64,000 nucleotides of DNA from Pseudodesulfovibrio nedwellii. Lineage in GTDB: Bacteria; Desulfobacterota; Desulfovibrionia; Desulfovibrionales; Desulfovibrionaceae. Shown here piece by piece: positions 1 to 64,000 of this stretch; the stretch's first letter is position 1, and every line of letters starts with the position of its first letter. The stretch spans positions 1,173,501-1,237,500 of the forward strand of contig NZ_AP026709.1 in NCBI RefSeq assembly GCF_027923765.1, in the 5' to 3' direction. A model generated the notes under the pieces. It saw only the letters and a program-made list of their open reading frames with translations. It searched no databases and had not been told where the DNA came from. A program made the position numbers and the translations under genes.

Positions 1-2280
1 CCGATTGAGATATCCATTGGAACACAGGACAGTCTGTGAAGACACGGCTTCGTAGAGCCGGGGATCAAGACTGCTTCGGCTCCCGTGATGCGGCAAGACA
101 AGGGCCTCGGCCCTTATATCACTTCCCTCCTGCAAAATGGTATCAATCCCGGCCTTCTCAACATCCCCCGGTAACAAGGCCAATGGGCTACCTTTCCACA
201 CCATTCGCATGACCAGTGACCGTTCATTGGCTTTCCCGCTCTTAAATTGAGGATTAGGATGCACCACTTCAAAAACGGCATTATCGGTCAATTTCACCAC
301 AGCCTTGGCGACCAGGGGCTGAGGGGAAAGATGCTTCCGAGCCAGGGCTTTCCGCATCCTTTCACCTGTACGCCCTCGCGGCATCATGCCGTTAGTATAA
401 AATTCCCCTACCTGAAATCGATCAAAAATAAACGGCAGGCCATGACTGTGGTCCACGTCTGGGTGCGTCATAAACACTCCATCCAAACGCGGAGGCCGCC
501 CATACGTCAAAGCCGGTGCCACCACAGCCTCACCCAAATCAAACGTTCGCGAGCCACCCCCGCCATCAACGAGCCATCGATGACCGCCGGGCAAAGAGAC
601 AACCAAAGCCTGTCCCAACCCGACATCCAGCATAGTTAACTGCACTTGATCACGGGTGTCAGCCACCATGACTGAAATATGTGGAAAAACGAGCAAAAGG
701 AATCCGATAGCAGCCAGTTCAACCGGTACCCGTCGTGAACTTCGAACAATGGACACCGCCACAATCAGCAACACGGCGCACCCAAGCATTTCCGGCCATA
801 ACGGTCTCAGCACGGCAAATACAGGCATCAATCCAGCATTACCGGCTGTATGCAGCAGAACCAATAACCCATCCGCGCCTTGTGCTGCCCACCCAAGAAA
901 AATACCGCCGATAAATTGTGTCCACGGAAAGACCGTCAAAAACATACCCGCCAACCCCAGCGGCATAACCACAAAACCAAGCACAGGCAGCCACACCAGA
1001 TTAAGCAAAATATTAGGACTCATCGTCCCGAAATACCAGGAAACGAGAGGCAGTAGCGCAATATTCGCGCAGACACTCATACACATGATGCCGATAGCCC
1101 ATCGAACAAGTTGTCGCGGCCATGAATCACCGGCAAGAAACAAAGAACGGAAATGCGGATACATGAGGCCAATCCCGGCCACAGCCACAACAGACATTTG
1201 CAGACTGAGATCAAAAACCGACATGGGTGAAACAAACACAATGGTCAACAGGGCAAAGAAAAGCCCGTCCATAAGCACTCGGCCCCGCCCTTGAAGCAAC
1301 AGGAATCCCCAAAATCCAAACATCGTTGCTGCCCGAATCAATGATGCAGATGGTTGACCGAGCCATGCATACCCAAGCACCAACGGAGCAGCCATCAGCA
1401 CCGCCAACTTTGGGCGGGGAATAGACAAAAGCAACGGCGGATATATCCAACCCACAAGCAACGCCAGCCCGAACCCCATGGCCGCCACAAACCCCACGTG
1501 CAACCCGGACAGGGCCAAAGTATGCGCCAGCCCCGCACTCCGTGTTGCGTTCATGGTGTCGCTGGACAACAGTGATTTGTCACTCGTGGTCAAAGCCAGA
1601 ACCATGGCTCCACCCTGCGTCTCAGGGACAGACTCTGCCACGGCATGCCGCAGTCGGGCTTTCAACTGCCACAGGATATCATCGGGAGACTCTCCCCATT
1701 GCAAGGACGCTTTCCCCACAGGCCATGCCCGCCAAAAAACACCTTGGCGCTGCCAGTACCATCCATAATCCCAACCACCGGGATTACCAAAACCACGCGC
1801 CGGAACAACTCGCAGCAAAGCCTCAAGGTCCTGCCCCGGCGAGGGCCTGTAACGAGGGTGACGAATAGATAATACCATTCTGCCCGGCAAAATCTCTTCG
1901 ACACCGTCTACCTCGCACCTAATATGACCAAGCACGACACGAAGCCGGTTGCTTGAACGTGGTTCCACCCGTTCTGCCACTGCCCGTACCATGATCGGCT
2001 TTCGACTCTCCGCCCATTCGGGTGTCTCATAGGGTAATTCAGGCGTGCGCTGAGAAGCATAACCAAAACCAAAGACCGCGCAGCAGATAAAAACCAACAA
2101 CGGCAACCGACACATTCGATCTCGCAACAAATAATCAGCCAGATACACTACACCGAGTGCCGCCATGGCCGGAATAGGATGCTTAAAGGACACAATCCCG
2201 AGAACAAACGCCAACCCATAGAATTGCCATGGCAGCAATCCAGGAACGATTGATCGTGATGTCCAACAAGCTTTATCCAT
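1..2280 (-). CDS. comEC: ComEC/Rec2-family DNA uptake channel protein (3' end beyond window)
   Basis: Inner-membrane protein of the ComEC/Rec2 family, which moves single-stranded DNA across the membrane during natural transformation. The frame reads open from an ATG at 2280 to the left edge (760 codons); the stop lies outside. Seen: N-terminal hydrophobic segments, the competence-domain signature HTLALSGLHVG near residue 250, further membrane segments, and a C-terminal metallo-beta-lactamase-like part with THPDVDHSHG near residue 600 and LPHHGS near residue 735. The edge cuts just after SNGYLNR, close to the usual end of the family (about 750-850 aa). The start is chosen as the first ATG in this frame; its ribosome site is weak. 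It follows murA on the same strand after a terminator. No other competence gene is visible, so the role in actual DNA uptake is inferred from family only. Confidence 0.88.
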   Translation of the reverse strand, partial: MDKACWTSRSIVPGLLPWQFYGLAFVLGIVSFKHPIPAMAALGVVYLADYLLRDRMCRLPLLVFICCAVFGFGYASQRTPELPYETPEWAESRKPIMVRAVAERVEPRSSNRLRVVLGHIRCEVDGVEEILPGRMVLSIRHPRYRPSPGQDLEALLRVVPARGFGNPGGWDYGWYWQRQGVFWRAWPVGKASLQWGESPDDILWQLKARLRHAVAESVPETQGGAMVLALTTSDKSLLSSDTMNATRSAGLAHTLALSGLHVGFVAAMGFGLALLVGWIYPPLLLSIPRPKLAVLMAAPLVLGYAWLGQPSASLIRAATMFGFWGFLLLQGRGRVLMDGLFFALLTIVFVSPMSVFDLSLQMSVVAVAGIGLMYPHFRSLFLAGDSWPRQLVRWAIGIMCMSVCANIALLPLVSWYFGTMSPNILLNLVWLPVLGFVVMPLGLAGMFLTVFPWTQFIGGIFLGWAAQGADGLLVLLHTAGNAGLMPVFAVLRPLWPEMLGCAVLLIVAVSIVRSSRRVPVELAAIGFLLLVFPHISVMVADTRDQVQLTMLDVGLGQALVVSLPGGHRWLVDGGGGSRTFDLGEAVVAPALTYGRPPRLDGVFMTHPDVDHSHGLPFIFDRFQVGEFYTNGMMPRGRTGERMRKALARKHLSPQPLVAKAVVKLTDNAVFEVVHPNPQFKSGKANERSLVMRMVWKGSPLALLPGDVEKAGIDTILQEGSDIRAEALVLPHHGSRSSLDPRLYEAVSSQTVLCSNGYLNR

Positions 2281-2420
2281 GGCCACTCAACTTTCATCAT
2301 ATCGGTTACAAAAAATTCCCCCAACAACCATGGAATTAACAGGAAGCTTTCACGTTATCCAGCATCCTTTCAAAAAGCATATCCCGTCCGTCTGTCAGAC
2401 AAGAAGGAAATAACGACAAC

Positions 2421-2453
2421 AAAAAACGACCAACATCACACGGATGTCGGTCG
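2421..2453 (-). terminator. Rho-independent terminator after murA
   Basis: On the minus strand an 11-bp stem with one mismatch (arms CGACCGACATC and GATGTTGGTCG) is followed by six T. It lies 27 nt past the murA stop and separates murA from comEC. Confidence 0.8.
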
Positions 2454-2479
2454 CTAAAATGATAAGTATATTTTAAGAA

Positions 2480-3736
2480 CTATCCGCTGACACGCTTGAT
2501 ACGTGCGCCCACACCGGAAAGCTTGGCTTCGATGTTTTCGTAACCGCGATCCAAGTGATAAATACGTTCAATAGTGGTCGTACCCTCGGCTGCTAGGCCA
2601 GCCAGCACGAGAGATGCACTCGCCCGCAGATCAGAGGCCATGACCGGTGCTCCCCTGAGCTGATTCACCCCATGAACCATGGCAGTGCGCCCCTTGAGCC
2701 GAATGTCGGCACCAAGACGAACCAGTTCGAGAACATGCATGAATCGATTCTCGAAGATTTTTTCCTCGATAATCCCCGTCCCCTTACCAAGGCACATGAG
2801 AGCCATGAGCTGAGCCTGCATATCAGTAGGAAACCCGGGATGAGGCAATGTGGTCACATCCACATTTTCCAACAAACCATTGGCTCGGCGGACCAAAACA
2901 TAGTCTTCTTCCTCCTGCAGCCACACACCCATTTCACGCAATTTGTAGCTGACAGCATCCAAGGCGTTGAAGGGACAATCCAGCACTTCCAATTCTCCAC
3001 CAGTAATGGCCGCAGCCACCATATAGGTTCCGGCTTCAATGCGATCCGGCATGACGCGATAGTCGCATCCAGAAAGAGAAGACACTCCTTGGACCTTAAT
3101 CACACTAGTCCCCTGCCCGGTAATTTTCGCACCGCAGGCATTGAGAAAATTCGCAAGATCCGCGACTTCGGGTTCACGAGCCGCATTCTCGATAATACTT
3201 TCACCCTCAGCCAAACAAGCTGCCATGAGAATATTCTCGGTGCCACCTACGGTTGGAAAGTCCAAAGTAATTTGGGCACCTTTAAGGCCACCCTTACAGT
3301 GTCCCTTGATGTAGCCTTCAGTAATTTCGAACTCGGCTCCCATGCGTTCAAAACCACGAAGATGAAGATCGACCGGACGCGCACCAATGGCACAACCGCC
3401 GGGGAGTGCAACTTTAGCTTCTCCCAATCTGGCCAGAAGCGGGCCAAGACACAATACAGATGCACGCATGGTCTTAACCAGATCATACGGAGCTTCAGGT
3501 TTGAGTCCTGTACACAAACTCGTAGCCTTGTTGTCTTCAAAGGATGTTTCGCATCCAAGAATATTCAAAAGTTTCAAAGAAGTTCTGATATCAGCCAATT
3601 TGGGAACATTGCTCAGATTGACCTGCCCCTCTGCCAAGAGACATGCCATAAGTATAGGCAGAGCCGCATTTTTAGCTCCGCTGACCTGAATACTTCCCTG
3701 AAGCGGAACGCCACCTTCAATAATTAGTTTATCCAT
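2480..3736 (-). CDS. murA: UDP-N-acetylglucosamine 1-carboxyvinyltransferase
   Basis: First committed enzyme of peptidoglycan synthesis: transfers enolpyruvate from PEP to UDP-GlcNAc in the cytoplasm. The 418-aa product is full length for MurA. Seen: SGAKNAALP with Lys22, the active-site loop [15 protein letters not shown] with catalytic Cys115 (so expected to be fosfomycin-sensitive), and Arg91. An AAAGG ribosome site sits just upstream of the ATG. Transcribed alone on the minus strand, divergent from tRNA-His, with its own terminator. Codon use matches its neighbours. MurA is a single essential gene in most proteobacteria, so identification is secure. Confidence 0.97.
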
Positions 3737-3761
3737 CTGTTACCTTTTTTTATTCTTTTGC

Positions 3762-3789
3762 TTGACCGTAGTAAAAAGCTTAGTTAAAT
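3762..3789 (+). promoter_or_regulatory. Sigma70-like promoter of tRNA-His
   Basis: TTGACC (3762-3767) and TTAAAT (3784-3789) are 16 nt apart. The predicted start falls about 7-8 nt before the mature tRNA. Confidence 0.55.
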
Positions 3790-3803
3790 ACTGCCCCTCA
3801 CAC

Positions 3804-3880
3804 GGTGGGTGTAGCTCAGTTGGTAGAGCACCTGGTTGTGGCCCAGGTGGCCGTGGGTTCAAGTCCCATCACTCACCCCA
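3804..3880 (+). tRNA. tRNA-His (GTG)
   Basis: Complete cloverleaf of 77 nt including the encoded CCA. It carries the extra 5' G typical of tRNA-His, a D-loop GCTCAGTTGGTAGAGC, an anticodon stem CCTGG/CCAGG with anticodon GTG at 3838-3840, and a T-arm GTGGGTTCAAGTCCCAT. It stands alone between a promoter and a terminator. Confidence 0.97.
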
Positions 3881-3893
3881 AGTGACCATAATT

Positions 3894-3919
3894 GGACGGA
3901 ACATCAGTTCCGTCCTTTT
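3894..3919 (+). terminator. Terminator of tRNA-His
   Basis: Perfect 9-bp stem GGACGGAAC/GTTCCGTCC with a 4-nt loop followed by TTTT. The T-run touches the 3' end of the convergent SYLF gene. Confidence 0.85.
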
Positions 3920-4664
3920 ATTTTGCCTGAGTAAAAGCATTCTCATTCAGTGCTTTGATTTCGTTCCCTGCCTGAGACAACAGTTCACGCAAACGTTTCG
4001 CAGCTTCGGGTTGAATTTTCTGTTCCAAAAGGATGGATCGTGGCCCGCCGCCTTTCACGCCGGTATACGCTTCGTTCAAAACTGTCCGATCTGTAAAGCC
4101 GCCACTATTGACTGCCAACCCCGCATACAATCCACTCCGCTCTCCCACGAAATATACGTTACCAGATTCATAAAATTCATCAGTCTCATGGATTTCATAA
4201 TCGATATTAAGAACAATCAGACGAGCATGGGCCTGCAAAATGGCACCAGTCAGCAACATGTAACGGACATCATCCTCATGCATAAACAAGACGACACCAG
4301 ACTGTTTTGAAACTCCAGCCTGAAATCCGAATCCAACCGACCCTTTGGTCAGAAAGACCGGACCGGTCCAGCCTTCATCCGTCGAGGCCATCAAAACAGC
4401 GTTGCCACCACCAATGGACACAAGCAGGCTCGCCTCGCCAATGGCGGGAATGATCAACACGCCCTTGGCCTTGTCGATCATCTTGCCGATAACACCTTCG
4501 TGATCATTTCGAATCGTCGTTTCAAGGACGTTCGCGGCCTCGTCCACCAGTGCATTTGCAGCGGCAATATCACCGTCTGCACCACGGGTGGTTTTCCCGG
4601 CGCACCCAGCCATCAGGACGAATCCCAGTATCAGGGGCCAAATAAAACAGTGACGTGTATCCAT
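3918..4664 (-). CDS. SYLF (Ysc84-like) domain lipoprotein
   Basis: Exported lipoprotein of the SYLF/YSC84 family (248 aa). Family members bind lipids; a precise role in bacteria is not settled. Seen: signal peptide with lipobox LMAGC (Cys21), then GVLIIPAIGEASLLVSIGGGNAVL, GPVFLTKGSVGFGFQAG and SGLYAGLAV, the typical glycine-rich SYLF pattern over roughly residues 60-220. It ends in a short charged helix. The start lies 31 nt downstream of the selB stop, so it is probably co-transcribed with selB, although no functional link to selenocysteine is known. Converges on tRNA-His. Confidence 0.85.
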   Translation of the reverse strand: MDTRHCFIWPLILGFVLMAGCAGKTTRGADGDIAAANALVDEAANVLETTIRNDHEGVIGKMIDKAKGVLIIPAIGEASLLVSIGGGNAVLMASTDEGWTGPVFLTKGSVGFGFQAGVSKQSGVVLFMHEDDVRYMLLTGAILQAHARLIVLNIDYEIHETDEFYESGNVYFVGERSGLYAGLAVNSGGFTDRTVLNEAYTGVKGGGPRSILLEQKIQPEAAKRLRELLSQAGNEIKALNENAFTQAK

Positions 4665-4695
4665 GAGAAAGGCCTAAAGGGAGTGTGTCCCTGTG

Positions 4696-6603
4696 TCAAG
4701 AACGTTTGCGGAGATGACGTACGTCTCCAACGCGGACTGTCAATTTCTCTTTATCAAAATACTCCAATATCGGAATAAGATACTTACGCGAAAGCCCTGT
4801 TATCTCCTTGCAGTCAGGGGCGGACATTTCTTGATTATCCGCAAAAAAAGCAACTATCCGGCCTTGAAGGTCATCCAAGGCCGCCTTATGATAATACATG
4901 TCACCTTTGATGCGTACCAACGCTCCTTGCTCCTGCAACAACTTCAAAACACCAGAAGCCTGCTTAAAGTCCATGCCAAGCGGTTCAAGTACATCCTTGA
5001 GATTGGGCGGGGTACCGCCTCCTTTAGTATAGGCATCAAGGATGGTTTCACGGACTTTTGCCTGATCTGAAGCCAACGAAACTTTATGCCCTTTCAACTT
5101 GAGCAATTCCTGCTCGGCAATGATTTCACCAGTCTTAAGCATCCGTTCAACCACAAAATGAAACAACTTGGGAGGCAAATCATTGCCCCAAGAGGAAGCC
5201 AGTTCACCTCGTTGCACACCGGGTTTCATAGAATCCCTGGCATGAAAATCCTTCAAAAAGACAAGCAGACTCTCACCAAGTGACGCCGCCAGTTGCCCAC
5301 CGGCATACCGACGCGTTTCCTTGTCAAACAACACAGACTTCTGCTGACCACCAAGTAGTCCCAAAGTCTTCTCCAACCCCTTTGTTTCAAGATTGGTCAT
5401 GGTCAGCAATTGTGCGAAAGTCAATCCGACAGGACCTGCTAATTCCAATTGGGCTGCTGCCACCTCTTCGGGCGTCTCGGCAGCAAGCTGCTGCATAAGC
5501 TCCACCTTATCCGAGAATCGTTTTATAGTATGCCCGACTGGTCCTATAACCCGACCACCTGCAAAAGCGCGGAGCGGAGAAAATGCGCGCAACACGATAC
5601 GATCACCATATACTGCGGCCAACGGTTCCGAAAATCGGACCTGACAGACGCAAGTTTCACCGGGTTTCAGATCTTCTCGATCCAACAGATAAACACGAGC
5701 CAACACTTCACGCGCACCGTGATGAAAATGTATTTCCCGCCGATGCTTGAGCGGCAGATGTGAAGATTCCAGAACGGTTAACTCGATGTCCCACACAGTT
5801 GAAGGGAACAATGACCCCGGGCGAGCCAACACATCTCCCCGCCTGATATCGTCCACTTCCAGGCCATGCAAATTGATGGCCGTCCGTCGTCCGGCCTGAG
5901 CTGTCTCCACAGCCTCGCCATGCGATTGCAAACTACGCACTTTGGTCTCTACTCCGGCTGGATAAAGAATAATATCGTCACCAACAGAAATGGAACCGGA
6001 AACCATAGTCCCGGTGACCACGGTACCGTGTCCTTTCATGGTGAACACACGATCCACGGGCAGACGAAATAGATCGGAACGACGACGGGGCTTGAATTCT
6101 GCCATCAAGGTCCGCAACTGATCCTTGAGCGCATCCAATCCGTCACCGGTATGCGCGGATACCGGTATAATCGGTGCGCCAGCAAGAAATGTTGGTTCAA
6201 GATAAGACGCAACTTCTTCTTCCACCATCTCCAACCATTCCGCATCCACCATGTCAGTCTTGGTCAAAGCAACAACGCCAGTTGTCACACCAAGCAATTG
6301 ACAAATCTCCAAATGCTCACGGGTCTGGGGCATGATGCCTTCATCCGCTGCAATGGCCAAAACCACAAAATCAATACCTGCAGCACCGGCCACCATGTTC
6401 TTAACGAATTTTTCATGGCCAGGGACATCGACGATACCCAGTCTGTTCCCCTCTCCCAAATCAAGAAAGGCAAAACCGAGTTCTATGGTGATACCGCGTT
6501 TTTTCTCTTCGGATAATCGATCACAATCAATACCGGTAAGCGCTTTAATGAGTGTTGTCTTTCCATGGTCGATATGACCGGCTGTTCCCATGATAACGGG
6601 CAT
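4696..6603 (-). CDS. selB: Selenocysteine-specific elongation factor SelB
   Basis: GTPase that delivers selenocysteyl-tRNA to UGA codons marked by a SECIS hairpin. The 635-aa product has G1 GHIDHGKT (residues 9-16), [10 protein letters not shown]3 DVPGHEKF and G4-like LTKTD. EF-Tu-like beta domains follow (for example [14 protein letters not shown]), then a C-terminal half of winged helices (residues about 380-635) that binds the SECIS RNA. The charged C-terminus RHLRKRS is typical. AAGGA precedes the ATG at 6603. selA lies 3.4 kb away on the same strand, with two plus-strand genes and an M18 peptidase gene between. No tRNA-Sec gene was recognised in the window. Presence of selA and selB implies the organism makes selenoproteins such as formate dehydrogenase. 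Confidence 0.96.
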
Positions 6604-6988
6604 ATATGGTAATCCTTGACTATCTGTTTTTAATTACAACGAGAACTTAGATGATAGGGAAAAACAGGCTTCGCCACAAGAGCACAAAACAAGCTCTCAA
6701 CTTTAAAGTCAAAACACAATTCAACACTGGATGCAATTTCTCAAAAAAACACTCAATCAATATACAAATACGTTTATTGTCTCACCATTCAAAGGCAAGT
6801 GGAAAACCCAAAAAAACGCACTATTCCTGTTTATGATTACCATCTTTCCAAAACTCTCATGGGGTGTAGACAATAATGTTTGCACCCTTTTTTCATCATA
6901 TCGTGACAATTAGAATAGTTTCATATAGGACCAGTATTATATTTTTTCTTAATCAATATACACACTCAATCTGTGGAGTTATTATTTC
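6604..6988. other. Intergenic region between divergent selB and fecR-domain gene
   Basis: A 385-nt, AT-rich gap with no supported ORF. It must hold the selB promoter (minus) and the promoter of the FecR-domain gene (plus). Its notable content is a strong plus-strand terminator at 6862-6893 that follows no annotated gene (listed separately). Confidence 0.6.
6862..6893 (+). terminator. Strong intrinsic terminator with no gene upstream
   Basis: An 11-bp uninterrupted stem (arms GGGTGTAGACA and TGTTTGCACCC, with two G-U pairs) closes an ATAA tetraloop and is followed by six T. The shape is ideal for plus-strand termination, but the nearest upstream gene, selB, runs the other way. It could end a small RNA transcribed from about 6620-6860, or act as an attenuator in the 5' leader of the FecR-domain gene, whose ATG is 96 nt further on. 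Confidence 0.7.
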
Positions 6989-7948
6989 ATGATATCCATG
7001 AGAATTACACAGTGCGTTATGGCTCTCCTCATAACGGCTGTCTGCATAAGTCCCTCTTTGTCGATGGCAGCCGCACCTTCTCAAGCCCCCGACCCAATAG
7101 GTGAAGTGATCCACATCATGGGGTTTGTCTCGGCCCAAATACCGGGCATGGACGCCAGAAAACTTGAATTGAAAAGCCCAGTTTTCATCCATGAAGTTAT
7201 TGTCACAGGAAGAACCGGCAACGTGGAAATCCGCTTCAAGGATGACACCATTTATTCTCAGGGAACCGAGTCGACTCTCTCCATGGACGACTATGTCTTT
7301 TCCGAAGACGCTTCCTCTTCGAAACTCCTTTTCAAAATGGGCGAAGGAACATTCCGTTTTGTCACAGGCCAAATCGTCAAACAAAATCCTGACGCCTTTG
7401 CTTTGACAACCCCCATGACCTCCATCGGTATTCGAGGCACTGAACCTTTCGCTATTGTCGAACCCAAACGGGAACGCATAGGGGTTCTCGAGATAGCTTC
7501 TGGACACACGGTAGTTGTCACTTCAGAAATAAACGCCATGTCAATGTCTGAAGCAAATCTCATGACCGATATTGAACTTGGCCGTCCTCTTTCACCACCA
7601 GCCCCTATCCCTGCTGCGGTCCGCGAAAAAGTCATCAAGGCAGCCCCCATGACTAGTCAGGGAGAGTTCGGGTTGTATGGCTCAAAAAAAGAACTTCAAC
7701 TCAAAGCTGATGGTTTCAAGAATCTTCTGAATTTTGAAAAAAAACAAATTGGTGGGTTGAACGTCCATCCAGACTACCAACAACTGCGCAAAATTGCTGT
7801 GCAGGAGCGAGCCTTCAATAACGCCACAAATGAACGAGATGGAAAGACAAAGGCGGAAGCAGGCTTGGGTGGCGGTGAAAACACAGATACCGCTAGCAGC
7901 GAGAGCGAAGGCGGCGGAGCAAGTAGTCCTGCAGGGTCTACCCCATAA
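6989..7948 (+). CDS. Secreted FecR-domain protein
   Basis: Periplasmic or secreted protein of 319 aa with a FecR domain. Seen: signal peptide to about residue 27 (ending near SLSMAAA), then a FecR-type beta domain (about 38-150). The key stretches are GEVIHIMGFVSAQ, EVIVTGRTGNVEIRFKDDTI and TTPMTSIGIRGTEPF; that last segment is the most conserved part of stand-alone FecR proteins. The C-terminus is low complexity, rich in Gly, Ser and Glu. GGAG lies about 11 nt before the ATG. No ECF sigma factor or TonB receptor is nearby, so it is not a classic FecR anti-sigma factor; secreted FecR proteins of unknown ligand are common in Desulfovibrio. A Sel1-repeat lipoprotein follows 57 nt later, probably in the same transcript. 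Confidence 0.8.
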   Translation: MISMRITQCVMALLITAVCISPSLSMAAAPSQAPDPIGEVIHIMGFVSAQIPGMDARKLELKSPVFIHEVIVTGRTGNVEIRFKDDTIYSQGTESTLSMDDYVFSEDASSSKLLFKMGEGTFRFVTGQIVKQNPDAFALTTPMTSIGIRGTEPFAIVEPKRERIGVLEIASGHTVVVTSEINAMSMSEANLMTDIELGRPLSPPAPIPAAVREKVIKAAPMTSQGEFGLYGSKKELQLKADGFKNLLNFEKKQIGGLNVHPDYQQLRKIAVQERAFNNATNERDGKTKAEAGLGGGENTDTASSESEGGGASSPAGSTP

Positions 7949-8005
7949 CGAAAGACTCAAATGGCTAAAAGCATGAACCGTTGACGCCGATGAAGGAATA
8001 AAACG

Positions 8006-8563
8006 ATGAATCGATTTCTCAAATATAGTGTTTTTTTTATACTTATTACCCTCCTGCCTGCCGGTTGTGTCGTCGAGAAAGTGACGAATCAAATACCGGA
8101 ACGACAAGGAACAAAGGCGTATCTGAAAAAAGACTACGACACCGCTATCACCAAATATGAGTATGCTGCGGAAAACGACAATGCCAACGCAAAGTACGCA
8201 TTGGCCACAATGTATATGGAAGGTGAAGGGGTTGAAAAAGACATGAACAAGGCCCTGCAACTTCTTGAGCAGGCATGCGATCAGGAACAAAAGGACGCAC
8301 TGCTCATGCTCGGCCTGTTTTACGTCTATGGGGACAATGTCCCGACCGACGAAATCAAAGGCGCCGAACTCATATACAGAGCTGGCGTCGCTGAAAATGA
8401 TGTAGCTATGTACTACATGGGCCATCTCTACGCAGCAGGTGTCGGCGTGAAAAAGGATCTTCGCCGAGCACAAATGTGGATGAACAACGCCAAAAAATTC
8501 GGTTTTCCTGTCAAGGAAGAACTCCTGACGCTCAAAGGATTAGAAGCTTTGTACGACAACTAA
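8006..8563 (+). CDS. Sel1-repeat (TPR-like) lipoprotein
   Basis: Exported lipoprotein of 185 aa. Seen: signal peptide with lipobox LPAGC (Cys21), a TPR-like helix pair (AYLKKDYDTAITKYEYAAEN), and about three Sel1 repeats marked by AKYALATMYMEGEGVEKDMNKAL, ALLMLGLFYVYGDNVPTD and AMYYMGHLYAAGVGVKKDLRRA. Sel1 repeats form curved helical surfaces for protein binding. AAGGA precedes the ATG. It lies just downstream of the FecR-domain gene and ends at a terminator. Function unknown; the pairing suggests an envelope complex. Confidence 0.82.
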   Translation: MNRFLKYSVFFILITLLPAGCVVEKVTNQIPERQGTKAYLKKDYDTAITKYEYAAENDNANAKYALATMYMEGEGVEKDMNKALQLLEQACDQEQKDALLMLGLFYVYGDNVPTDEIKGAELIYRAGVAENDVAMYYMGHLYAAGVGVKKDLRRAQMWMNNAKKFGFPVKEELLTLKGLEALYDN

Positions 8564-8585
8564 CCCACTGTATAAAACAAAATAA

Positions 8586-8616
8586 GGGGTGCCAACAGAC
8601 TGTCGGCACCCCTTTT
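8586..8616. terminator. Bidirectional terminator between Sel1 gene and M18 peptidase gene
   Basis: Perfect 8-bp stem GGGGTGCC/GGCACCCC followed by TTTT on plus. On minus the stem is followed by a T-rich stretch (TTATTTTGTTTTAT). It serves both convergent genes. Confidence 0.85.
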
Positions 8617-8631
8617 CTATCCAATTCGCAG

Positions 8632-10017
8632 CTACCGTTTCAGGAATTCCCTGAAAGCCAGTGTGCAGGCGTAAATATCAGCCTTGGAGGACAACTCGAA
8701 AGGTGAGTGCATGGACAATACAGGCACACCGACATCAATGACATCCATACCGTATACAGCCAAAAATTTAGCCACAGTTCCACCACCACCGACATCGACT
8801 TTGCCAAGCTCGGCCATATGCCACGGGATACCAGCGTCATCAAAGATACGCCTAAGCCAACCGATGTAATCAGGATGGGCGTCATTGGCTCCCACCTTGC
8901 CACGATGGCCAGTAAATTTATTGAAGCACGGCCCATATCCAATACGAGCAGCGTTCAGGGGCTCGTATACATCCTTATGATCAGGGTCCATAGCGGCAGA
9001 TACATCCGCAGACAGCACTGAGCCATTCATGAAAATTAAGGACAAGCGTGCGCCCGGTTCCCATGCCTCGGCCAATTCTTCCATACAATATTCAAAAAAG
9101 TACGACTTGGCACCAGTTGAACCTTCGGAACCAATCTCTTCCTTGTCCCAAAACAAAACAATCTGCGCATACTCAGGCTCTTCTTCAGCAAGCAATGCTT
9201 CCAGAGCACAAAACACACTGGACCGATCATCCTGACCATATCCGCCAATAGTGGCCTCATCCAAACCGACAAATCGAGCCGGACCAGCCGGAACAGCCTG
9301 CATCTCCGCACTGAAGAAATCGGACTCGTCAATGCCATACCGCTTATTCAACAGCTCAAGCACCATGCGCTTGACTGGTTCTTTGGGACCATCATCGTCC
9401 TTTTTGTCTTTGGATACCGGAGAATGTCCAAAAAACAGATTCAACTTTTCTGCCTCAAAGGCATCAGAAACCTTTTTACCCATTTCACTGGCTGCCAAAT
9501 GTGGCAACAAATCGGTAATAGTAAAGACCGGATCCTTGGGGTCCTCACCGATGCACACGGTAACTTCCTCGCCGGACTTCTTGATCACGGTACCATGTAG
9601 AGCCAATGGGATGGTCAACCATTGATACTTGCGGATACCTCCATAATAATGGGTCTTGGCAAGACAAATATCCGTATCTTCATAAAGTGGACGCTGCTTC
9701 AAATCCAGACGCGGGCAATCTGCATGCGCACCAACCAACCGGAAGCCTTCGGATAACGGACGTTTGCCCTTCCGTGCCAGAAAACATGTCTTGTTCCGAT
9801 TAAACCGATAAGCCAACGAAGCCTTAAGATCATCCTTGAACCCGGCCTTATCCACTCGTTTGCGCACATAGTCCATAACCAGGCGTTCGGTCTTGCATTC
9901 ACTGAGAAATTTCACATAATCTTTTGCCATGGCATCCATGGCTTTGCGATCTTTCTTGGAAGAATACACTTCCCACGCAGTCTTTGGTTCATATTCAAGT
10001 ACTTTTTTCTTGCTCAT
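8632..10017 (-). CDS. M18-family zinc aminopeptidase
   Basis: Cytoplasmic metallo-aminopeptidase of the M18 (aspartyl aminopeptidase) family, 461 aa. Seen: GAHADCPRLDLK with metal ligand His98 and Asp100, catalytic DKEEIGSEGSTGAKS, and a C-terminal GGGGTVAKFLA...GVPVLSMHSPFELSS segment with the last His ligand. It removes N-terminal residues from peptides; substrate preference cannot be read. AAGGATTCGTC precedes the ATG. It starts only 9 nt after the selA stop, so folC-selA-M18 looks like one operon with no obvious functional logic. Confidence 0.92.
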   Translation of the reverse strand: MSKKKVLEYEPKTAWEVYSSKKDRKAMDAMAKDYVKFLSECKTERLVMDYVRKRVDKAGFKDDLKASLAYRFNRNKTCFLARKGKRPLSEGFRLVGAHADCPRLDLKQRPLYEDTDICLAKTHYYGGIRKYQWLTIPLALHGTVIKKSGEEVTVCIGEDPKDPVFTITDLLPHLAASEMGKKVSDAFEAEKLNLFFGHSPVSKDKKDDDGPKEPVKRMVLELLNKRYGIDESDFFSAEMQAVPAGPARFVGLDEATIGGYGQDDRSSVFCALEALLAEEEPEYAQIVLFWDKEEIGSEGSTGAKSYFFEYCMEELAEAWEPGARLSLIFMNGSVLSADVSAAMDPDHKDVYEPLNAARIGYGPCFNKFTGHRGKVGANDAHPDYIGWLRRIFDDAGIPWHMAELGKVDVGGGGTVAKFLAVYGMDVIDVGVPVLSMHSPFELSSKADIYACTLAFREFLKR

Positions 10018-10026
10018 GACGAATCC

Positions 10027-11436
10027 TTATTTTTCGGTCAGGGAAACCATAGCCTGCTCCAACGCGGAGGCGGCCATTTTAAGTTCTGTCGAAGCCAATG
10101 TACGTGGATCAATAAGAAACTCATCATCCTCAATACGCGCCACCAACGGAGGGTCGGTCTGAAGAAGCGCGTCCTTCAAATCTCCCACGGAAATATTCTT
10201 TACGGCAATAGAAACCATGGTACCGGGCAGATCATACTCGGGGAAGGCCCCGCCTCCCACTCTGGATACTCCCTTTTTCATGGAAACCACAGCTCGCTCG
10301 CCGAGAGAATGACGAATGGCGTCAGCCAAACGACGCGCCTTGCTCTTGAGCGCTTCTTGTGATGCGGTAATCATTTTCAACGTAGGAACCTTGCGTCGAG
10401 CTTCATCCATGTCGAGGTAAAGTCGCAAAGTCGCCTCAAGAGCAGCCAACGTCATTTTGTCGATGCGCATAGCCCGATTAACCGGATTATTCTTGATGCG
10501 ATCAATATATTCCTTACGTCCAACAATGATACCCGCCTGCGGACCACCGAGCACTTTATCACCGGAAAAAGACACTACATCCGCACCTTGTGCCACGGTC
10601 TGTTGCACCGTGGGTTCACCGAGCAAACCGTCACCCTGCAGTGAATACAGAGAACCGCTCCCAAGATCTTCGATTACCGGCAGATTATACTTGTCACCCA
10701 GTTCTCGCATTTCCGGCAGCGTCACTTCCTTGGTGAATCCGACCACCCTAAAATTGGACGTATGAACCCGCATAAGTGCACCGGTTTCATCATTGATAGC
10801 ATTCTCGTAATCATGGACATGGCTTCGATTTGTAGCACCGACTTCATGCAAAATGGCCCCGGACTTGGTCATGACATCCGGGATGCGAAATGAACCACCG
10901 ATCTCCACGAGCTGCCCGCGAGACACGATAACCTCTCGTCCCTTGGCCAAGGTTTCCAACATGATAAAGACTGCGGCGGCGTTGTTGTTGACCACAAGTG
11001 CAGCCTCAGCTCCGGTAATATCGCACAGAATTTTCTCCACATGAGAATACCGGCTACCCCGATGTCCGGTGGACAAATCAAATTCACAATTGGAATAATG
11101 GCCGCACGCCTCCGCCACAGCCTTGATGGCGGACTTGGCAAGAAGTGACCGGCCCAAATTCGTATGAATGACAACGCCCGTACCATTAAGTACCCGCCTG
11201 AAATGTGGACGGGACTGCGCACGAACAAATGCGACCAGCCGAGGCAACAATGCCGTAAGGTCCAATTGCTCCGATGTTGTGATGGCGCCGGAACGAATCT
11301 CCTCTCGACAAACATTCAAAAAATCATTGACCAAATCCTTGATCAAAGCACGCGGCAGATCTCGAAAATCTTCAATGGCCTCAAGGGAAGAAAGGACCTG
11401 ATCCACGGACGGAAGATATCTAAAAATTTGGCTCAT
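10027..11436 (-). CDS. selA: L-seryl-tRNA(Sec) selenium transferase
   Basis: PLP enzyme that converts Ser-tRNA(Sec) to Sec-tRNA(Sec) using selenophosphate. The product is 469 aa, normal for bacterial SelA. Seen: the N-terminal domain RYLPSVDQVL, then RRVLNGTGVVIHTNLGRS, EFDLSTGHRGSRYSH, ALVVNNNAAAVFIML, and the PLP-lysine segment SFSGDKVLGGPQAG with Lys294. A C-terminal small domain follows. It lies 12 nt after folC and 9 nt before the M18 gene. Works with selB at 4696-6603. Confidence 0.97.
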   Translation of the reverse strand: MSQIFRYLPSVDQVLSSLEAIEDFRDLPRALIKDLVNDFLNVCREEIRSGAITTSEQLDLTALLPRLVAFVRAQSRPHFRRVLNGTGVVIHTNLGRSLLAKSAIKAVAEACGHYSNCEFDLSTGHRGSRYSHVEKILCDITGAEAALVVNNNAAAVFIMLETLAKGREVIVSRGQLVEIGGSFRIPDVMTKSGAILHEVGATNRSHVHDYENAINDETGALMRVHTSNFRVVGFTKEVTLPEMRELGDKYNLPVIEDLGSGSLYSLQGDGLLGEPTVQQTVAQGADVVSFSGDKVLGGPQAGIIVGRKEYIDRIKNNPVNRAMRIDKMTLAALEATLRLYLDMDEARRKVPTLKMITASQEALKSKARRLADAIRHSLGERAVVSMKKGVSRVGGGAFPEYDLPGTMVSIAVKNISVGDLKDALLQTDPPLVARIEDDEFLIDPRTLASTELKMAASALEQAMVSLTEK

Positions 11437-11448
11437 ATATTTCTCATG

Positions 11449-12705
11449 TTAGACTGTAAGACATTCGGGATACAATCTATAGAACTCCGCCAACAAGTAC
11501 AAGGACCCACAAACGAGTGTCGGACCGGGAACATTCGCCCCCATTTCAAGAGCCTCTCCCATAGACAGAGCAGGGCGCGCCTTACCTCCCAAGGCTTCGG
11601 CCAACACATCGGCACCCATCGCTCTTTCGTTTTCCATTGCAGGAACAAAGATCGGCCCATCGGTCAACGCCTGTACCAACGGCACCATGGAGGCCAGATC
11701 CTTATCTTTCAAACAAGCGAAAACAACGCACTCCGGCCGGATATTTTGCGCATTCAATGCTGCGGAAAGCGCGGTCAAGGCATGGCTGTTATGCGCCCCG
11801 TCAAGCATGATACTCCGCCCGTCGATATCCACTGTCTGCAACCGGCCCGGCACAAAAACGGTCTCCATACCAAAATTTTCGAGACGAGGCTCACTCCGAA
11901 TATCTCGACCAGCAGCGAACCATCGCCACCCGGCCAAAGCAAGCTGAGCATTCATGGTCTGATGAATACCATTGAGGCCCAACTTCACACCACGAACAGG
12001 TTCAGCCAAGTCCACGGAGTACATCAACCGTGCACCGACAGATTGAGCACGATCCTGCAACTGAATCATGGCATCGGCTTCCTGCGGACCTGTCAGGGCC
12101 ACACCTTCATGACGCATGGCACCAGCCTTATCCTTGGCAATTTCTGCCAGCGTCGAACCAAGGAGCTTCTCATGATCCATACCAATAGGTGTGAACAACG
12201 TCAGCCCGGGAGCCAGAACATTGGTGGCATCGAACTTCCCACCCAATCCGGCTTCCATGACGGCTACGTCTACACCTTCTCGTTCAAACGCAAGCAAAGC
12301 CAGACAAGTTTGAAATTCAAAATAAGTCAAATCTTCACCACCGGACGTGGACAAGACTGCGCTGGCAAGCTCAACCCATACCTCACGAGAAAGCATGGCC
12401 CGATTCACCTGAATCCGTTCTCGTGGAGAAATAAAATGTGGTGAAGAGAAAAGCCCTACCTTGAGGCCATGAGCGCGGGCAATGGAACCAAAAAAGGCAG
12501 AAGTAGACCCTTTGCCGTTGGTTCCGACCACATGCACCACGGGTATATTCGGCATACCGTGTGCAGCCATAAACGTTTCCATGCGGTCCAAACTCAAATC
12601 CATATGGAAAAGTCCGAGCCTGTCCATGTATTCAGCCAATTGAGAATAATCTTTTATATATGTCACGGAAGCTCTTTTATCAGGATTTGGTCCGGCATGA
12701 AACAT
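11449..12705 (-). CDS. folC: Folylpolyglutamate/dihydrofolate synthase
   Basis: Adds glutamate to dihydropteroate and/or tetrahydrofolates, using ATP. The product is 418 aa, with P-loop GTNGKGSTS (residues 61-69), [25 protein letters not shown] with the Mur-ligase-like metal site, [10 protein letters not shown], and C-terminal [11 protein letters not shown] and FACLKDKD. It is first in the folC-selA-M18 operon. The start is uncertain: the ATG at 12705 has a poor ribosome site and a GTG 39 nt downstream is possible. Whether it is bifunctional cannot be judged. Confidence 0.93.
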
Positions 12706-12826
12706 CTATGATCATCTTCTGAAATCTCGGCATCATGTCGGGACTTCTTATAATCTGGCTCTACTAGTGGATTTCCTGACAAAATACGTGCTATCGTATG
12801 TTGGAATTTATCCATTGGAGGGATAT

Positions 12827-14536
12827 ATGCTCAGAAAAGTCACAATCAAGACTCGTATCCTGGTACTCATTACCAGCATCGTCATTTTCATTCTTGGATT
12901 CTCGCTTGCCTTTCTCAGTGGAGTTGGAAAAGTTAAAGACATCGGCGTCGAACGCTCAGACCAGGCCATGTTTCAAGGTGAAGAACGAAAACTGCAAGTC
13001 GCCACCCACTCCATGGCCGTCAGTATTGGCGCAGCCATAGCCGAAGCCCCTATCCTGGAAGAAAAAATAGATATCATTCGAAAACTAGTGGATAAAATTC
13101 GCTTTGAGGAAGACAAATCCGGTTACTTCTTTGTCTACAACAACACAACATGTGTAGCTCTACCGACTAAGCCTTCCTTACACGGCAAAGATCTCAAGGA
13201 CCTCAAAGACAAAAACGGGGTGGCTCTGGTCGCCGAATTAAATAAAAAAGCACATAATGGAGGCGGTTTCGTCGAATATATCTGGCCCAAGCCAGAAAAA
13301 GGAGATCAACCGAAGCTTTCCTATGCAGAACTCATCCCCGGCACAGACATGTGGATCGGCACCGGCGTATATCTGGACAATGTAGCTCATGCAAAAGAAG
13401 TCATCGCCAATGACATCGACTCATTGGTTTCGACATATGTATGGGCCACTGGCAGCGTCATCATTGCCGTCCTTGTCTTGATTATTCTTCCATTCTGTTT
13501 GCTCATTGTTCGTTCCATTGTCCAACCGCTCAATGAAGCCGTTGTCTTGGCCAACCATGTGGCATCCGGCGACCTGACTACAGACATTCAATCCGACTAC
13601 AAGGACGAACCAGGACTGCTGACGGCGGCCCTCGGCCAGATGGTCGAAAGACTGCGTTCCATTGTCGGCCAATCAAAGTATGGTGCGGACCAAGTGGCGT
13701 CCGGCAGCACTGAAGTCACGGAATCAGCCCAATCGCTGGCAGAAGGCGCAAGCCGTCAAGCCGCAGCCGTAGAAGAAGTCTCAGCGGCTATGGAAGAAAT
13801 GATCGGCCAAATCGGTCGGAACACGGAAAACGCCACCCAAACAGAACAGATGGCAAACCAAACGGCTCAAGATGCTCAACAAGGTGGCGATACGGTCATG
13901 GAAGCCGTTGACTCCATCAAGAATATTGCTGAAAAAATATCCATCATTGAAGAAATTGCTCGCCAGACCAATCTATTGGCCTTGAACGCAGCCATTGAAG
14001 CAGCCCGCGCAGGCGAAGCCGGCAAAGGCTTTGCGGTTGTCGCAGCAGAAGTTCGCAAACTGGCCGAACGAAGCGGCGAAGCGGCCTCCGAAATCGGTGA
14101 ACTTTCTTCCAGCACTCTAAAAAAAGCAGATCAGGCTGGAGCCATGTTGACCAAGATGGTCCCGGATATCCGCAAGACCGCTGATCTGGTGCAGGAGATT
14201 TCCGCAGCCAGTATTGAGCAAAATACGGGCGCCCAAGAAATCAACAGGGCTATTCAGGATCTGGACAATGTCATCCAACAGAATGCGAGCGCGTCTGAAG
14301 AATTAGCGGCCACGGCCAACGAATTCACCAACCACGCGACCGGCCTGCAACAAGGTATGCAGTTCTTCAACATCGGGCACCAAACTGATCAAAACTTTAC
14401 GCCGACACATTCAGTTCGACCAACAACACCCACAACACAGTTGCCGCCATCCAAACCAACACCGACAACAGCCCCTGACAATGGTTTCTCCCTCGACATG
14501 GAGGGAAGTTCCGACGAAGGATTTGAACGGTTTTAA
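12827..14536 (+). CDS. Methyl-accepting chemotaxis protein with single Cache sensor
   Basis: Chemoreceptor of 569 aa. Seen: TM1 (about 9-29); a periplasmic sCache-type domain with [28 protein letters not shown] and [15 protein letters not shown], the pattern that binds small carboxylates; TM2 (about 203-225); HAMP; and the signalling hairpin around [39 protein letters not shown]. It ends with a Pro/Thr-rich linker and the tail DEGFERF, shared with the receptor at 23382. The start is moved 20 codons in from the longest frame because GGAGG lies just before the ATG at 12827. Divergent from folC. Confidence 0.92.
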
Positions 14537-14552
14537 ACCCCAAAAAAGACAA

Positions 14553-14590
14553 GGTCGGGTACATTCAAACGAATATGCCCGGCCTTTCTT
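14553..14590 (+). terminator. Terminator after chemoreceptor gene
   Basis: A 9-bp stem (arms GGTCGGGTA and TGCCCGGCC, two G-U pairs) followed by TTTCTTATTTT, just before the convergent CofD-like gene. Confidence 0.7.
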
Positions 14591-14594
14591 ATTT

Positions 14595-15755
14595 TCAGGA
14601 AAGAGAAATCAAAAGTTCGGCGAGCTTTGTCCCATCAATGTACGGAGCACTCATCTCGGTTACCAAGGGGTGATCAATGACAACCAGTCCCATGTCCCGC
14701 ACAGCTTGTTCGTCAATGCCATCGGGGTACTCGCCGTTTGCGACATCCACCACCACAGCCTCAACCGGTCGACACCCTTCAGGCGCCCCGCTCACAGCAA
14801 GATAATGCAATAACAATCGGACCTGATCAGCTACAGACAAGCCAACAGCTTCCGGGTCGTGCCCCATACTCGGGACAAATACCTTGGGACATGGATTCTC
14901 GCATATTACCGCTCCCACGCCCTGAGGCAACAGATTAGCTATCACGCTGGAATACAGACTGCCGGGCGGATAACAAATAAGATCAGCATGACTGATACGC
15001 TTTTTGATATCTTTGCCTAAAATAGGATAAACAGGAGATGTTCGCTCAAAAGAATCCGTCAACCACATGGACCGAATGGGGGCCTCAAGCGGCGAAACCT
15101 CCTTGCCGGTCATCAAATGCTGACCAACAATAATGGTATCATCCTCCAGTTCTACGACCAGATGCAGATCCATATCCACAACAGGGCGGACTTCTCCACG
15201 CACTGTCGCCAACTCGGAAAACATCTCAATAACCGGTCCCATTTTCCGGTCTTTGGAGAGGTATCCGGCGGTCAGGATCAAATTGCCAACACTCGCCCCG
15301 CACAAGTCGAAATCAGCTGGCATAATCGCCAAAAATCGTTGCAGGTAATCCATAATGATCACGCCCACAGGACCGGGGATGCAGTGCATCAAAAAATGTT
15401 CGCCCGATGCCAGCCTATCGAGGTCATTACGCAACTCGACCTGATCCGCCTGCTGACTCAAGCGGTGGGTGAACAGCGCGTACACACCGTTATTTCCCTG
15501 CACGGACTGATCAGCCAATGCCATGAGTCGATTACGAATATCACCAACTGCTGGCATACCAAACGCATTGCGAAGCACGGCAGAACTGCCGCCCGAATCA
15601 AAAGGAGTAATACAATGAATGGAATTATGCGTCAGTCCGACAAGCGCACGCGATGTGTCACGCAACGCAGTGCCACCACTAAAAAACAGGATGGACGGTC
15701 CTGATTCCGGATTCTGTCTCCACCGCTGCACCTTAATGGAATTAATCATGCGCAC
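14595..15755 (-). CDS. CofD-like protein of the GAK system
   Basis: 386-aa protein related to CofD (2-phospho-L-lactate transferase) and YvcK/GlmR. Seen: the N-terminal nucleotide-binding-like FFSGGTALRDTSRAL, then HNSIHCITPFDSGGSSAVLRNAFGMPAVGDIRNRLMALAD, CGASVGNLILTAGYL, and a late ICYPPGSLYSSVIANLLPQGV matching the CofD/YvcK fold. These match the CofD-related family of the uncharacterised 'GAK' set (grasp, amphi-Trp, kinase), as recalled. It lies 29 nt after the XXXCH gene in one operon. The other expected GAK parts (ATP-grasp protein, HprK-like kinase, amphi-Trp protein) are not in this window. Substrate unknown. Confidence 0.78.
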   Translation of the reverse strand: MRMINSIKVQRWRQNPESGPSILFFSGGTALRDTSRALVGLTHNSIHCITPFDSGGSSAVLRNAFGMPAVGDIRNRLMALADQSVQGNNGVYALFTHRLSQQADQVELRNDLDRLASGEHFLMHCIPGPVGVIIMDYLQRFLAIMPADFDLCGASVGNLILTAGYLSKDRKMGPVIEMFSELATVRGEVRPVVDMDLHLVVELEDDTIIVGQHLMTGKEVSPLEAPIRSMWLTDSFERTSPVYPILGKDIKKRISHADLICYPPGSLYSSVIANLLPQGVGAVICENPCPKVFVPSMGHDPEAVGLSVADQVRLLLHYLAVSGAPEGCRPVEAVVVDVANGEYPDGIDEQAVRDMGLVVIDHPLVTEMSAPYIDGTKLAELLISLS

Positions 15756-15784
15756 CTCCTGCGCAGAGTCCCCGACCTTTTACA

Positions 15785-16315
15785 TTACGCATACTTTGCG
15801 TGACACCGCCCCTTTTCGTGAACGAGCGCATCAATAGCCGTATGCATCCGACTGATGTCGCCAGACTCATACGCATCTTTGAACGCCGCACACGCCTCGG
15901 TGTATATGTCATAATATTCATCACCGTAACCAGGATAACTGACCATGAACGCAGAATCCGTCAAAAATGATTCCACTGCCTCACGCGGTGGCTCTTCGCC
16001 ATCATGAATCATCTTGACCAGCATCCTGAAGCTGGACTTCATACGTTTCTTGAGGTCCTTGTATTCCGGTTTGATTTCGCCACAGGTCTCACATTCCACA
16101 TCAAATGGCGCAGAGCATTCCTGCTCACTCTGAAATTTCATTTTAAGAACGACCTGACCAAAATCGGCCCGCCCTTTAATCTTGAACTTCTTGAAATCAT
16201 CGACACAGGCAAATTCATCCGTTCCGCCATTCTCCAACGCGTCGGCCAATTCCCGAAAAAAAGTGGGAAGATCTTTTTGTTCCACTTGTCTGAATATCTT
16301 AGTTCCGCTGCTCAT
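15785..16315 (-). CDS. XXXCH-domain protein of the GAK system
   Basis: 176-aa protein with no signal peptide. Its C-terminal half carries the pattern I associate with the XXXCH family of the GAK set: FLTDSAFMVSYPGYGDEYYD, then helices and the closing KGRCHAKY with the conserved Cys-His pair. An internal CETC motif (VECETCGEIKPEY) could bind metal. The N-terminal part resembles the short amphi-Trp type of domain (FKIKGRADFGQVVLKMKF), which would make it a two-in-one GAK component. It is immediately upstream of the CofD-like gene. Function unknown. Confidence 0.72.
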   Translation of the reverse strand: MSSGTKIFRQVEQKDLPTFFRELADALENGGTDEFACVDDFKKFKIKGRADFGQVVLKMKFQSEQECSAPFDVECETCGEIKPEYKDLKKRMKSSFRMLVKMIHDGEEPPREAVESFLTDSAFMVSYPGYGDEYYDIYTEACAAFKDAYESGDISRMHTAIDALVHEKGRCHAKYA

Positions 16316-16388
16316 GAATTCTCCGTAAAGGGTTTTGACTCAATAATGAGAACAATTTTCCACGAAGGATGCAAGGAGAGTTTTTCCT

Positions 16389-17294
16389 CTATACAGCCTG
16401 TATGACCGCATACCAAACAGGCAACGTAACGAAAGCCAACAGCGTCCCGACTCCGACCAAAGCCACGGCAAGCGATGGCCTCAACCCATGGCTCATACAG
16501 ATGATTCCACCAGTGACCATTGGTCCCATGGCAGCTTCGAACACCGTGACTTGCGAAATCACATCAGTCTTACCCAAAATCACCATATATAGAATAAGGA
16601 TGATCAATGGAGCAAAAACAAGCTTATACCCTAATCCAATGAATAGCTCTCTGACATTGCCATGAATGGCACTGAAACACAGCGTCATCCCCACGGACAA
16701 CAAAGCCAAGGGACTAAGCGTCGAACCAAGACGGGAAAGCACCCCTGTAAGCCACTCAGGATATGCAATCGGCTGAAGCGCGATGCCAAGCAAAATAGCA
16801 ATAAATGGAGGAAACAGGAAAACTTTTTTCGCAACCATCAACCCACTGACTTTCTCACCAGAGACCTTGGCCGCAAGAATGATTCCGGGAATAGCGAGAG
16901 CCAAAAAGGTACCGCCCGTGTCACAGAGCATGCCCACACCGATATACTCTGGCCCGAAAAAAGTCTCGATCATGGGCAATCCCACAAACGAAGTATTACC
17001 AAGCCCGACGCACAGGGTCAGGCAAACCACAGTCTTTTCATCCCATCCGAATCGACGCCCCAAAAGAACAAAGAGCGCATACCCGACACCAAAAACAATC
17101 CAAGCCATGGCAGCAGGCAACAAAAGATCCACCCCCAACGGCAGGGAGTGGGCATAAAGCAAAGCCAATGCGGGCATGGACATATAAATAATAACAGCAT
17201 TCAGAGCCGCTGGCCCTTTTTCATCAATGACTCCAGCCACACGCATGGCAAGACCCAGCGCAAAACAAATACCCAACAATAAGAAATTTTCCAT
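16389..17294 (-). CDS. AEC-family (auxin efflux carrier-like) transporter
   Basis: Inner-membrane carrier of 301 aa, almost entirely hydrophobic with about ten segments. Seen: NAVIIYMSMPALALLYAHSLPL at the start and VGLGNTSFVGLPMIETFFG in the middle, both typical of AEC (MdcF/YfdV-type) carriers, which export or exchange organic acids. The ATG at 17294 is preferred over a TTG four codons upstream, because GGAGAG precedes it. It lies 73 nt upstream of the XXXCH gene on the same strand and may share its transcript. Substrate not readable. Confidence 0.87.
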   Translation of the reverse strand: MENFLLLGICFALGLAMRVAGVIDEKGPAALNAVIIYMSMPALALLYAHSLPLGVDLLLPAAMAWIVFGVGYALFVLLGRRFGWDEKTVVCLTLCVGLGNTSFVGLPMIETFFGPEYIGVGMLCDTGGTFLALAIPGIILAAKVSGEKVSGLMVAKKVFLFPPFIAILLGIALQPIAYPEWLTGVLSRLGSTLSPLALLSVGMTLCFSAIHGNVRELFIGLGYKLVFAPLIILILYMVILGKTDVISQVTVFEAAMGPMVTGGIICMSHGLRPSLAVALVGVGTLLAFVTLPVWYAVIQAV

Positions 17295-17401
17295 CCGTCT
17301 CTCCAATTTGTGCGCGGACGGTAGGCGTTTTCCACTCCGAGTTCAAGCGATTATCTTTTGCAACCAACACTCCCGACAGGACAAAATAGAAAAGAAAAGA
17401 C

Positions 17402-17430
17402 TTGCAAACCACTCGCAGGGCATATATAAG
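17402..17430 (+). promoter_or_regulatory. Sigma70-like promoter of tRNA-Leu copy 1
   Basis: TTGCAA (17402-17407) and TATAAG (17425-17430) with a 17-nt spacer, ending 17 nt before the tRNA. Confidence 0.6.
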
Positions 17431-17447
17431 CCATTTCTCCTGAACGT

Positions 17448-17534
17448 GCCGAAGTGGTGGAATTGGTAGACACGCATGGTTCAGGACCATGTGGGGGTTT
17501 CTCCGTGGAAGTTCGAATCTTCTCTTCGGCACCA
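17448..17534 (+). tRNA. tRNA-Leu (CAG), copy 1
   Basis: Class II tRNA of 87 nt with encoded CCA. Acceptor GCCGAAG/CTTCGGC, anticodon stem CATGG/CCATG with loop TTCAGGA (anticodon CAG), a long variable arm, and T-arm GAAGTTCGAATCTTC. Identical to the copy at 29060-29146. Confidence 0.97.
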
Positions 17535-17545
17535 GTAAAGAACAA

Positions 17546-17574
17546 GGACTGTGACATACGTCGCAGCCCTTTTT
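17546..17574 (+). terminator. Terminator of tRNA-Leu copy 1
   Basis: Stem with arms GGACTGTGAC and GTCGCAGCCC around an ATAC loop, then TTTTT. One A-C mismatch (17548) that is absent in copy 2. Confidence 0.8.
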
Positions 17575-17884
17575 CTTTGTACTTCAGACGTCATACTTTC
17601 CGCAGCATGGTAAGGTTATGCCATTCTAGCAAACGCCATAGCCGTTCAACCTTACCACAATATTGCCCGTGCGGACTTTATACGCAAAAATTATTCGCTC
17701 TTCACTTCAGCATTCGCACTTACTTTTGCCAATACCGATACAAATGACTCAGAGTCGAACCCTTTAAATAAGCTGTGGTCCAATTTCTTAGCTCCACTTC
17801 TCTTAATTTCAAATCTTTCAACTCTGGGTTGTATAAAAAGACAATAGTTTGCTCCTGACAATCACAAGACGCAACCATATAAAG
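17575..17884. other. Gene-free stretch after tRNA-Leu copy 1
   Basis: About 310 nt with no supported ORF on either strand. It is AT-rich compared with the core genes and starts with the tail of the 151-bp repeat. It separates the tRNA from the convergent formyltransferase-like gene. No clear terminator for that gene was seen. Confidence 0.5.
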
Positions 17885-18553
17885 TTAGTCATCTTTCACT
17901 TTATGATACAGATATACTTTTTTCCCATTCAGTTCGAAAAAAGCAGGAAAATTTTCATTATCACAGCATCTTATGTGATCCCATAAATCGATCAACTTCA
18001 TATTAGGGTCTATTTGGGAATCACTAGGGCTTCTCTTGGCTGTAAAACTCGAGACTCCCGTCTGCTCTCGAAAAACCAATACTCCTTGAGAGATGTCGTC
18101 TAATGCTGCTTCCAGACAATCAAGAACACCCTGCCATTGTTTTTTATAAAGGATGGGATAGTTATCCGTTTCCTCAATAGCAACATTTGATTGGCAAGCA
18201 ATTGGCCCTGCATCAATACTGTTGTTTGGCCTAAAACAACTCACTGTAATATTGGGTCTCTTATTGCTTACAGTCCAGAATATCGGCGCATTTCCTTTGC
18301 CTTCTGGAAGTGGCGTTGCGTGAAAAAAAAGCATTCCAAATTTTGGGACATTGAGAATGTCTTCAGGAATAATTTCATATAATCCTGCACCAAAAATCAA
18401 ATCATACGTTTCATTTACACAGTCAAAGCTTTCAATAACAATCGGGTCAGAAATATCGCTTACTTTCATTGAATGTTTGGCTAATTCTTGAGCAAAAGAG
18501 CCAATAAATCCTATCTTCAGGTCACTCATCTTACGATCAAATTGAACAATCAT
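17885..18553 (-). CDS. Formyltransferase-like protein with altered catalytic Asn
   Basis: 222-aa protein resembling the methionyl-tRNA/sugar formyltransferase family. Seen: LFFHATPLPEGKGNAPIFWTV (residues 75-95), ITVSCFRPNNSIDAGPIACQ, and late FTAKRSPSDSQID...FPAFF matching the R-x-PxDSxID segment of formyltransferases. Of the Asn-His-Asp catalytic triad, His78 and Asp114 are present, but the Asn position (two before the His) is Phe76. It may therefore be inactive or have a different chemistry. AGGTGG precedes the ATG at 18553. Low GC, isolated position and debris on one side suggest acquired DNA. Confidence 0.68.
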   Translation of the reverse strand: MIVQFDRKMSDLKIGFIGSFAQELAKHSMKVSDISDPIVIESFDCVNETYDLIFGAGLYEIIPEDILNVPKFGMLFFHATPLPEGKGNAPIFWTVSNKRPNITVSCFRPNNSIDAGPIACQSNVAIEETDNYPILYKKQWQGVLDCLEAALDDISQGVLVFREQTGVSSFTAKRSPSDSQIDPNMKLIDLWDHIRCCDNENFPAFFELNGKKVYLYHKVKDD

Positions 18554-18663
18554 TCAACCACCTCTCTCCAAAACAGATACTTTAAACAGGTACTTAAAAA
18601 ATAAACCATTAAGAGAAATCTGTCTAGGACTTGATAGAGCCACACGTGTTTTACGTAATCATT

Positions 18664-18849
18664 TTACTGGGGCTGTACCCCAAAAATCACCCCATCAGGA
18701 TCCCAATAAAAAAAGGACTGCTTCTCCACAAAGGCCGGTAGAAAATCCCTAGTCGGCATATTTAGCTCATAAATATTTGACCGTGTTTGTTCTGGCTCAG
18801 ACAATGGTTGCTGCCAATTAAATCAGCGATACTTTTCAAAAAAAAACAT
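18664..18849 (-). pseudogene. Remnant reading frame interrupted by TGA
   Basis: A minus-strand frame of 61 codons from an ATG at 18849, with an in-frame TGA at 18825-18823 (codon 9). After the TGA it reads coherently for 52 codons, including LPAFVEKQSFFYWDPDG near the end. The DPDG stretch recalls the C-terminus of glyoxalase/bleomycin-resistance (VOC) proteins, but the resemblance is too short to assign. It has no ribosome site, and its 5' side abuts the G10 tract and the tRNA-flank scrap. It is best read as a gene fragment. Confidence 0.35.
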
Positions 18850-18877
18850 CAATACGACACAATTGATTCAAGCTTAA

Positions 18878-18887
18878 GGGGGGGGGG
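18878..18887. repeat. Homopolymeric run of ten G
   Basis: Ten consecutive G on the plus strand at the junction with the partial tRNA-Leu flank copy. No intact ORF or promoter depends on it. Confidence 0.7.
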
Positions 18888-18922
18888 TAACACACGTCGC
18901 AGCCCTTTTCCTTTGTGCTTCA
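18887..18922 (+). repeat. Partial third copy of the tRNA-Leu 3' flank
   Basis: 36 nt matching 17551-17586 (the descending part of the tRNA-Leu terminator plus the sequence after it) with four mismatches. The tRNA itself and the ascending arm of the terminator are missing. Confidence 0.75.
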
Positions 18923-19100
18923 AAACAATACTTCATTAAGCAACACCCTGTAGGACCAACCCCATACAGCTTATCTAATGCTTGAATGGGACCAGTTTTC
19001 CCGACTACAACAAATGAAGCTATTCTTTATTTGATACACAGTGGCACATGTCGTCATTATTCCATGAAAAATTGATCTGCCATTTTAAATAAAGAACTCT

Positions 19101-19369
19101 ATGTCTCAATTCCGTTCTTTCCGACTGTCCATTGTAGCCAGCTCATTCTTGCTCCTGTTGCTCTCGCCTCCTACTCAAGCCCAAGACGGCTTGTGGTCGC
19201 TATCATCAGGAATCCACTTTCCGCTCAAAAGCTTGTAACCATTGAAGAACGAAGGTCTCCCCCCGTTAAAGGCATACGAAGAAACATTCGGCCATATTCC
19301 ATTATTTCACTGCGTAAGGACGGTTACAACAAACACAAACGCTCTATTAAACATGAAGAAAAAGGCTAA
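19101..19369 (+). pseudogene. Possible broken gene for a small exported protein
   Basis: An ATG at 19101 opens a frame with a good signal peptide (RLSIVASSFLLLLLLSPPTQA, cleavage near residue 28) that stops at 19238 after 45 codons. Just after the signal peptide another frame takes over and stays open to a TAA at 19367-19369, with gene-like codons (for example SIISLRKDGYN). A single frameshift would join them into an exported protein of about 90 aa. No family recognised, and the ribosome site is weak. Alternatives are a genuine 45-aa secreted peptide or chance. It sits in the debris zone after tRNA-Leu copy 1. Confidence 0.35.
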
Positions 19370-19448
19370 GACAGTTAACGGGTTCCATCTCCCATTGGAT
19401 TCAAAACGGATGCCCTCTTGTATACATTTTGAAGCCTAGAAAAGGCCT

Positions 19449-19477
19449 TTGCGATAGAATCTACCACATTCTTTATA
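19449..19477 (+). promoter_or_regulatory. Sigma70-like promoter ahead of the cyclase gene
   Basis: TTGCGA (19449-19454) and TTTATA (19472-19477) with a 17-nt spacer, 70 nt before the cyclase ATG. The rest of 19370-19546 shows nothing else. Confidence 0.45.
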
Positions 19478-19546
19478 GATGAGTTATGGTAATCAGAGAA
19501 TCGGCACCTTTATCGACGTTGATTCAAAAAACAATAAGAGCCACCA

Positions 19547-21703
19547 ATGAGAAAGCACATCCCTTTGCATGTCAACATCCTCACGATCTTTACGGTTCTA
19601 GTTACAACAATCGTTTTAATTGTGATTGGTTACGGGCACAAAAGCAATTCTGACTCTGCTGTTATTGCCGCACACCAGCTTTTGCGCCGAGTTGAGATGT
19701 CCATGGTTGAAAAAACACAGGCCCTTTTCGACACGGCATTCAGGACCGTGGACACTTTCATCAATTTTAAAGACATCGGACAAAAAGCATCAATTCATTC
19801 TCACCCTTTGGAATCTGTTTTTTTTAAATTTCTCGAGCAGAACAAGGATTTTACTTCCATTTTTATTGGATTTGAAGATGGAGATTTCTTTCTCGTATCT
19901 TCACTGCACGGACGTAATGAATTAAAAAAGAGTCTGGGCATTCCAGAAAATGCAGTCTGGTATACACAAACAATTGCTCATCAGGCCGACAAGCAACGGT
20001 ACGAACTCAGAAAATATCTGGATACAGGTTTTGTTACAGTTGGTTCTTCCGCTGAATTACACGTACAATATGACCCCAGACGTCGTCCCTGGTTCAGATC
20101 AGCCAGCGAAACAGATATTGCAACATTGAGTGATATTTATATTTTTTCTTTATCAGACGAACCGGGGATAACGGTTTCCCGTCGTTTTGACGCCACGGTT
20201 AAAGGCGTTGTCGGCGTGGACTTATCTCTCGCCAATGTGTCGCATTTTTTAAAATCACAGCTCATAGGCCCTGGCAATGAAATCATGATTTTTGACACTA
20301 TCGGGAATGTCTATGCCTACCCTGATTTAAACAAACTGATCACCAGCATAGGCATTACTGAAAGCGACTCGACAAAAAATGCAAAAATTGCTGCACTCGG
20401 CTCTCCGGCTCTGACAGCTCTTGTACAATTACTTCAAACCAAAGACACAGACGTCATTCACGATCAATCACTTCTTGTGGATGGCACCACTCATCTCGTT
20501 GGCATTGAACCACTTCCCAAAGAATATGGAAAAGAATTATTCATAGCTCTCACAGTCCCGGAGTCAACTTTTACCGGCCCGATAGCTGAAGTTGGCAAAC
20601 GAACATTCTTTGTCTCATTAGGGATGCTTTTCCTGTTTTTGCCAATACTATATTTCGTTTCCAAACGTATCAGCCGCCCACTCAAAATTCTCACTCAAAA
20701 AGTAGAAAATATTAAAGCTTTCAAACTGGATTCACCAATAAATGTTCAATCGAATATTCTTGAAATCCGAGAATTGAGCAAGGCGACTGAAACCATGCGT
20801 GAAGCCCTCAACGCTTTTGGGAGTTATATTCCCAAACCTCTCGTTAAAGCGATGATCGTCAACGACATTGTTCCAACGCTGGGCGGCGATCGCAGGGAAA
20901 TGACCTTTCTATTCAGCGATATAAAAGATTTCACCACTATTTCAGAGACCCTCACTCCTGAGCAGGTGACAAGCAGTATTACAAGCTACTTAGAAAAAAT
21001 GAGTTGGACCATCCTCCAGAACAAAGGGACCATAGATAAATATATCGGCGACTCAATCATGGCTTTCTGGAATGCTCCAGTAATCAACACCGAACATGCA
21101 TTTCACGCATGCCTCACAGCCTTGCAATGCAGAAATGTACTTTCGGTATTTAATCAACATCGTCGAAACAATAATGAACCGGAATTCCTGACCAGAATGG
21201 GGGTGCACACAGGAGAAGCCGTTGTTGGAAACATAGGCTCTTCGGACCGCATGGACTATACGGCCATGGGAGCATCTGTAAATCTCGCTTCACGCCTTGA
21301 AGGGCTCAATAAGTACATGGGAACGGATATCCTTATCAGTCGACCGACAATGCTCGCAGCCGGAGATGAATTCCTCTTCCGCTTTGCAGGCAAAGTTGTC
21401 CCCAAAGGAACGACTGACGGGCTGTGCGTTTATGAACTGCTTGGGACAAAAATCAATGCAACAGGTATGTATGCCCCATTCTCTGTATCTGAAGAAATCA
21501 TGCAAAAAACAGAAAAGTGGGAAGCTGCTATCCGTCTTTTCCTTTCACGGGATTTTGCGGGAGCAAAAGCCGCTTTCACTCCCCTTCTTGAAGAATATGG
21601 AGCTGATCCTCTCATTGAAAAATATCTGAAACTCACTCAGGAATTTTCAATACAATCACCGGATGATTCCTGGAACGGTGAACAAAGTTTCGACGTGAAA
21701 TAA
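19547..21703 (+). CDS. Membrane Cache-HAMP class III adenylate/guanylate cyclase
   Basis: 718-aa membrane receptor that makes a cyclic nucleotide. Seen: TM1 (about 8-28); a large periplasmic dCache-type domain with DPRRRPWFRSASETD and RRFDATVKGVVGVDLSL; TM2 (about 350-370); HAMP; then a class III cyclase domain from about 445. The metal-binding aspartates are in FLFSDIKDFT (Asp458) and YIGDSIMAFW (Asp502). The conserved MGASVNLASRLEGLNK carries the transition-state Asn and Arg. A Lys before the second Asp motif favours ATP over GTP, but this is not proof. A solute-binding protein gene starts 9 nt after the stop with its own AAGGAG site, so the two are one transcript. Confidence 0.9.
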   Translation: MRKHIPLHVNILTIFTVLVTTIVLIVIGYGHKSNSDSAVIAAHQLLRRVEMSMVEKTQALFDTAFRTVDTFINFKDIGQKASIHSHPLESVFFKFLEQNKDFTSIFIGFEDGDFFLVSSLHGRNELKKSLGIPENAVWYTQTIAHQADKQRYELRKYLDTGFVTVGSSAELHVQYDPRRRPWFRSASETDIATLSDIYIFSLSDEPGITVSRRFDATVKGVVGVDLSLANVSHFLKSQLIGPGNEIMIFDTIGNVYAYPDLNKLITSIGITESDSTKNAKIAALGSPALTALVQLLQTKDTDVIHDQSLLVDGTTHLVGIEPLPKEYGKELFIALTVPESTFTGPIAEVGKRTFFVSLGMLFLFLPILYFVSKRISRPLKILTQKVENIKAFKLDSPINVQSNILEIRELSKATETMREALNAFGSYIPKPLVKAMIVNDIVPTLGGDRREMTFLFSDIKDFTTISETLTPEQVTSSITSYLEKMSWTILQNKGTIDKYIGDSIMAFWNAPVINTEHAFHACLTALQCRNVLSVFNQHRRNNNEPEFLTRMGVHTGEAVVGNIGSSDRMDYTAMGASVNLASRLEGLNKYMGTDILISRPTMLAAGDEFLFRFAGKVVPKGTTDGLCVYELLGTKINATGMYAPFSVSEEIMQKTEKWEAAIRLFLSRDFAGAKAAFTPLLEEYGADPLIEKYLKLTQEFSIQSPDDSWNGEQSFDVK

Positions 21704-21712
21704 GGAGAGGTC

Positions 21713-23077
21713 ATGATACGGTTCAAGACTTTGCTACAATGGTACATACTCGTTTCATTTTTAATGGTATGCATGCCTGTTTTCGCAACAGCGGCCACCC
21801 CCATCACCTTCTGGACAACGGACCTGGGTACAGACCGACAAGCGGTTATCAAATATCTCGCAGATGCTTTCATGATCTTTAACCCGGACATTAAGATACA
21901 GATTGAGGGAATTGAAGAAAACGCCATGGTAGATGCATTGACCCAGGCCCATAAAGAAGGGACTGGACCAAACATTATCAGTTGCGCTTCGGATCTGCTT
22001 GTCTCCTTTAGCAAACTCGGGTGGATGAACAATGCGGGGACTGAAGCCTGTATTGTCAGCATAGGAAAAGACAGATTTTATTCTGGAACGCTCAGCAAAT
22101 TGCAACATACAGACGGAACGTATAGCGGTATTCCTTTCAATGGATGGATTCAGGGTATTTGGTATAGAAAAGACTGGTTTAAGGAATACGGTCTGAATCC
22201 GCCCGATAGTTGGGAAAACATCCTGAAAGCGGCCAAGACCTTCCACGCCCCTGAAAAAAAACAGTACGGTCTCCTCATCGGTACGCAGGATGATGTTTAC
22301 GCCGAACAGGTCTTTACGCATCTGGCTCTCTCTGCTGGAGTGAAAGAATTCACCCCCGAAGGAAAGGTCGTGTTTGATTCCCCTGCGACCGTCGAAACCC
22401 TCAAATTTTATACGGAATTGGCACGATATACACCTCCCGGTCCTCAGACATGGCGAGGAAGAGATTTTTATTTCCAAGGGCAATTGGCAATGATGTTCTA
22501 TTCAACATTCATCATGGATGACATGGCGGTTCCTTCCATTGCCGCAAATTCTTTGACTGGAGACAATTTTGAAGAACTCTGTGGAGCCCCTTACGACTAT
22601 AACCTCTTGAAACATACCGGATTTGTTTCAAACATTACTGGTCTCCATAAAGCAAGTTACGGTATCATCAATGCACTCGGACTCTTGAAGACTGAAAATA
22701 CTGAACAGGAAAAAGCAACTGAACGTTTCGTAGAATTCCTCTTCACGAACGACGCCTACATAACGTGGCTTCACACGGTTCCCGGCGGCATGATGCCTGT
22801 ACTAAAGGATATTGCAGTCCATGACACCTTTTTCAGAGACCACCAAGGCGTCTTCCAAAGATACTCCCGACAACGAATCCATAGTATCCTGTCAGGGTTC
22901 GATTCATTAAAAAGCTTAAGCTTTGTGGATGGTCATATCGTGCCTCAAGCAGCGCAGGCTTCAGCCATGGGATTGCTGGCAGAAATGATCATGAAAACTC
23001 TTCAAGGAAAACTGTCGCCGGAAGAAGCTGTTTCAAAGACTGCTATGAAAATGCGAATGATCAATTCGGAAATTTAA
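21713..23077 (+). CDS. Orphan ABC-type extracellular solute-binding protein
   Basis: 454-aa periplasmic protein of solute-binding family 1 (the sugar/oligosaccharide type). Seen: signal peptide to about residue 28; ITFWTTDLGTDRQAVIKYLADAF and NPDIKIQIEGIEENAMVDAL at the front; GIPFNGWIQGIWYRKDWFKEYGLNPPDSWE, the typical family block; and a C-terminal domain with TVPGGMMPV. No permease or ATPase gene is present on either side. The tight coupling to the cyclase upstream suggests a ligand-presenting role for the Cache sensor rather than import, but the transporter may be elsewhere. Confidence 0.87.
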   Translation: MIRFKTLLQWYILVSFLMVCMPVFATAATPITFWTTDLGTDRQAVIKYLADAFMIFNPDIKIQIEGIEENAMVDALTQAHKEGTGPNIISCASDLLVSFSKLGWMNNAGTEACIVSIGKDRFYSGTLSKLQHTDGTYSGIPFNGWIQGIWYRKDWFKEYGLNPPDSWENILKAAKTFHAPEKKQYGLLIGTQDDVYAEQVFTHLALSAGVKEFTPEGKVVFDSPATVETLKFYTELARYTPPGPQTWRGRDFYFQGQLAMMFYSTFIMDDMAVPSIAANSLTGDNFEELCGAPYDYNLLKHTGFVSNITGLHKASYGIINALGLLKTENTEQEKATERFVEFLFTNDAYITWLHTVPGGMMPVLKDIAVHDTFFRDHQGVFQRYSRQRIHSILSGFDSLKSLSFVDGHIVPQAAQASAMGLLAEMIMKTLQGKLSPEEAVSKTAMKMRMINSEI

Positions 23078-23381
23078 ATCGAAAAACAACAAACGTCCCA
23101 CTTTTTAGAAAGCCATCTGCGCTTCGCACATGAAGCTTTGACTGGAGGCGTGCTCTTCAACTTCTCCCTGATACCAAAGGATGAAGTCGCTCCTACTATG
23201 CCTTCACCCCTTGCCTAGATGACCGCCCTTTCTAGTACCTATTATCACTATAAACCCTTTATATTTTTTCATAAAAATAGAAACAAGGAGTTGCGCAGAC
23301 TTGTTTTTACTTTTATTGAAGCTTTCGCTCATCGTAGAGCAGCTTCAAGAAGAGGCCCGTTGAATTTATGGAGGACAAAGA
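23078..23381. other. Gene-free stretch before second Cache chemoreceptor
   Basis: About 304 nt with no credible ORF. No hairpin terminator was recognised after the binding-protein gene. AT-rich stretches near 23240-23290 may hold the promoter of the chemoreceptor. Confidence 0.4.
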
Positions 23382-25397
23382 ATGAGACTATACAAAGATT
23401 TAAGCTTACGAAACAAGATCATGATCCCTGTAGGATTTCTCGTGATGCTTGTCATGGGTGTTACCCTCACCGTCCTGATCAGACAGTTCCAAACTGTTGC
23501 CACTGAAGATGCCTATTCCATAGGCGAAGAAATGGCTGGTCGATTCGGTCAGGAAATCAAAGGGGAATTGGACAAGGCTTTAACCATTAGCTGGACCTTG
23601 GCCCAATCCCTCGAAGCAACGATAGCTTCTCCAACGACACCAAGCCGTAAAGAAACAAACAATTTCCTCGTTGAACTTGCTGAATCACATGATGATCTTG
23701 CTTCCACATGGCTTGCATTCGAACCAAATGAATTCGATGGGAACGATGCTGCAGCCATCGGAACTGAAGGCTCCAATGAAAATGGACAATATTTGGCATG
23801 GTATCAAGCCGGAAACAAGATGTCCTACGGTACCAACCTGGAAAGAGCGTGGTATCAAACCTCGCTTCGCTCAGGAAAACCATTCCTCACTGACCCGACT
23901 GAATACATTTTCGACGGACAAAAAATCATTCTGGTTTCGGCAACTGTTCCCGTTAAAGTAAAAAATCGCACTATTGGTGTAGCCGGTGTGGATCTCAACA
24001 TCGGACAATTAAAAAAAGTCGTTGCCCGAATTCAACCATTTGAGACAGGCTACGGATTTCTCATCAGTAACTCCGGTATGATCGTGGCAGATCCGTCCCC
24101 GAAACATGTCGGCAAACAAGTCGGCGAAACCTTTGGTTCAGAGATGGAGCACCTGATCACAAGCTGCCTGAAATCTGAACGCACCGTGCACACGACCTTC
24201 ACCAAAAATGACACAAAATTTGAACTGATAATTGCTCCCTTTACCATTGGTGAAACAGGACAAAGCTGGGCTCTTGGCGTGGCAATCCCCACAGCCAAAA
24301 TCATGGAAGCCGCAAACGACGTCACATGGCTCTCTGCCGTCATGAGCATTAGTTCCATTATAGTACTCCTCGCCATCATCTTTTTCCTGGCACGGTCCAT
24401 CGTAAATCCTATCCGCCAAGGCGTAACCTTTACCAAACAAATTGCTTCCGGTGATCTCAACGCCAACCTACACATCGAACAAAAAGATGAAATCGGCGAA
24501 CTTGCCGCCGACTTGACCAGCATGGGCCAACAGCTTCGTTCAGTTGTCAGCGATGTTCGTCAGTCGGTTGAACAGGTGGCCAGTGGCAGCGAAGAACTCT
24601 CCGCCACTGCGCAAACACTCTCCGGCGGCGCGACCGAACAAGCTGCCAATGTAGAAGAAGTCTCTGCCAGCATGGAAGAAATGGCCTCCAACATCAGCCA
24701 AAATGCCGACAACGCCGGTGAAACGGAAAAAATAGCTCTTCGATCCGCACAGGATGCAGAAGAAGGCGGCGAAGCTGTCACTCAAACCGTGCAGGCCATG
24801 CGGGAAATCGCTGATAAAATCACCATCATTGAAGATATAGCCCGTCAGACAAATCTGCTCGCTCTCAACGCAGCCATCGAAGCTGCCCGAGCCGGTGAAC
24901 ACGGTAAAGGATTCGCTGTGGTTGCAGCAGAAGTTCGCAAACTGGCTGAACGCAGTGGTGAAGCGGCCGCAGAAATCAGCGATTTGTCCGCCTCCAGTGT
25001 TGCTGTAGCAGAATCCGCAGGCGGTATGCTCAACAAGATGGTCCCGGACATCAAGCGCACTGCCGAATTGATTCAGGAAATCGCTGCAGCATCCAATGAA
25101 CAGAACGCCGGAGCCGAACAAGTCAACAAGGCAATGCTCAAGCTAGATGAAATGACGCAACAGATCGCAGCCGCAGCCGAGGAAGTCTCAGCAACTTCAG
25201 AAGAGTTGGCCAGACAATCTGTACAACTCCAGTCTGCCATCGCCTTCTTCAAAGTCAACGACATGCCCACCGCACGGTCCACAGTCCACGTCGCAAGAAA
25301 GACGGCGGCACTCCCCAAGGGACGTCAGTCAACCAACCAATCCAATGGTGGCATGACCATCCCCGGCATGACAGATGAAGGATTTGAAAGGTTCTAA
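23382..25397 (+). CDS. Methyl-accepting chemotaxis protein with double Cache sensor
   Basis: 671-aa chemoreceptor. Seen: TM1 (about 13-33); a periplasmic dCache_1 domain with [42 protein letters not shown] and [23 protein letters not shown], the pattern for amino-acid or carboxylate ligands; TM2 (about 310-335); HAMP; and a signalling hairpin nearly identical to that of the receptor at 12827 ([39 protein letters not shown]). It ends in the same DEGFERF tail. GGAGG lies 10 nt before the ATG. Monocistronic, with a terminator right after. Confidence 0.94.
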
Positions 25398-25424
25398 TCC
25401 ATATAGATAATAGATAATTAACAC

Positions 25425-25450
25425 AGGGCAGAGGAGTAATCCTCTGCCCT
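25425..25450 (+). terminator. Terminator after chemoreceptor gene
   Basis: Perfect 11-bp stem AGGGCAGAGGA/TCCTCTGCCCT with a GTAA loop, followed by the AT-rich ATATTTG. Confidence 0.75.
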
Positions 25451-25527
25451 ATATTTGTATCTCACGCTCACTGTTCCGACTTTTTGCACAGTTTCAACAC
25501 ACGCCACATGTATGAACAGTCGTCAAT

Positions 25528-25543
25528 GTAAACAAGCGTTTAC
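25528..25543. promoter_or_regulatory. Inverted repeat GTAAAC-N4-GTTTAC upstream of bioDA
   Basis: Perfect 6-bp inverted repeat 100 nt ahead of the bioD-bioA start. The half-sites equal those of BirA operators (TTGTAAAC/GTTTACAA), but the spacer is 4 nt instead of the usual 14-16, so BirA binding is doubtful. It may be an operator for another repressor. Confidence 0.35.
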
Positions 25544-25642
25544 GACACCACCTCTGCACACGACTTGCTCATTCTCCCGAGCATATGTATGGTCGCTCAC
25601 CTCATATTGAGATCATCCACACTTTCAACACACAATTTCCTC

Positions 25643-27637
25643 ATGAACGGATACTTCATTACCGGCACCGATACGGATGTCGGAAAAACATGCGTCACTG
25701 CCGCCCTTTTGCGGGCATTTCTCGACACTAACCAAAGTGCCCTGGCCATCAAACCGGTCCAAAGCGGCTGCATTGAAAGTACACATGGCCTGCGAGCTGA
25801 AGATGTCGAAGCATACGCCAGATTTTCTGCGCCCTATTTCCCTGATGGGTACCCCGAAGCCTGTTGCCACAAATACCGTCCAGCCTGTTCTCCGCACCTA
25901 GCGGCTGAAATGGCAGGAGAAACAGTAAGCGTGGACGAACTTGCCGATCAAGTCAGGAACATTGCCGCAGACCGGGATCTCGTCCTTGTTGAAGGGGCTG
26001 GTGGTGCTGCCGTACCACTCGGCAACGGGCAGACCATGCTTGATCTCATGCAGCGACTTGACCTACCGGTAATCATCGTTGCCGACAACAAATTGGGCGT
26101 CATCAACCACGCACTCATGACTATTGAAATGATTCGCGGTTGCGGACTCACTGTTGCAGGGATGGTCATAACAAACACTTCAACTCCTACCACAGACGAT
26201 GCACACCTCCGACAAAACAATGTCGAGACCATTGCCGGTTGGGGCGATGTTCCCGTTCTGGCTGATATCCCATACGTCGAGGGCGCTGACTTCGACACGG
26301 TTTTCATCCAGCACATGACCTCAGCTCTGGATATCCTGCCGGAATTTTCTTCACAAAACGTCGACGATATGGATTTTGACCGGGATCACATCTGGCATCC
26401 GTACACTTCTGCATTGGACCCACTGCCGACAGTCAAAGTCCGTAGTACTCGCGGCACCCGCATCGTTCTGGAAGATGGAAGTGAACTCATCGATGGTATG
26501 GCCTCATGGTGGTGTGCCATTCACGGCTATGCAAACCCAGCACTAAACAAAGCCGCACGCTCTCAATTGGGCCGCATGTCACACGTCATGTTCGGTGGAC
26601 TGACGCACGAACCTGCCATAAATTTATGTCGCACCCTACGCGATATGACGCCTGACGGACTTGACCATGTTTTTCTCGCGGACTCGGGGTCCGTCAGTGT
26701 AGAGGCTGCCATCAAAATGGCTCTGCAATACATGCAGGCGGACGGGCAGACAGAGCGCACCAAACTCTTCACGGTTCGCGGCGGCTATCACGGCGATACC
26801 TGCGGTGCCATGTCTGTCTGCGACCCCGACAACGGCATGCACCAACTTTTTTCAGGCCTTTTGCCACAGCAGATATTTGCTCCGCGCCCAGCCTGTCGTT
26901 TTGGTGAAGAGTATGACCCAGCCAGCCTTGATGAGGCCAGACGAATCTTCAAAGCCAACAGCCAAAAGATCGCTGCCATCATCGTGGAACCTATCGTGCA
27001 AGGCGCAGGCGGCATGTATTTCTATCACCCCGAATACCTACGTGGTCTGCGAAAATTGGCCGACGAACACGATGTTCTGCTTATCCTTGATGAAATAGCC
27101 ACTGGCTTCGGACGAACGGGTAAACTCTTTGCCTGTGAATGGAGTGACGTGACACCGGACATCATGTGCGTCGGCAAGGCTCTCACTGGCGGCACCATGA
27201 CACTGGCCGCAACTCTTGCGACAACTCACGTGGCACACACCATTTCCAAAAATGGCGGTGTCTTCATGCACGGCCCGACCTTCATGGGCAACCCGTTAGC
27301 GTGCGCCGTTGCTCAAGCCAGTCTCACCATCCTGCAACAGAAAAACTGGAAAACACAGGTCCACGACATCGAGCACTGGCTGAAAGAATCATTCGGCTCG
27401 TGTCGCACGCTCCCCGGAGTCGCAGATGTCCGGGTACTCGGCACCATCGGCGTGGTAGAAATGGACCGCCCGGTCAATGTCCAGAGCTTGCAGGACTGCT
27501 TCATCAAACGCGGTGTGTGGTTACGGCCCTTCGGCAAACTCATATATGTCATGCCGCCCTATATTATTACCCGCGAAGAAACGGAGCGCCTTGGTGCAGC
27601 CGTGTACGACGCAATCGCAAACAATGCTCATATATAA
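25643..27637 (+). CDS. bioDA: BioD-BioA fusion (dethiobiotin synthetase / DAPA aminotransferase)
   Basis: One 664-aa chain carrying two successive enzymes of biotin synthesis. Residues 1 to about 230 are BioD: P-loop GTDTDVGKT, AIKPVQSG, VEGAGGAAVPL, making dethiobiotin from DAPA with CO2 and ATP. Residues from about 235 are BioA: HIWHPYTS, GMASWWCAIHGY, HVMFGGLTHEPA, DEIATGFGRTGKLFACEW, and the PLP-lysine segment VGKALTGGTM, making DAPA from KAPA and SAM. The reaction order is BioA then BioD, so the product of one half feeds the other. The start at 25643 is chosen because BioD proteins begin at this point; no good ribosome site is visible and a longer N-terminus cannot be excluded. An SSS symporter gene starts 9 nt later. 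Confidence 0.93.
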   Translation: MNGYFITGTDTDVGKTCVTAALLRAFLDTNQSALAIKPVQSGCIESTHGLRAEDVEAYARFSAPYFPDGYPEACCHKYRPACSPHLAAEMAGETVSVDELADQVRNIAADRDLVLVEGAGGAAVPLGNGQTMLDLMQRLDLPVIIVADNKLGVINHALMTIEMIRGCGLTVAGMVITNTSTPTTDDAHLRQNNVETIAGWGDVPVLADIPYVEGADFDTVFIQHMTSALDILPEFSSQNVDDMDFDRDHIWHPYTSALDPLPTVKVRSTRGTRIVLEDGSELIDGMASWWCAIHGYANPALNKAARSQLGRMSHVMFGGLTHEPAINLCRTLRDMTPDGLDHVFLADSGSVSVEAAIKMALQYMQADGQTERTKLFTVRGGYHGDTCGAMSVCDPDNGMHQLFSGLLPQQIFAPRPACRFGEEYDPASLDEARRIFKANSQKIAAIIVEPIVQGAGGMYFYHPEYLRGLRKLADEHDVLLILDEIATGFGRTGKLFACEWSDVTPDIMCVGKALTGGTMTLAATLATTHVAHTISKNGGVFMHGPTFMGNPLACAVAQASLTILQQKNWKTQVHDIEHWLKESFGSCRTLPGVADVRVLGTIGVVEMDRPVNVQSLQDCFIKRGVWLRPFGKLIYVMPPYIITREETERLGAAVYDAIANNAHI

Positions 27638-27646
27638 GGATAGACC

Positions 27647-28972
27647 ATGAATCTTCTCGCAGTATACTTTGCCCTTTTCATTGGAATGGGCATCTACGAA
27701 TATATCAAACGCAAAGACTTCGAAGAATTTGCAGTGGCTGGCCGTCGATGCAGCGCAACAGTGGCAGGCATATCCATCACCGCGTCCTGCGTTGGAGCAT
27801 CCGCAACCATCGGCATGACCGGGCTGGCCTTCAGCGTCGGCACCCCCTCTTTCTGGTGGCTGGGATCAGGTGCGGCGGGCCTGCTCGTTCTTAGTACATT
27901 TCTTGCGGCAAAAACCCGTCGAAGCGGCGTTTTCACACTACCGGACATGGCTGAGAAGTTCATCTCACCTGCCGCTCGTAAAATCACGGCATTGATAATT
28001 ATCCCGGCATGGGCATCAATTCTGGCCGCCCAATATATCGCGGCAGCCAAGGCCGCCACCGCCTTATCCGGCATGGACTATTCAACAGCTCTCATCGGTT
28101 GCGCTCTGGTCATCACCGCCTACACCATGCTCGGCGGCCAAAACTCCATCCTGAAAAGTGATGCCGTACAATACTCACTGGTTGCCGTCGGACTCGGATT
28201 GGCTCTCTATTATACAGGTACGGCATCTCCGGTTTCCCTCACCGATGTAAAATTACAATTCGTCAATGAAGCATTCCCCATGTCGAAATGGACCTATTTC
28301 ATGATCATTGTGGGCGGCAGCTATGTGGTCTGCCCAATGTTGTTCGGACGACTCTTTTCCGCGCGTGGTGAAAAACAGGCAAAACAAGGGGCTTTTATCG
28401 CCACAGCTGGCATTGCCCTCTCCGCCGTAGTCATCGTCTGTATCGGCCTGTACGCCCGAGGGTTGGCTCCCGCAGGAACGGACGCTGATTCCATTCTCAC
28501 ACAAATTGTCCCTTCGGTCATGCCAGGATGGGCCGGAACCGCCCTGCTCTTCGCCCTACTGTCGGCCATCATTTCATCGGCAGACTCCTGCCTCATCACC
28601 GCCGCCACAATTTTGGAACATGATGTCATCGGTGGCAGCAATACGACCAGATGCCGCCTGATAATGGTTGCCATAGGCATGGGTGCACTTGGTATTGCCG
28701 CATCCGGGGGTAGCATCCTGTCCCTACTGCTCGCGGCCAACGATATTTATGTTTGCGGGGTAGTCGCTCCAATGTTTGTCACCATCCTCGCCTGGGGAAA
28801 ACGACCGATCAACCCGCGCACCATGCTTCTTGCCATTATCATCGGAGGTGCATTGGGAATAATGGCTGCTTCGACCGGCATAAAAGCGTACAGTTTCGCT
28901 GGAGTCGGGACATCTCTGGCGTTATCCGTGGCCGCATTGATACCGTCACGCAGGTTGGCCGAATCCCAATAG
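27647..28972 (+). CDS. Sodium:solute symporter (SSS family)
   Basis: Inner-membrane Na+-coupled carrier of 441 aa, a little short for the family (usually 450-550). Seen: KDFEEFAVAGRRC at the N-terminus, then SITASCVGASATIGMTGLAF, AYTMLGGQNSILKSDAVQYSL (matching the SSS signature G-G-x-x-x-V-x-x-D-x-x-Q), and ALLSAIISSADSCLITAATILEHD, the conserved Na+-site region. AAGGATAGACC precedes the ATG, 9 nt after bioDA, so they form an operon. The context suggests a biotin precursor or a carboxylate as substrate; this is inference only. Confidence 0.88.
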   Translation: MNLLAVYFALFIGMGIYEYIKRKDFEEFAVAGRRCSATVAGISITASCVGASATIGMTGLAFSVGTPSFWWLGSGAAGLLVLSTFLAAKTRRSGVFTLPDMAEKFISPAARKITALIIIPAWASILAAQYIAAAKAATALSGMDYSTALIGCALVITAYTMLGGQNSILKSDAVQYSLVAVGLGLALYYTGTASPVSLTDVKLQFVNEAFPMSKWTYFMIIVGGSYVVCPMLFGRLFSARGEKQAKQGAFIATAGIALSAVVIVCIGLYARGLAPAGTDADSILTQIVPSVMPGWAGTALLFALLSAIISSADSCLITAATILEHDVIGGSNTTRCRLIMVAIGMGALGIAASGGSILSLLLAANDIYVCGVVAPMFVTILAWGKRPINPRTMLLAIIIGGALGIMAASTGIKAYSFAGVGTSLALSVAALIPSRRLAESQ

Positions 28973-29059
28973 GCATATCGGCCCGGACAATCTGTAAAAA
29001 AGACAAAAAAAGGCTTGCCAACCCGCCTGTTCTTTAATAGACAGACTCTTCCTGAACGT

Positions 29060-29146
29060 GCCGAAGTGGTGGAATTGGTAGACACGCATGGTTCAGGACC
29101 ATGTGGGGGTTTCTCCGTGGAAGTTCGAATCTTCTCTTCGGCACCA
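29060..29146 (+). tRNA. tRNA-Leu (CAG), copy 2
   Basis: 87 nt, identical to the tRNA at 17448-17534, with anticodon CAG and encoded CCA. Its promoter is weaker looking: TTGCCA at 29015-29020 with no good -10 at 16-18 nt. Confidence 0.97.
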
Positions 29147-29157
29147 GTAAAGAACAA

Positions 29158-29186
29158 GGGCTGTGACATACGTCGCAGCCCTTTTT
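29158..29186 (+). terminator. Terminator of tRNA-Leu copy 2
   Basis: Fully paired 10-bp stem GGGCTGTGAC/GTCGCAGCCC (one G-U) with an ATAC loop and TTTTT. Confidence 0.88.
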
Positions 29187-29378
29187 CTTTGCACTCCAGA
29201 TACTCAATGATAATGATCATACCCACGTCAGCTCAAAAGAGCTGTTTCTCACGAACATATCACCGTTTTCAACATATAATTTTCTGGTAAAAAGAGTTAT
29301 CATCTACTATTAACAATAGAGAGAAAATCAGCCGAGACTGATTATGTTTATTTCACAGAATCATACTATGGGGATAGG

Positions 29379-31184
29379 ATGTTTGAAAATCTCAGTTTAA
29401 AATGGAAAGTGATGTCCCTCGCTCTGGTCGGCCCCCTGCTCGTTGCCGCCATTCTGGCAGCGCAACAGGTAATCCAGATTCAAGACAGTGGCGAAAAAGA
29501 CATTATCGACCAAAGCCGCGCCGTAGTGCTCATGGCTGAGGCGGCCCGACAGGAGATGTCTAAAAAGTTGGAAATAGGTGTTATCATGCCTTTTGACCAA
29601 CTGAAACATTCCAAAGAAAAAATCATTGAGGCGATTCCGGTCATTACCGCCATCAAGATGGCAAAACGCCAATCAAATGAACTCAATTTTCAATTCAGAG
29701 TTCCCAAAGTCAGTCCTCGAAATCCCGAAAACACGCCTACCCCGCTAGAAAGCAAAGTTCTGGCGGAACTCAAAGCAAAGAATCTTACTGAAAAGATCCT
29801 GATTGAAGACAATCAAATCCGCTATTTCCGCGCCATTCGATTGACCAAGGAATGCCTGTACTGCCATGGAAATGCCAGAGGCGATATTGACCCCACGGGC
29901 GGCATCAAGGAAGGCTGGAAAGTCGGTGAAATCCACGGCGCATTTCAAATAATATCTTCACTGGAAGGAGCCAAAGCAAACATTCTCAAGGCAGAGCTGT
30001 ATACGGCAGGTGAAACCCTGTTCATTTTGCTGCTCATTGGTTTCCTTGTTTGGCTTCTGGTCAAAAAGATCATCGTCAACCCGCTTTTCCGCATCCGTAT
30101 CTTTGCGCAAAGCGTGGCTTCCGGTGAACTGGACGCTACCCCTGAAGGCTCTTTTTCCGCAGAACTTCGCTCTGTGAAAAACAGCATTGAAACCATGGTC
30201 GACAAACTCAAAACCCAAATGTTTGAAGCCGCAGAGAAAAAAGAAGAAGCCGAATCCGCAAAGAAAAAAGCTGAATCCGCCATGGAAGAAGCCAAAGAAC
30301 ATGATATCACAGCGACAAATCTGCTAACCAAAATGCAACGCATTGCGCAAGAGGCATCGCTCATCGTAGAACAAGTCACTTCAGCCGCGGACGAACTCTC
30401 AACCCAGGCAGACCAGGTCAGTCAGGGTGCAGACGTTCAAAGAGATCGTACAACCCAGACGGCAACAGCCATGGAAGAAATGAACGCAACAGTACTTGAA
30501 GTCGCCCGCAATTCAGCCAGCTCAGCGGATTCAGCCTCCAACGCCAGAATACAAGCTCAGGAAGGAGCCGTTGTTGTCCGAGAAGCCACGACAGCCATTC
30601 GCGAGGTGCATGATCTTACAGTCACACTCAAAGATTCCATGGGTAAACTCGGTGAACAAACTACCGATATCGGCCAAATCATGAATGTCATTGAAGACAT
30701 CGCGGATCAAACCAATCTCCTTGCCCTGAACGCAGCAATCGAGGCCGCCCGAGCAGGTGAAGCCGGACGCGGGTTCGCCGTTGTTGCGGATGAAGTCCGC
30801 AAATTAGCGGAAAAGACCATGGCCGCCACCAAGGAAGTTGGCGATGCCATTCAAGCTATTCAAAACGGTGCATCATCCAACATCAAGAGTGTGGACACCG
30901 CAGCCCTCGCAGTGGAACAAGCCACGGAACTTGCCAATCAATCCGGAGAATCTCTAGACCGCATCGTATCCTTTGCAGACGAAACATCCGGCCAGGTCCA
31001 ATCCATTGCCACGGCAGCTGAAGAACAATCAGCGGCATCCGAAGAGATCAACCAAGCCGTCGACGATATCAACCTGATCGCTTCCGAGACCGCCGACGGC
31101 ATGAATCAATCCGCCGAGGCTATCAATGAACTGGCTCGACTCTCCAACGAACTCCGCCATCTCATCAAGGAAATGAACGAGTAA
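29379..31184 (+). CDS. Chemoreceptor with c-type heme sensor domain (DcrA-like)
   Basis: 601-aa methyl-accepting protein. Seen: TM1 (about 12-30); a periplasmic domain of the Tll0287/DUF3365 type with [27 protein letters not shown] and the c-heme motif CLYCH (Cys159, Cys162, His163); TM2 (about 208-228); HAMP; a Lys/Glu/Ala coiled coil (about 285-310); and a signalling hairpin [39 protein letters not shown]. The covalent heme in the periplasm implies sensing of redox state or a gas, as known for DcrA of Desulfovibrio vulgaris, although DcrA has its own sensor fold. It lacks the GFERF tail of the other two receptors. Confidence 0.92.
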
Positions 31185-31201
31185 CACCACTCAGTAATGA
31201 T

Positions 31202-31237
31202 AAGGCGGAAGCTCTTCTACGAGCTTCCGCCTTTTTT
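31202..31237 (+). terminator. Terminator after heme chemoreceptor gene
   Basis: Stem of at least 12 bp (AAGGCGGAAGCTC/GAGCTTCCGCCTT) with a 6-nt loop followed by a run of T. Confidence 0.92.
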
Positions 31238-31360
31238 AAGCTACGTCATAGTCATCTATAATATTACCAGTTGATATTCCCTTCTGCCTTGTGTTCCTTG
31301 CAATGTTTCACTAGGGTTCATTATGAATCGAATTGAACCAATCACACCGAAACAATCGCC

Positions 31361-32755
31361 ATGCCAATAGCCGATCCGACCGAGTTGATACACAGCCTGA
31401 CTGACAAAAAAGGACTTGCCGCGCTCCTTGATGTCCTCCCACTTGGCGTTGCCATCATGGACAAAGAAGGGACCCTGCTCGCTATCAACAGCACCTATGA
31501 AAACATCACGGGCGTTGAGGGGAAACAGGTCCTCGGCATAAAATGCCTCCATGCCTTGCGGTGTGATTTCTGTATGAAAAACTGCCCGGTCATGACCGAA
31601 TGGGAAGACCTAACTCCCCAGACCGTCGAAGCCAACATTCTCAATCGCAACAGAGAAAAGGTCTTCGTCAACCTGACTCTTGCCCCCCTCATGGGCGAAA
31701 ACAACACCATACAAGGTGCCATCGAGACCATCACACCAAGCGGAGGAGGCCCCCTCGACGAAGTCGCAGGCCATGTTCTGGGACTCGGCGAACTGGTTGG
31801 CCGAAGCCCGCAGGTGCGAAAGATATTTTCTATGACACCGTCCATTGCACAGACGGATTCCCCGGTACTGCTCACAGGAGAAACTGGCACTGGCAAGGAC
31901 ATGTTGGCCGAAGAAATTCACAACGAATCAGATCGTGACGGACCATTCGTCAAAGTTAATTGCGGCGCCCTGCCCGACCCTCTTCTTGAATCCGAACTCT
32001 TCGGACACAACAAAAACGCCTTTCCCGGAGCGGATCAGACCAAACAGGGACGACTACGAATGGCCCATGGCGGCACACTGTTTATCACGGAAATTGGCGA
32101 TCTTCCCATGCGACTGCAAACAAAACTCCTTGCTTACATGGACAATCATGTCGTGCGCCCCATGGGGTCCACCAAAGGAGTCCGTACAGACGTTCGCATC
32201 ATGGCGGCCAGTAACACAGATCTGGAAGAAGCCGTACGCAACAAAACATTTCGTCAAGACCTCCTCTACCGCCTCAACGTTATCCGACTCCACCTCCCTC
32301 CCTTGCGAGAACGTGGTGAAGATTTACTTTTGCTTCAGGACCACTTCCTGAAAATGTTTCAACTTCGCTACAAGAAAAAAGTTGAACGGTTCTCCAAAAA
32401 TGTGGATAACCTCCTCAAATCGTACGTATTCCCAGGTAATATTCGGGAATTACGAAACCTCATCGAGTATGCCGTCAACTTTTGCGACACCCCGGTCATC
32501 AGAATGCGCCATTTACCCGGGTACATCCTGCACGGTCATGGGTTACCGAAAAACCTTGTGACATCGCCCGACCAACACCCTCACACCCCGGGCGAAGTCA
32601 GAATGGCACGCCCTGAACGGTGGGAAGATGTTCAACGCAAAATGATACTGGAAGCCTTGGTCAAGACCGGCGGCCGCAAACAGCAGACGGCTGAACTCCT
32701 CGGATGGGGGCGAAGCACCTTGTGGCGCAAAATGAAACATTTCGGCATAGAGTAA
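31361..32755 (+). CDS. PAS-AAA+ regulator with degenerate sigma54 and Walker B motifs
   Basis: 464-aa regulator of the NtrC/bacterial enhancer-binding family. Seen: PAS domain (about 20-125) with a Cys cluster at 62, 68, 71 and 75 that could hold a metal or sense redox; AAA+ domain with intact Walker A GETGTGKD (about 174-181); and a C-terminal Fis-type helix-turn-helix (GRKQQTAELLGWGRSTLWRKMK). Two key elements are changed. The sigma54-contact loop GAFTGA reads NAFPGA (219-224), and the Walker B pair Asp-Glu reads Thr-Glu (243-244). Regulators lacking GAFTGA (for example TyrR) act on sigma70 promoters. A NifX-like gene follows 6 nt later, and a perfect palindrome and sigma70-like promoter lie just beyond it; it is the natural candidate to bind there. 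Confidence 0.88.
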   Translation: MPIADPTELIHSLTDKKGLAALLDVLPLGVAIMDKEGTLLAINSTYENITGVEGKQVLGIKCLHALRCDFCMKNCPVMTEWEDLTPQTVEANILNRNREKVFVNLTLAPLMGENNTIQGAIETITPSGGGPLDEVAGHVLGLGELVGRSPQVRKIFSMTPSIAQTDSPVLLTGETGTGKDMLAEEIHNESDRDGPFVKVNCGALPDPLLESELFGHNKNAFPGADQTKQGRLRMAHGGTLFITEIGDLPMRLQTKLLAYMDNHVVRPMGSTKGVRTDVRIMAASNTDLEEAVRNKTFRQDLLYRLNVIRLHLPPLRERGEDLLLLQDHFLKMFQLRYKKKVERFSKNVDNLLKSYVFPGNIRELRNLIEYAVNFCDTPVIRMRHLPGYILHGHGLPKNLVTSPDQHPHTPGEVRMARPERWEDVQRKMILEALVKTGGRKQQTAELLGWGRSTLWRKMKHFGIE

Positions 32756-32761
32756 ACAGCT

Positions 32762-33100
32762 ATGGAAAAAATTCTTATCCCCCTCACAGGCAACGAACTA
32801 GCTCCCAGGTTTGACATCGCCCTTGAAGTACTCATTGTTTCCGTAACCAGAGAAACAAGCGCCATGGGTAAAATCGATGAAAAAGTCGTCATTCTCGACA
32901 CCCCTTCCAGTGAAGCCATGTACCGAATGGTCATGTCAGAAAACATCAAGACCATCATCTGCGCAGGCATTGAAAAAGAGATATTCGATTTCTTGCGACG
33001 CAAGCGAATCAGTATCATAGATAACGTCTGTGGCCCGGTTGATGCTGTTCTCGAAGCATATCTCATGGGGAACCTCTCTCAGGGACAAATCTACTATTAA
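32762..33100 (+). CDS. NifX/NafY-type (dinitrogenase cofactor-like) protein
   Basis: 112-aa cytoplasmic protein with the NifX/MTH1175 ribonuclease-H-like fold: ILIPLTGNELAPRFDIALEVLIV at the start, KTIICAGIEKEIFDFLRRKRISIIDNVCGPVDAVLEAYLMG at the end. Family members bind or carry iron-molybdenum-type clusters, and many are of unknown role outside nitrogenase. No nif gene is present. Its Cys residues are few (two), so cluster binding is uncertain. It is co-transcribed with the PAS-AAA+ regulator 6 nt upstream and could be a co-sensor or modulator for it. Confidence 0.8.
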   Translation: MEKILIPLTGNELAPRFDIALEVLIVSVTRETSAMGKIDEKVVILDTPSSEAMYRMVMSENIKTIICAGIEKEIFDFLRRKRISIIDNVCGPVDAVLEAYLMGNLSQGQIYY

Positions 33101-33114
33101 CAAAGATTTGTTCC

Positions 33115-33169
33115 AAAATGTTTCACTTTGAAACATTTTAAACATCTTCCAACGTCCCAAAATGTTTCA
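33115..33169. promoter_or_regulatory. Perfect palindrome AAAATGTTTCA-N3-TGAAACATTTT plus third half-site
   Basis: The arms at 33115-33125 and 33129-33139 are an exact 11-bp inverted repeat. The same 11-mer recurs at 33159-33169, exactly 44 bp (about four helical turns) from the first arm. The promoter -35 box begins a further 44 bp on. The layout is that of a binding site for a dimeric or multimeric activator. Confidence 0.75.
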
Positions 33170-33202
33170 TTGTGTCCTTGAACTTTTATTCACATAAGAG
33201 TC

Positions 33203-33231
33203 TTGACGCAAACAATGATTTACTATTTATA
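33203..33231 (+). promoter_or_regulatory. Sigma70-like promoter for CBS/SLC13 operon
   Basis: TTGACG (33203-33208) and TTTATA (33226-33231) with a 17-nt spacer. No acceptable -24/-12 sigma54 element was found between the palindrome and the CBS gene. Confidence 0.6.
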
Positions 33232-33413
33232 GGAATGCGAACCCTCTTAAATGCTTGGCCCGCGTAATGTTACGCAATGTGAAATTGGGGGCAATTTCCG
33301 GGCTAATCCTCAAGGGGTTCAACTGACACAGCTGGTACACTTGAAACTTTCCATGACAAGGGAGGTAAGCGTGCATCATTGTGCAAACAACACTTCTCGG
33401 GAGGAAGGATTAC

Positions 33414-33929
33414 ATGAAAATCAAAGACCTGATGACTCCGGTAGAGGATTACCAGACCCTTGGTCTGGAAACCTCTCTGAGCGACGTCGTGAGCGCCTTG
33501 CACGGCAGCAAACACCGCGACATCCTCATTGTGGATGAAAACGGTGCCTTTGCAGGCGTGGTGACCATGACGGACATCATCGTTGCGCTGGAACCCAACT
33601 ACAAGAAGCTCAACAAAACCGATCTGGGCAGCGACATTCTGTCCAACCGATTTGTGGCCGAACAGTTTAAAGAATTCAATCTCTGGACCAACACCTTGAC
33701 CGACCTCTGTAGCAAGAGCCTCGACCTCAAGGCCAAAGACGTCATGCATGTCCCCGAAGACACCCATTACTTAGATCAAGATAGCGACTTGGAGCATGGT
33801 GTACATCTCTACATTATCGATACTCCCCAGCCCTTGATCGTCCGTAGTAACGGCAAAGTGGAAGGAATCCTCCGCATGGCCGATGTCTTTGATGAAATCA
33901 TTAATCGCATGAGCGCCTGTGCCGGCTAG
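33414..33929 (+). CDS. Tandem CBS-domain protein
   Basis: 171-aa cytoplasmic protein made of two CBS domains: MKIKDLMTPVEDYQTLGLETSLSDVVSAL...DILIVDENGAFAGVVTMTDII and KAKDVMHVPEDTHYLDQDSDLEHGVHLYIIDTPQPLIVRSNGKVEGILRMADVFDEI. Such pairs bind adenine nucleotides and report energy state. GGAGGAAGGATTAC precedes the ATG at 33414; the longer frame from 33381 has no such support. It lies 24 nt upstream of an SLC13 carrier gene and may regulate it. Confidence 0.86.
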   Translation: MKIKDLMTPVEDYQTLGLETSLSDVVSALHGSKHRDILIVDENGAFAGVVTMTDIIVALEPNYKKLNKTDLGSDILSNRFVAEQFKEFNLWTNTLTDLCSKSLDLKAKDVMHVPEDTHYLDQDSDLEHGVHLYIIDTPQPLIVRSNGKVEGILRMADVFDEIINRMSACAG

Positions 33930-33953
33930 GCCTTGGTGAACAAGGAGATAATC

Positions 33954-35429
33954 ATGGAAACAGCTCAAGCTGCCAAACCCTCATTCGACTGGAAACGCCT
34001 GGTGTTCATGCTCCTCGGCGTCGTACTCTTCGCCGTTGTCTACTTCGCTCCGGCATGGCCGGACGCAATTGACCCCATGGGTCAGCACTTTCCCCTGCCT
34101 ACGGAAGCTAAAGGTGCCATCGCCGTTTTCCTGCTGGCCGGTACATGGTGGGTCTTTGAAGTCGTCCCCATCGGCGTCACTTCATTAATGATCGGTATTC
34201 TTCAGGTCATGTTCCTGATTCGCCCAGCTAAAGTGGCGTTCAAGGATTTCATGGATCCGTCCGTTCTCTTTATTTTCGCCTCCATCATGATCGGTCTGGT
34301 TTTCACGAAGACTGGCCTGACAAAACGACTTGCATACAAAATGCTTGATGTCGTAGGCGAACGTACCTCAATGATCTATCTCGGCGTCTTCGTGGTCACG
34401 GCCGCCCTGACCCACATTATGGCGCACACCGCTGTGGCAGCCACCATATATCCGCTGCTGCTCGCCATTTACGCATTGTACGGTGAAGGCGACAAACCCA
34501 CTAAGTTCGGTAAGGGATTGTTCATAGGTATGGCCTACGTGGCCGGTGCCGGTTCCGTTGTCACCCTGCTTGGTGCAGCCCGGGGAGCAGTAGCTCTCGG
34601 CTTCTACAAGGAAATCGTCAACGTAGACATCGGCTTCTTCGAGCTGAGTTACTACATGGCACCCATAGGTTGGGCCATGACCTTCCTGCTGTGGGGCTTC
34701 TTCATGATCGTATGCAAGCCTGAAAAAGACCGTATTCCCGGCCTGAGAGAAAAAGCGCGTGAACTCAACGCAAAAATGGGCCGCTTAACCCGTGATGAGA
34801 TCATGGCTGCCGTCATCGTTGGTGGTGTCATCTGTATCATGTCCTTACGCTCCTTTGTCCCGGCCCTTCAAGCTGTAGACAAAACCGCCATCATTCTTTG
34901 CTCCTCAGTTCTCTTCTTTGTCTTCAAGATCCTTGATCTAAAAGACCTCGAAGACATCCCCTGGAACATCATCCTGCTGTTCGCCGGTGCCATGTCCATT
35001 GGTTTCTGTCTCTGGGAAACCGGTGCAGCAAAATGGATGGCCGTTAACTGGCTGGTCATGTTCCAGGATGCGAACTGGTTTATCTTCGTCATGTCCATCG
35101 CCTTCTTCGTCATGATGATGACCAACTTCATCATGAACGTGGCGGCCATCGCCATATCGTTACCGGTTGCCCTCGTTATCGCGCCTTACCTTGGCGTGGC
35201 TCCCGAAGTCATCCTGTACGCCTCTCTGGTTGTTGCTGGTATGCCTTTCCTGCTCCTTGTCGGCGCAGCTCCCAACGCCATTGCATACGACTCTGGACAG
35301 TTCACCACGGGTGAATTCTTCGGCTGGGGCGTTCCCGCTTCCATCCTGCTCATGGTTGTTGTCGGTCTTGCAATCCTCGTCATCTGGCCGATTATGGGTA
35401 TGCCCATCACGCTGCCCGCAGGCGGTTAA
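33954..35429 (+). CDS. DASS/SLC13-family sodium-coupled anion transporter
   Basis: Inner-membrane carrier of 491 aa with about 11-12 segments. Seen: PLPTEAKGAIAVFLLAGTWWVFEVVPIGVTSLM near the start, and MTNFIMNVAAIAISLPVALVIAP and AAPNAIAYDSGQFTTGEFF near the end, matching the substrate- and Na+-site motifs of the divalent anion:Na+ symporters. Likely substrates are dicarboxylates or sulfate. AAGGAG precedes the ATG at 33954. It lies in the same operon as the CBS gene and ends at a terminator. Confidence 0.9.
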   Translation: METAQAAKPSFDWKRLVFMLLGVVLFAVVYFAPAWPDAIDPMGQHFPLPTEAKGAIAVFLLAGTWWVFEVVPIGVTSLMIGILQVMFLIRPAKVAFKDFMDPSVLFIFASIMIGLVFTKTGLTKRLAYKMLDVVGERTSMIYLGVFVVTAALTHIMAHTAVAATIYPLLLAIYALYGEGDKPTKFGKGLFIGMAYVAGAGSVVTLLGAARGAVALGFYKEIVNVDIGFFELSYYMAPIGWAMTFLLWGFFMIVCKPEKDRIPGLREKARELNAKMGRLTRDEIMAAVIVGGVICIMSLRSFVPALQAVDKTAIILCSSVLFFVFKILDLKDLEDIPWNIILLFAGAMSIGFCLWETGAAKWMAVNWLVMFQDANWFIFVMSIAFFVMMMTNFIMNVAAIAISLPVALVIAPYLGVAPEVILYASLVVAGMPFLLLVGAAPNAIAYDSGQFTTGEFFGWGVPASILLMVVVGLAILVIWPIMGMPITLPAGG

Positions 35430-35460
35430 CAGTCGACAGTTTGTATAAGACAATATAATA

Positions 35461-35496
35461 ACGGCTGCCATCTTCGATGCATGGCAGCCGTCTTTT
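35461..35496 (+). terminator. Terminator after SLC13 gene
   Basis: Perfect 11-bp stem ACGGCTGCCAT/ATGGCAGCCGT with a 9-nt loop, then TCTTTT. It lies only 28 nt before the next gene, so that gene needs read-through or a promoter inside this short gap. Confidence 0.85.
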
Positions 35497-35523
35497 CATA
35501 AAACATAAAACCACGTGAGAATC

Positions 35524-36945
35524 ATGGAAAAACTCGAAGCCCTCTTTGATCACATCGCGGCCCGGGTCAACGTCAACTTGAAGCCCATGGGCATTGACGT
35601 TCGCCCCCTGCTTAATAATGCTATCCCAAGAGAGAGACATCTCCTCTACTATGCGTTTTATGCTCTGACCGAAGACCATCCAATTAGCTTCAGATTCACC
35701 AACTCCAATCTCTCCGGTTCCTATTTCCTCGGCAAAACACAGGTTGATCGCTCTGTTCTGTATAAATCAGATATTCGAGGCGATGAGCTCAAACAAAAAG
35801 GTGACGTAGTTGAATTCAATGGCGTCAAAACCAAACTCTTCTACGACGAAGTCATCCGTATCACCAACTCTTTCCTGGTAAAGACACTGGTGCACAATCA
35901 ATCAAAGAACCCTGAAATTCCTGAGGTATTCCGCATCCTCAACACCGTGGCCATGCACTATTCGAATATCCACGGGACCACCACGGAAGGCGTTTATCTC
36001 GGTCCCTTCTCCACAGTAGATCTCTCCGTCATGCACAATTGTGTTGTGGGCGACTTCGCTTATGTACAGGCAGGCGACCTTTCCCGTGTAAACATTGAAC
36101 CAGGACGCATCTGGCTCAAGGCAGGAGACCTGTTCGAATTCAACTATGTCTATCCCGAAGGCGTGGTGGATAAATACGTTAAACTCGACGAGAACGGCAA
36201 ACTCACAGGACAATTCATTGAATACGTGGACGACTTCAAAGAAGACTTCGTTCCAATCTATTCGACTGCCGCACCTGAAACAGACGTCATCATTCCAGAA
36301 TCCGCTTATGTCAGCCCCTATGCCGTCATCAAGGGACACTGTGAAATCGGTGAAAACGCTCTTATCGTTCAACGAGCCCACGTCGAAAATTCCATCATCG
36401 GAGAGGGAGCCAACGCACAGGAGAACTGCTACATCAAGAACTCCATATTCGAAGGCAACAACGTCACAGCTCACGGCGGCAAGGTCATCCATACCCGCAA
36501 TGGCAAAAACGTATTCGTCGGGTTCAATTCATTTGTCCACGGCACCGAATCCTGTCCCATCATCATTGGCCAAGATTCCATTGTCATGCCCCATACTATT
36601 ATTGATGCCGAAGAGCCTATCGAGATACCTGAAAATTCGGCAATCTGGGGATATGTAACCAAGCAAGCCGATCTCGCAACTCAGTGCGTCAGCTTGGATG
36701 ATCTGGCAAAAACAACCGAAATAACCTTAGGTAATGCCACATTCAAAGGTGATGGCATGGCTTTTGTAAAGGCATTCAAACATCGCATCGATCACATCCG
36801 TGAAGAAAACGGTGCGTATTTCGACGGCTCGGATAAAACCCGCGGCCATGCACAGAAGACTCAGGACGCATGCTTCAACATCCTCCAGCCCTTCCAGTCC
36901 GGGCCGGAAGCAGGCATGTATCCTACCATGACAATCGGCGACTAG
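35524..36945 (+). CDS. Left-handed beta-helix (hexapeptide repeat) protein of unknown function
   Basis: 473-aa cytoplasmic protein. Its centre and C-terminal half contain hexapeptide repeats of the left-handed beta-helix kind, for example VIIPESAYVSPYAVIKGHCEIGENALIVQRAHVENSIIG and CPIIIGQDSIVMPHTIIDAEEPIEIPENSAIWGYV. These are usual in acyl- or nucleotidyl-transferases and in gamma-carbonic-anhydrase-like proteins. No catalytic signature could be fixed. The N-terminal 150 residues look unlike any family I know. The ATG at 35524 is preceded by GAGA. It is surrounded by two Na+-linked transporters. Confidence 0.72.
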   Translation: MEKLEALFDHIAARVNVNLKPMGIDVRPLLNNAIPRERHLLYYAFYALTEDHPISFRFTNSNLSGSYFLGKTQVDRSVLYKSDIRGDELKQKGDVVEFNGVKTKLFYDEVIRITNSFLVKTLVHNQSKNPEIPEVFRILNTVAMHYSNIHGTTTEGVYLGPFSTVDLSVMHNCVVGDFAYVQAGDLSRVNIEPGRIWLKAGDLFEFNYVYPEGVVDKYVKLDENGKLTGQFIEYVDDFKEDFVPIYSTAAPETDVIIPESAYVSPYAVIKGHCEIGENALIVQRAHVENSIIGEGANAQENCYIKNSIFEGNNVTAHGGKVIHTRNGKNVFVGFNSFVHGTESCPIIIGQDSIVMPHTIIDAEEPIEIPENSAIWGYVTKQADLATQCVSLDDLAKTTEITLGNATFKGDGMAFVKAFKHRIDHIREENGAYFDGSDKTRGHAQKTQDACFNILQPFQSGPEAGMYPTMTIGD

Positions 36946-36996
36946 ACTGTCTGGAAATCGCCACGGTATTCACATTGATTTGAGGAGAAAGTAACA

Positions 36997-38616
36997 ATGT
37001 CCCAATCCCTGACCCAGGCCTTTGGCAGAAACTTTCTCGGCAACGCGCCGAGCTGGTACAAGTTAGCCATTCTGGCTTTTCTTGTCATCAACCCGATTCT
37101 TGTCTACACCGTCGGTCCGTTTATAGCGGGCTGGGTGTTGATCGCCGAATTCATCTTCACCTTGGCAATGGCTTTGAAATGCTATCCGTTGCCTCCGGGT
37201 GGTCTGCTGGCCATTCAGGCAGTTTTTCTTGGCCTGACCAAACCAGAAACGGTCTACCATGAAGCACTAAACAACTTTGAAGTCATCCTGCTCCTGATCT
37301 TCATGGTCGCAGGCATCTACTTCATGAAAGACTTCCTGCAATTCACCTTCACCCGCATCCTGACCAAAGTACGCTCAAAAATCGTCATCTCCCTGCTGTT
37401 CTGTTTTGCAGGCGCATTCCTGTCCGCTTTCCTCGATGCTTTGACCGTTACCGCTGTCATCATCGCCGTGGCCTACGGGTTCTATAATGTCTATCATCGA
37501 TACGCCTCCGGCAAAACAATGAGCTGCTCCCATGACCTCTGTTCCGATGAGGCCGTCAAAGAAGCTGCCCGCCAGGAACTTCTGGACTTTCGAGCCTTTC
37601 TGCGCAACCTGATGATGCACGGTGCAGTTGGTACTGCTCTCGGTGGCGTCTGCACTATCGTTGGTGAGCCACAGAACCTGCTCATCGGTTCCGAAATGGG
37701 CTGGCACTTCATTCCTTTCTTCCTCAAAGTTGCTCCTGTCTCCATGCCCGTGCTCGCCACTGGCCTGTTGACCTGTGTGCTCGTGGAAAAGTTCCATATC
37801 TTCGGATACGGTGCACAAATGCCGGGCAATATCCGCTCACATTTGCTTGAAACCGCCATTCAAATGGAAGAAAAACGCGGCATGCGCGGCAAAGCCAAAT
37901 TGATCGTTCAGGCCCTGATCGGTGTCTGGTTAATCGTTTCTTTGGCCATGCATCTGGCCGCTGTCGGTATCATCGGCCTGTCTGTCATCGTTCTGTTGAC
38001 CTGTTTCAACGGTTTCACTGATGAACACCAGCTTGGACCAGCATTCGAAGAGGCTCTGCCTTTCACCGCCCTGCTCGTGGTTTTCTTCTCCATTGTCGGT
38101 GTCATCCACGACCAACATCTGTTCGCTCCGGTCATGGACATCGTTCTGTCCATGAAGGGACAAACACAGCTCGCAGCCTACTATGTGGCTAACGGTGTCC
38201 TGTCCATGATCTCGGACAATGTGTTTGTGGCGACTGTGTACATCTCGGAAACCAAGATGCACTTCACCAACCTGCTCGGCACCTTCCCCGGTGTGGAAGA
38301 TAGCGTCGCTCTCATGGAAAGGCTGACCGACGGTCATCTGGACCGCGCACAGACCATTTTGTCTCTGCCCGCAGCCATCCAGGGTCAGGTTACCGACATG
38401 ATGAACCACTTCGACAAGCTGGCAGTCGCCATTAATACGGGTACCAACATCCCGTCCGTGGCAACTCCCAACGGTCAGGCCGCCTTCCTATTCCTGCTGA
38501 CATCGGCTCTTGCCCCGGTCATCAGGCTCTCATACGGCCGCATGGTTGTACTGGCTCTGCCTTACACCATCACAATGTCGATAATGGGTCTCATCGCCAC
38601 CTACTACTTCATGTAA
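36997..38616 (+). CDS. nhaB: Na+/H+ antiporter of the NhaB type
   Basis: 539-aa inner-membrane antiporter expelling Na+ in exchange for H+. Seen: [28 protein letters not shown] at the start, [54 protein letters not shown], and [27 protein letters not shown], all typical of NhaB. AGGAG lies 10 nt upstream of the ATG. With the SLC13 carrier upstream it could recycle Na+ brought in by symport. It has its own strong terminator. Confidence 0.94.
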
Positions 38617-38635
38617 TTCAAACGCACGAAAAATA

Positions 38636-38669
38636 AAAAGGGTCTGCACTGTGTGCGGACCCTTTTTTT
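38636..38669 (+). terminator. Terminator after nhaB
   Basis: Long stem AAAAGGGTCTGCAC/GTGCGGACCCTTTT (one G-U) with a TGT loop, followed by a run of T. Confidence 0.93.
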
Positions 38670-38889
38670 CTGTCATATATTAATTTCGAAAAGAGATCTC
38701 GACACCCTAAAATTAAAAAGATGGCTCAATATAAGAACTCTACATCGCATCAAAATAAACAAAATGCACCATGCTCGACATGATACGCTTTATTGACTGG
38801 TTTAAAACACAACCAATCCTGCGGTCCTCAGCTCTACTGAGGCCATATATATCGCGACGAATAAATCGCTTATATGTCAAACGTGTCCG

Positions 38890-39267
38890 CTAGGCGTCAT
38901 TCACCTTGGGAGAATCTGTCAAATGCTCCTTGCACAGCCAGATAAGAGACTGATGCTTGGTATCAAAATGGGGATGAACACCGTGGTTCGTTCCGCAAAC
39001 AGCGCACGTATGTTCGGCTTCCCATTCGCACTGCGGATAGCAGTCCATATTGTTGAGCATCTGATTGAACCGGCTGATAATTGGAAACATGGGATGATCC
39101 GCATGTCTCCGCCGGTCCTTACTGTTCAGTTTCCCGTTGTCGTTCACCTTGACCGTAATCATGCGGGAACGATTAATGAGACCTTCCTTTTTGTTCATGA
39201 CAATCTTGGTCGGCTCTTCCCATCGACAAATAATCCGTTTTCGGTCCTGATCAAAACGCATAGACAT
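38890..39267 (-). CDS. Hypothetical protein with Cys/His-rich C-terminus
   Basis: 125-aa cytoplasmic protein that I do not recognise. The C-terminal third has four Cys and several His (CYPQCEWEAEHTCAVCG, then HPHFDTKH and CKEH), consistent with one bound zinc ion. The N-terminal part is basic. AAGGAGGATGCC precedes the ATG at 39267, which is preferred to an upstream in-frame start at 39411 that would overlap the Dabb gene. Transcribed on minus after the Dabb gene. The 220 nt between it and the nhaB terminator show only a small CCTCAG/CTGAGG hairpin at 38826-38842. Confidence 0.65.
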   Translation of the reverse strand: MSMRFDQDRKRIICRWEEPTKIVMNKKEGLINRSRMITVKVNDNGKLNSKDRRRHADHPMFPIISRFNQMLNNMDCYPQCEWEAEHTCAVCGTNHGVHPHFDTKHQSLIWLCKEHLTDSPKVNDA

Positions 39268-39373
39268 GGCATCCTCCTTGGCGCGGCTTTTCGTTCCTTC
39301 TCTGCCGCGTTCGTTTGGATTCACACCGCCGTGCATCACCCTCTCTGAAACCGATTCGATCCAATCCAATTTC

Positions 39374-39676
39374 CTAAACGACATAATCCAAAGCCTTACG
39401 GCCTGCTGCAACCTTCTTCACGAAAGCAACGCATGCCTGATGCTCAGGATGGCCCTGATAATGATTCAAAGCATCCACGTCGTCATGTTCCGAACACAAA
39501 ACAATGTGGCATTCCGGCTCAGCAGCAACTATGTCATTACTGACTTCAATATGCTGCAACCCTTCAATTCGCCCGTTGAGCAATTCCAGCATCTCTTTCA
39601 TTTTTGCCCCGTTCTCCTGGGCAGATGCTCCCTCGGCTTCCTCTTTCAACGTCCACATTACTATATGTCTAATCAT
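39374..39676 (-). CDS. Dabb (stress-responsive alpha/beta barrel) family protein
   Basis: 100-aa cytoplasmic protein with the Dabb pattern: MIRHIVMWTLKEEA at the start, NDIVAAEPECHIVLCSEHDDVDALNHYQGHPEHQACVAFVKKV in the second half. Family members form dimeric ferredoxin-like barrels; many have no known role. AAAGGA precedes the ATG. It is next to the hypothetical zinc-ribbon-like gene on minus and divergent from the sensor kinase. Confidence 0.88.
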   Translation of the reverse strand: MIRHIVMWTLKEEAEGASAQENGAKMKEMLELLNGRIEGLQHIEVSNDIVAAEPECHIVLCSEHDDVDALNHYQGHPEHQACVAFVKKVAAGRKALDYVV

Positions 39677-39952
39677 TATTTTTTTCCTTTATTCTTTCCT
39701 CAATAATTACAAAATCATAGCCGAAATACTAAAAAAAGGACATTTGTATACTTAATTCACAATAAGCATTTTCGGACTATTTGTCACCCTGCCACGCCAA
39801 ATACAGAGAGAAAGAGTGGTACCTACAACCAAATACAAACCACTCTGGGAAAAAGGACAAAACTTGACATTATCAACCAAAGGCCCATCCTTTGCATATG
39901 TTTCGAGTAGTTTGAAAACACTTTGCATGAAGGGTGCCACCGCCGAGGATAT

Positions 39953-42595
39953 ATGAACAAATTGAAATGGACTTTACTCATTCTCGCCATATTCTGGCTG
40001 CTGCCGGGGTTGGCCGCTGCGGAAAAGCCAAAGAAAAGTATTCTGTACCTCAATTCCTACCACCACGGATACAGATGGTCTGACTCAATTCTTGAAGGCG
40101 TCCGTTCAGTGCTGGATAAAAGCCAATACAAAATCGACCTCCAAATTGAATATATGGATGCCAAGCGGTATAATTATGAAGACGTTACCGCCTTATTTCT
40201 TCGGCTCTATAAAGAAAAATTTGCGAACAAACAGTTTGACGCAGTCATGGTTTCCGACAATGACGCTTTCACGTTTGCCAGCCAATATAGGGGCGAACTT
40301 TTCCCCGGAGTTCCAATCATTTTCAGCGGCGTTAATGACTTTAAAGCCAATGATTTGAAACAGGATAATATTACCGGAATTGTTGAATTATTCGACATGG
40401 CCAAGACTCTGGAAGTAGCATTAAAGCTTCATCCGGAAAAGAAACGTATGGTCGTAGTCGGCGATTCATCTACGGCAGGAACAACCATCAAACATCAAAT
40501 CGAAGCAGTTGTTCCGCAGTTCAAAGACAGGCTGGTCGTTGATTACTGGATTGATATGTCCATGCGAACTGTTCTGGATCGCGTAAGCACCCTTCCAAAA
40601 GACACATTTCTGTTCGCCATTCCATCGTATCAAGTCATCAATGGTCGCTTTTCGACAGCTCAAGAAGTTGTCGAATCCATTTACGAATATTCCAGCGTAC
40701 CCATTTATACATGCTGGGAGTTCCTGCTTGGTCACGGTACTGTCGGCGGACGCATGATTTCAGGCTATCTCCATGGTCAAACAGCCGCCAAAGTAACACT
40801 CAAAGTGCTCAGTGGCATTCCAGCAGATTCTATCAAGGTTGCCAGAACTCCCATGGGTGAATATCTCTTTGATTACAACGTCATGAAACGACTCAAAATT
40901 CAAGAGAACCAACTTCCTGAAGGCAGCCGAATTATTAATGCACCCAAAGCATTTTACGAACTGCCAAAAGAACTTTTCTGGACCATCATGATCAGTTTTG
41001 CCTTGCTTCTCCTCATTCTCATATTCCTAATTATGGGCATGCTCGAACGCCGTAAGGTCGAACGCAAAGTCAAAGACCAGCTTGCCTTCCAACAAACCCT
41101 GATGGACACCGTTCCACAACTTGTTTCTTTGAAAGACGTAAAAGGCCGTTATCTTGGGACAAACCGAGCATTTGCTGAATTTTTCGGTATGGAAAGCAGT
41201 CATAGCGCAAACCGCAAAACTTCCCGAGACGTCATGCGGGACCCTGATTACATTGACTGGGCCGTGGGGGCAGACAAGGCTGTCATCCACAACCAGCATG
41301 CTTTCAGAAAAGTCAGACGGAAACTTTTGGATGCCAACGGTGATCCCGCATGGATTGAAGTCAACAAAGTCCCAATCAACGATCGTTCCGGCCAAATTGT
41401 CGGCGTGCTCAGTACCGCAGAAAATATCACTAAAGAGCGCAACCTGGAAAAACAACTTCTGCAATCCCAAAAGATGGAAGCTATCGGCACTCTTGCCGGT
41501 GGTATCGCTCATGATTTCAACAATATACTCACATCCATCATCAACTCCACAGAATTAGCTGTAGGGGATATCGACCCTGATACGGTCACAGGTAAAGACT
41601 TGAAACGAGTGCTCAAAGCAGCTCGAAGGGGTGGACGTGTCGTGAAGCAAATTCTTGCTTTCAGCCGACCGTCAACGGAAGGATTCCGGTCCACTGACGT
41701 GGGGGCGGTTATAACAGAAGTGCTTGGACTCATGGAATCTTCCATGCCAAGAAACATCGAAGTCCGATCAACCATAGCCTCTTCACTGGCCCATGTGCAT
41801 GCCGACCCCACCCAAATTCATCAGGTGGCGATGAACCTTTGTACCAATTCATTTCACGCTTTACGTGAAACCGGCGGCAGAATAGATGTCCGTCTGGATC
41901 AAGCAGATTTGGCAGAAGATGATGCTGACATGCTTGGATTAATCCCCGGAGAGTATGTCCGTTTGGTTATTGAAGACAATGGGCCGGGTATCCCGCCAGA
42001 CATACTGGATAAAATTTTTGACCCATTTTTCTCCACCAAGGACAAAACTGAAGGAACCGGACTAGGACTGGCGGTTGTACATGGTATTGTTCGAAGCCAT
42101 AAAGGCGGACTTCAAGTCACCCCACGCCGAGGCGGTGGCACTGCCTTTTTTATCTACTTGCCAAAATGCGAAGAAAACCAAGCTCTTAAAGGACCAGCTG
42201 CCAACACAAGTTCTTCGGTCGGCGCCCATATTCTTTTTGTTGAAGACGACCATGACCAACTGCATACTACTCCACGCCTGCTGGAAACAATGGGATGCAG
42301 GGTCGTTGCTCTGGATAACGCTGAAGCCGCTGCTGCCATGGTCTCCAACGGTCCGAACTCTTTTGATCTGGTCATCACGGATTACGACATGCCGGATGTC
42401 AGCGGCACACAATTGGCCGCACAACTCGCTGACATTGAACCAAATCTGCCCATTATTCTCGTTTCCGGCCGTGAAGATGCGGCAACTGCAGCTGCCCACT
42501 TGCCGAATATCCAACGGGTGGTTATCAAACCGTACGACAAAAAAGATTTGTCCCAAGCCATCAATAGCGTATTGACAATGACCGAGGGAGAGTAA
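39953..42595 (+). CDS. Hybrid sensor histidine kinase with ABC-substrate-binding-like sensor
   Basis: 880-aa membrane kinase. Seen: signal peptide to about residue 23; a periplasmic ABC-substrate-binding-type domain (ILYLNSYHHGYRWSDSILEGVRSV, VMVSDNDAFTFASQYR, MISGYLHGQTAAKVTLKVL), about 25-320; TM near 345-370; PAS (about 380-495); HisKA with GGIAHDFNNIL (His520); HATPase with DNGPGIPPDILDKIFDPFFSTKDKTEGTGLGL; and a C-terminal receiver (about 762-878, Asp810). GAGG lies before the ATG at 39953. It overlaps closely with the sigma54 response regulator (3-nt gap). By position it probably senses lactate or a related organic acid and controls the operon at 44971. Confidence 0.92.
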   Translation: MNKLKWTLLILAIFWLLPGLAAAEKPKKSILYLNSYHHGYRWSDSILEGVRSVLDKSQYKIDLQIEYMDAKRYNYEDVTALFLRLYKEKFANKQFDAVMVSDNDAFTFASQYRGELFPGVPIIFSGVNDFKANDLKQDNITGIVELFDMAKTLEVALKLHPEKKRMVVVGDSSTAGTTIKHQIEAVVPQFKDRLVVDYWIDMSMRTVLDRVSTLPKDTFLFAIPSYQVINGRFSTAQEVVESIYEYSSVPIYTCWEFLLGHGTVGGRMISGYLHGQTAAKVTLKVLSGIPADSIKVARTPMGEYLFDYNVMKRLKIQENQLPEGSRIINAPKAFYELPKELFWTIMISFALLLLILIFLIMGMLERRKVERKVKDQLAFQQTLMDTVPQLVSLKDVKGRYLGTNRAFAEFFGMESSHSANRKTSRDVMRDPDYIDWAVGADKAVIHNQHAFRKVRRKLLDANGDPAWIEVNKVPINDRSGQIVGVLSTAENITKERNLEKQLLQSQKMEAIGTLAGGIAHDFNNILTSIINSTELAVGDIDPDTVTGKDLKRVLKAARRGGRVVKQILAFSRPSTEGFRSTDVGAVITEVLGLMESSMPRNIEVRSTIASSLAHVHADPTQIHQVAMNLCTNSFHALRETGGRIDVRLDQADLAEDDADMLGLIPGEYVRLVIEDNGPGIPPDILDKIFDPFFSTKDKTEGTGLGLAVVHGIVRSHKGGLQVTPRRGGGTAFFIYLPKCEENQALKGPAANTSSSVGAHILFVEDDHDQLHTTPRLLETMGCRVVALDNAEAAAAMVSNGPNSFDLVITDYDMPDVSGTQLAAQLADIEPNLPIILVSGREDAATAAAHLPNIQRVVIKPYDKKDLSQAINSVLTMTEGE

Positions 42596-42598
42596 CAA

Positions 42599-44041
42599 GT
42601 GGCCCGGATTCTGATTATCGATGATGACTTCGAAATCTGTGAGACCATGGAAAGCCTGATAACCAGGCTCTCGCATGAATGTGCTTCGGCGCACACCATG
42701 GATGAAGGCATGCGTCTGGCAAGTAAAAGCGAATTCGACGTGATATTCCTTGATGTCAGTTTGCCCGACGGCAACGGGCTGAACATATTGCCTGACATTA
42801 TGGCCCTGCCCAATCCGCCCGAAGTCATCATCTTGACCGGCAAGGGCGATCCTGATGGAGCCGAACTGGCTATCAAAGGCGGAGCATGGGATTATCTACT
42901 CAAACCGTCCAGCATCCGTGAAATATCCCTCACCCTTGGTCGCGCTCTGAAATATCATGAGAAAAAAGGCGGAGCCAACAGTATTGGTTCTCTGGATCTG
43001 ACCGGTGTTGTTGGCGAAAGCCCAAGCATTAAAGCGAGCTTCAACCTTTTATCACAAGCGGCCCGATCTGATTCCAATGCCCTTATTACCGGACAAACCG
43101 GCACGGGCAAGGAGTTGTTCGCAGCGACAATCCATGAAAATTCAAAACGAAAATCCGGGAATTTTGTCGTTGTAGACTGCGCAGGACTGACGGAATCCCT
43201 ATTAGAATCAACACTATACGGGCATCGAAAAGGCGCTTTCACCGGGGCGCAAAAAGATCGTATAGGCTTAATCAAACTGGCTGACAATGGCACGCTTTTC
43301 CTTGATGAAGTGGGAGAAATGCCACTTTCCATGCAAAAAGCTTTTCTCAGAGTCCTTCAGGAACGAACTTTCCGCCCTGTGGGCGATACACGGGAACAAA
43401 CCAGTAATTTCAGACTGGTGGCTGCAACAAATCGCAATCTTGATGACATGGTCGACAAAGGCGAATTTCGCTCAGATCTGCTCTACAGACTCAAAACCAT
43501 GCACATTCATCTGCCACCACTCATGAACCGCCCTGAAGACATCCGCGCCCTCAGCATTTTCCGTGTTCAACAACTCTGCAAGCAGTACGGTATGGAGTCA
43601 AAAACGCTCGGATCTGATTTTCACCCGGCTTTGGCAAGCTACAATTGGCCGGGTAACGTACGGGAATTATTCAATACACTAGAACGAGCCGTAGTCGCGT
43701 CCGGTGATGAAAAAACGCTCTACGCCATGCATCTGCCTCGTGAACTCCGCATCAAGATGGCCAAGGCACAAATCGAACGCATGACCGGAACTGAAGTCGT
43801 ATCCGACAAAACAGACACCACAGTAGCCGAGCCAGTCCGAAAAATCGGACAAGACATATTTGAAGATATTTTCGATCAGGAATTGCCCACTCTCAGAGAC
43901 TTCAAAGGCATGGCAGAAAAGATTTATCTAGGCGAACTCATTCGACAATGTGACGGAGACCTTGCAAAAATACTTATCACATCCAAACTGTCTCGATCTC
44001 ATTTCTACAGCCTGCTTAAAAAGTACGGCCTTTCACTCTAG
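42599..44041 (+). CDS. Sigma54-dependent response regulator of the lactate operon
   Basis: 480-aa NtrC-type activator. Seen: receiver with LIIDDD and phospho-acceptor Asp52 (FLDVSLPDGNG), AAA+ with Walker A GQTGTGKE, intact GAFTGA at 212-217, Walker B LFLDEVGE, and a C-terminal helix-turn-helix ending SRSHFYSLLKKYGLSL. The start is GTG at 42599 after GGGAGAG. Partner of the kinase 3 nt upstream. In Desulfovibrio vulgaris a regulator in this position controls the lactate operon through sigma54, and here a near-consensus -24/-12 element lies before por. Confidence 0.93.
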   Translation: MARILIIDDDFEICETMESLITRLSHECASAHTMDEGMRLASKSEFDVIFLDVSLPDGNGLNILPDIMALPNPPEVIILTGKGDPDGAELAIKGGAWDYLLKPSSIREISLTLGRALKYHEKKGGANSIGSLDLTGVVGESPSIKASFNLLSQAARSDSNALITGQTGTGKELFAATIHENSKRKSGNFVVVDCAGLTESLLESTLYGHRKGAFTGAQKDRIGLIKLADNGTLFLDEVGEMPLSMQKAFLRVLQERTFRPVGDTREQTSNFRLVAATNRNLDDMVDKGEFRSDLLYRLKTMHIHLPPLMNRPEDIRALSIFRVQQLCKQYGMESKTLGSDFHPALASYNWPGNVRELFNTLERAVVASGDEKTLYAMHLPRELRIKMAKAQIERMTGTEVVSDKTDTTVAEPVRKIGQDIFEDIFDQELPTLRDFKGMAEKIYLGELIRQCDGDLAKILITSKLSRSHFYSLLKKYGLSL

Positions 44042-44050
44042 GAAATATCC

Positions 44051-44608
44051 ATGGCTAAATTCAACTCATATTGTGAAGCATGTTGGACTTTCGACAAAAC
44101 TGATGTGGACAAAATATATCACGACACTCAATACGGTTTTCCCATTGAGGATGACAACGAACTGTTCGGAAGGCTTATCCTGGAGATCAATCAAGCCGGA
44201 CTGAGTTGGCGTACCATTCTCAATAAACAGGAAAATTTTCTAAAAGCGTATGACCAGTACGATATCGAAACTATCGCCAATTATGAAGATGAAGACAGAT
44301 CGCGTCTGCTCAGCGATGCCGGAATCATTCGCAACCGTTTGAAAATCGGTGCTGCCATTCACAACGCAAAAGCTATTCTTATTTTAAAAAAGGAATATGG
44401 CTCCTTCAAAGGCTGGCTGGACACACATCACCCACTCAGTAAAGAAGAATGGGTCAAATTATTCAAAAAGCATTTCAAATTCGTTGGTGGAGAAATTGTC
44501 AATGAATTCTTGATGAGTAGCGGTTATCTACACGGTGCACACATTGAATCTTGCCCCACGTATCAAAAAATACTCAATAAAAATCCTGCCTGGGCCACAA
44601 TAAAATAA
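44051..44608 (+). CDS. tag: DNA-3-methyladenine glycosylase I
   Basis: 185-aa repair enzyme that removes 3-methyladenine from alkylated DNA. Seen: the N-terminal YCEACW with a zinc-ligand Cys, YHDTQYGFPIEDDNELFGRLILEINQAGLSWRTILNK carrying the helix-hairpin-helix-like active site, and HGAHIESCP with the C-terminal His/Cys zinc ligands. It begins 9 nt after the response regulator and ends at a strong terminator, so it is a passenger of the kinase-regulator operon. Confidence 0.94.
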   Translation: MAKFNSYCEACWTFDKTDVDKIYHDTQYGFPIEDDNELFGRLILEINQAGLSWRTILNKQENFLKAYDQYDIETIANYEDEDRSRLLSDAGIIRNRLKIGAAIHNAKAILILKKEYGSFKGWLDTHHPLSKEEWVKLFKKHFKFVGGEIVNEFLMSSGYLHGAHIESCPTYQKILNKNPAWATIK

Positions 44609-44651
44609 CTGAGCCCCCTTTCTCGCATCCTCCCCCTGAGAATTATTGATT

Positions 44652-44688
44652 AAAGGACAAGTCTGAAAATTCAGACTTGTCCTTTTTT
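44652..44688 (+). terminator. Terminator after tag
   Basis: 15-bp perfect stem (AAAGGACAAGTCTGA and complement) with an AAAT loop, then a run of T. It separates the regulator operon from the lactate operon. Confidence 0.95.
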
Positions 44689-44870
44689 TCATGCAGTCCA
44701 CATTATCATGTCCAACCCCCGCAATTCCTGTATTTTCAAGTAAACAACTCCGCTTTTTCCTGTTCACCTGTCCTATTTTTCGGACTGATATCAAAAAGCT
44801 TCTCATATTCAAAAACAACGGAAAATTCTTAACATGTTGTTTTTATGTGATAAAAGGCGGTTCTGCCTAA

Positions 44871-44887
44871 TTGGCACGGATGTTGAG
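44871..44887 (+). promoter_or_regulatory. Sigma54 (-24/-12) promoter of the por/lactate operon
   Basis: TTGGCACG-N4-TTGA matches the consensus TTGGCACG-N4-TTGC at every fixed position but the last. It lies 84-100 nt upstream of por and directly downstream of a sigma54-regulator operon. Confidence 0.8.
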
Positions 44888-44922
44888 TAAGGAGTTACTT
44901 CAAGACATCGCGTCCGCCATGA

Positions 44923-48561
<3,639 letters not shown>

Positions 48562-48574
48562 ACAATAGATGTTT

Positions 48575-48621
48575 ACGCGGGGCGGAGTTGTTGCGGAGGC
48601 TTAGCCTAATCCGCCCCGCGT
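48575..48621 (+). promoter_or_regulatory. Intercistronic hairpin between por and lactate permease
   Basis: Perfect 12-bp GC-rich stem ACGCGGGGCGGA/TCCGCCCCGCGT with a nested AGGC/GCCT hairpin in the loop, followed by ATTTGTTT. It could be a partial terminator or an mRNA-stabilising element that keeps por in excess of downstream genes. Confidence 0.7.
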
Positions 48622-48673
48622 ATTTGTTTCAACACGGTGAGGGACCCCTCTCACGCTTTAGGAGGAATTCATA

Positions 48674-50383
48674 ATGTCATTGGAAGTGCTTGCATTAATC
48701 GCACTGCTGCCTATTCTGGTTGCACTCGTTCTCATGGTCGGCCTGCGTTGGCCTGCCACCAAAGCCATGCCTCTGGCATGGCTCACCGCAGCCGCCGGGG
48801 CTGTCATTGTCTGGGGTCTCCCCATGAAATACGTTGCCGCACTAACTCTTCAGGGGTTTGTGACGGCAATCGGCATCCTAATTATCGTCTTCGGTGCCAT
48901 TTTGATCTTACGGACGCTTCAGCAGTCGGGCGGCATGGAAACCATTCAGTACGGGATGCAGAACATCTCGCCTGACCGCCGTATCCAGGCCATTATCATT
49001 GGTTACATGTTCGCAGCCTTCCTTGAAGGTGCAGCCGGCTTCGGTACCCCCGCAGCTCTGGCCGCTCCGCTGTTGCTCTCCTTGGGCTTCCCGCCTCTGG
49101 CCGCAGCAATTGTCTGTTTAGTTTTCAACTCCTTCCCTGTCACCTTTGGTGCAGTCGGTACTCCTGTCATCCTTGGCCTGAAATATCTTGCTCCCGGCGT
49201 TGCCGATGCAGTGGCCACCGGAGCCCCAGGCGTCAACTTTGCCAACCAGGGCGACTTCATCGCACTCGTCGGCCAATGGGCGACCCTCATGCACCTCGGC
49301 ATGATCTTCATCCTGCCTGTCTTTATGCTCGGTTTCGTGACCCGTTATTTCGGTCCCGAACGGAGCTGGAAGCCCGGTTTGGCCGCATGGAAATTCTGCA
49401 TGTTCGCAGCCGTTGCCTTCACCGTGCCTTACCTGTTCTTCGCATGGAACGTCGGTCCTGAATTCCCGTCCCTGATCGGTGGCCTTGTTGGTCTCGGTAT
49501 CATCATTGCTGGTGCCAAAGCCGGTTTCTGTGTCCCCAAAACAACCTGGGACTTCGGTCCTTCTGACAAGTGGGACCCGGAATGGACCGGTTCCGTTTCC
49601 GGTGGTTCCACCGAGTTCAAGCCACACATGAGCCAGTTCAAGGCATGGTTGCCTTACATCCTCATCGGCGCAATCCTCGTTGTCACCCGTATTCCTGAGC
49701 TTGGCCTTAAGGGCTTCCTTGCCGCACAGGCTATCAAATTCAGCGCCATTCTCGGCTATGAAAGTGTCAACGCTTCCATCAAATACCTCTACCTGCCCGG
49801 TTCCATCCCGTTCGTTTTGGTCGCCCTACTGACCGTCATGATTCACGGTATGCCCGGCACCAAAGTTAAGGCCGCATGGTCTCAGGCCATTGTCACCATG
49901 AAGAACCCCACCATCGCTCTGTTCGCAGCGGTCGCACTGGTGTCCATCTTCCGCGGTTCCGGTATCACTGATGCCGCTTTGAACCCCAACAACTACCCCT
50001 CCATGCCTTTGGCAATGGCAGAAGCAGTTGCAAACATCACCGGCAACGCATGGCCAATGTTCGCCTCTTACGTCGGCGGTCTGGGAGCCTTCATTACCGG
50101 CTCCAACACTGTCTCTGACCTTCTGTTCGCTGAATTCCAGTGGGGCGTTGCAACCCAGCTTGATCTGCCTCGCCAGATCATCGTAGCCGCTCAGGCTGTC
50201 GGTGGCGGTATGGGCAACATGATCTGCATCCATAACATCGTCGCAGTCTGCGCGGTTGTTGGTCTGTCCGGCATGGAAGGTCAGATCCTGAAGCGGACCG
50301 TATGGCCCTTCCTGCTGTACGGTCTGGTCGTCGGAATCGTCGCCTCTTTGATGAGCTTCGTATTCCTGCCGAATCTGTTCTAA
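48674..50383 (+). CDS. lctP: L-lactate permease family transporter
   Basis: 569-aa inner-membrane lactate:H+ symporter of the LctP/LldP family. Seen: many hydrophobic segments; [55 protein letters not shown], the family hallmark; [19 protein letters not shown]; and near the end [21 protein letters not shown] with [20 protein letters not shown] precedes the ATG. Second gene of the operon, bringing in the substrate. Confidence 0.96.
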
Positions 50384-50398
50384 GTTATGCTATAAAAA

Positions 50399-50429
50399 GG
50401 GGGGCGGGATTAATGCCCGCCTCCCGTTT
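50399..50429 (+). terminator. GC-rich hairpin after lactate permease gene
   Basis: Stem with arms GGGGGGCGGG and CCCGCCTCCC (one mismatch) followed by GTTTC. The T-run is poor, so it is probably a partial terminator or processing site within the operon. Confidence 0.55.
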
Positions 50430-50523
50430 CACAACACGACTTACTGTTACTGTGAGAACAAATAACAATACGCTATAAGCTCGACATTCAACCCGAGCAT
50501 ACAAATATTTTCAGGAGTCACTC

Positions 50524-51912
50524 ATGACCAAAGATGCCATTGTCAAAGAGTTCGAAGCCATAGCCGGTGCCGACAAAGTTATGACCAGCGAGACTGACCG
50601 TCACGCCTATTCCTACGATGCAGCCGTGCTTGACTCCGTCATGCCCGCACTCGTTGTCCGCCCCGAAGACAGCGAAACACTCGGAGCTGTCACCAAACTA
50701 TGTAACGATAACGGCCTGCCCCTGACCGTTCGCGGTGCCGGTACAAATCTTTCAGGTGGAACCATCCCCCATCCCGGTGGTGTCGTGGTTCTGACCAACG
50801 GCCTGAACCGCATTCTCGAAATCAATGAAGAAGACATGTATGCTGTGGTTGAACCCGGTGTCGTCACTGCCCAATTTGCAGCCGAAGTCGCCAAACGTGG
50901 CCTTTTCTACCCTCCGGATCCGGGTAGCCAAGCAGTCTCCACCCTCGGTGGTAACGTTGCCGAAAACGCAGGCGGTCTGCGCGGCCTCAAATACGGCGTA
51001 ACCAAAGACTATGTCATGGGTGTGGACTTCTGGGACGTCAACGGCGAAATGATCAAATCAGGTTCCCGCACCGTCAAATGCGTCACCGGTTACAACTTGG
51101 CTGGCCTGATGATCGCTTCCGAAGGTACTCTGGGCGTATTCGACAAAATCATTCTCAAACTCATTCCACCTGTCGCCGCCGCCAGATCCATGATGGCGAT
51201 TTTCCCCTCCATGAAAGCCGCTTCCGAAACAGTCGCCGCAATCATCGCCAACAAAATCGTCCCTGCCACCCTTGAGATGATGGACAACTTCACCATCCGA
51301 GCAGTTGAAAACTTCCGAGGCGCAGGACTGCCGGTCGATGCTGCAGCCCTGTTGCTCATTGAAGTGGACGGCCACCCCGCACAGGTGGAAGACGAAGCCG
51401 CCATGGTTGAAAAAATTTGCAAAGCCAACGGTGCAACTGAACTCAAGGTCGCCAAAGACGCTGCCGAACGTGATGCTGTCTGGCAGGCCCGTCGCGATGC
51501 TCTGCCCGCATTGGCCAAGCTCAAGCCCACCTGTGTGTTGGAAGACGCCACCGTGCCACGTTCCAAAATTCCGGCCATGATCGAAGCACTTGAAGACATC
51601 TCCAAAAAGCTCGACCTGACCATCGGTACTTTCGGTCACGCCGGAGACGGCAATCTGCATCCCACCATTCTGACCGACAAACGCGACAAGAAGGAATGGG
51701 AACGTGTGGAAAAGGGCATCGACATGATCTTCGACAAAGCGCTCGCCATGGGCGGCACACTGTCCGGCGAACATGGCATCGGCCTGGCTAAAGCCAAATA
51801 TCTGGAGCAGGAAACATCTCGAGGCACACTGGAATACGCCCGTCGCATGAAGTCTGTTCTCGACCCCAAGGGTATCCTCAACCCCGGCAAGATTGTCGGT
51901 CCCAGGTCCTAG
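50524..51912 (+). CDS. FAD-linked D-lactate dehydrogenase (GlcD/Dld-II type)
   Basis: 462-aa flavoprotein oxidising lactate (most likely the D-isomer) to pyruvate. Seen: the FAD-binding part TVRGAGTNLSGGTIPHPGGVVV and PPDPGSQAVSTLGGNVAENAGGLRGLKYGVTKDYV, and C-terminal FGHAGDGNLHPTI with GGTLSGEHGIGLAKAKY and LNPGKIVGPRS, all typical of the GlcD/LDH family. An Fe-S partner gene starts 9 nt later. Glycolate oxidase GlcD is a close relative, but the lactate context favours lactate. AGGAG precedes the ATG. Confidence 0.93.
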   Translation: MTKDAIVKEFEAIAGADKVMTSETDRHAYSYDAAVLDSVMPALVVRPEDSETLGAVTKLCNDNGLPLTVRGAGTNLSGGTIPHPGGVVVLTNGLNRILEINEEDMYAVVEPGVVTAQFAAEVAKRGLFYPPDPGSQAVSTLGGNVAENAGGLRGLKYGVTKDYVMGVDFWDVNGEMIKSGSRTVKCVTGYNLAGLMIASEGTLGVFDKIILKLIPPVAAARSMMAIFPSMKAASETVAAIIANKIVPATLEMMDNFTIRAVENFRGAGLPVDAAALLLIEVDGHPAQVEDEAAMVEKICKANGATELKVAKDAAERDAVWQARRDALPALAKLKPTCVLEDATVPRSKIPAMIEALEDISKKLDLTIGTFGHAGDGNLHPTILTDKRDKKEWERVEKGIDMIFDKALAMGGTLSGEHGIGLAKAKYLEQETSRGTLEYARRMKSVLDPKGILNPGKIVGPRS

Positions 51913-51921
51913 GGGGCAGTC

Positions 51922-53202
51922 ATGGCTGATATCAATAAACTCGCACAAATGTTCAAGGAGCTGGACGACCAGCTGGTCGGCTGCATGAAATGCGGCATGT
52001 GCCAGGCTGTTTGCCCGGTCTTCGCCCAAAGTGGTCGTGAAACTGACGTCACCCGCGGCAAGCTCGCCCTGTTGGAGGGGCTTGCCAACGAGATGTTCAA
52101 AGACCCGGAAGGCGTCAACGAAAAGCTCAACCGCTGCCTGCTCTGCGGTACCTGTCAGGCTAACTGCCCGTCCGGCGTATCCGTCATGGATATTTTCCTG
52201 AAGGCACGCGCCATCATGACCGGCTACTTCGGACTATCCACAACGAAAAAAGCCATATTCCGTGGCATGCTTAAAAACCCCAAGCTGTTCAACACACTGA
52301 CCGGCATGGGAGCAAAGTTCCAGGGACTGTTCACCAAAAAGGTGGACGACATGCTTGGCTCAAGCTGTGCGCGGTTCAATGCACCGATTATCGGCGACCG
52401 CCACTTCAACACTCTGGCCTCCAAGCCTCTGCACAAAATCGTGCCGGAATTAGATACACCTGCCGGAAAATCAGGCATCAAGGTAGCCTTCTATGTAGGC
52501 TGCGTTATTGACAAGATCTTCCCCCATGTGGGCGAAGCCATCCTCAAGGTACTCGACCACCACGGCGTGGGGGTATTCATGCCCTCGGGGCAGGCATGCT
52601 GTGGCATCCCGGCATTGTCCAGCGGTGACACCGATACCTTTGATACTCTGGTCGGCATCAACATGGAACGACTCCAGTCAGGTGAATTCGATTACCTCGT
52701 CACTGGTTGCGCCACATGTACCGCCACCATCAAAGAATTATGGCCTCGTATGTACAGTGGCAGTTCTGCCCTGAAATACGACCTTGAACAGTTGGAAAAG
52801 AAGACTCTGGACATCAGCCAATTCCTGGTGAATATTCTCGGGGTAGAACCCAAGGAAATCAAAGGAGGCCGAGGCGTTACCTACCACGACCCCTGCCACC
52901 TAAAAAACTCCCTCGGCGTCACCGCGCAGCCCAGAAAAATCATTCAGGCTGCGGGATGCGACTTCAAGGAAATGGCGGAAGCCGGTACCTGCTGCGGTTG
53001 CGGCGGAAGCTTCAATATAGCTCATTACGACGTGTCCAAAAAGATCGGCAGCCGCAAAGCGGACAACATCATGGCAGCTGGCGTACAAACCGCCGCAACC
53101 AGTTGTCCTGCGTGCATGCTCCAGATCACTGACATGCTCTCCCAGAAGAACGCGAAGATGGACGTAAAACACGTCATCGAACTCTACGCCGAAAGCCTTT
53201 AA
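51922..53202 (+). CDS. Fe-S subunit of D-lactate dehydrogenase (GlcF/LldF-like)
   Basis: 426-aa electron-transfer partner of the flavoprotein upstream. Seen: two [4Fe-4S] motifs GCMKCGMCQAVCP (Cys21 onward) and RCLLCGTCQANCPSG, followed by two CCG domains, the first with GCVIDKIFPHVGEAILKVLDHHGVGVFMPSGQACCGIP, the second with YHDPCHLKNSLGV and CCGCGGSFN. CCG domains bind unusual clusters in heterodisulfide-reductase-like enzymes. It passes electrons from FAD towards the membrane quinone pool or another carrier. The operon order dld-lldF is as in known Desulfovibrio loci. Confidence 0.92.
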   Translation: MADINKLAQMFKELDDQLVGCMKCGMCQAVCPVFAQSGRETDVTRGKLALLEGLANEMFKDPEGVNEKLNRCLLCGTCQANCPSGVSVMDIFLKARAIMTGYFGLSTTKKAIFRGMLKNPKLFNTLTGMGAKFQGLFTKKVDDMLGSSCARFNAPIIGDRHFNTLASKPLHKIVPELDTPAGKSGIKVAFYVGCVIDKIFPHVGEAILKVLDHHGVGVFMPSGQACCGIPALSSGDTDTFDTLVGINMERLQSGEFDYLVTGCATCTATIKELWPRMYSGSSALKYDLEQLEKKTLDISQFLVNILGVEPKEIKGGRGVTYHDPCHLKNSLGVTAQPRKIIQAAGCDFKEMAEAGTCCGCGGSFNIAHYDVSKKIGSRKADNIMAAGVQTAATSCPACMLQITDMLSQKNAKMDVKHVIELYAESL

Positions 53203-53233
53203 TAACAAACGGATAGGTAACAAGGAACCAACC

Positions 53234-55348
53234 ATGTCCAAAAACCTGTATGTGAGCGCGACGGAAGAAAGAAGTGGCAAATCAGCCGTAGTTCTGGGCG
53301 TCATGCAAATGCTCCTCAGAGAACTGCACAACGTCGCCATCTTCCGCCCCATCATCAATGACCCGGGTGAGGGAAACAAAGACCACGACATCGCTTTGAT
53401 GATCGATCACTTCAAGATGTCCATCCCTTATCGCGACACCTACGCGTATACTCTCAAACAAGCGCGTGAGCTGATCAACTCAGGTCAGCACGCGCTTGTT
53501 CTTGAGAATATTCTGAACAAATATAAATCACTAGAAGAAGAGTACGACTTCGTTCTCTGCGAAGGTACCGACTTCAAGGGCAAAGACCCGGCCTTCGAAT
53601 TCGACCTCAACGCCGACATCGCGGCCAACATTGGCTCGCCCATGCTCGTGATCACTTCCGGCCGAGACAAGAACCCGGACGAAGTGGCCAACATCACTCA
53701 GTCCACTCTGGATACCTTGTCCGAAAAAGGTGTGGATTTCATCGCCTGCGTGGTTAACCGCGCTCCCGAAGGCATGACCGATGAGATGTGTGGCACCATT
53801 GAATGTGACCGAAACGGTGAGCACATGCCGCTATACGTCATCCCTGAGAATGAAGCCCTTGGCAAACCAAGCATCGGTGACGTCAAACGGTGGCTCGACG
53901 CTGACATCCTTTACGGCCACAGCGGCATGCAGACTCTGGTAGATAATTACGTGATCGCGGCCATGCAGATCGGCAACTTTTTGCAATACATCAAACCAGG
54001 CAGCTTGATCATCACACCGGGAGATAGGTCGGATATCATTCTGTCCAGCCTCGCATCCCGACTCTCCAGTTCCTATCCTGACATAGCAGGTATCGTGCTG
54101 ACTGGAGGCCTGGATGTCTCTGCCAACGTTCACAAACTCATCGAAGGTTGGACAGGAGTTCCTGTCCCAGTCCTCTCGGTCAAGGGACACACCTACCAGA
54201 ACGTTCAGGAACTCAACCGGTTGTATGGCCGCATTGAGGCTAACGACCACCAACGCATTGCCACTGCACTTGGCGGCTTTACCCAGCATGTAAACGTGCA
54301 AGAACTTCGTGACCGTCTGGTCGAAAAACGGTCTACGCGAGTCACGCCCAAAATGTTCGAATACTCCCTGTTCGACAAAGCTTCTCGCAACAAGCAACGC
54401 ATTGTCCTGCCTGAAGGAACTGGCGAACGCATCCTGCGCGCCGCCGACATCCTGCTCAGGCGCGGTGTGGCTGAAATCATTCTGCTTGGTCGTGAAGATG
54501 AAATTCGCGATAAGGCTTCCAAGTTCGGTGTGGACATCTCCGGCGCTACCATTATCAACCCCGCAGAATCCGAACTGCTCGACTCCTTTGCCGAAGAATA
54601 CCTCGAACTGCGCAAGCACAAAGGCGTCATCGCCGAAGTTGCCTGGGACCGCATGTCCGACCCGACCTATTTTGGCACTATGATGGTCCATAAAGGGTTC
54701 GCCGACGGCATGGTGGCTGGTTCCGTCACAACGACAGCCCAAACTATCCGTCCTGCCTTTGAATTCGTGAAGACCAAACCGGGCAGCTCCATTGTCTCCT
54801 CGGTCTTCCTCATGTGCCTCAAGGACCGCGTACTGGTATACGGCGACTGTGCTGTAAATCCCAACCCCGATGCCCGCCAGTTGGCGGAAATCGCTATCAG
54901 TGCCGCTGAAACCGCCAAGATCTTCGGTGTCACACCGAGAGTCGCCATGCTGAGTTACTCTACTGGTTCCTCCGGCAAAGGCGAAGACGTTGAAAAAGTC
55001 ACTGAGGCCACACGCATTGCCAAGACCCTTATCGAAGGACGCGGACTGGACTTCCCCATTGAGGGACCACTTCAGTACGATGCCGCCGTGGACCCGGAAG
55101 TCGCCAAGGTCAAACTGCCGGAATCCGATGTCGCCGGACGGGCCACAGTCTTTGTCTTCCCCGACCTGAACACCGGCAACAATACATACAAGGCAGTGCA
55201 GCGTGCCGCCAACGCCGTTGCAATCGGCCCAATTCTTCAAGGACTCAATAAGCCGGTCAACGACCTGTCTCGCGGTTGTACCGTGCCGGACGTCGTAAAC
55301 ACCGTTGCAATTACCGCCATCCAGGCTCAAGCCGAAAAAGGTGAATAA
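53234..55348 (+). CDS. pta: Phosphate acetyltransferase, long form
   Basis: 704-aa enzyme converting acetyl-CoA and phosphate to acetyl phosphate and CoA. Seen: N-terminal BioD-like P-loop domain (SATEERSGKSAVVLGVMQ), a DRTGG-type middle domain (about 215-330), and the catalytic PTA domain from about 375 (RIVLPEGTGERILRAADILLRRGVAEIILLG, VHKGFADGMVAGSVTTTAQTIRPAF, MLSYSTGSSGKGEDVEKVTEAT, GPLQYDAAVDPEVAKVKLP). The long form is subject to allosteric control in other bacteria. Its stop is directly followed by the ackA ATG. Confidence 0.96.
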   Translation: MSKNLYVSATEERSGKSAVVLGVMQMLLRELHNVAIFRPIINDPGEGNKDHDIALMIDHFKMSIPYRDTYAYTLKQARELINSGQHALVLENILNKYKSLEEEYDFVLCEGTDFKGKDPAFEFDLNADIAANIGSPMLVITSGRDKNPDEVANITQSTLDTLSEKGVDFIACVVNRAPEGMTDEMCGTIECDRNGEHMPLYVIPENEALGKPSIGDVKRWLDADILYGHSGMQTLVDNYVIAAMQIGNFLQYIKPGSLIITPGDRSDIILSSLASRLSSSYPDIAGIVLTGGLDVSANVHKLIEGWTGVPVPVLSVKGHTYQNVQELNRLYGRIEANDHQRIATALGGFTQHVNVQELRDRLVEKRSTRVTPKMFEYSLFDKASRNKQRIVLPEGTGERILRAADILLRRGVAEIILLGREDEIRDKASKFGVDISGATIINPAESELLDSFAEEYLELRKHKGVIAEVAWDRMSDPTYFGTMMVHKGFADGMVAGSVTTTAQTIRPAFEFVKTKPGSSIVSSVFLMCLKDRVLVYGDCAVNPNPDARQLAEIAISAAETAKIFGVTPRVAMLSYSTGSSGKGEDVEKVTEATRIAKTLIEGRGLDFPIEGPLQYDAAVDPEVAKVKLPESDVAGRATVFVFPDLNTGNNTYKAVQRAANAVAIGPILQGLNKPVNDLSRGCTVPDVVNTVAITAIQAQAEKGE

Positions 55349-56551
55349 ATGAAAGTACTCGTCATCAATTCAGGCAGCTCATCCATCAAATATCAGTTGC
55401 TCGACATGAACAACGAATCCGTTCTCTGCACGGGTCTCGTGGAGCGCATCGGAGAAGAAGTGGGTCGCCTAACACACAGGATAGCACCCGACACCGAGGA
55501 TGCTAAAAAAATCAAACTGGAACAGCCGATCTCTGATCATGAAGTTGGTATGACGCTCGCCATTGATCTCATTTGTGGCGAAAATGGTGTCGTCAAAGAC
55601 AAAAGCGAAATCGCAGCCATCGGGCACAGGATCGTGCATGGCGGCGAAAAACTGCATGAACCGACTTTGGTAGATGATGCAGTTGTGGAAGAACTGGAAA
55701 AGATTATTCCGCTGGCTCCACTCCACAACCCCGGTCATCTGGCCGGTATCCGCGTGGCTCGACACCTCTTCGCCGACGTTCCACAGGTGGTTGTCATGGA
55801 CACCGCATATCACCAGACATTGCCGCCCAAAGCATATATGTACGCACTCCCTTATGAATTGTATGATGAGATGCGTATCCGTCGCTATGGCTTCCACGGC
55901 ACTTCCCACGGTTTTATTGCCAAGGAAGCAGCCCGGATAATCGGCAAGTCTTTCGAAGAATTCAACTGCATCACAGTACACCTTGGTAACGGTTGTTCAA
56001 TGACCGCCACCAAGGAAGGTAAAGCAATCGACACATCCATGGGCATCACCCCGCTGGAAGGTCTTGTCATGGGCACACGTTCCGGCGATGTGGACCCGGC
56101 CCTGCACGCCTTGCTGGCACGAACCCGCAATATGACATCCGAAGATGTTGATCGAATGCTCAATAAAGAATCCGGCCTCAAGGGATTGTGCGGCATGAAC
56201 GACATGCGCGACATCCACGCGGCCATTGAAATGGGCGATGAAAAGGCCAAACTCGCTCTGGATGTCCAAACCTACAGAAACCGTAAATACATCGGCAGTT
56301 ACATGGCTGTTCTGGGCCATGTCGACGCCATAATTTTCACCGCCGGGATTGGTGAAAACGACTATATCGTGCGCCGCGAATCATTGAAAGGCCTTGAGTG
56401 CTTCGGTGTAAAGATCGATCAGATGAACAATGCACAGCGAGCTGCAGAACCATTAAAAATCAGTACAGAAGACAGTTCTATCGAAGTCTGGGTTATCCCG
56501 ACCAACGAAGAACTCGCCATTGCACGCGAAACAAAGAATTTTGTGAATTAA
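55349..56551 (+). CDS. ackA: Acetate kinase
   Basis: 400-aa enzyme making acetate and ATP from acetyl phosphate, the substrate-level phosphorylation step of lactate oxidation. Seen: MKVLVINSGSSSIKYQL at the N-terminus, RYGFHGTSHGFIAKEAA, LGNGCSMTATKEGKAIDTSMGITPLEGLVMGTRSGDVDPAL, and TAGIGENDYIVR near the C-terminus, all ASKHA-fold hallmarks. Its ATG directly follows the pta stop, indicating translational coupling. Confidence 0.98.
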   Translation: MKVLVINSGSSSIKYQLLDMNNESVLCTGLVERIGEEVGRLTHRIAPDTEDAKKIKLEQPISDHEVGMTLAIDLICGENGVVKDKSEIAAIGHRIVHGGEKLHEPTLVDDAVVEELEKIIPLAPLHNPGHLAGIRVARHLFADVPQVVVMDTAYHQTLPPKAYMYALPYELYDEMRIRRYGFHGTSHGFIAKEAARIIGKSFEEFNCITVHLGNGCSMTATKEGKAIDTSMGITPLEGLVMGTRSGDVDPALHALLARTRNMTSEDVDRMLNKESGLKGLCGMNDMRDIHAAIEMGDEKAKLALDVQTYRNRKYIGSYMAVLGHVDAIIFTAGIGENDYIVRRESLKGLECFGVKIDQMNNAQRAAEPLKISTEDSSIEVWVIPTNEELAIARETKNFVN

Positions 56552-56613
56552 TCAGTAACGACCTGTTGCGGGAGCCATTGGCCCTTGGTCGAATCAATCT
56601 GGAGGTGGATACC

Positions 56614-57243
56614 ATGTCATCCAAGGATACATTGTATCAAACGTTTGTGGAAAAAGCGGAACTCGTTTCCGCGTTCGTGACGAATATCGACAGCGAAGAA
56701 GCTGCCGTCGATTACGTCATCAACCTGTGTGATAAAAAAGAAGCATGTCAGCTTCTAGCCAGCGGTTGCGAAGCCGATCTTTCTGAAAAAGCTGAAACTT
56801 TGTGTGATGCGAAGCAAACCAAAGTCATCGCCGCCCCGGGCCTGAAAAGCGATTTGTACGAAACGCTGGCCGCCAAATCCAAGAAATCCGGTTTCGACTG
56901 TATTGATTCCGGTATGCGCAAGCATCTTGCTGGCATCGACATCGGTTTTACCATTGCCGAATACGGCATTGCCGACACCGGCACCATGATGGTCGACTGC
57001 CCGAGTGAAGAACTCCGTCTTGCCACCATGGTCAGCGAATACCACGTCTGTGTCGTTCCGAAATCCAAGATTCGTGCGAATACCTACGGCGTAGAAAAAA
57101 TGATGCTCACCCGGATGAAAAAAACACCGAACTATCTTGCCTTCATCACTGGTGCCAGCCGCACCGCAGACATCGAACGCGTGCTTGCCCTTGGCGTGCA
57201 CGGTCCCCTTGAACTCCATATCCTTATTCTGGAGGACCAATAA
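56614..57243 (+). CDS. lutC: LutC-like LUD-domain protein
   Basis: 209-aa cytoplasmic protein with a LUD (lactate utilization) domain: VIAAPGLKSDLYETLA, the central FTIAEYGIADTGTMMVDCPSEELRLATMVSEYHVCVVPKSKI, and late LAFITGASRTADIERVLALGVHGPLELHILILE. Together with LutA and LutB-like parts it oxidises L-lactate to pyruvate. GGAGGTGGATACC precedes the ATG at 56614; the longer frame running from 56398 overlaps ackA and is rejected. Its stop overlaps the start of the next gene (TAATG). Confidence 0.9.
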   Translation: MSSKDTLYQTFVEKAELVSAFVTNIDSEEAAVDYVINLCDKKEACQLLASGCEADLSEKAETLCDAKQTKVIAAPGLKSDLYETLAAKSKKSGFDCIDSGMRKHLAGIDIGFTIAEYGIADTGTMMVDCPSEELRLATMVSEYHVCVVPKSKIRANTYGVEKMMLTRMKKTPNYLAFITGASRTADIERVLALGVHGPLELHILILEDQ

Positions 57244-59399
57244 TGCAGAAAGCTGACAACCTGAAAGAATACCGTAAGGAATTACAAGAGTCTCTGGACA
57301 ATGAATTCCTGCGCACGACTCTTGATAATTTTGCCGTGGCCTACAAAGCCGGACGAGCCAACGCCTTCAAAGGCATGGATGTACGCAGCCTGATCGACGA
57401 CATCGCCTGTTCCAAAGACGCAGCCGGTGAAAATTTCGAAGCTCTCTACAAAGAATTCAAAGAAAATGCAGAGGCCGCTGGCATCCACGTTCACTTTGCC
57501 AAAACCGGCGACGAGGCCAACCAGATCATCGCCCAAATCGCCAAAGACTCCGACTGTAAAAAGATAGTTAAATCAAAATCCATGACAGCAGAGGAAACTC
57601 TGCTCAACCATGATCTGGAAGACGCTGGCCTTGAGGTCACTGAAACAGACCTTGGTGAATGGATCATTCAGTTGCGCCATGAAGGCCCGTCTCACATGGT
57701 TATGCCTGCCATTCACCTGTCCCGCTATCAGGTTGGCGATCTCTTCACCGAAGTCACCGGCTCGAAGCAGGATGCTGAGATCGAAAAGTTGGTCAAAGTA
57801 GCCCGCCGAGAACTCAGACAAAAATACGTCGAAGCAGACATGGGCATCACCGGCGCCAACTTCGCCGTGGCCGAAACCGGCGGTATTGGTCTGGTTACCA
57901 ACGAGGGTAACGCCCGCCTAGTGTCCACCCTGCCCCGCGTGCACGTCGCGCTCATGGGTATCGACAAACTTCTGCCGAACCTTCACGATGCCCTACGCAT
58001 CCTGAAAGCGCTGCCACGCAATGCCACCGGTCAGCAGATCACATCGTACGTCACCTGGATCACCGGCGCCAACGAATGTCTTTCCGCTGAAGACGGTAAA
58101 AAAGAAATCCACTACGTCATATTGGACAATGGCCGCTCCGAATTACTCAAGGACTCCTTGTTCTCACAGGTTAACCGTTGTGTCCGCTGTGGTGCCTGTG
58201 CCAACGTCTGTCCGGTTTACCGACTGGTTGGTGGTCACAAGATGGGCCACATCTATATCGGTGCCATTGGCCTAATCCTGACATACTTCTTCCACGGCAA
58301 AGACAAGGCCAAAAACCTCGTCCAGAACTGCATTAACTGTGAAGCATGCAAGGACGTCTGTGCTGGCGGCATTGATCTGCCCCGACTCATCAAAGAAATC
58401 CATGCCCGTATTCAAGATGAAGACGGTCATCCGCTTCCGAGCGTCCTGCTGAGCAAAGTTCTCAGAAACCGCAAGTTGTTCCATACTCTGCTTCGCACTG
58501 CCAAATGGGGCCAAAAGCCCGTGGCTGAAAAAGACGGATTTATCCGCCATCTGCCCATGATCTTCTCCAAGGAACACAGCTTCCGTGCTCTGCCGACTAT
58601 TGCTGAAAAACCATTCCGCGACTGGTGGAAAGACAACCGCCCGGAAGTAAAGAAACCCAAACTCAGGGTTGCACTGTTCTCCGGTTGCGTGCAGGACTTC
58701 GTTTATCCTGAACAAATGCAGGCTGCTGTTGAACTCTTTGCCGCCAACAACGTGAGCATGGAATACCCCATGGAACAGTCCTGTTGCGGTCTGCCAGTTC
58801 AGATGATGGGTGAAATGGAAGCATCCCGCGATGTCGCCAAGCAGAACCTTCGCGCTTTCGAGCCTGATGCCTATGACTATATCATTACCTTGTGTGCCTC
58901 CTGTGCGGCCCACCTCAAACATAACTACCCTAAACTGGTAATGGACAGACCCGCTCTCAAATATAGAGCAGACGCCTTTGCCGACAAGATTATCGACTAC
59001 TCCTCTTTTGTGAACGACGTTCTCAAGGTAAAGAAAGTCGATTTCAATGAAAGCAAGGAAAAGGCCACATACCACGCGCCATGCCACCTCTGCCGAGGTC
59101 TTGAAGTGCATGACGCACCGCGTCAGCTCATCGAAAAGGGCGGTATGGAATACGTGGAATGCGCCGAAGAAGAAGTCTGCTGCGGATTTGGCGGCACTTT
59201 CTCCATGAAGTTCCCGGAACTCTCTGCCGAACTGCTGAACAAAAAACTCACCAATGTTGAAGAAACCGGTGCCACCACGCTCCTCACAGATTGCCCCGGT
59301 TGCATCATGCAGTTACGCGGTGGACTAAAGACCCGCGGCTCAAAAATCAAAGTCAGGCACGTGTCCGAAGTTCTGGCAGACAACAGCAAGAAGAAATAA
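57243..59399 (+). CDS. LutB-LutA-like fusion of L-lactate dehydrogenase
   Basis: 718-aa protein combining LutB-like and LutA-like parts in one chain. Seen: LUD domain (about 70-300, with ADMGITGANFAVAETGGIGLVTNEGNARLVSTLPRVHVAL), two [4Fe-4S] motifs RCVRCGACANVCP and NCINCEACKDVC, then LutA-like CCG domains with LFSGCVQDFVYPEQMQAAVELFAANNVSMEYPMEQSCCGLPVQ and THAPCHL-type YHAPCHLCRGLEV plus EEVCCGFGGTFSMK. It oxidises L-lactate with LutC. Long versions of this kind are usual in Desulfovibrio. It is the last gene of the operon and is followed by a strong terminator. Confidence 0.92.
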   Translation: MQKADNLKEYRKELQESLDNEFLRTTLDNFAVAYKAGRANAFKGMDVRSLIDDIACSKDAAGENFEALYKEFKENAEAAGIHVHFAKTGDEANQIIAQIAKDSDCKKIVKSKSMTAEETLLNHDLEDAGLEVTETDLGEWIIQLRHEGPSHMVMPAIHLSRYQVGDLFTEVTGSKQDAEIEKLVKVARRELRQKYVEADMGITGANFAVAETGGIGLVTNEGNARLVSTLPRVHVALMGIDKLLPNLHDALRILKALPRNATGQQITSYVTWITGANECLSAEDGKKEIHYVILDNGRSELLKDSLFSQVNRCVRCGACANVCPVYRLVGGHKMGHIYIGAIGLILTYFFHGKDKAKNLVQNCINCEACKDVCAGGIDLPRLIKEIHARIQDEDGHPLPSVLLSKVLRNRKLFHTLLRTAKWGQKPVAEKDGFIRHLPMIFSKEHSFRALPTIAEKPFRDWWKDNRPEVKKPKLRVALFSGCVQDFVYPEQMQAAVELFAANNVSMEYPMEQSCCGLPVQMMGEMEASRDVAKQNLRAFEPDAYDYIITLCASCAAHLKHNYPKLVMDRPALKYRADAFADKIIDYSSFVNDVLKVKKVDFNESKEKATYHAPCHLCRGLEVHDAPRQLIEKGGMEYVECAEEEVCCGFGGTFSMKFPELSAELLNKKLTNVEETGATTLLTDCPGCIMQLRGGLKTRGSKIKVRHVSEVLADNSKKK

Positions 59400-59496
59400 C
59401 CGTAAACTAAGATTACATGAGGCTCTCAGAAGGTAAGGACCGCAATCCATAGAAGCTCACTACCCCGCTTCCTCCCAATGATATGGCCTCTATGTA

Positions 59497-59534
59497 GGTT
59501 CCCCGACTACCCACAGTCGGGGAACCATTTTTTT
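59497..59534 (+). terminator. Terminator of the lactate operon
   Basis: 12-bp stem GGTTCCCCGACT/AGTCGGGGAACC followed by A and seven T, about 100 nt after the lutB-lutA stop. The sequence between shows nothing else. Confidence 0.93.
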
Positions 59535-59550
59535 GACAAAATCAGAACAC

Positions 59551-59582
59551 AAAAAAGCCCCTCCGGTCAGACCGGAGGGGCT
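59551..59582 (-). terminator. Terminator after HU gene
   Basis: 12-bp perfect stem AGCCCCTCCGGT/ACCGGAGGGGCT with a 3-nt loop; on minus it is followed by TTTTT. On plus it is followed by TTT and can also act there. Confidence 0.92.
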
Positions 59583-59605
59583 TTTACATACCTCTTTAAT
59601 CGCAG

Positions 59606-59878
59606 CTACTTGACGGCGTCCTTGAGGACCTTACCGGGCTTGAACTGGGCGACCTTGGTGGCAGGAATCTTGATTTCTGCGCCAGTGCGGGGATTGCGGC
59701 CAGTGCGTGCTTTTCTTTCGCTGACACTGAAGGTACCGAAGCCGGTCAGGGTCAACTTGTTGCCAGCGGCCAGCTCGTCCTGGATGATGTCGAGAATGGC
59801 GTTCATGGAAGCTTCGGCCTGTGCTTTGGAAGTACCGTTCTTTTCAGCAATCTTTGCTACGAGTTCAGCTTTGGTCAT
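59606..59878 (-). CDS. hup: HU-family DNA-binding protein
   Basis: 90-aa nucleoid protein that bends DNA non-specifically. Seen: MTKAELVAKIAEKNGTSKAQAEASMNAILDIIQDELAAGNKLTLTGFGTFSVSERKARTGRNPRTGAEIKIPA in order, with the arm signature GFGTF...RNPRTG. AGGAG precedes the ATG. Transcribed alone between a terminator and RlpA. Conserved enough that assignment to the HU rather than the IHF branch rests on overall similarity. Confidence 0.96.
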   Translation of the reverse strand: MTKAELVAKIAEKNGTSKAQAEASMNAILDIIQDELAAGNKLTLTGFGTFSVSERKARTGRNPRTGAEIKIPATKVAQFKPGKVLKDAVK

Positions 59879-60039
59879 AAAAAACTCCTACAAGTGGTTT
59901 ATTTGATGTCTTAAACAAGTGACACGTTGTTCATTTCGACGGTTTATACACGCTCGAAATGGTTATGGGAAGTCAAAAAGCACCGTATAGCGTAACTTTT
60001 TCCATAAAATAGACTATCCGAAACGTCTTTCTCTGTGGG

Positions 60040-60798
60040 TTAGCTGATAATATAGCTGGTAGGAAAGTCGTCTTTCAATTTCTCCAACACCTGCTCAGCC
60101 TTATCCCGATTGGAAAAAGTCCCTGCCTGCACGACATGCAGCACACGGCCATTCCGCGTAATCGTTCTAATTTGAGCATTACCAAAACCGCTGGCCACAA
60201 GATCCCGATGCACTCTTTCTGCATTCCCTCTATTTGCAAAAGCCCCCACCCTTACATGGTACTGCTTTGCAGACGAGGCAGCAATCCGAGTCGTTGCCCC
60301 GGGTACCGTTCCTACAGCCGTAATCCGAACTTTAGCAACCCCCCGGTCCACAGTACCGAGTTTCTTGGCTGCACCATAGGAAAGATCAAGAATACGTCCA
60401 TGCACAAATGGCCCTCGGTCATTAATAACAAGAACGACACTTCGATTATTCTCGAGATTCGTCACACGAACCTGTGTTCCCAATGGCAAAATCTTGTGGG
60501 CCGCAGTCACCCCATACATATTGTATATATATCCGTTGGCCGTCTTCTTTCCATGAAAATCCTTGCCATACCAGGAAGCCATCCCAACTTCGTCATACCC
60601 ATGGGCGGTCTTGAGCGGATAGTATGTCTTCCCCATGACAGTATAAGGATTAGTCTTGGGATCATACCTTGGCGACACAGCGCCGTCCTTTCCCGAAGAC
60701 GGCGTGGAATACACATGCTTCGGATAAGGATTCAGCGAGCCACAACCGGCCATTGCGAGCATGGCCAGAAGCACGAAAAAAGCTATAAGGTGACGCAT
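60040..60798 (-). CDS. rlpA: RlpA-like septal lipoprotein with SPOR domain
   Basis: 252-aa outer-membrane lipoprotein. Seen: lipobox LAMAGC (Cys19), a double-psi beta-barrel of the RlpA type (GMASWYGKDFHGKKTANGYIYNMYGVTAAHKILPLGTQVRVTNLENNRSVVLVINDRGPFVHGRILDLSYGAA), and a C-terminal SPOR domain (about 175-252: YHVRVGAFANRGNAERVHRDLVASG, VVQAGTFSNRDKAEQVLEKL). SPOR binds denuded peptidoglycan at division sites; RlpA of Pseudomonas cleaves such glycan as a lytic transglycosylase. GGAGGG precedes the ATG. Confidence 0.92.
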   Translation of the reverse strand: MRHLIAFFVLLAMLAMAGCGSLNPYPKHVYSTPSSGKDGAVSPRYDPKTNPYTVMGKTYYPLKTAHGYDEVGMASWYGKDFHGKKTANGYIYNMYGVTAAHKILPLGTQVRVTNLENNRSVVLVINDRGPFVHGRILDLSYGAAKKLGTVDRGVAKVRITAVGTVPGATTRIAASSAKQYHVRVGAFANRGNAERVHRDLVASGFGNAQIRTITRNGRVLHVVQAGTFSNRDKAEQVLEKLKDDFPTSYIIS

Positions 60799-60902
60799 AA
60801 TCCCTCCGTGCAGCCCCCAACTGGAGCCAGGATCATTTCTCGACTTTGTCTAGAAATCGTAATCGAAGCCATGAAAAAAGGCAAATGTATGCACATATAT
60901 CC

Positions 60903-60925
60903 AATTGAATTACATAAATTCAATT
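60903..60925. promoter_or_regulatory. AT-rich inverted repeat between rlpA and solute-binding gene
   Basis: Perfect 9-bp inverted repeat AATTGAATT/AATTCAATT with a 5-nt spacer in the divergent gap. It is a candidate operator or overlapping promoter element; no factor can be named. Confidence 0.4.
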
Positions 60926-61000
60926 AGTTGTGGACGACAAAGTTCATAATGCCTTATATAGACATCAACAAAAATCGTTTATTCTCCACGCTGGGCGGTC

Positions 61001-61774
61001 ATGTTCAAAAAAGCACCATTTGTCATACTACTTCTTTTTTTTCTTACAATTACGTTGCCAAACGCTGGAATTGGAGCCTCAAAAGAACCTCTAAACGAGC
61101 TAATTCTTACCATCACCCGTGCTGGTTGGCCCCCCTTCATGATCCCTGCCGACAGATATGGTGAGGCCCGAGGAATCATGATCGACACCTTACGAGAAGC
61201 CGCACAATGTGCAGGTTGTACGATAAAAATCGTCCATTACCCGGAAAAACGCAGCCTCATGAATCTTCGTGAAGGCATCGTGGATGTCTATCCCAAAGCT
61301 CAGGAATGGGTTGCCGAACCAAATCAATTCGACTGGACAGCCCCGGTCGTCATCTCGGAAGACACACTTATTTTCAGGAATGGAGATCAGACTCGAGTCA
61401 CGCAATCACTGACAGGCATGAGCATTGGTGTAGTTCACGGTTTTTCCTATCCAGCACTCAAAAAGCTATTCGCTTGCGGTAGTCTCCAAAGACACGATGC
61501 TCACAATACAAAAAATCTTCTGCTCATGCTTTCGCGAGGCCACGTGGATGCCATTCTCACCAACCGCCATGTGGCAAAATGGATCATCCGCAAATCTCCG
61601 AACCTTCGTGAGGCTGAATTTTACTTTGCGAAGAAACCGCTTGAAAACGCTCCTTTCCGCTTCGCTTTCACACGGAAGAGCGACCACTCCAAATTCATCG
61701 CCGCTTTCAACAAAGAAATCGAAACCATGCGCAAGGATGGCCGTTTTCAAGCCATCCTTGACCGTTACAAATAG
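61001..61774 (+). CDS. Orphan periplasmic solute-binding protein, family 3
   Basis: 257-aa exported protein of the SBP_bac_3 (amino-acid binding) fold. Seen: signal peptide to about residue 26, then ELILTITRAGWPPFMIPADRYGEARGIMIDTLREAA as the first lobe, SLTGMSIGVVHGFSYPALKKLF, and late MLSRGHVDAILTNRHVAKWII. No transporter gene adjoins it, so it may be a stand-alone receptor, as is frequent in Desulfovibrio. The ATG at 61001 is preceded by a weak GGGCGG. Converges on aspA. Confidence 0.83.
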   Translation: MFKKAPFVILLLFFLTITLPNAGIGASKEPLNELILTITRAGWPPFMIPADRYGEARGIMIDTLREAAQCAGCTIKIVHYPEKRSLMNLREGIVDVYPKAQEWVAEPNQFDWTAPVVISEDTLIFRNGDQTRVTQSLTGMSIGVVHGFSYPALKKLFACGSLQRHDAHNTKNLLLMLSRGHVDAILTNRHVAKWIIRKSPNLREAEFYFAKKPLENAPFRFAFTRKSDHSKFIAAFNKEIETMRKDGRFQAILDRYK

Positions 61775-61777
61775 GAT

Positions 61778-63190
61778 TTACGACCGTTTGATATACCGTG
61801 GCTTGACCATGTTCTCCGGCTTCAGGATATCATCAATTTCCTCCTGACTCAGATAGCCTTTCTCCAACACGATCTCATAAACAGATCTTCCAGTCTTCAT
61901 GGCTTCTTTAGCTATCTCGGCAGATTTTTCATATCCAATAAACGGATTAAGGGCTGTAACCAGACCAATGGAATTCTCCACGAGTTCGAGGCACCGTTCA
62001 CGATTAGCCGTAATACCGGATACGCACTTGTCTGCCAAAGTCCGGCTGGCGCGTTGCAACATGTTCATGGACTGAAACAAAGAATACCCAATAACCGGTT
62101 CCATAACATTCAATTCAAGCTGACCGGCTTCGGAAGCCATTGAAATTGTAACATCATTACCGACAACAGCAAAAGCTACCTGATTGACAACTTCAGGAAT
62201 CACCGGATTTACCTTGCCCGGCATGATGGACGATCCCGGCTGCATTGGTGGCAGGTTGATTTCGTTAAAACCGCACCGTGGTCCACTGGAAAGCAAGCGT
62301 AAATCGTTACAAATTTTTGACAATTTGACTGCCACGCGTTTAAGAACGCCGGAAAGCTGGACATACGCTCCGGTATCCTGAGTGGCCTCGACAAGATCAG
62401 GCGAGGAAACAAGCTGTAACGTTGTTGATTCGACAAGCTTTTCCGTCACTGTCCGAGTATAATCAGGATGAGCATTAAGCCCTGTGCCAATGGCCGTGGC
62501 TCCCATATTAATCTCATGCACAAGATGCTGGGCCTCATCCAGCCGTTGCACATCTTCACCAACCATGACAGCCCAAGCGGAAAATTCCTGTCCAAGCGTC
62601 ATGGGTACTGCGTCCTGTAACTGGGTCCGCCCCATCTTAATCACATCCGAAAACTCTTTGCCCTTAGCTGCAAAAGCCTTCTTCAAATGACGCATGGCGT
62701 CCATCAACTCACGGACTTCCAGGATCAGAGCAATATTCAAAGCTGATGGATATACGTCGTTCGTGGACTGAGACATATTCACATCGTTCAAAGGGTGCAA
62801 ATGGTCATAATCCCCCTTTTCATATCCCATAAGCTCCAAGGCTCGATTGCAGATAATCTCATTGGCGTTCATGTTGGCTGAGGTACCGGCTCCGCCCTGC
62901 ATGACATCCACCACAAACTGTTCGTGCAACTTCCCAGATAGGATCTCCTCGCAAGCGCGGGAGATGGCCCGACTCTTCTGCTCATCCAGTAACCCAAGAG
63001 AAGCATTGGCATCCGAAGCCGCTAATTTAACATAGGCTAAAGCGTTGATAAGCCTCGGATAATGAGACATGGCAATTCCGGAAATATGAAAATTATCAAG
63101 AGCTCGCTGGGTCTGCACACCATAATATGCATCCTTCGAAACTTCTATCTCGCCCAGGCTGTCGTGTTCGATTCTGTATTCTTTGCTCAT
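61778..63190 (-). CDS. aspA: Aspartate ammonia-lyase
   Basis: 470-aa enzyme of the aspartase/fumarase superfamily releasing ammonia from aspartate to give fumarate. Seen: SLGEIEVSKDAYYGVQTQRALDNF, MGRTQLQDAVPMTLGQEF, GATAIGTGLNAHPDY, and the superfamily signature GSSIMPGKVNPV. The AYYGVQTQRA and TQLQDAVPMT forms fit aspartase better than class II fumarase, though fumarase cannot be fully excluded. The ATG at 63190 is chosen over one four codons upstream because GGAGCGAACC sits before it. It ends 3 nt from the convergent solute-binding gene. Confidence 0.9.
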   Translation of the reverse strand: MSKEYRIEHDSLGEIEVSKDAYYGVQTQRALDNFHISGIAMSHYPRLINALAYVKLAASDANASLGLLDEQKSRAISRACEEILSGKLHEQFVVDVMQGGAGTSANMNANEIICNRALELMGYEKGDYDHLHPLNDVNMSQSTNDVYPSALNIALILEVRELMDAMRHLKKAFAAKGKEFSDVIKMGRTQLQDAVPMTLGQEFSAWAVMVGEDVQRLDEAQHLVHEINMGATAIGTGLNAHPDYTRTVTEKLVESTTLQLVSSPDLVEATQDTGAYVQLSGVLKRVAVKLSKICNDLRLLSSGPRCGFNEINLPPMQPGSSIMPGKVNPVIPEVVNQVAFAVVGNDVTISMASEAGQLELNVMEPVIGYSLFQSMNMLQRASRTLADKCVSGITANRERCLELVENSIGLVTALNPFIGYEKSAEIAKEAMKTGRSVYEIVLEKGYLSQEEIDDILKPENMVKPRYIKRS

Positions 63191-63357
63191 GGTTCGCTCC
63201 ATGGTCAGGGTGTTACGGCAACCCCGAACCTATATGATTATTCCGGAGATTTGAATGCCATTTCGGCAACAGAGGCAATATATCCTTGCCAGAGCCATCC
63301 AATTCGGGTACCCCCAGCCTGCGCTTCAAGCGCCCATTACATATTATTGGAGAGACA

Positions 63358-64000
63358 ATGAGCAACACAGTACAGAACACCGAGCTTCGCAATATCGCCA
63401 TCATAGCCCACGTTGACCACGGCAAAACCACCTTGGTGGATGCCATGTTCAAACAGTCGGGCCTCTTCCGCGAAGGCCAGAACGTGGATGAACGAATCAT
63501 GGATTCCATGGACCTGGAACGCGAGCGCGGCATCACCATCGCCGCCAAGAACTGCTCGGTTTGCTGGAAGGAAACGAAGATCAATATCATCGACACCCCC
63601 GGCCATGCCGACTTTGGTGGCGAGGTTGAACGTTCCCTGTCCATGGCCGACGGCGCCATCCTGTTGGTTGACGCATCCGAAGGCCCGCTGCCCCAGACCC
63701 GCTTCGTCTTGAAGAAAGCACTGGAACAGGGTCTTTCCCTCATGGTTGTTATCAACAAGGTTGACCGCCAGGACGCCCGCCCCGACGAAGTACTTGACGA
63801 AATTTATGACCTGTTCATCGATCTGGATGCCAACGAAGACCAACTGGACTTCCCGCTGCTTTATGCCATTGGCCGTGACGGCATCGCCATGAAGACCGCA
63901 GAAGAACGCGGAGAAAACCTGCACATCCTGCTGGACATGATCGTGGACAAGGTCCCTGGCCCGTCCCACAACCCGGATGAGCCTTTCCAGATGCTCGTCT
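63358..64000 (+). CDS. typA: TypA/BipA ribosome-associated GTPase (3' end beyond window)
   Basis: The first 214 codons of a translational GTPase of the EF-G type. Seen: [25 protein letters not shown] (G1), [14 protein letters not shown] (G2), [42 protein letters not shown] (G3), and [16 protein letters not shown] (G4). The [15 protein letters not shown] form and the FGGEVER segment identify TypA rather than LepA or EF-G. GGAGAG precedes the ATG. It is needed for ribosome assembly in cold or stress. The right edge of the window cuts the gene. Confidence 0.94.

Follow-up and report, generated by a model that had tools for sequence, protein, structure and literature searches.

The window analysed here is a 64,000-nucleotide stretch of the Pseudodesulfovibrio nedwellii contig NZ_AP026709.1. 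It carries a gene for an enhancer-binding-type regulator, here termed REG, together with a NifX-like gene and an operon whose first gene encodes a CBS-domain protein, with candidate regulator sites and a promoter in the gap between the two latter genes. In window coordinates, the features are:

31305..31320, + strand: GTTTCA-N4-GGTTCA direct repeat, a likely operator for REG in the promoter of the REG gene (from pattern conservation)
31361..32755, + strand: REG, regulator with PAS, AAA+ and Fis-type HTH domains and loop NAFPGA (open reading frame, profile matches, alignment)
32762..33100, + strand: NifX-like (Nitro_FeMo-Co) partner gene (PF02579, 26.7 bits, cut-off 26.3)
33115..33139, no strand: distal site, AAAATGTTTCA-N3-TGAAACATTTT palindrome (exact arms 33115-33125 and 33129-33139; GTTTCA core 33120-33125)
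33159..33169, + strand: proximal (third) half-site (GTTTCA core 33164-33169)
33203..33231, + strand: sigma70-type promoter TTGACG-N17-TTTATA of the CBS operon (TTGACG 33203-33208, TTTATA 33226-33231; conserved in the loop-less orthologue rows defined below)
33414..33929, + strand: CBS-domain gene, first of the operon in the window (profile match)
33933..35429, + strand: SLC13/DASS transporter gene (Pfam PF00939, 136 bits; candidate substrates sulfate or dicarboxylates)
35515..36945, + strand: hexapeptide-repeat protein gene (profile match)
36997..38616, + strand: NhaB-type antiporter gene (profile match; presumed operon member from order and spacing)

Elsewhere in the window, an exact AAAATGTTTCA half-site lies within the REG coding sequence (32351-32361), and a single long open reading frame at 25565-27637 encodes what we take, from its motifs by eye, to be a BioD-like protein joined to a BioA-like one.

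The REG open reading frame encodes 464 amino acids and matches PAS, Sigma54_activat, AAA lid and Fis-type HTH models. The scores of the sigma54-type AAA+ domain (PF00158, 203.6 bits against a cut-off of 20.2) and of the Fis-type HTH (PF02954, 54.3 bits against 22) bear out the AAA+ fold and HTH that an earlier note had read from this DNA, and alignment with orthologues places NAFPGA at residues 219-224, where the same note had put it. This loop departs from GAFTGA with Thr or Ser at position 4; residue 243, in Walker B, is Thr, and Glu244 is retained. None of the 30 enhancer-binding places examined in the same genome except REG combines a loop Pro with a Walker B Thr; the remaining 29 have GAFTGA, or variants with Thr or Ser at position 4, together with a Walker B Asp. 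A further observation in this genome concerns an enhancer-binding-type gene (L157, G000:C1:1527907-1528811) with two stop codons inside one match, which is perhaps broken. REG scored below the cut-offs that define TyrR (NCBIfam NF008085, 212.2 bits against 576), DhaR (NCBIfam, 227 against 551) and NtrC (TIGR01818, 278.6 against 558.6); the comparison with TyrR drawn in the earlier note concerns a likeness of working mode and not membership of the TyrR family.

To place REG among its relatives, we searched for orthologues, which were found at E <= 1e-90 in 34 of the 36 genomes of the genus, its own genome counted, and at E <= 1e-100 in 37 of 149 genomes of the family, 8 of which belong to the genus. 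The 53 orthologue rows analysed comprise the window plus 32 stretches from the genus and 20 from elsewhere in the family. The last were drawn from 29 matched genomes outside the genus, a further four of which were used for the loop alone (GAYTGA in G146; GAFTGA in G088, G093 and G114) and five of which were left out (G131, G117, G142, G164 and G153). Rows without GAFTGA, hereafter loop-less, number 20 (the window and L062-L080), and the other 33 have GAFTGA; genome G008, of the same species as the window and with the loop NAFPGA, stands outside the 20 loop-less rows. A NifX-like match adjoins REG in 51 of the 53 rows, and CBS and SLC13 matches are present in 45/53 and 46/53 of the stretches, respectively. 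That the operon occurs without REG was considered and rejected, since G002 and G011, which lack REG within the genus, showed no close SLC13 gene either, having just SLC13 paralogues of 25-28% identity. Counts for the NifX-CBS gap refer to 44 of the 53 rows, because nine (L103, L104, L107, L108 and L110-L114) are without a NifX-like or without a CBS match. By eye, Cys62 and Cys75 of REG occur in 53/53 rows and Cys71 in 52/53, with Cys68 variable; the PAS domain with its Cys residues, or the NifX-like partner, may provide signal input.

The loop reads N/H-A/S-F/L-P-G-A/S in the 20 loop-less rows and GAFTGA in the remaining 33, with Pro at position 4 in 20/20 of the former and Thr in 33/33 of the latter. 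Counted by genome and with G008 included, 21 of 34 genus genomes lack GAFTGA and 13 have it. In a midpoint-rooted tree, the 20 loop-less rows form one clade (support 100/100) nested among GAFTGA rows, six of which (L081-L086) cluster with it in a group of 26 rows (100/99). A tree of the SLC13 and hexapeptide proteins, built on 44 of the 53 rows, has a branch that separates the same 20 rows from the others, with weaker support (76/78, and 82% of 200 bootstrap trees); it also places the GAFTGA row L084 inside a well-supported group of 21 with the loop-less rows (99/93), which we count against the switch proposed below. A single loss of the loop with vertical descent is the simplest account of these sequences. 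The earlier note had also counted the Walker B substitution among the parts that fit a former sigma54 activator. The substitution is present, but as a sign of lost function it was rejected: Thr is found in 53/53 orthologue rows, 33 of them with GAFTGA, and must for that reason be older than the loop change. Thr in Walker B is thus a trait of the whole orthologue family, even where GAFTGA and a sigma54-type site are retained.

At thirteen REG positions the GAFTGA rows are conserved and the loop-less rows differ from them; eleven of these positions lie within residues 168-286, positions 219 and 222 being in the loop. The HTH, by comparison, kept 15 of the 16 positions that are invariant in genus GAFTGA rows unchanged in all 20 loop-less rows. 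Whole-gene dN/dS was 0.036-0.187 in eight loop-less pairs and 0.024-0.185 in five GAFTGA pairs; for the AAA+ part of the loop-less pairs it was 0-0.096, the AAA+ and HTH slices being approximate and the WIN-L064 pair saturated at synonymous sites. That REG is a decaying gene was therefore rejected, as these values show strong purifying selection. The DNA-binding domain of sigma54 (RpoN) was found in 34/36 genus genomes and in 21/21 loop-less genomes; both misses, G027 and G029, are genomes 81-82% complete.

Between NifX and CBS, the window contains the exact 11-bp palindrome of the earlier note as well as its third identical half-site 44 bp away, at 33159-33169. The palindrome itself was not the conserved unit, however, and comparison across species replaced it by GTTTCA cores at 10- and 44-bp spacing. 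At no more than one mismatch, TGTTTCANNNTGAAACA occurs at one place in the 3.76-Mb genome, as does a reversed control pattern, and a wider regulon for the palindrome was rejected on this count. The half-site alone, with at most one mismatch, has 5 matches in the window against 2.6 expected, a number reached in 13 of 100 shuffles; as it is not rare in the window, weight rests on conservation between species. With up to one mismatch allowed, the distal GTTTCA core lies at -83 from the -35 element in 19/20 loop-less rows and the proximal core at -39, again in 19/20, the exception being L077 in both cases (-84 and -40). Orthologous operons without the sites had been named in the earlier note as evidence against its reading; none was found among the loop-less rows, all 20 of which have the pair at 44-bp spacing with at most one mismatch per core. 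The pair is also present in the GAFTGA rows of the genus, in 12 of 13 with L089 as the exception, and 6 of the 11 family rows have a pair at 44-bp spacing. Measured from the GG of the -24 element, the two cores of these genus rows lie between -124 and -128 and between -80 and -84, and since this distance to the sigma54 site is also fixed, fixed spacing alone is no proof of contact with polymerase. An additional GTTTCA core at -16 is present in 16/20 loop-less rows and absent in the window and L062-L064.

The NifX-CBS gap could be read in 24 GAFTGA rows, and all of them have a sigma54-type -24/-12 site downstream of the GTTTCA cores; counted from the start of the gap, its -24 GG lies at 132-153 bases in the genus rows (n=13) and at 125-237 bases in the family rows (n=11). 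We made a sigma54 profile from these 24 sites and scored it leave-one-out. Scores were 16.9-23.5 in the genus rows (n=13) and 10.1-21.2 in the family rows (n=11), the lowest family scores being the least sure because the sites were initially picked with a hand-made consensus. They were reached by none of 100 shuffles in 20 of the 24 rows, by one in L090 and L102 and by three in L100 and L109. Two family rows, at 10.1 and 10.4, are slightly above the loop-less maximum, which is 8.5 across the 20 loop-less rows (window and L063, reached by 3 and 2 of 100 shuffles, respectively). In the window this value belongs to a partial sigma54-like site at 33255-33271, TTGGCCCGCGTAATGTT, without the GC of the -12 element, and scanning the NifX-CBS gap yielded no -24/-12 target promoter for REG; a hidden sigma54 promoter in the loop-less gap was accordingly rejected. 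It nevertheless could be argued that REG with its changed loop still activates sigma54 polymerase, at this weak site or at a promoter elsewhere, as the partial match, the strong constraint on the AAA+ domain and the retention of RpoN would all be expected in that case. We regard this as very improbable, given that among the other loop-less rows the partial site recurs in L063 and, degraded, in L062 only, that the palindrome is unique in the genome, and that a Thr-to-Pro change at the same loop position inactivated NifA, as reported in PMC4641369.

The loop-less rows share a different promoter. The TTGACG-N17-TTTATA element noted earlier was confirmed at 33203-33231 and is conserved: the -35 is TTGACG in 18 and TTGACC in 2 of the 20 loop-less rows, and the -10 at N17 is TNTATA in 19 and TCAATA in one. 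The idea that a sigma70 promoter already existed in the gaps of GAFTGA rows was considered and rejected, as 4 of 24 rows match (L081, L085, L086 and L097) and their starts and spacings differ. Having no working GAFTGA loop and a conserved sigma70-type promoter adjoining its candidate sites, REG would by its sequence fit the class of regulators without GAFTGA that work with sigma70. The -10 is far from consensus, which counts against the proposed switch, and the conserved block exceeds a plain promoter (CTTGACGCA ... AATTGCTATCTATAG). Both features might indicate that a different sigma factor reads the block, or that part of it serves as the site of a further regulator, which seems to us quite improbable, as TTGACG with a 17-bp spacer fits sigma70 and no alternative candidate was identified.

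Gene content differs as well. Between the sigma54 site and CBS, 13/13 genus GAFTGA rows encode a receiver-like protein of ~125 amino acids, its gene being split between two frames in L093; at the position of the expected phospho-acceptor Asp, inspection by eye showed Gly in 11/13 copies and Asp in 2/13. In a search across the genus, 12 GAFTGA genomes showed this gene at the operon (E <= 1e-22, identity 45-100%), and the thirteenth, G003, showed part of it (E 3e-14, 41%). The gene is gone from the 20 loop-less rows, and in the 21 loop-less genomes the matches listed lie elsewhere and reach at most E 5e-16 with 27-34% identity. The loop-less row L080 has a NifX-CBS gap of 691 bases with repeated ACTGGAA-like pieces, without a receiver-like gene. 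The joint change of loop, promoter and gene content is unreplicated, because it represents one evolutionary event.

REG's own promoter presents a further repeat, GTTTCANTNNGRTTCA (GTTTCA-N4-GRTTCA), found at no more than one mismatch upstream of REG in 19/20 loop-less rows, 6/13 genus GAFTGA rows and 0/20 family rows; the six are L081-L086, the rows that group with the loop-less clade. In most of its rows the repeat overlaps a TTGNCN-N17-TAYGRT promoter, the -10 of the window not being clear-cut. The direct-repeat pattern has 15 places in the genome at up to one mismatch versus 3 for the reversed control, and the exact matches are two: REG's own promoter and 1581897 (G000:C1:1581897-1581912, L125), the latter a possible further target. 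This arrangement suggests that REG represses its own gene and that this autorepression would be older than the switch. By extension, loop-less REG could be a repressor or brake only, lowering an operon that runs on its own sigma70 promoter, much as at the REG gene, where in most rows the operator extends over the -10 region, a location typical of repressor sites. At the CBS operon, in contrast, the conserved cores precede the -35 and occupy the place of the old activating sites, and the poor -10 means that the promoter should need help; we thus favour activation and consider pure repression unlikely.

The reading we prefer, and hold to be likely, is that a local regulator underwent one switch from sigma54 to sigma70 within a genus. 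The ancestor of REG would have been an enhancer-binding activator that worked locally with sigma54 on the CBS-SLC13 operon. In a single lineage of the genus, the GAFTGA loop became N/H-A/S-F/L-P-G-A/S, and along with this change the -24/-12 promoter and the receiver-like gene ahead of CBS were lost; the HTH domain was retained, as were the two GTTTCA cores at their 44-bp spacing. A TTGAC-N17-TNTATA promoter now lies 39 bp past the nearer GTTTCA core. The clade, the loss of the loop, the promoter exchange, the retained sites, the purifying selection and the presence of RpoN are seen directly in the sequences, and the sigma factor and the direction of control are inferred from them. On this reading REG, probably as an AAA+ oligomer on the GTTTCA sites, would help housekeeping RNA polymerase at this CBS promoter with its good -35 and poor -10, probably also repressing its own gene. 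The earlier proposal of a former sigma54 activator now at a sigma70-type promoter thus gains support from the nesting of the clade and from the promoter exchange between orthologues. More tentatively, and as a possibility rather than an expectation, REG may already have been bound at a sigma70-type promoter, that of the REG gene, before the switch, since the six GAFTGA rows grouping with the clade share the operator; sigma54 contact would then have been dropped and loop 1 re-tooled rather than discarded (Pro in 20/20, AAA+ tightly constrained), with REG working with housekeeping polymerase from the old enhancer sites.

Regulators that lack GAFTGA and act with sigma70 are already known, as two papers describe. 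TyrR, DhaR and HupR are such relatives (PMC3162934), as is VpsR (PMC10274813), and all four resemble REG in being described as formerly of sigma54 type with GAFTGA changed or missing. Some 110 homologues have minor loop defects, with Pro preferred at position 4 (PMC3162934). The NtrC proteins of R. capsulatus and Caulobacter, like REG of enhancer-binding type and without GAFTGA, are reported to act at sigma70 promoters, and RcNtrC requires ATP binding and not hydrolysis (PMC10274813); in these proteins the loop is deleted and a receiver domain is present, whereas REG has loop substitutions and a PAS domain. REG itself presumably binds ATP. By the cut-offs given above REG is neither TyrR nor DhaR, and what sets it apart from both NtrC proteins is that close relatives retain the same operon in its sigma54 state.

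The hosts of DVU2960 and REG belong to the same bacterial family, and DVU2106 has NifX-like neighbours and is said to be linked with NifX-like proteins, as REG is. DVU2960 of D. vulgaris Hildenborough has the loop GAFPGA, with the same Thr-to-Pro change as REG, and no known regulon or sigma54 target, and it is reported not to have bound the DVU2957 promoter; it differs from REG in lying inside another operon, beside a GAFTGA regulator (PMC4641369). DVU2106, the sigma54 regulator of the orp operon, differs from REG in its loop, GAFTDA, and in its target operon (PMC4641369).

In the open-licence literature we found no paper describing both the sigma54 and the sigma70 state of one operon within a genus, and the crossing from ATP-driven sigma54 to sigma70 has so far been known mainly from distant end points. 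For REG, close relatives that share its target genes allow a comparison of loop, promoter, enhancer sites and operon content, which makes the order of steps and the minimal changes testable by loop and promoter swaps. If the switch is true, the genus may offer a natural comparison of the states before and after a regulator's conversion from sigma54 to sigma70.
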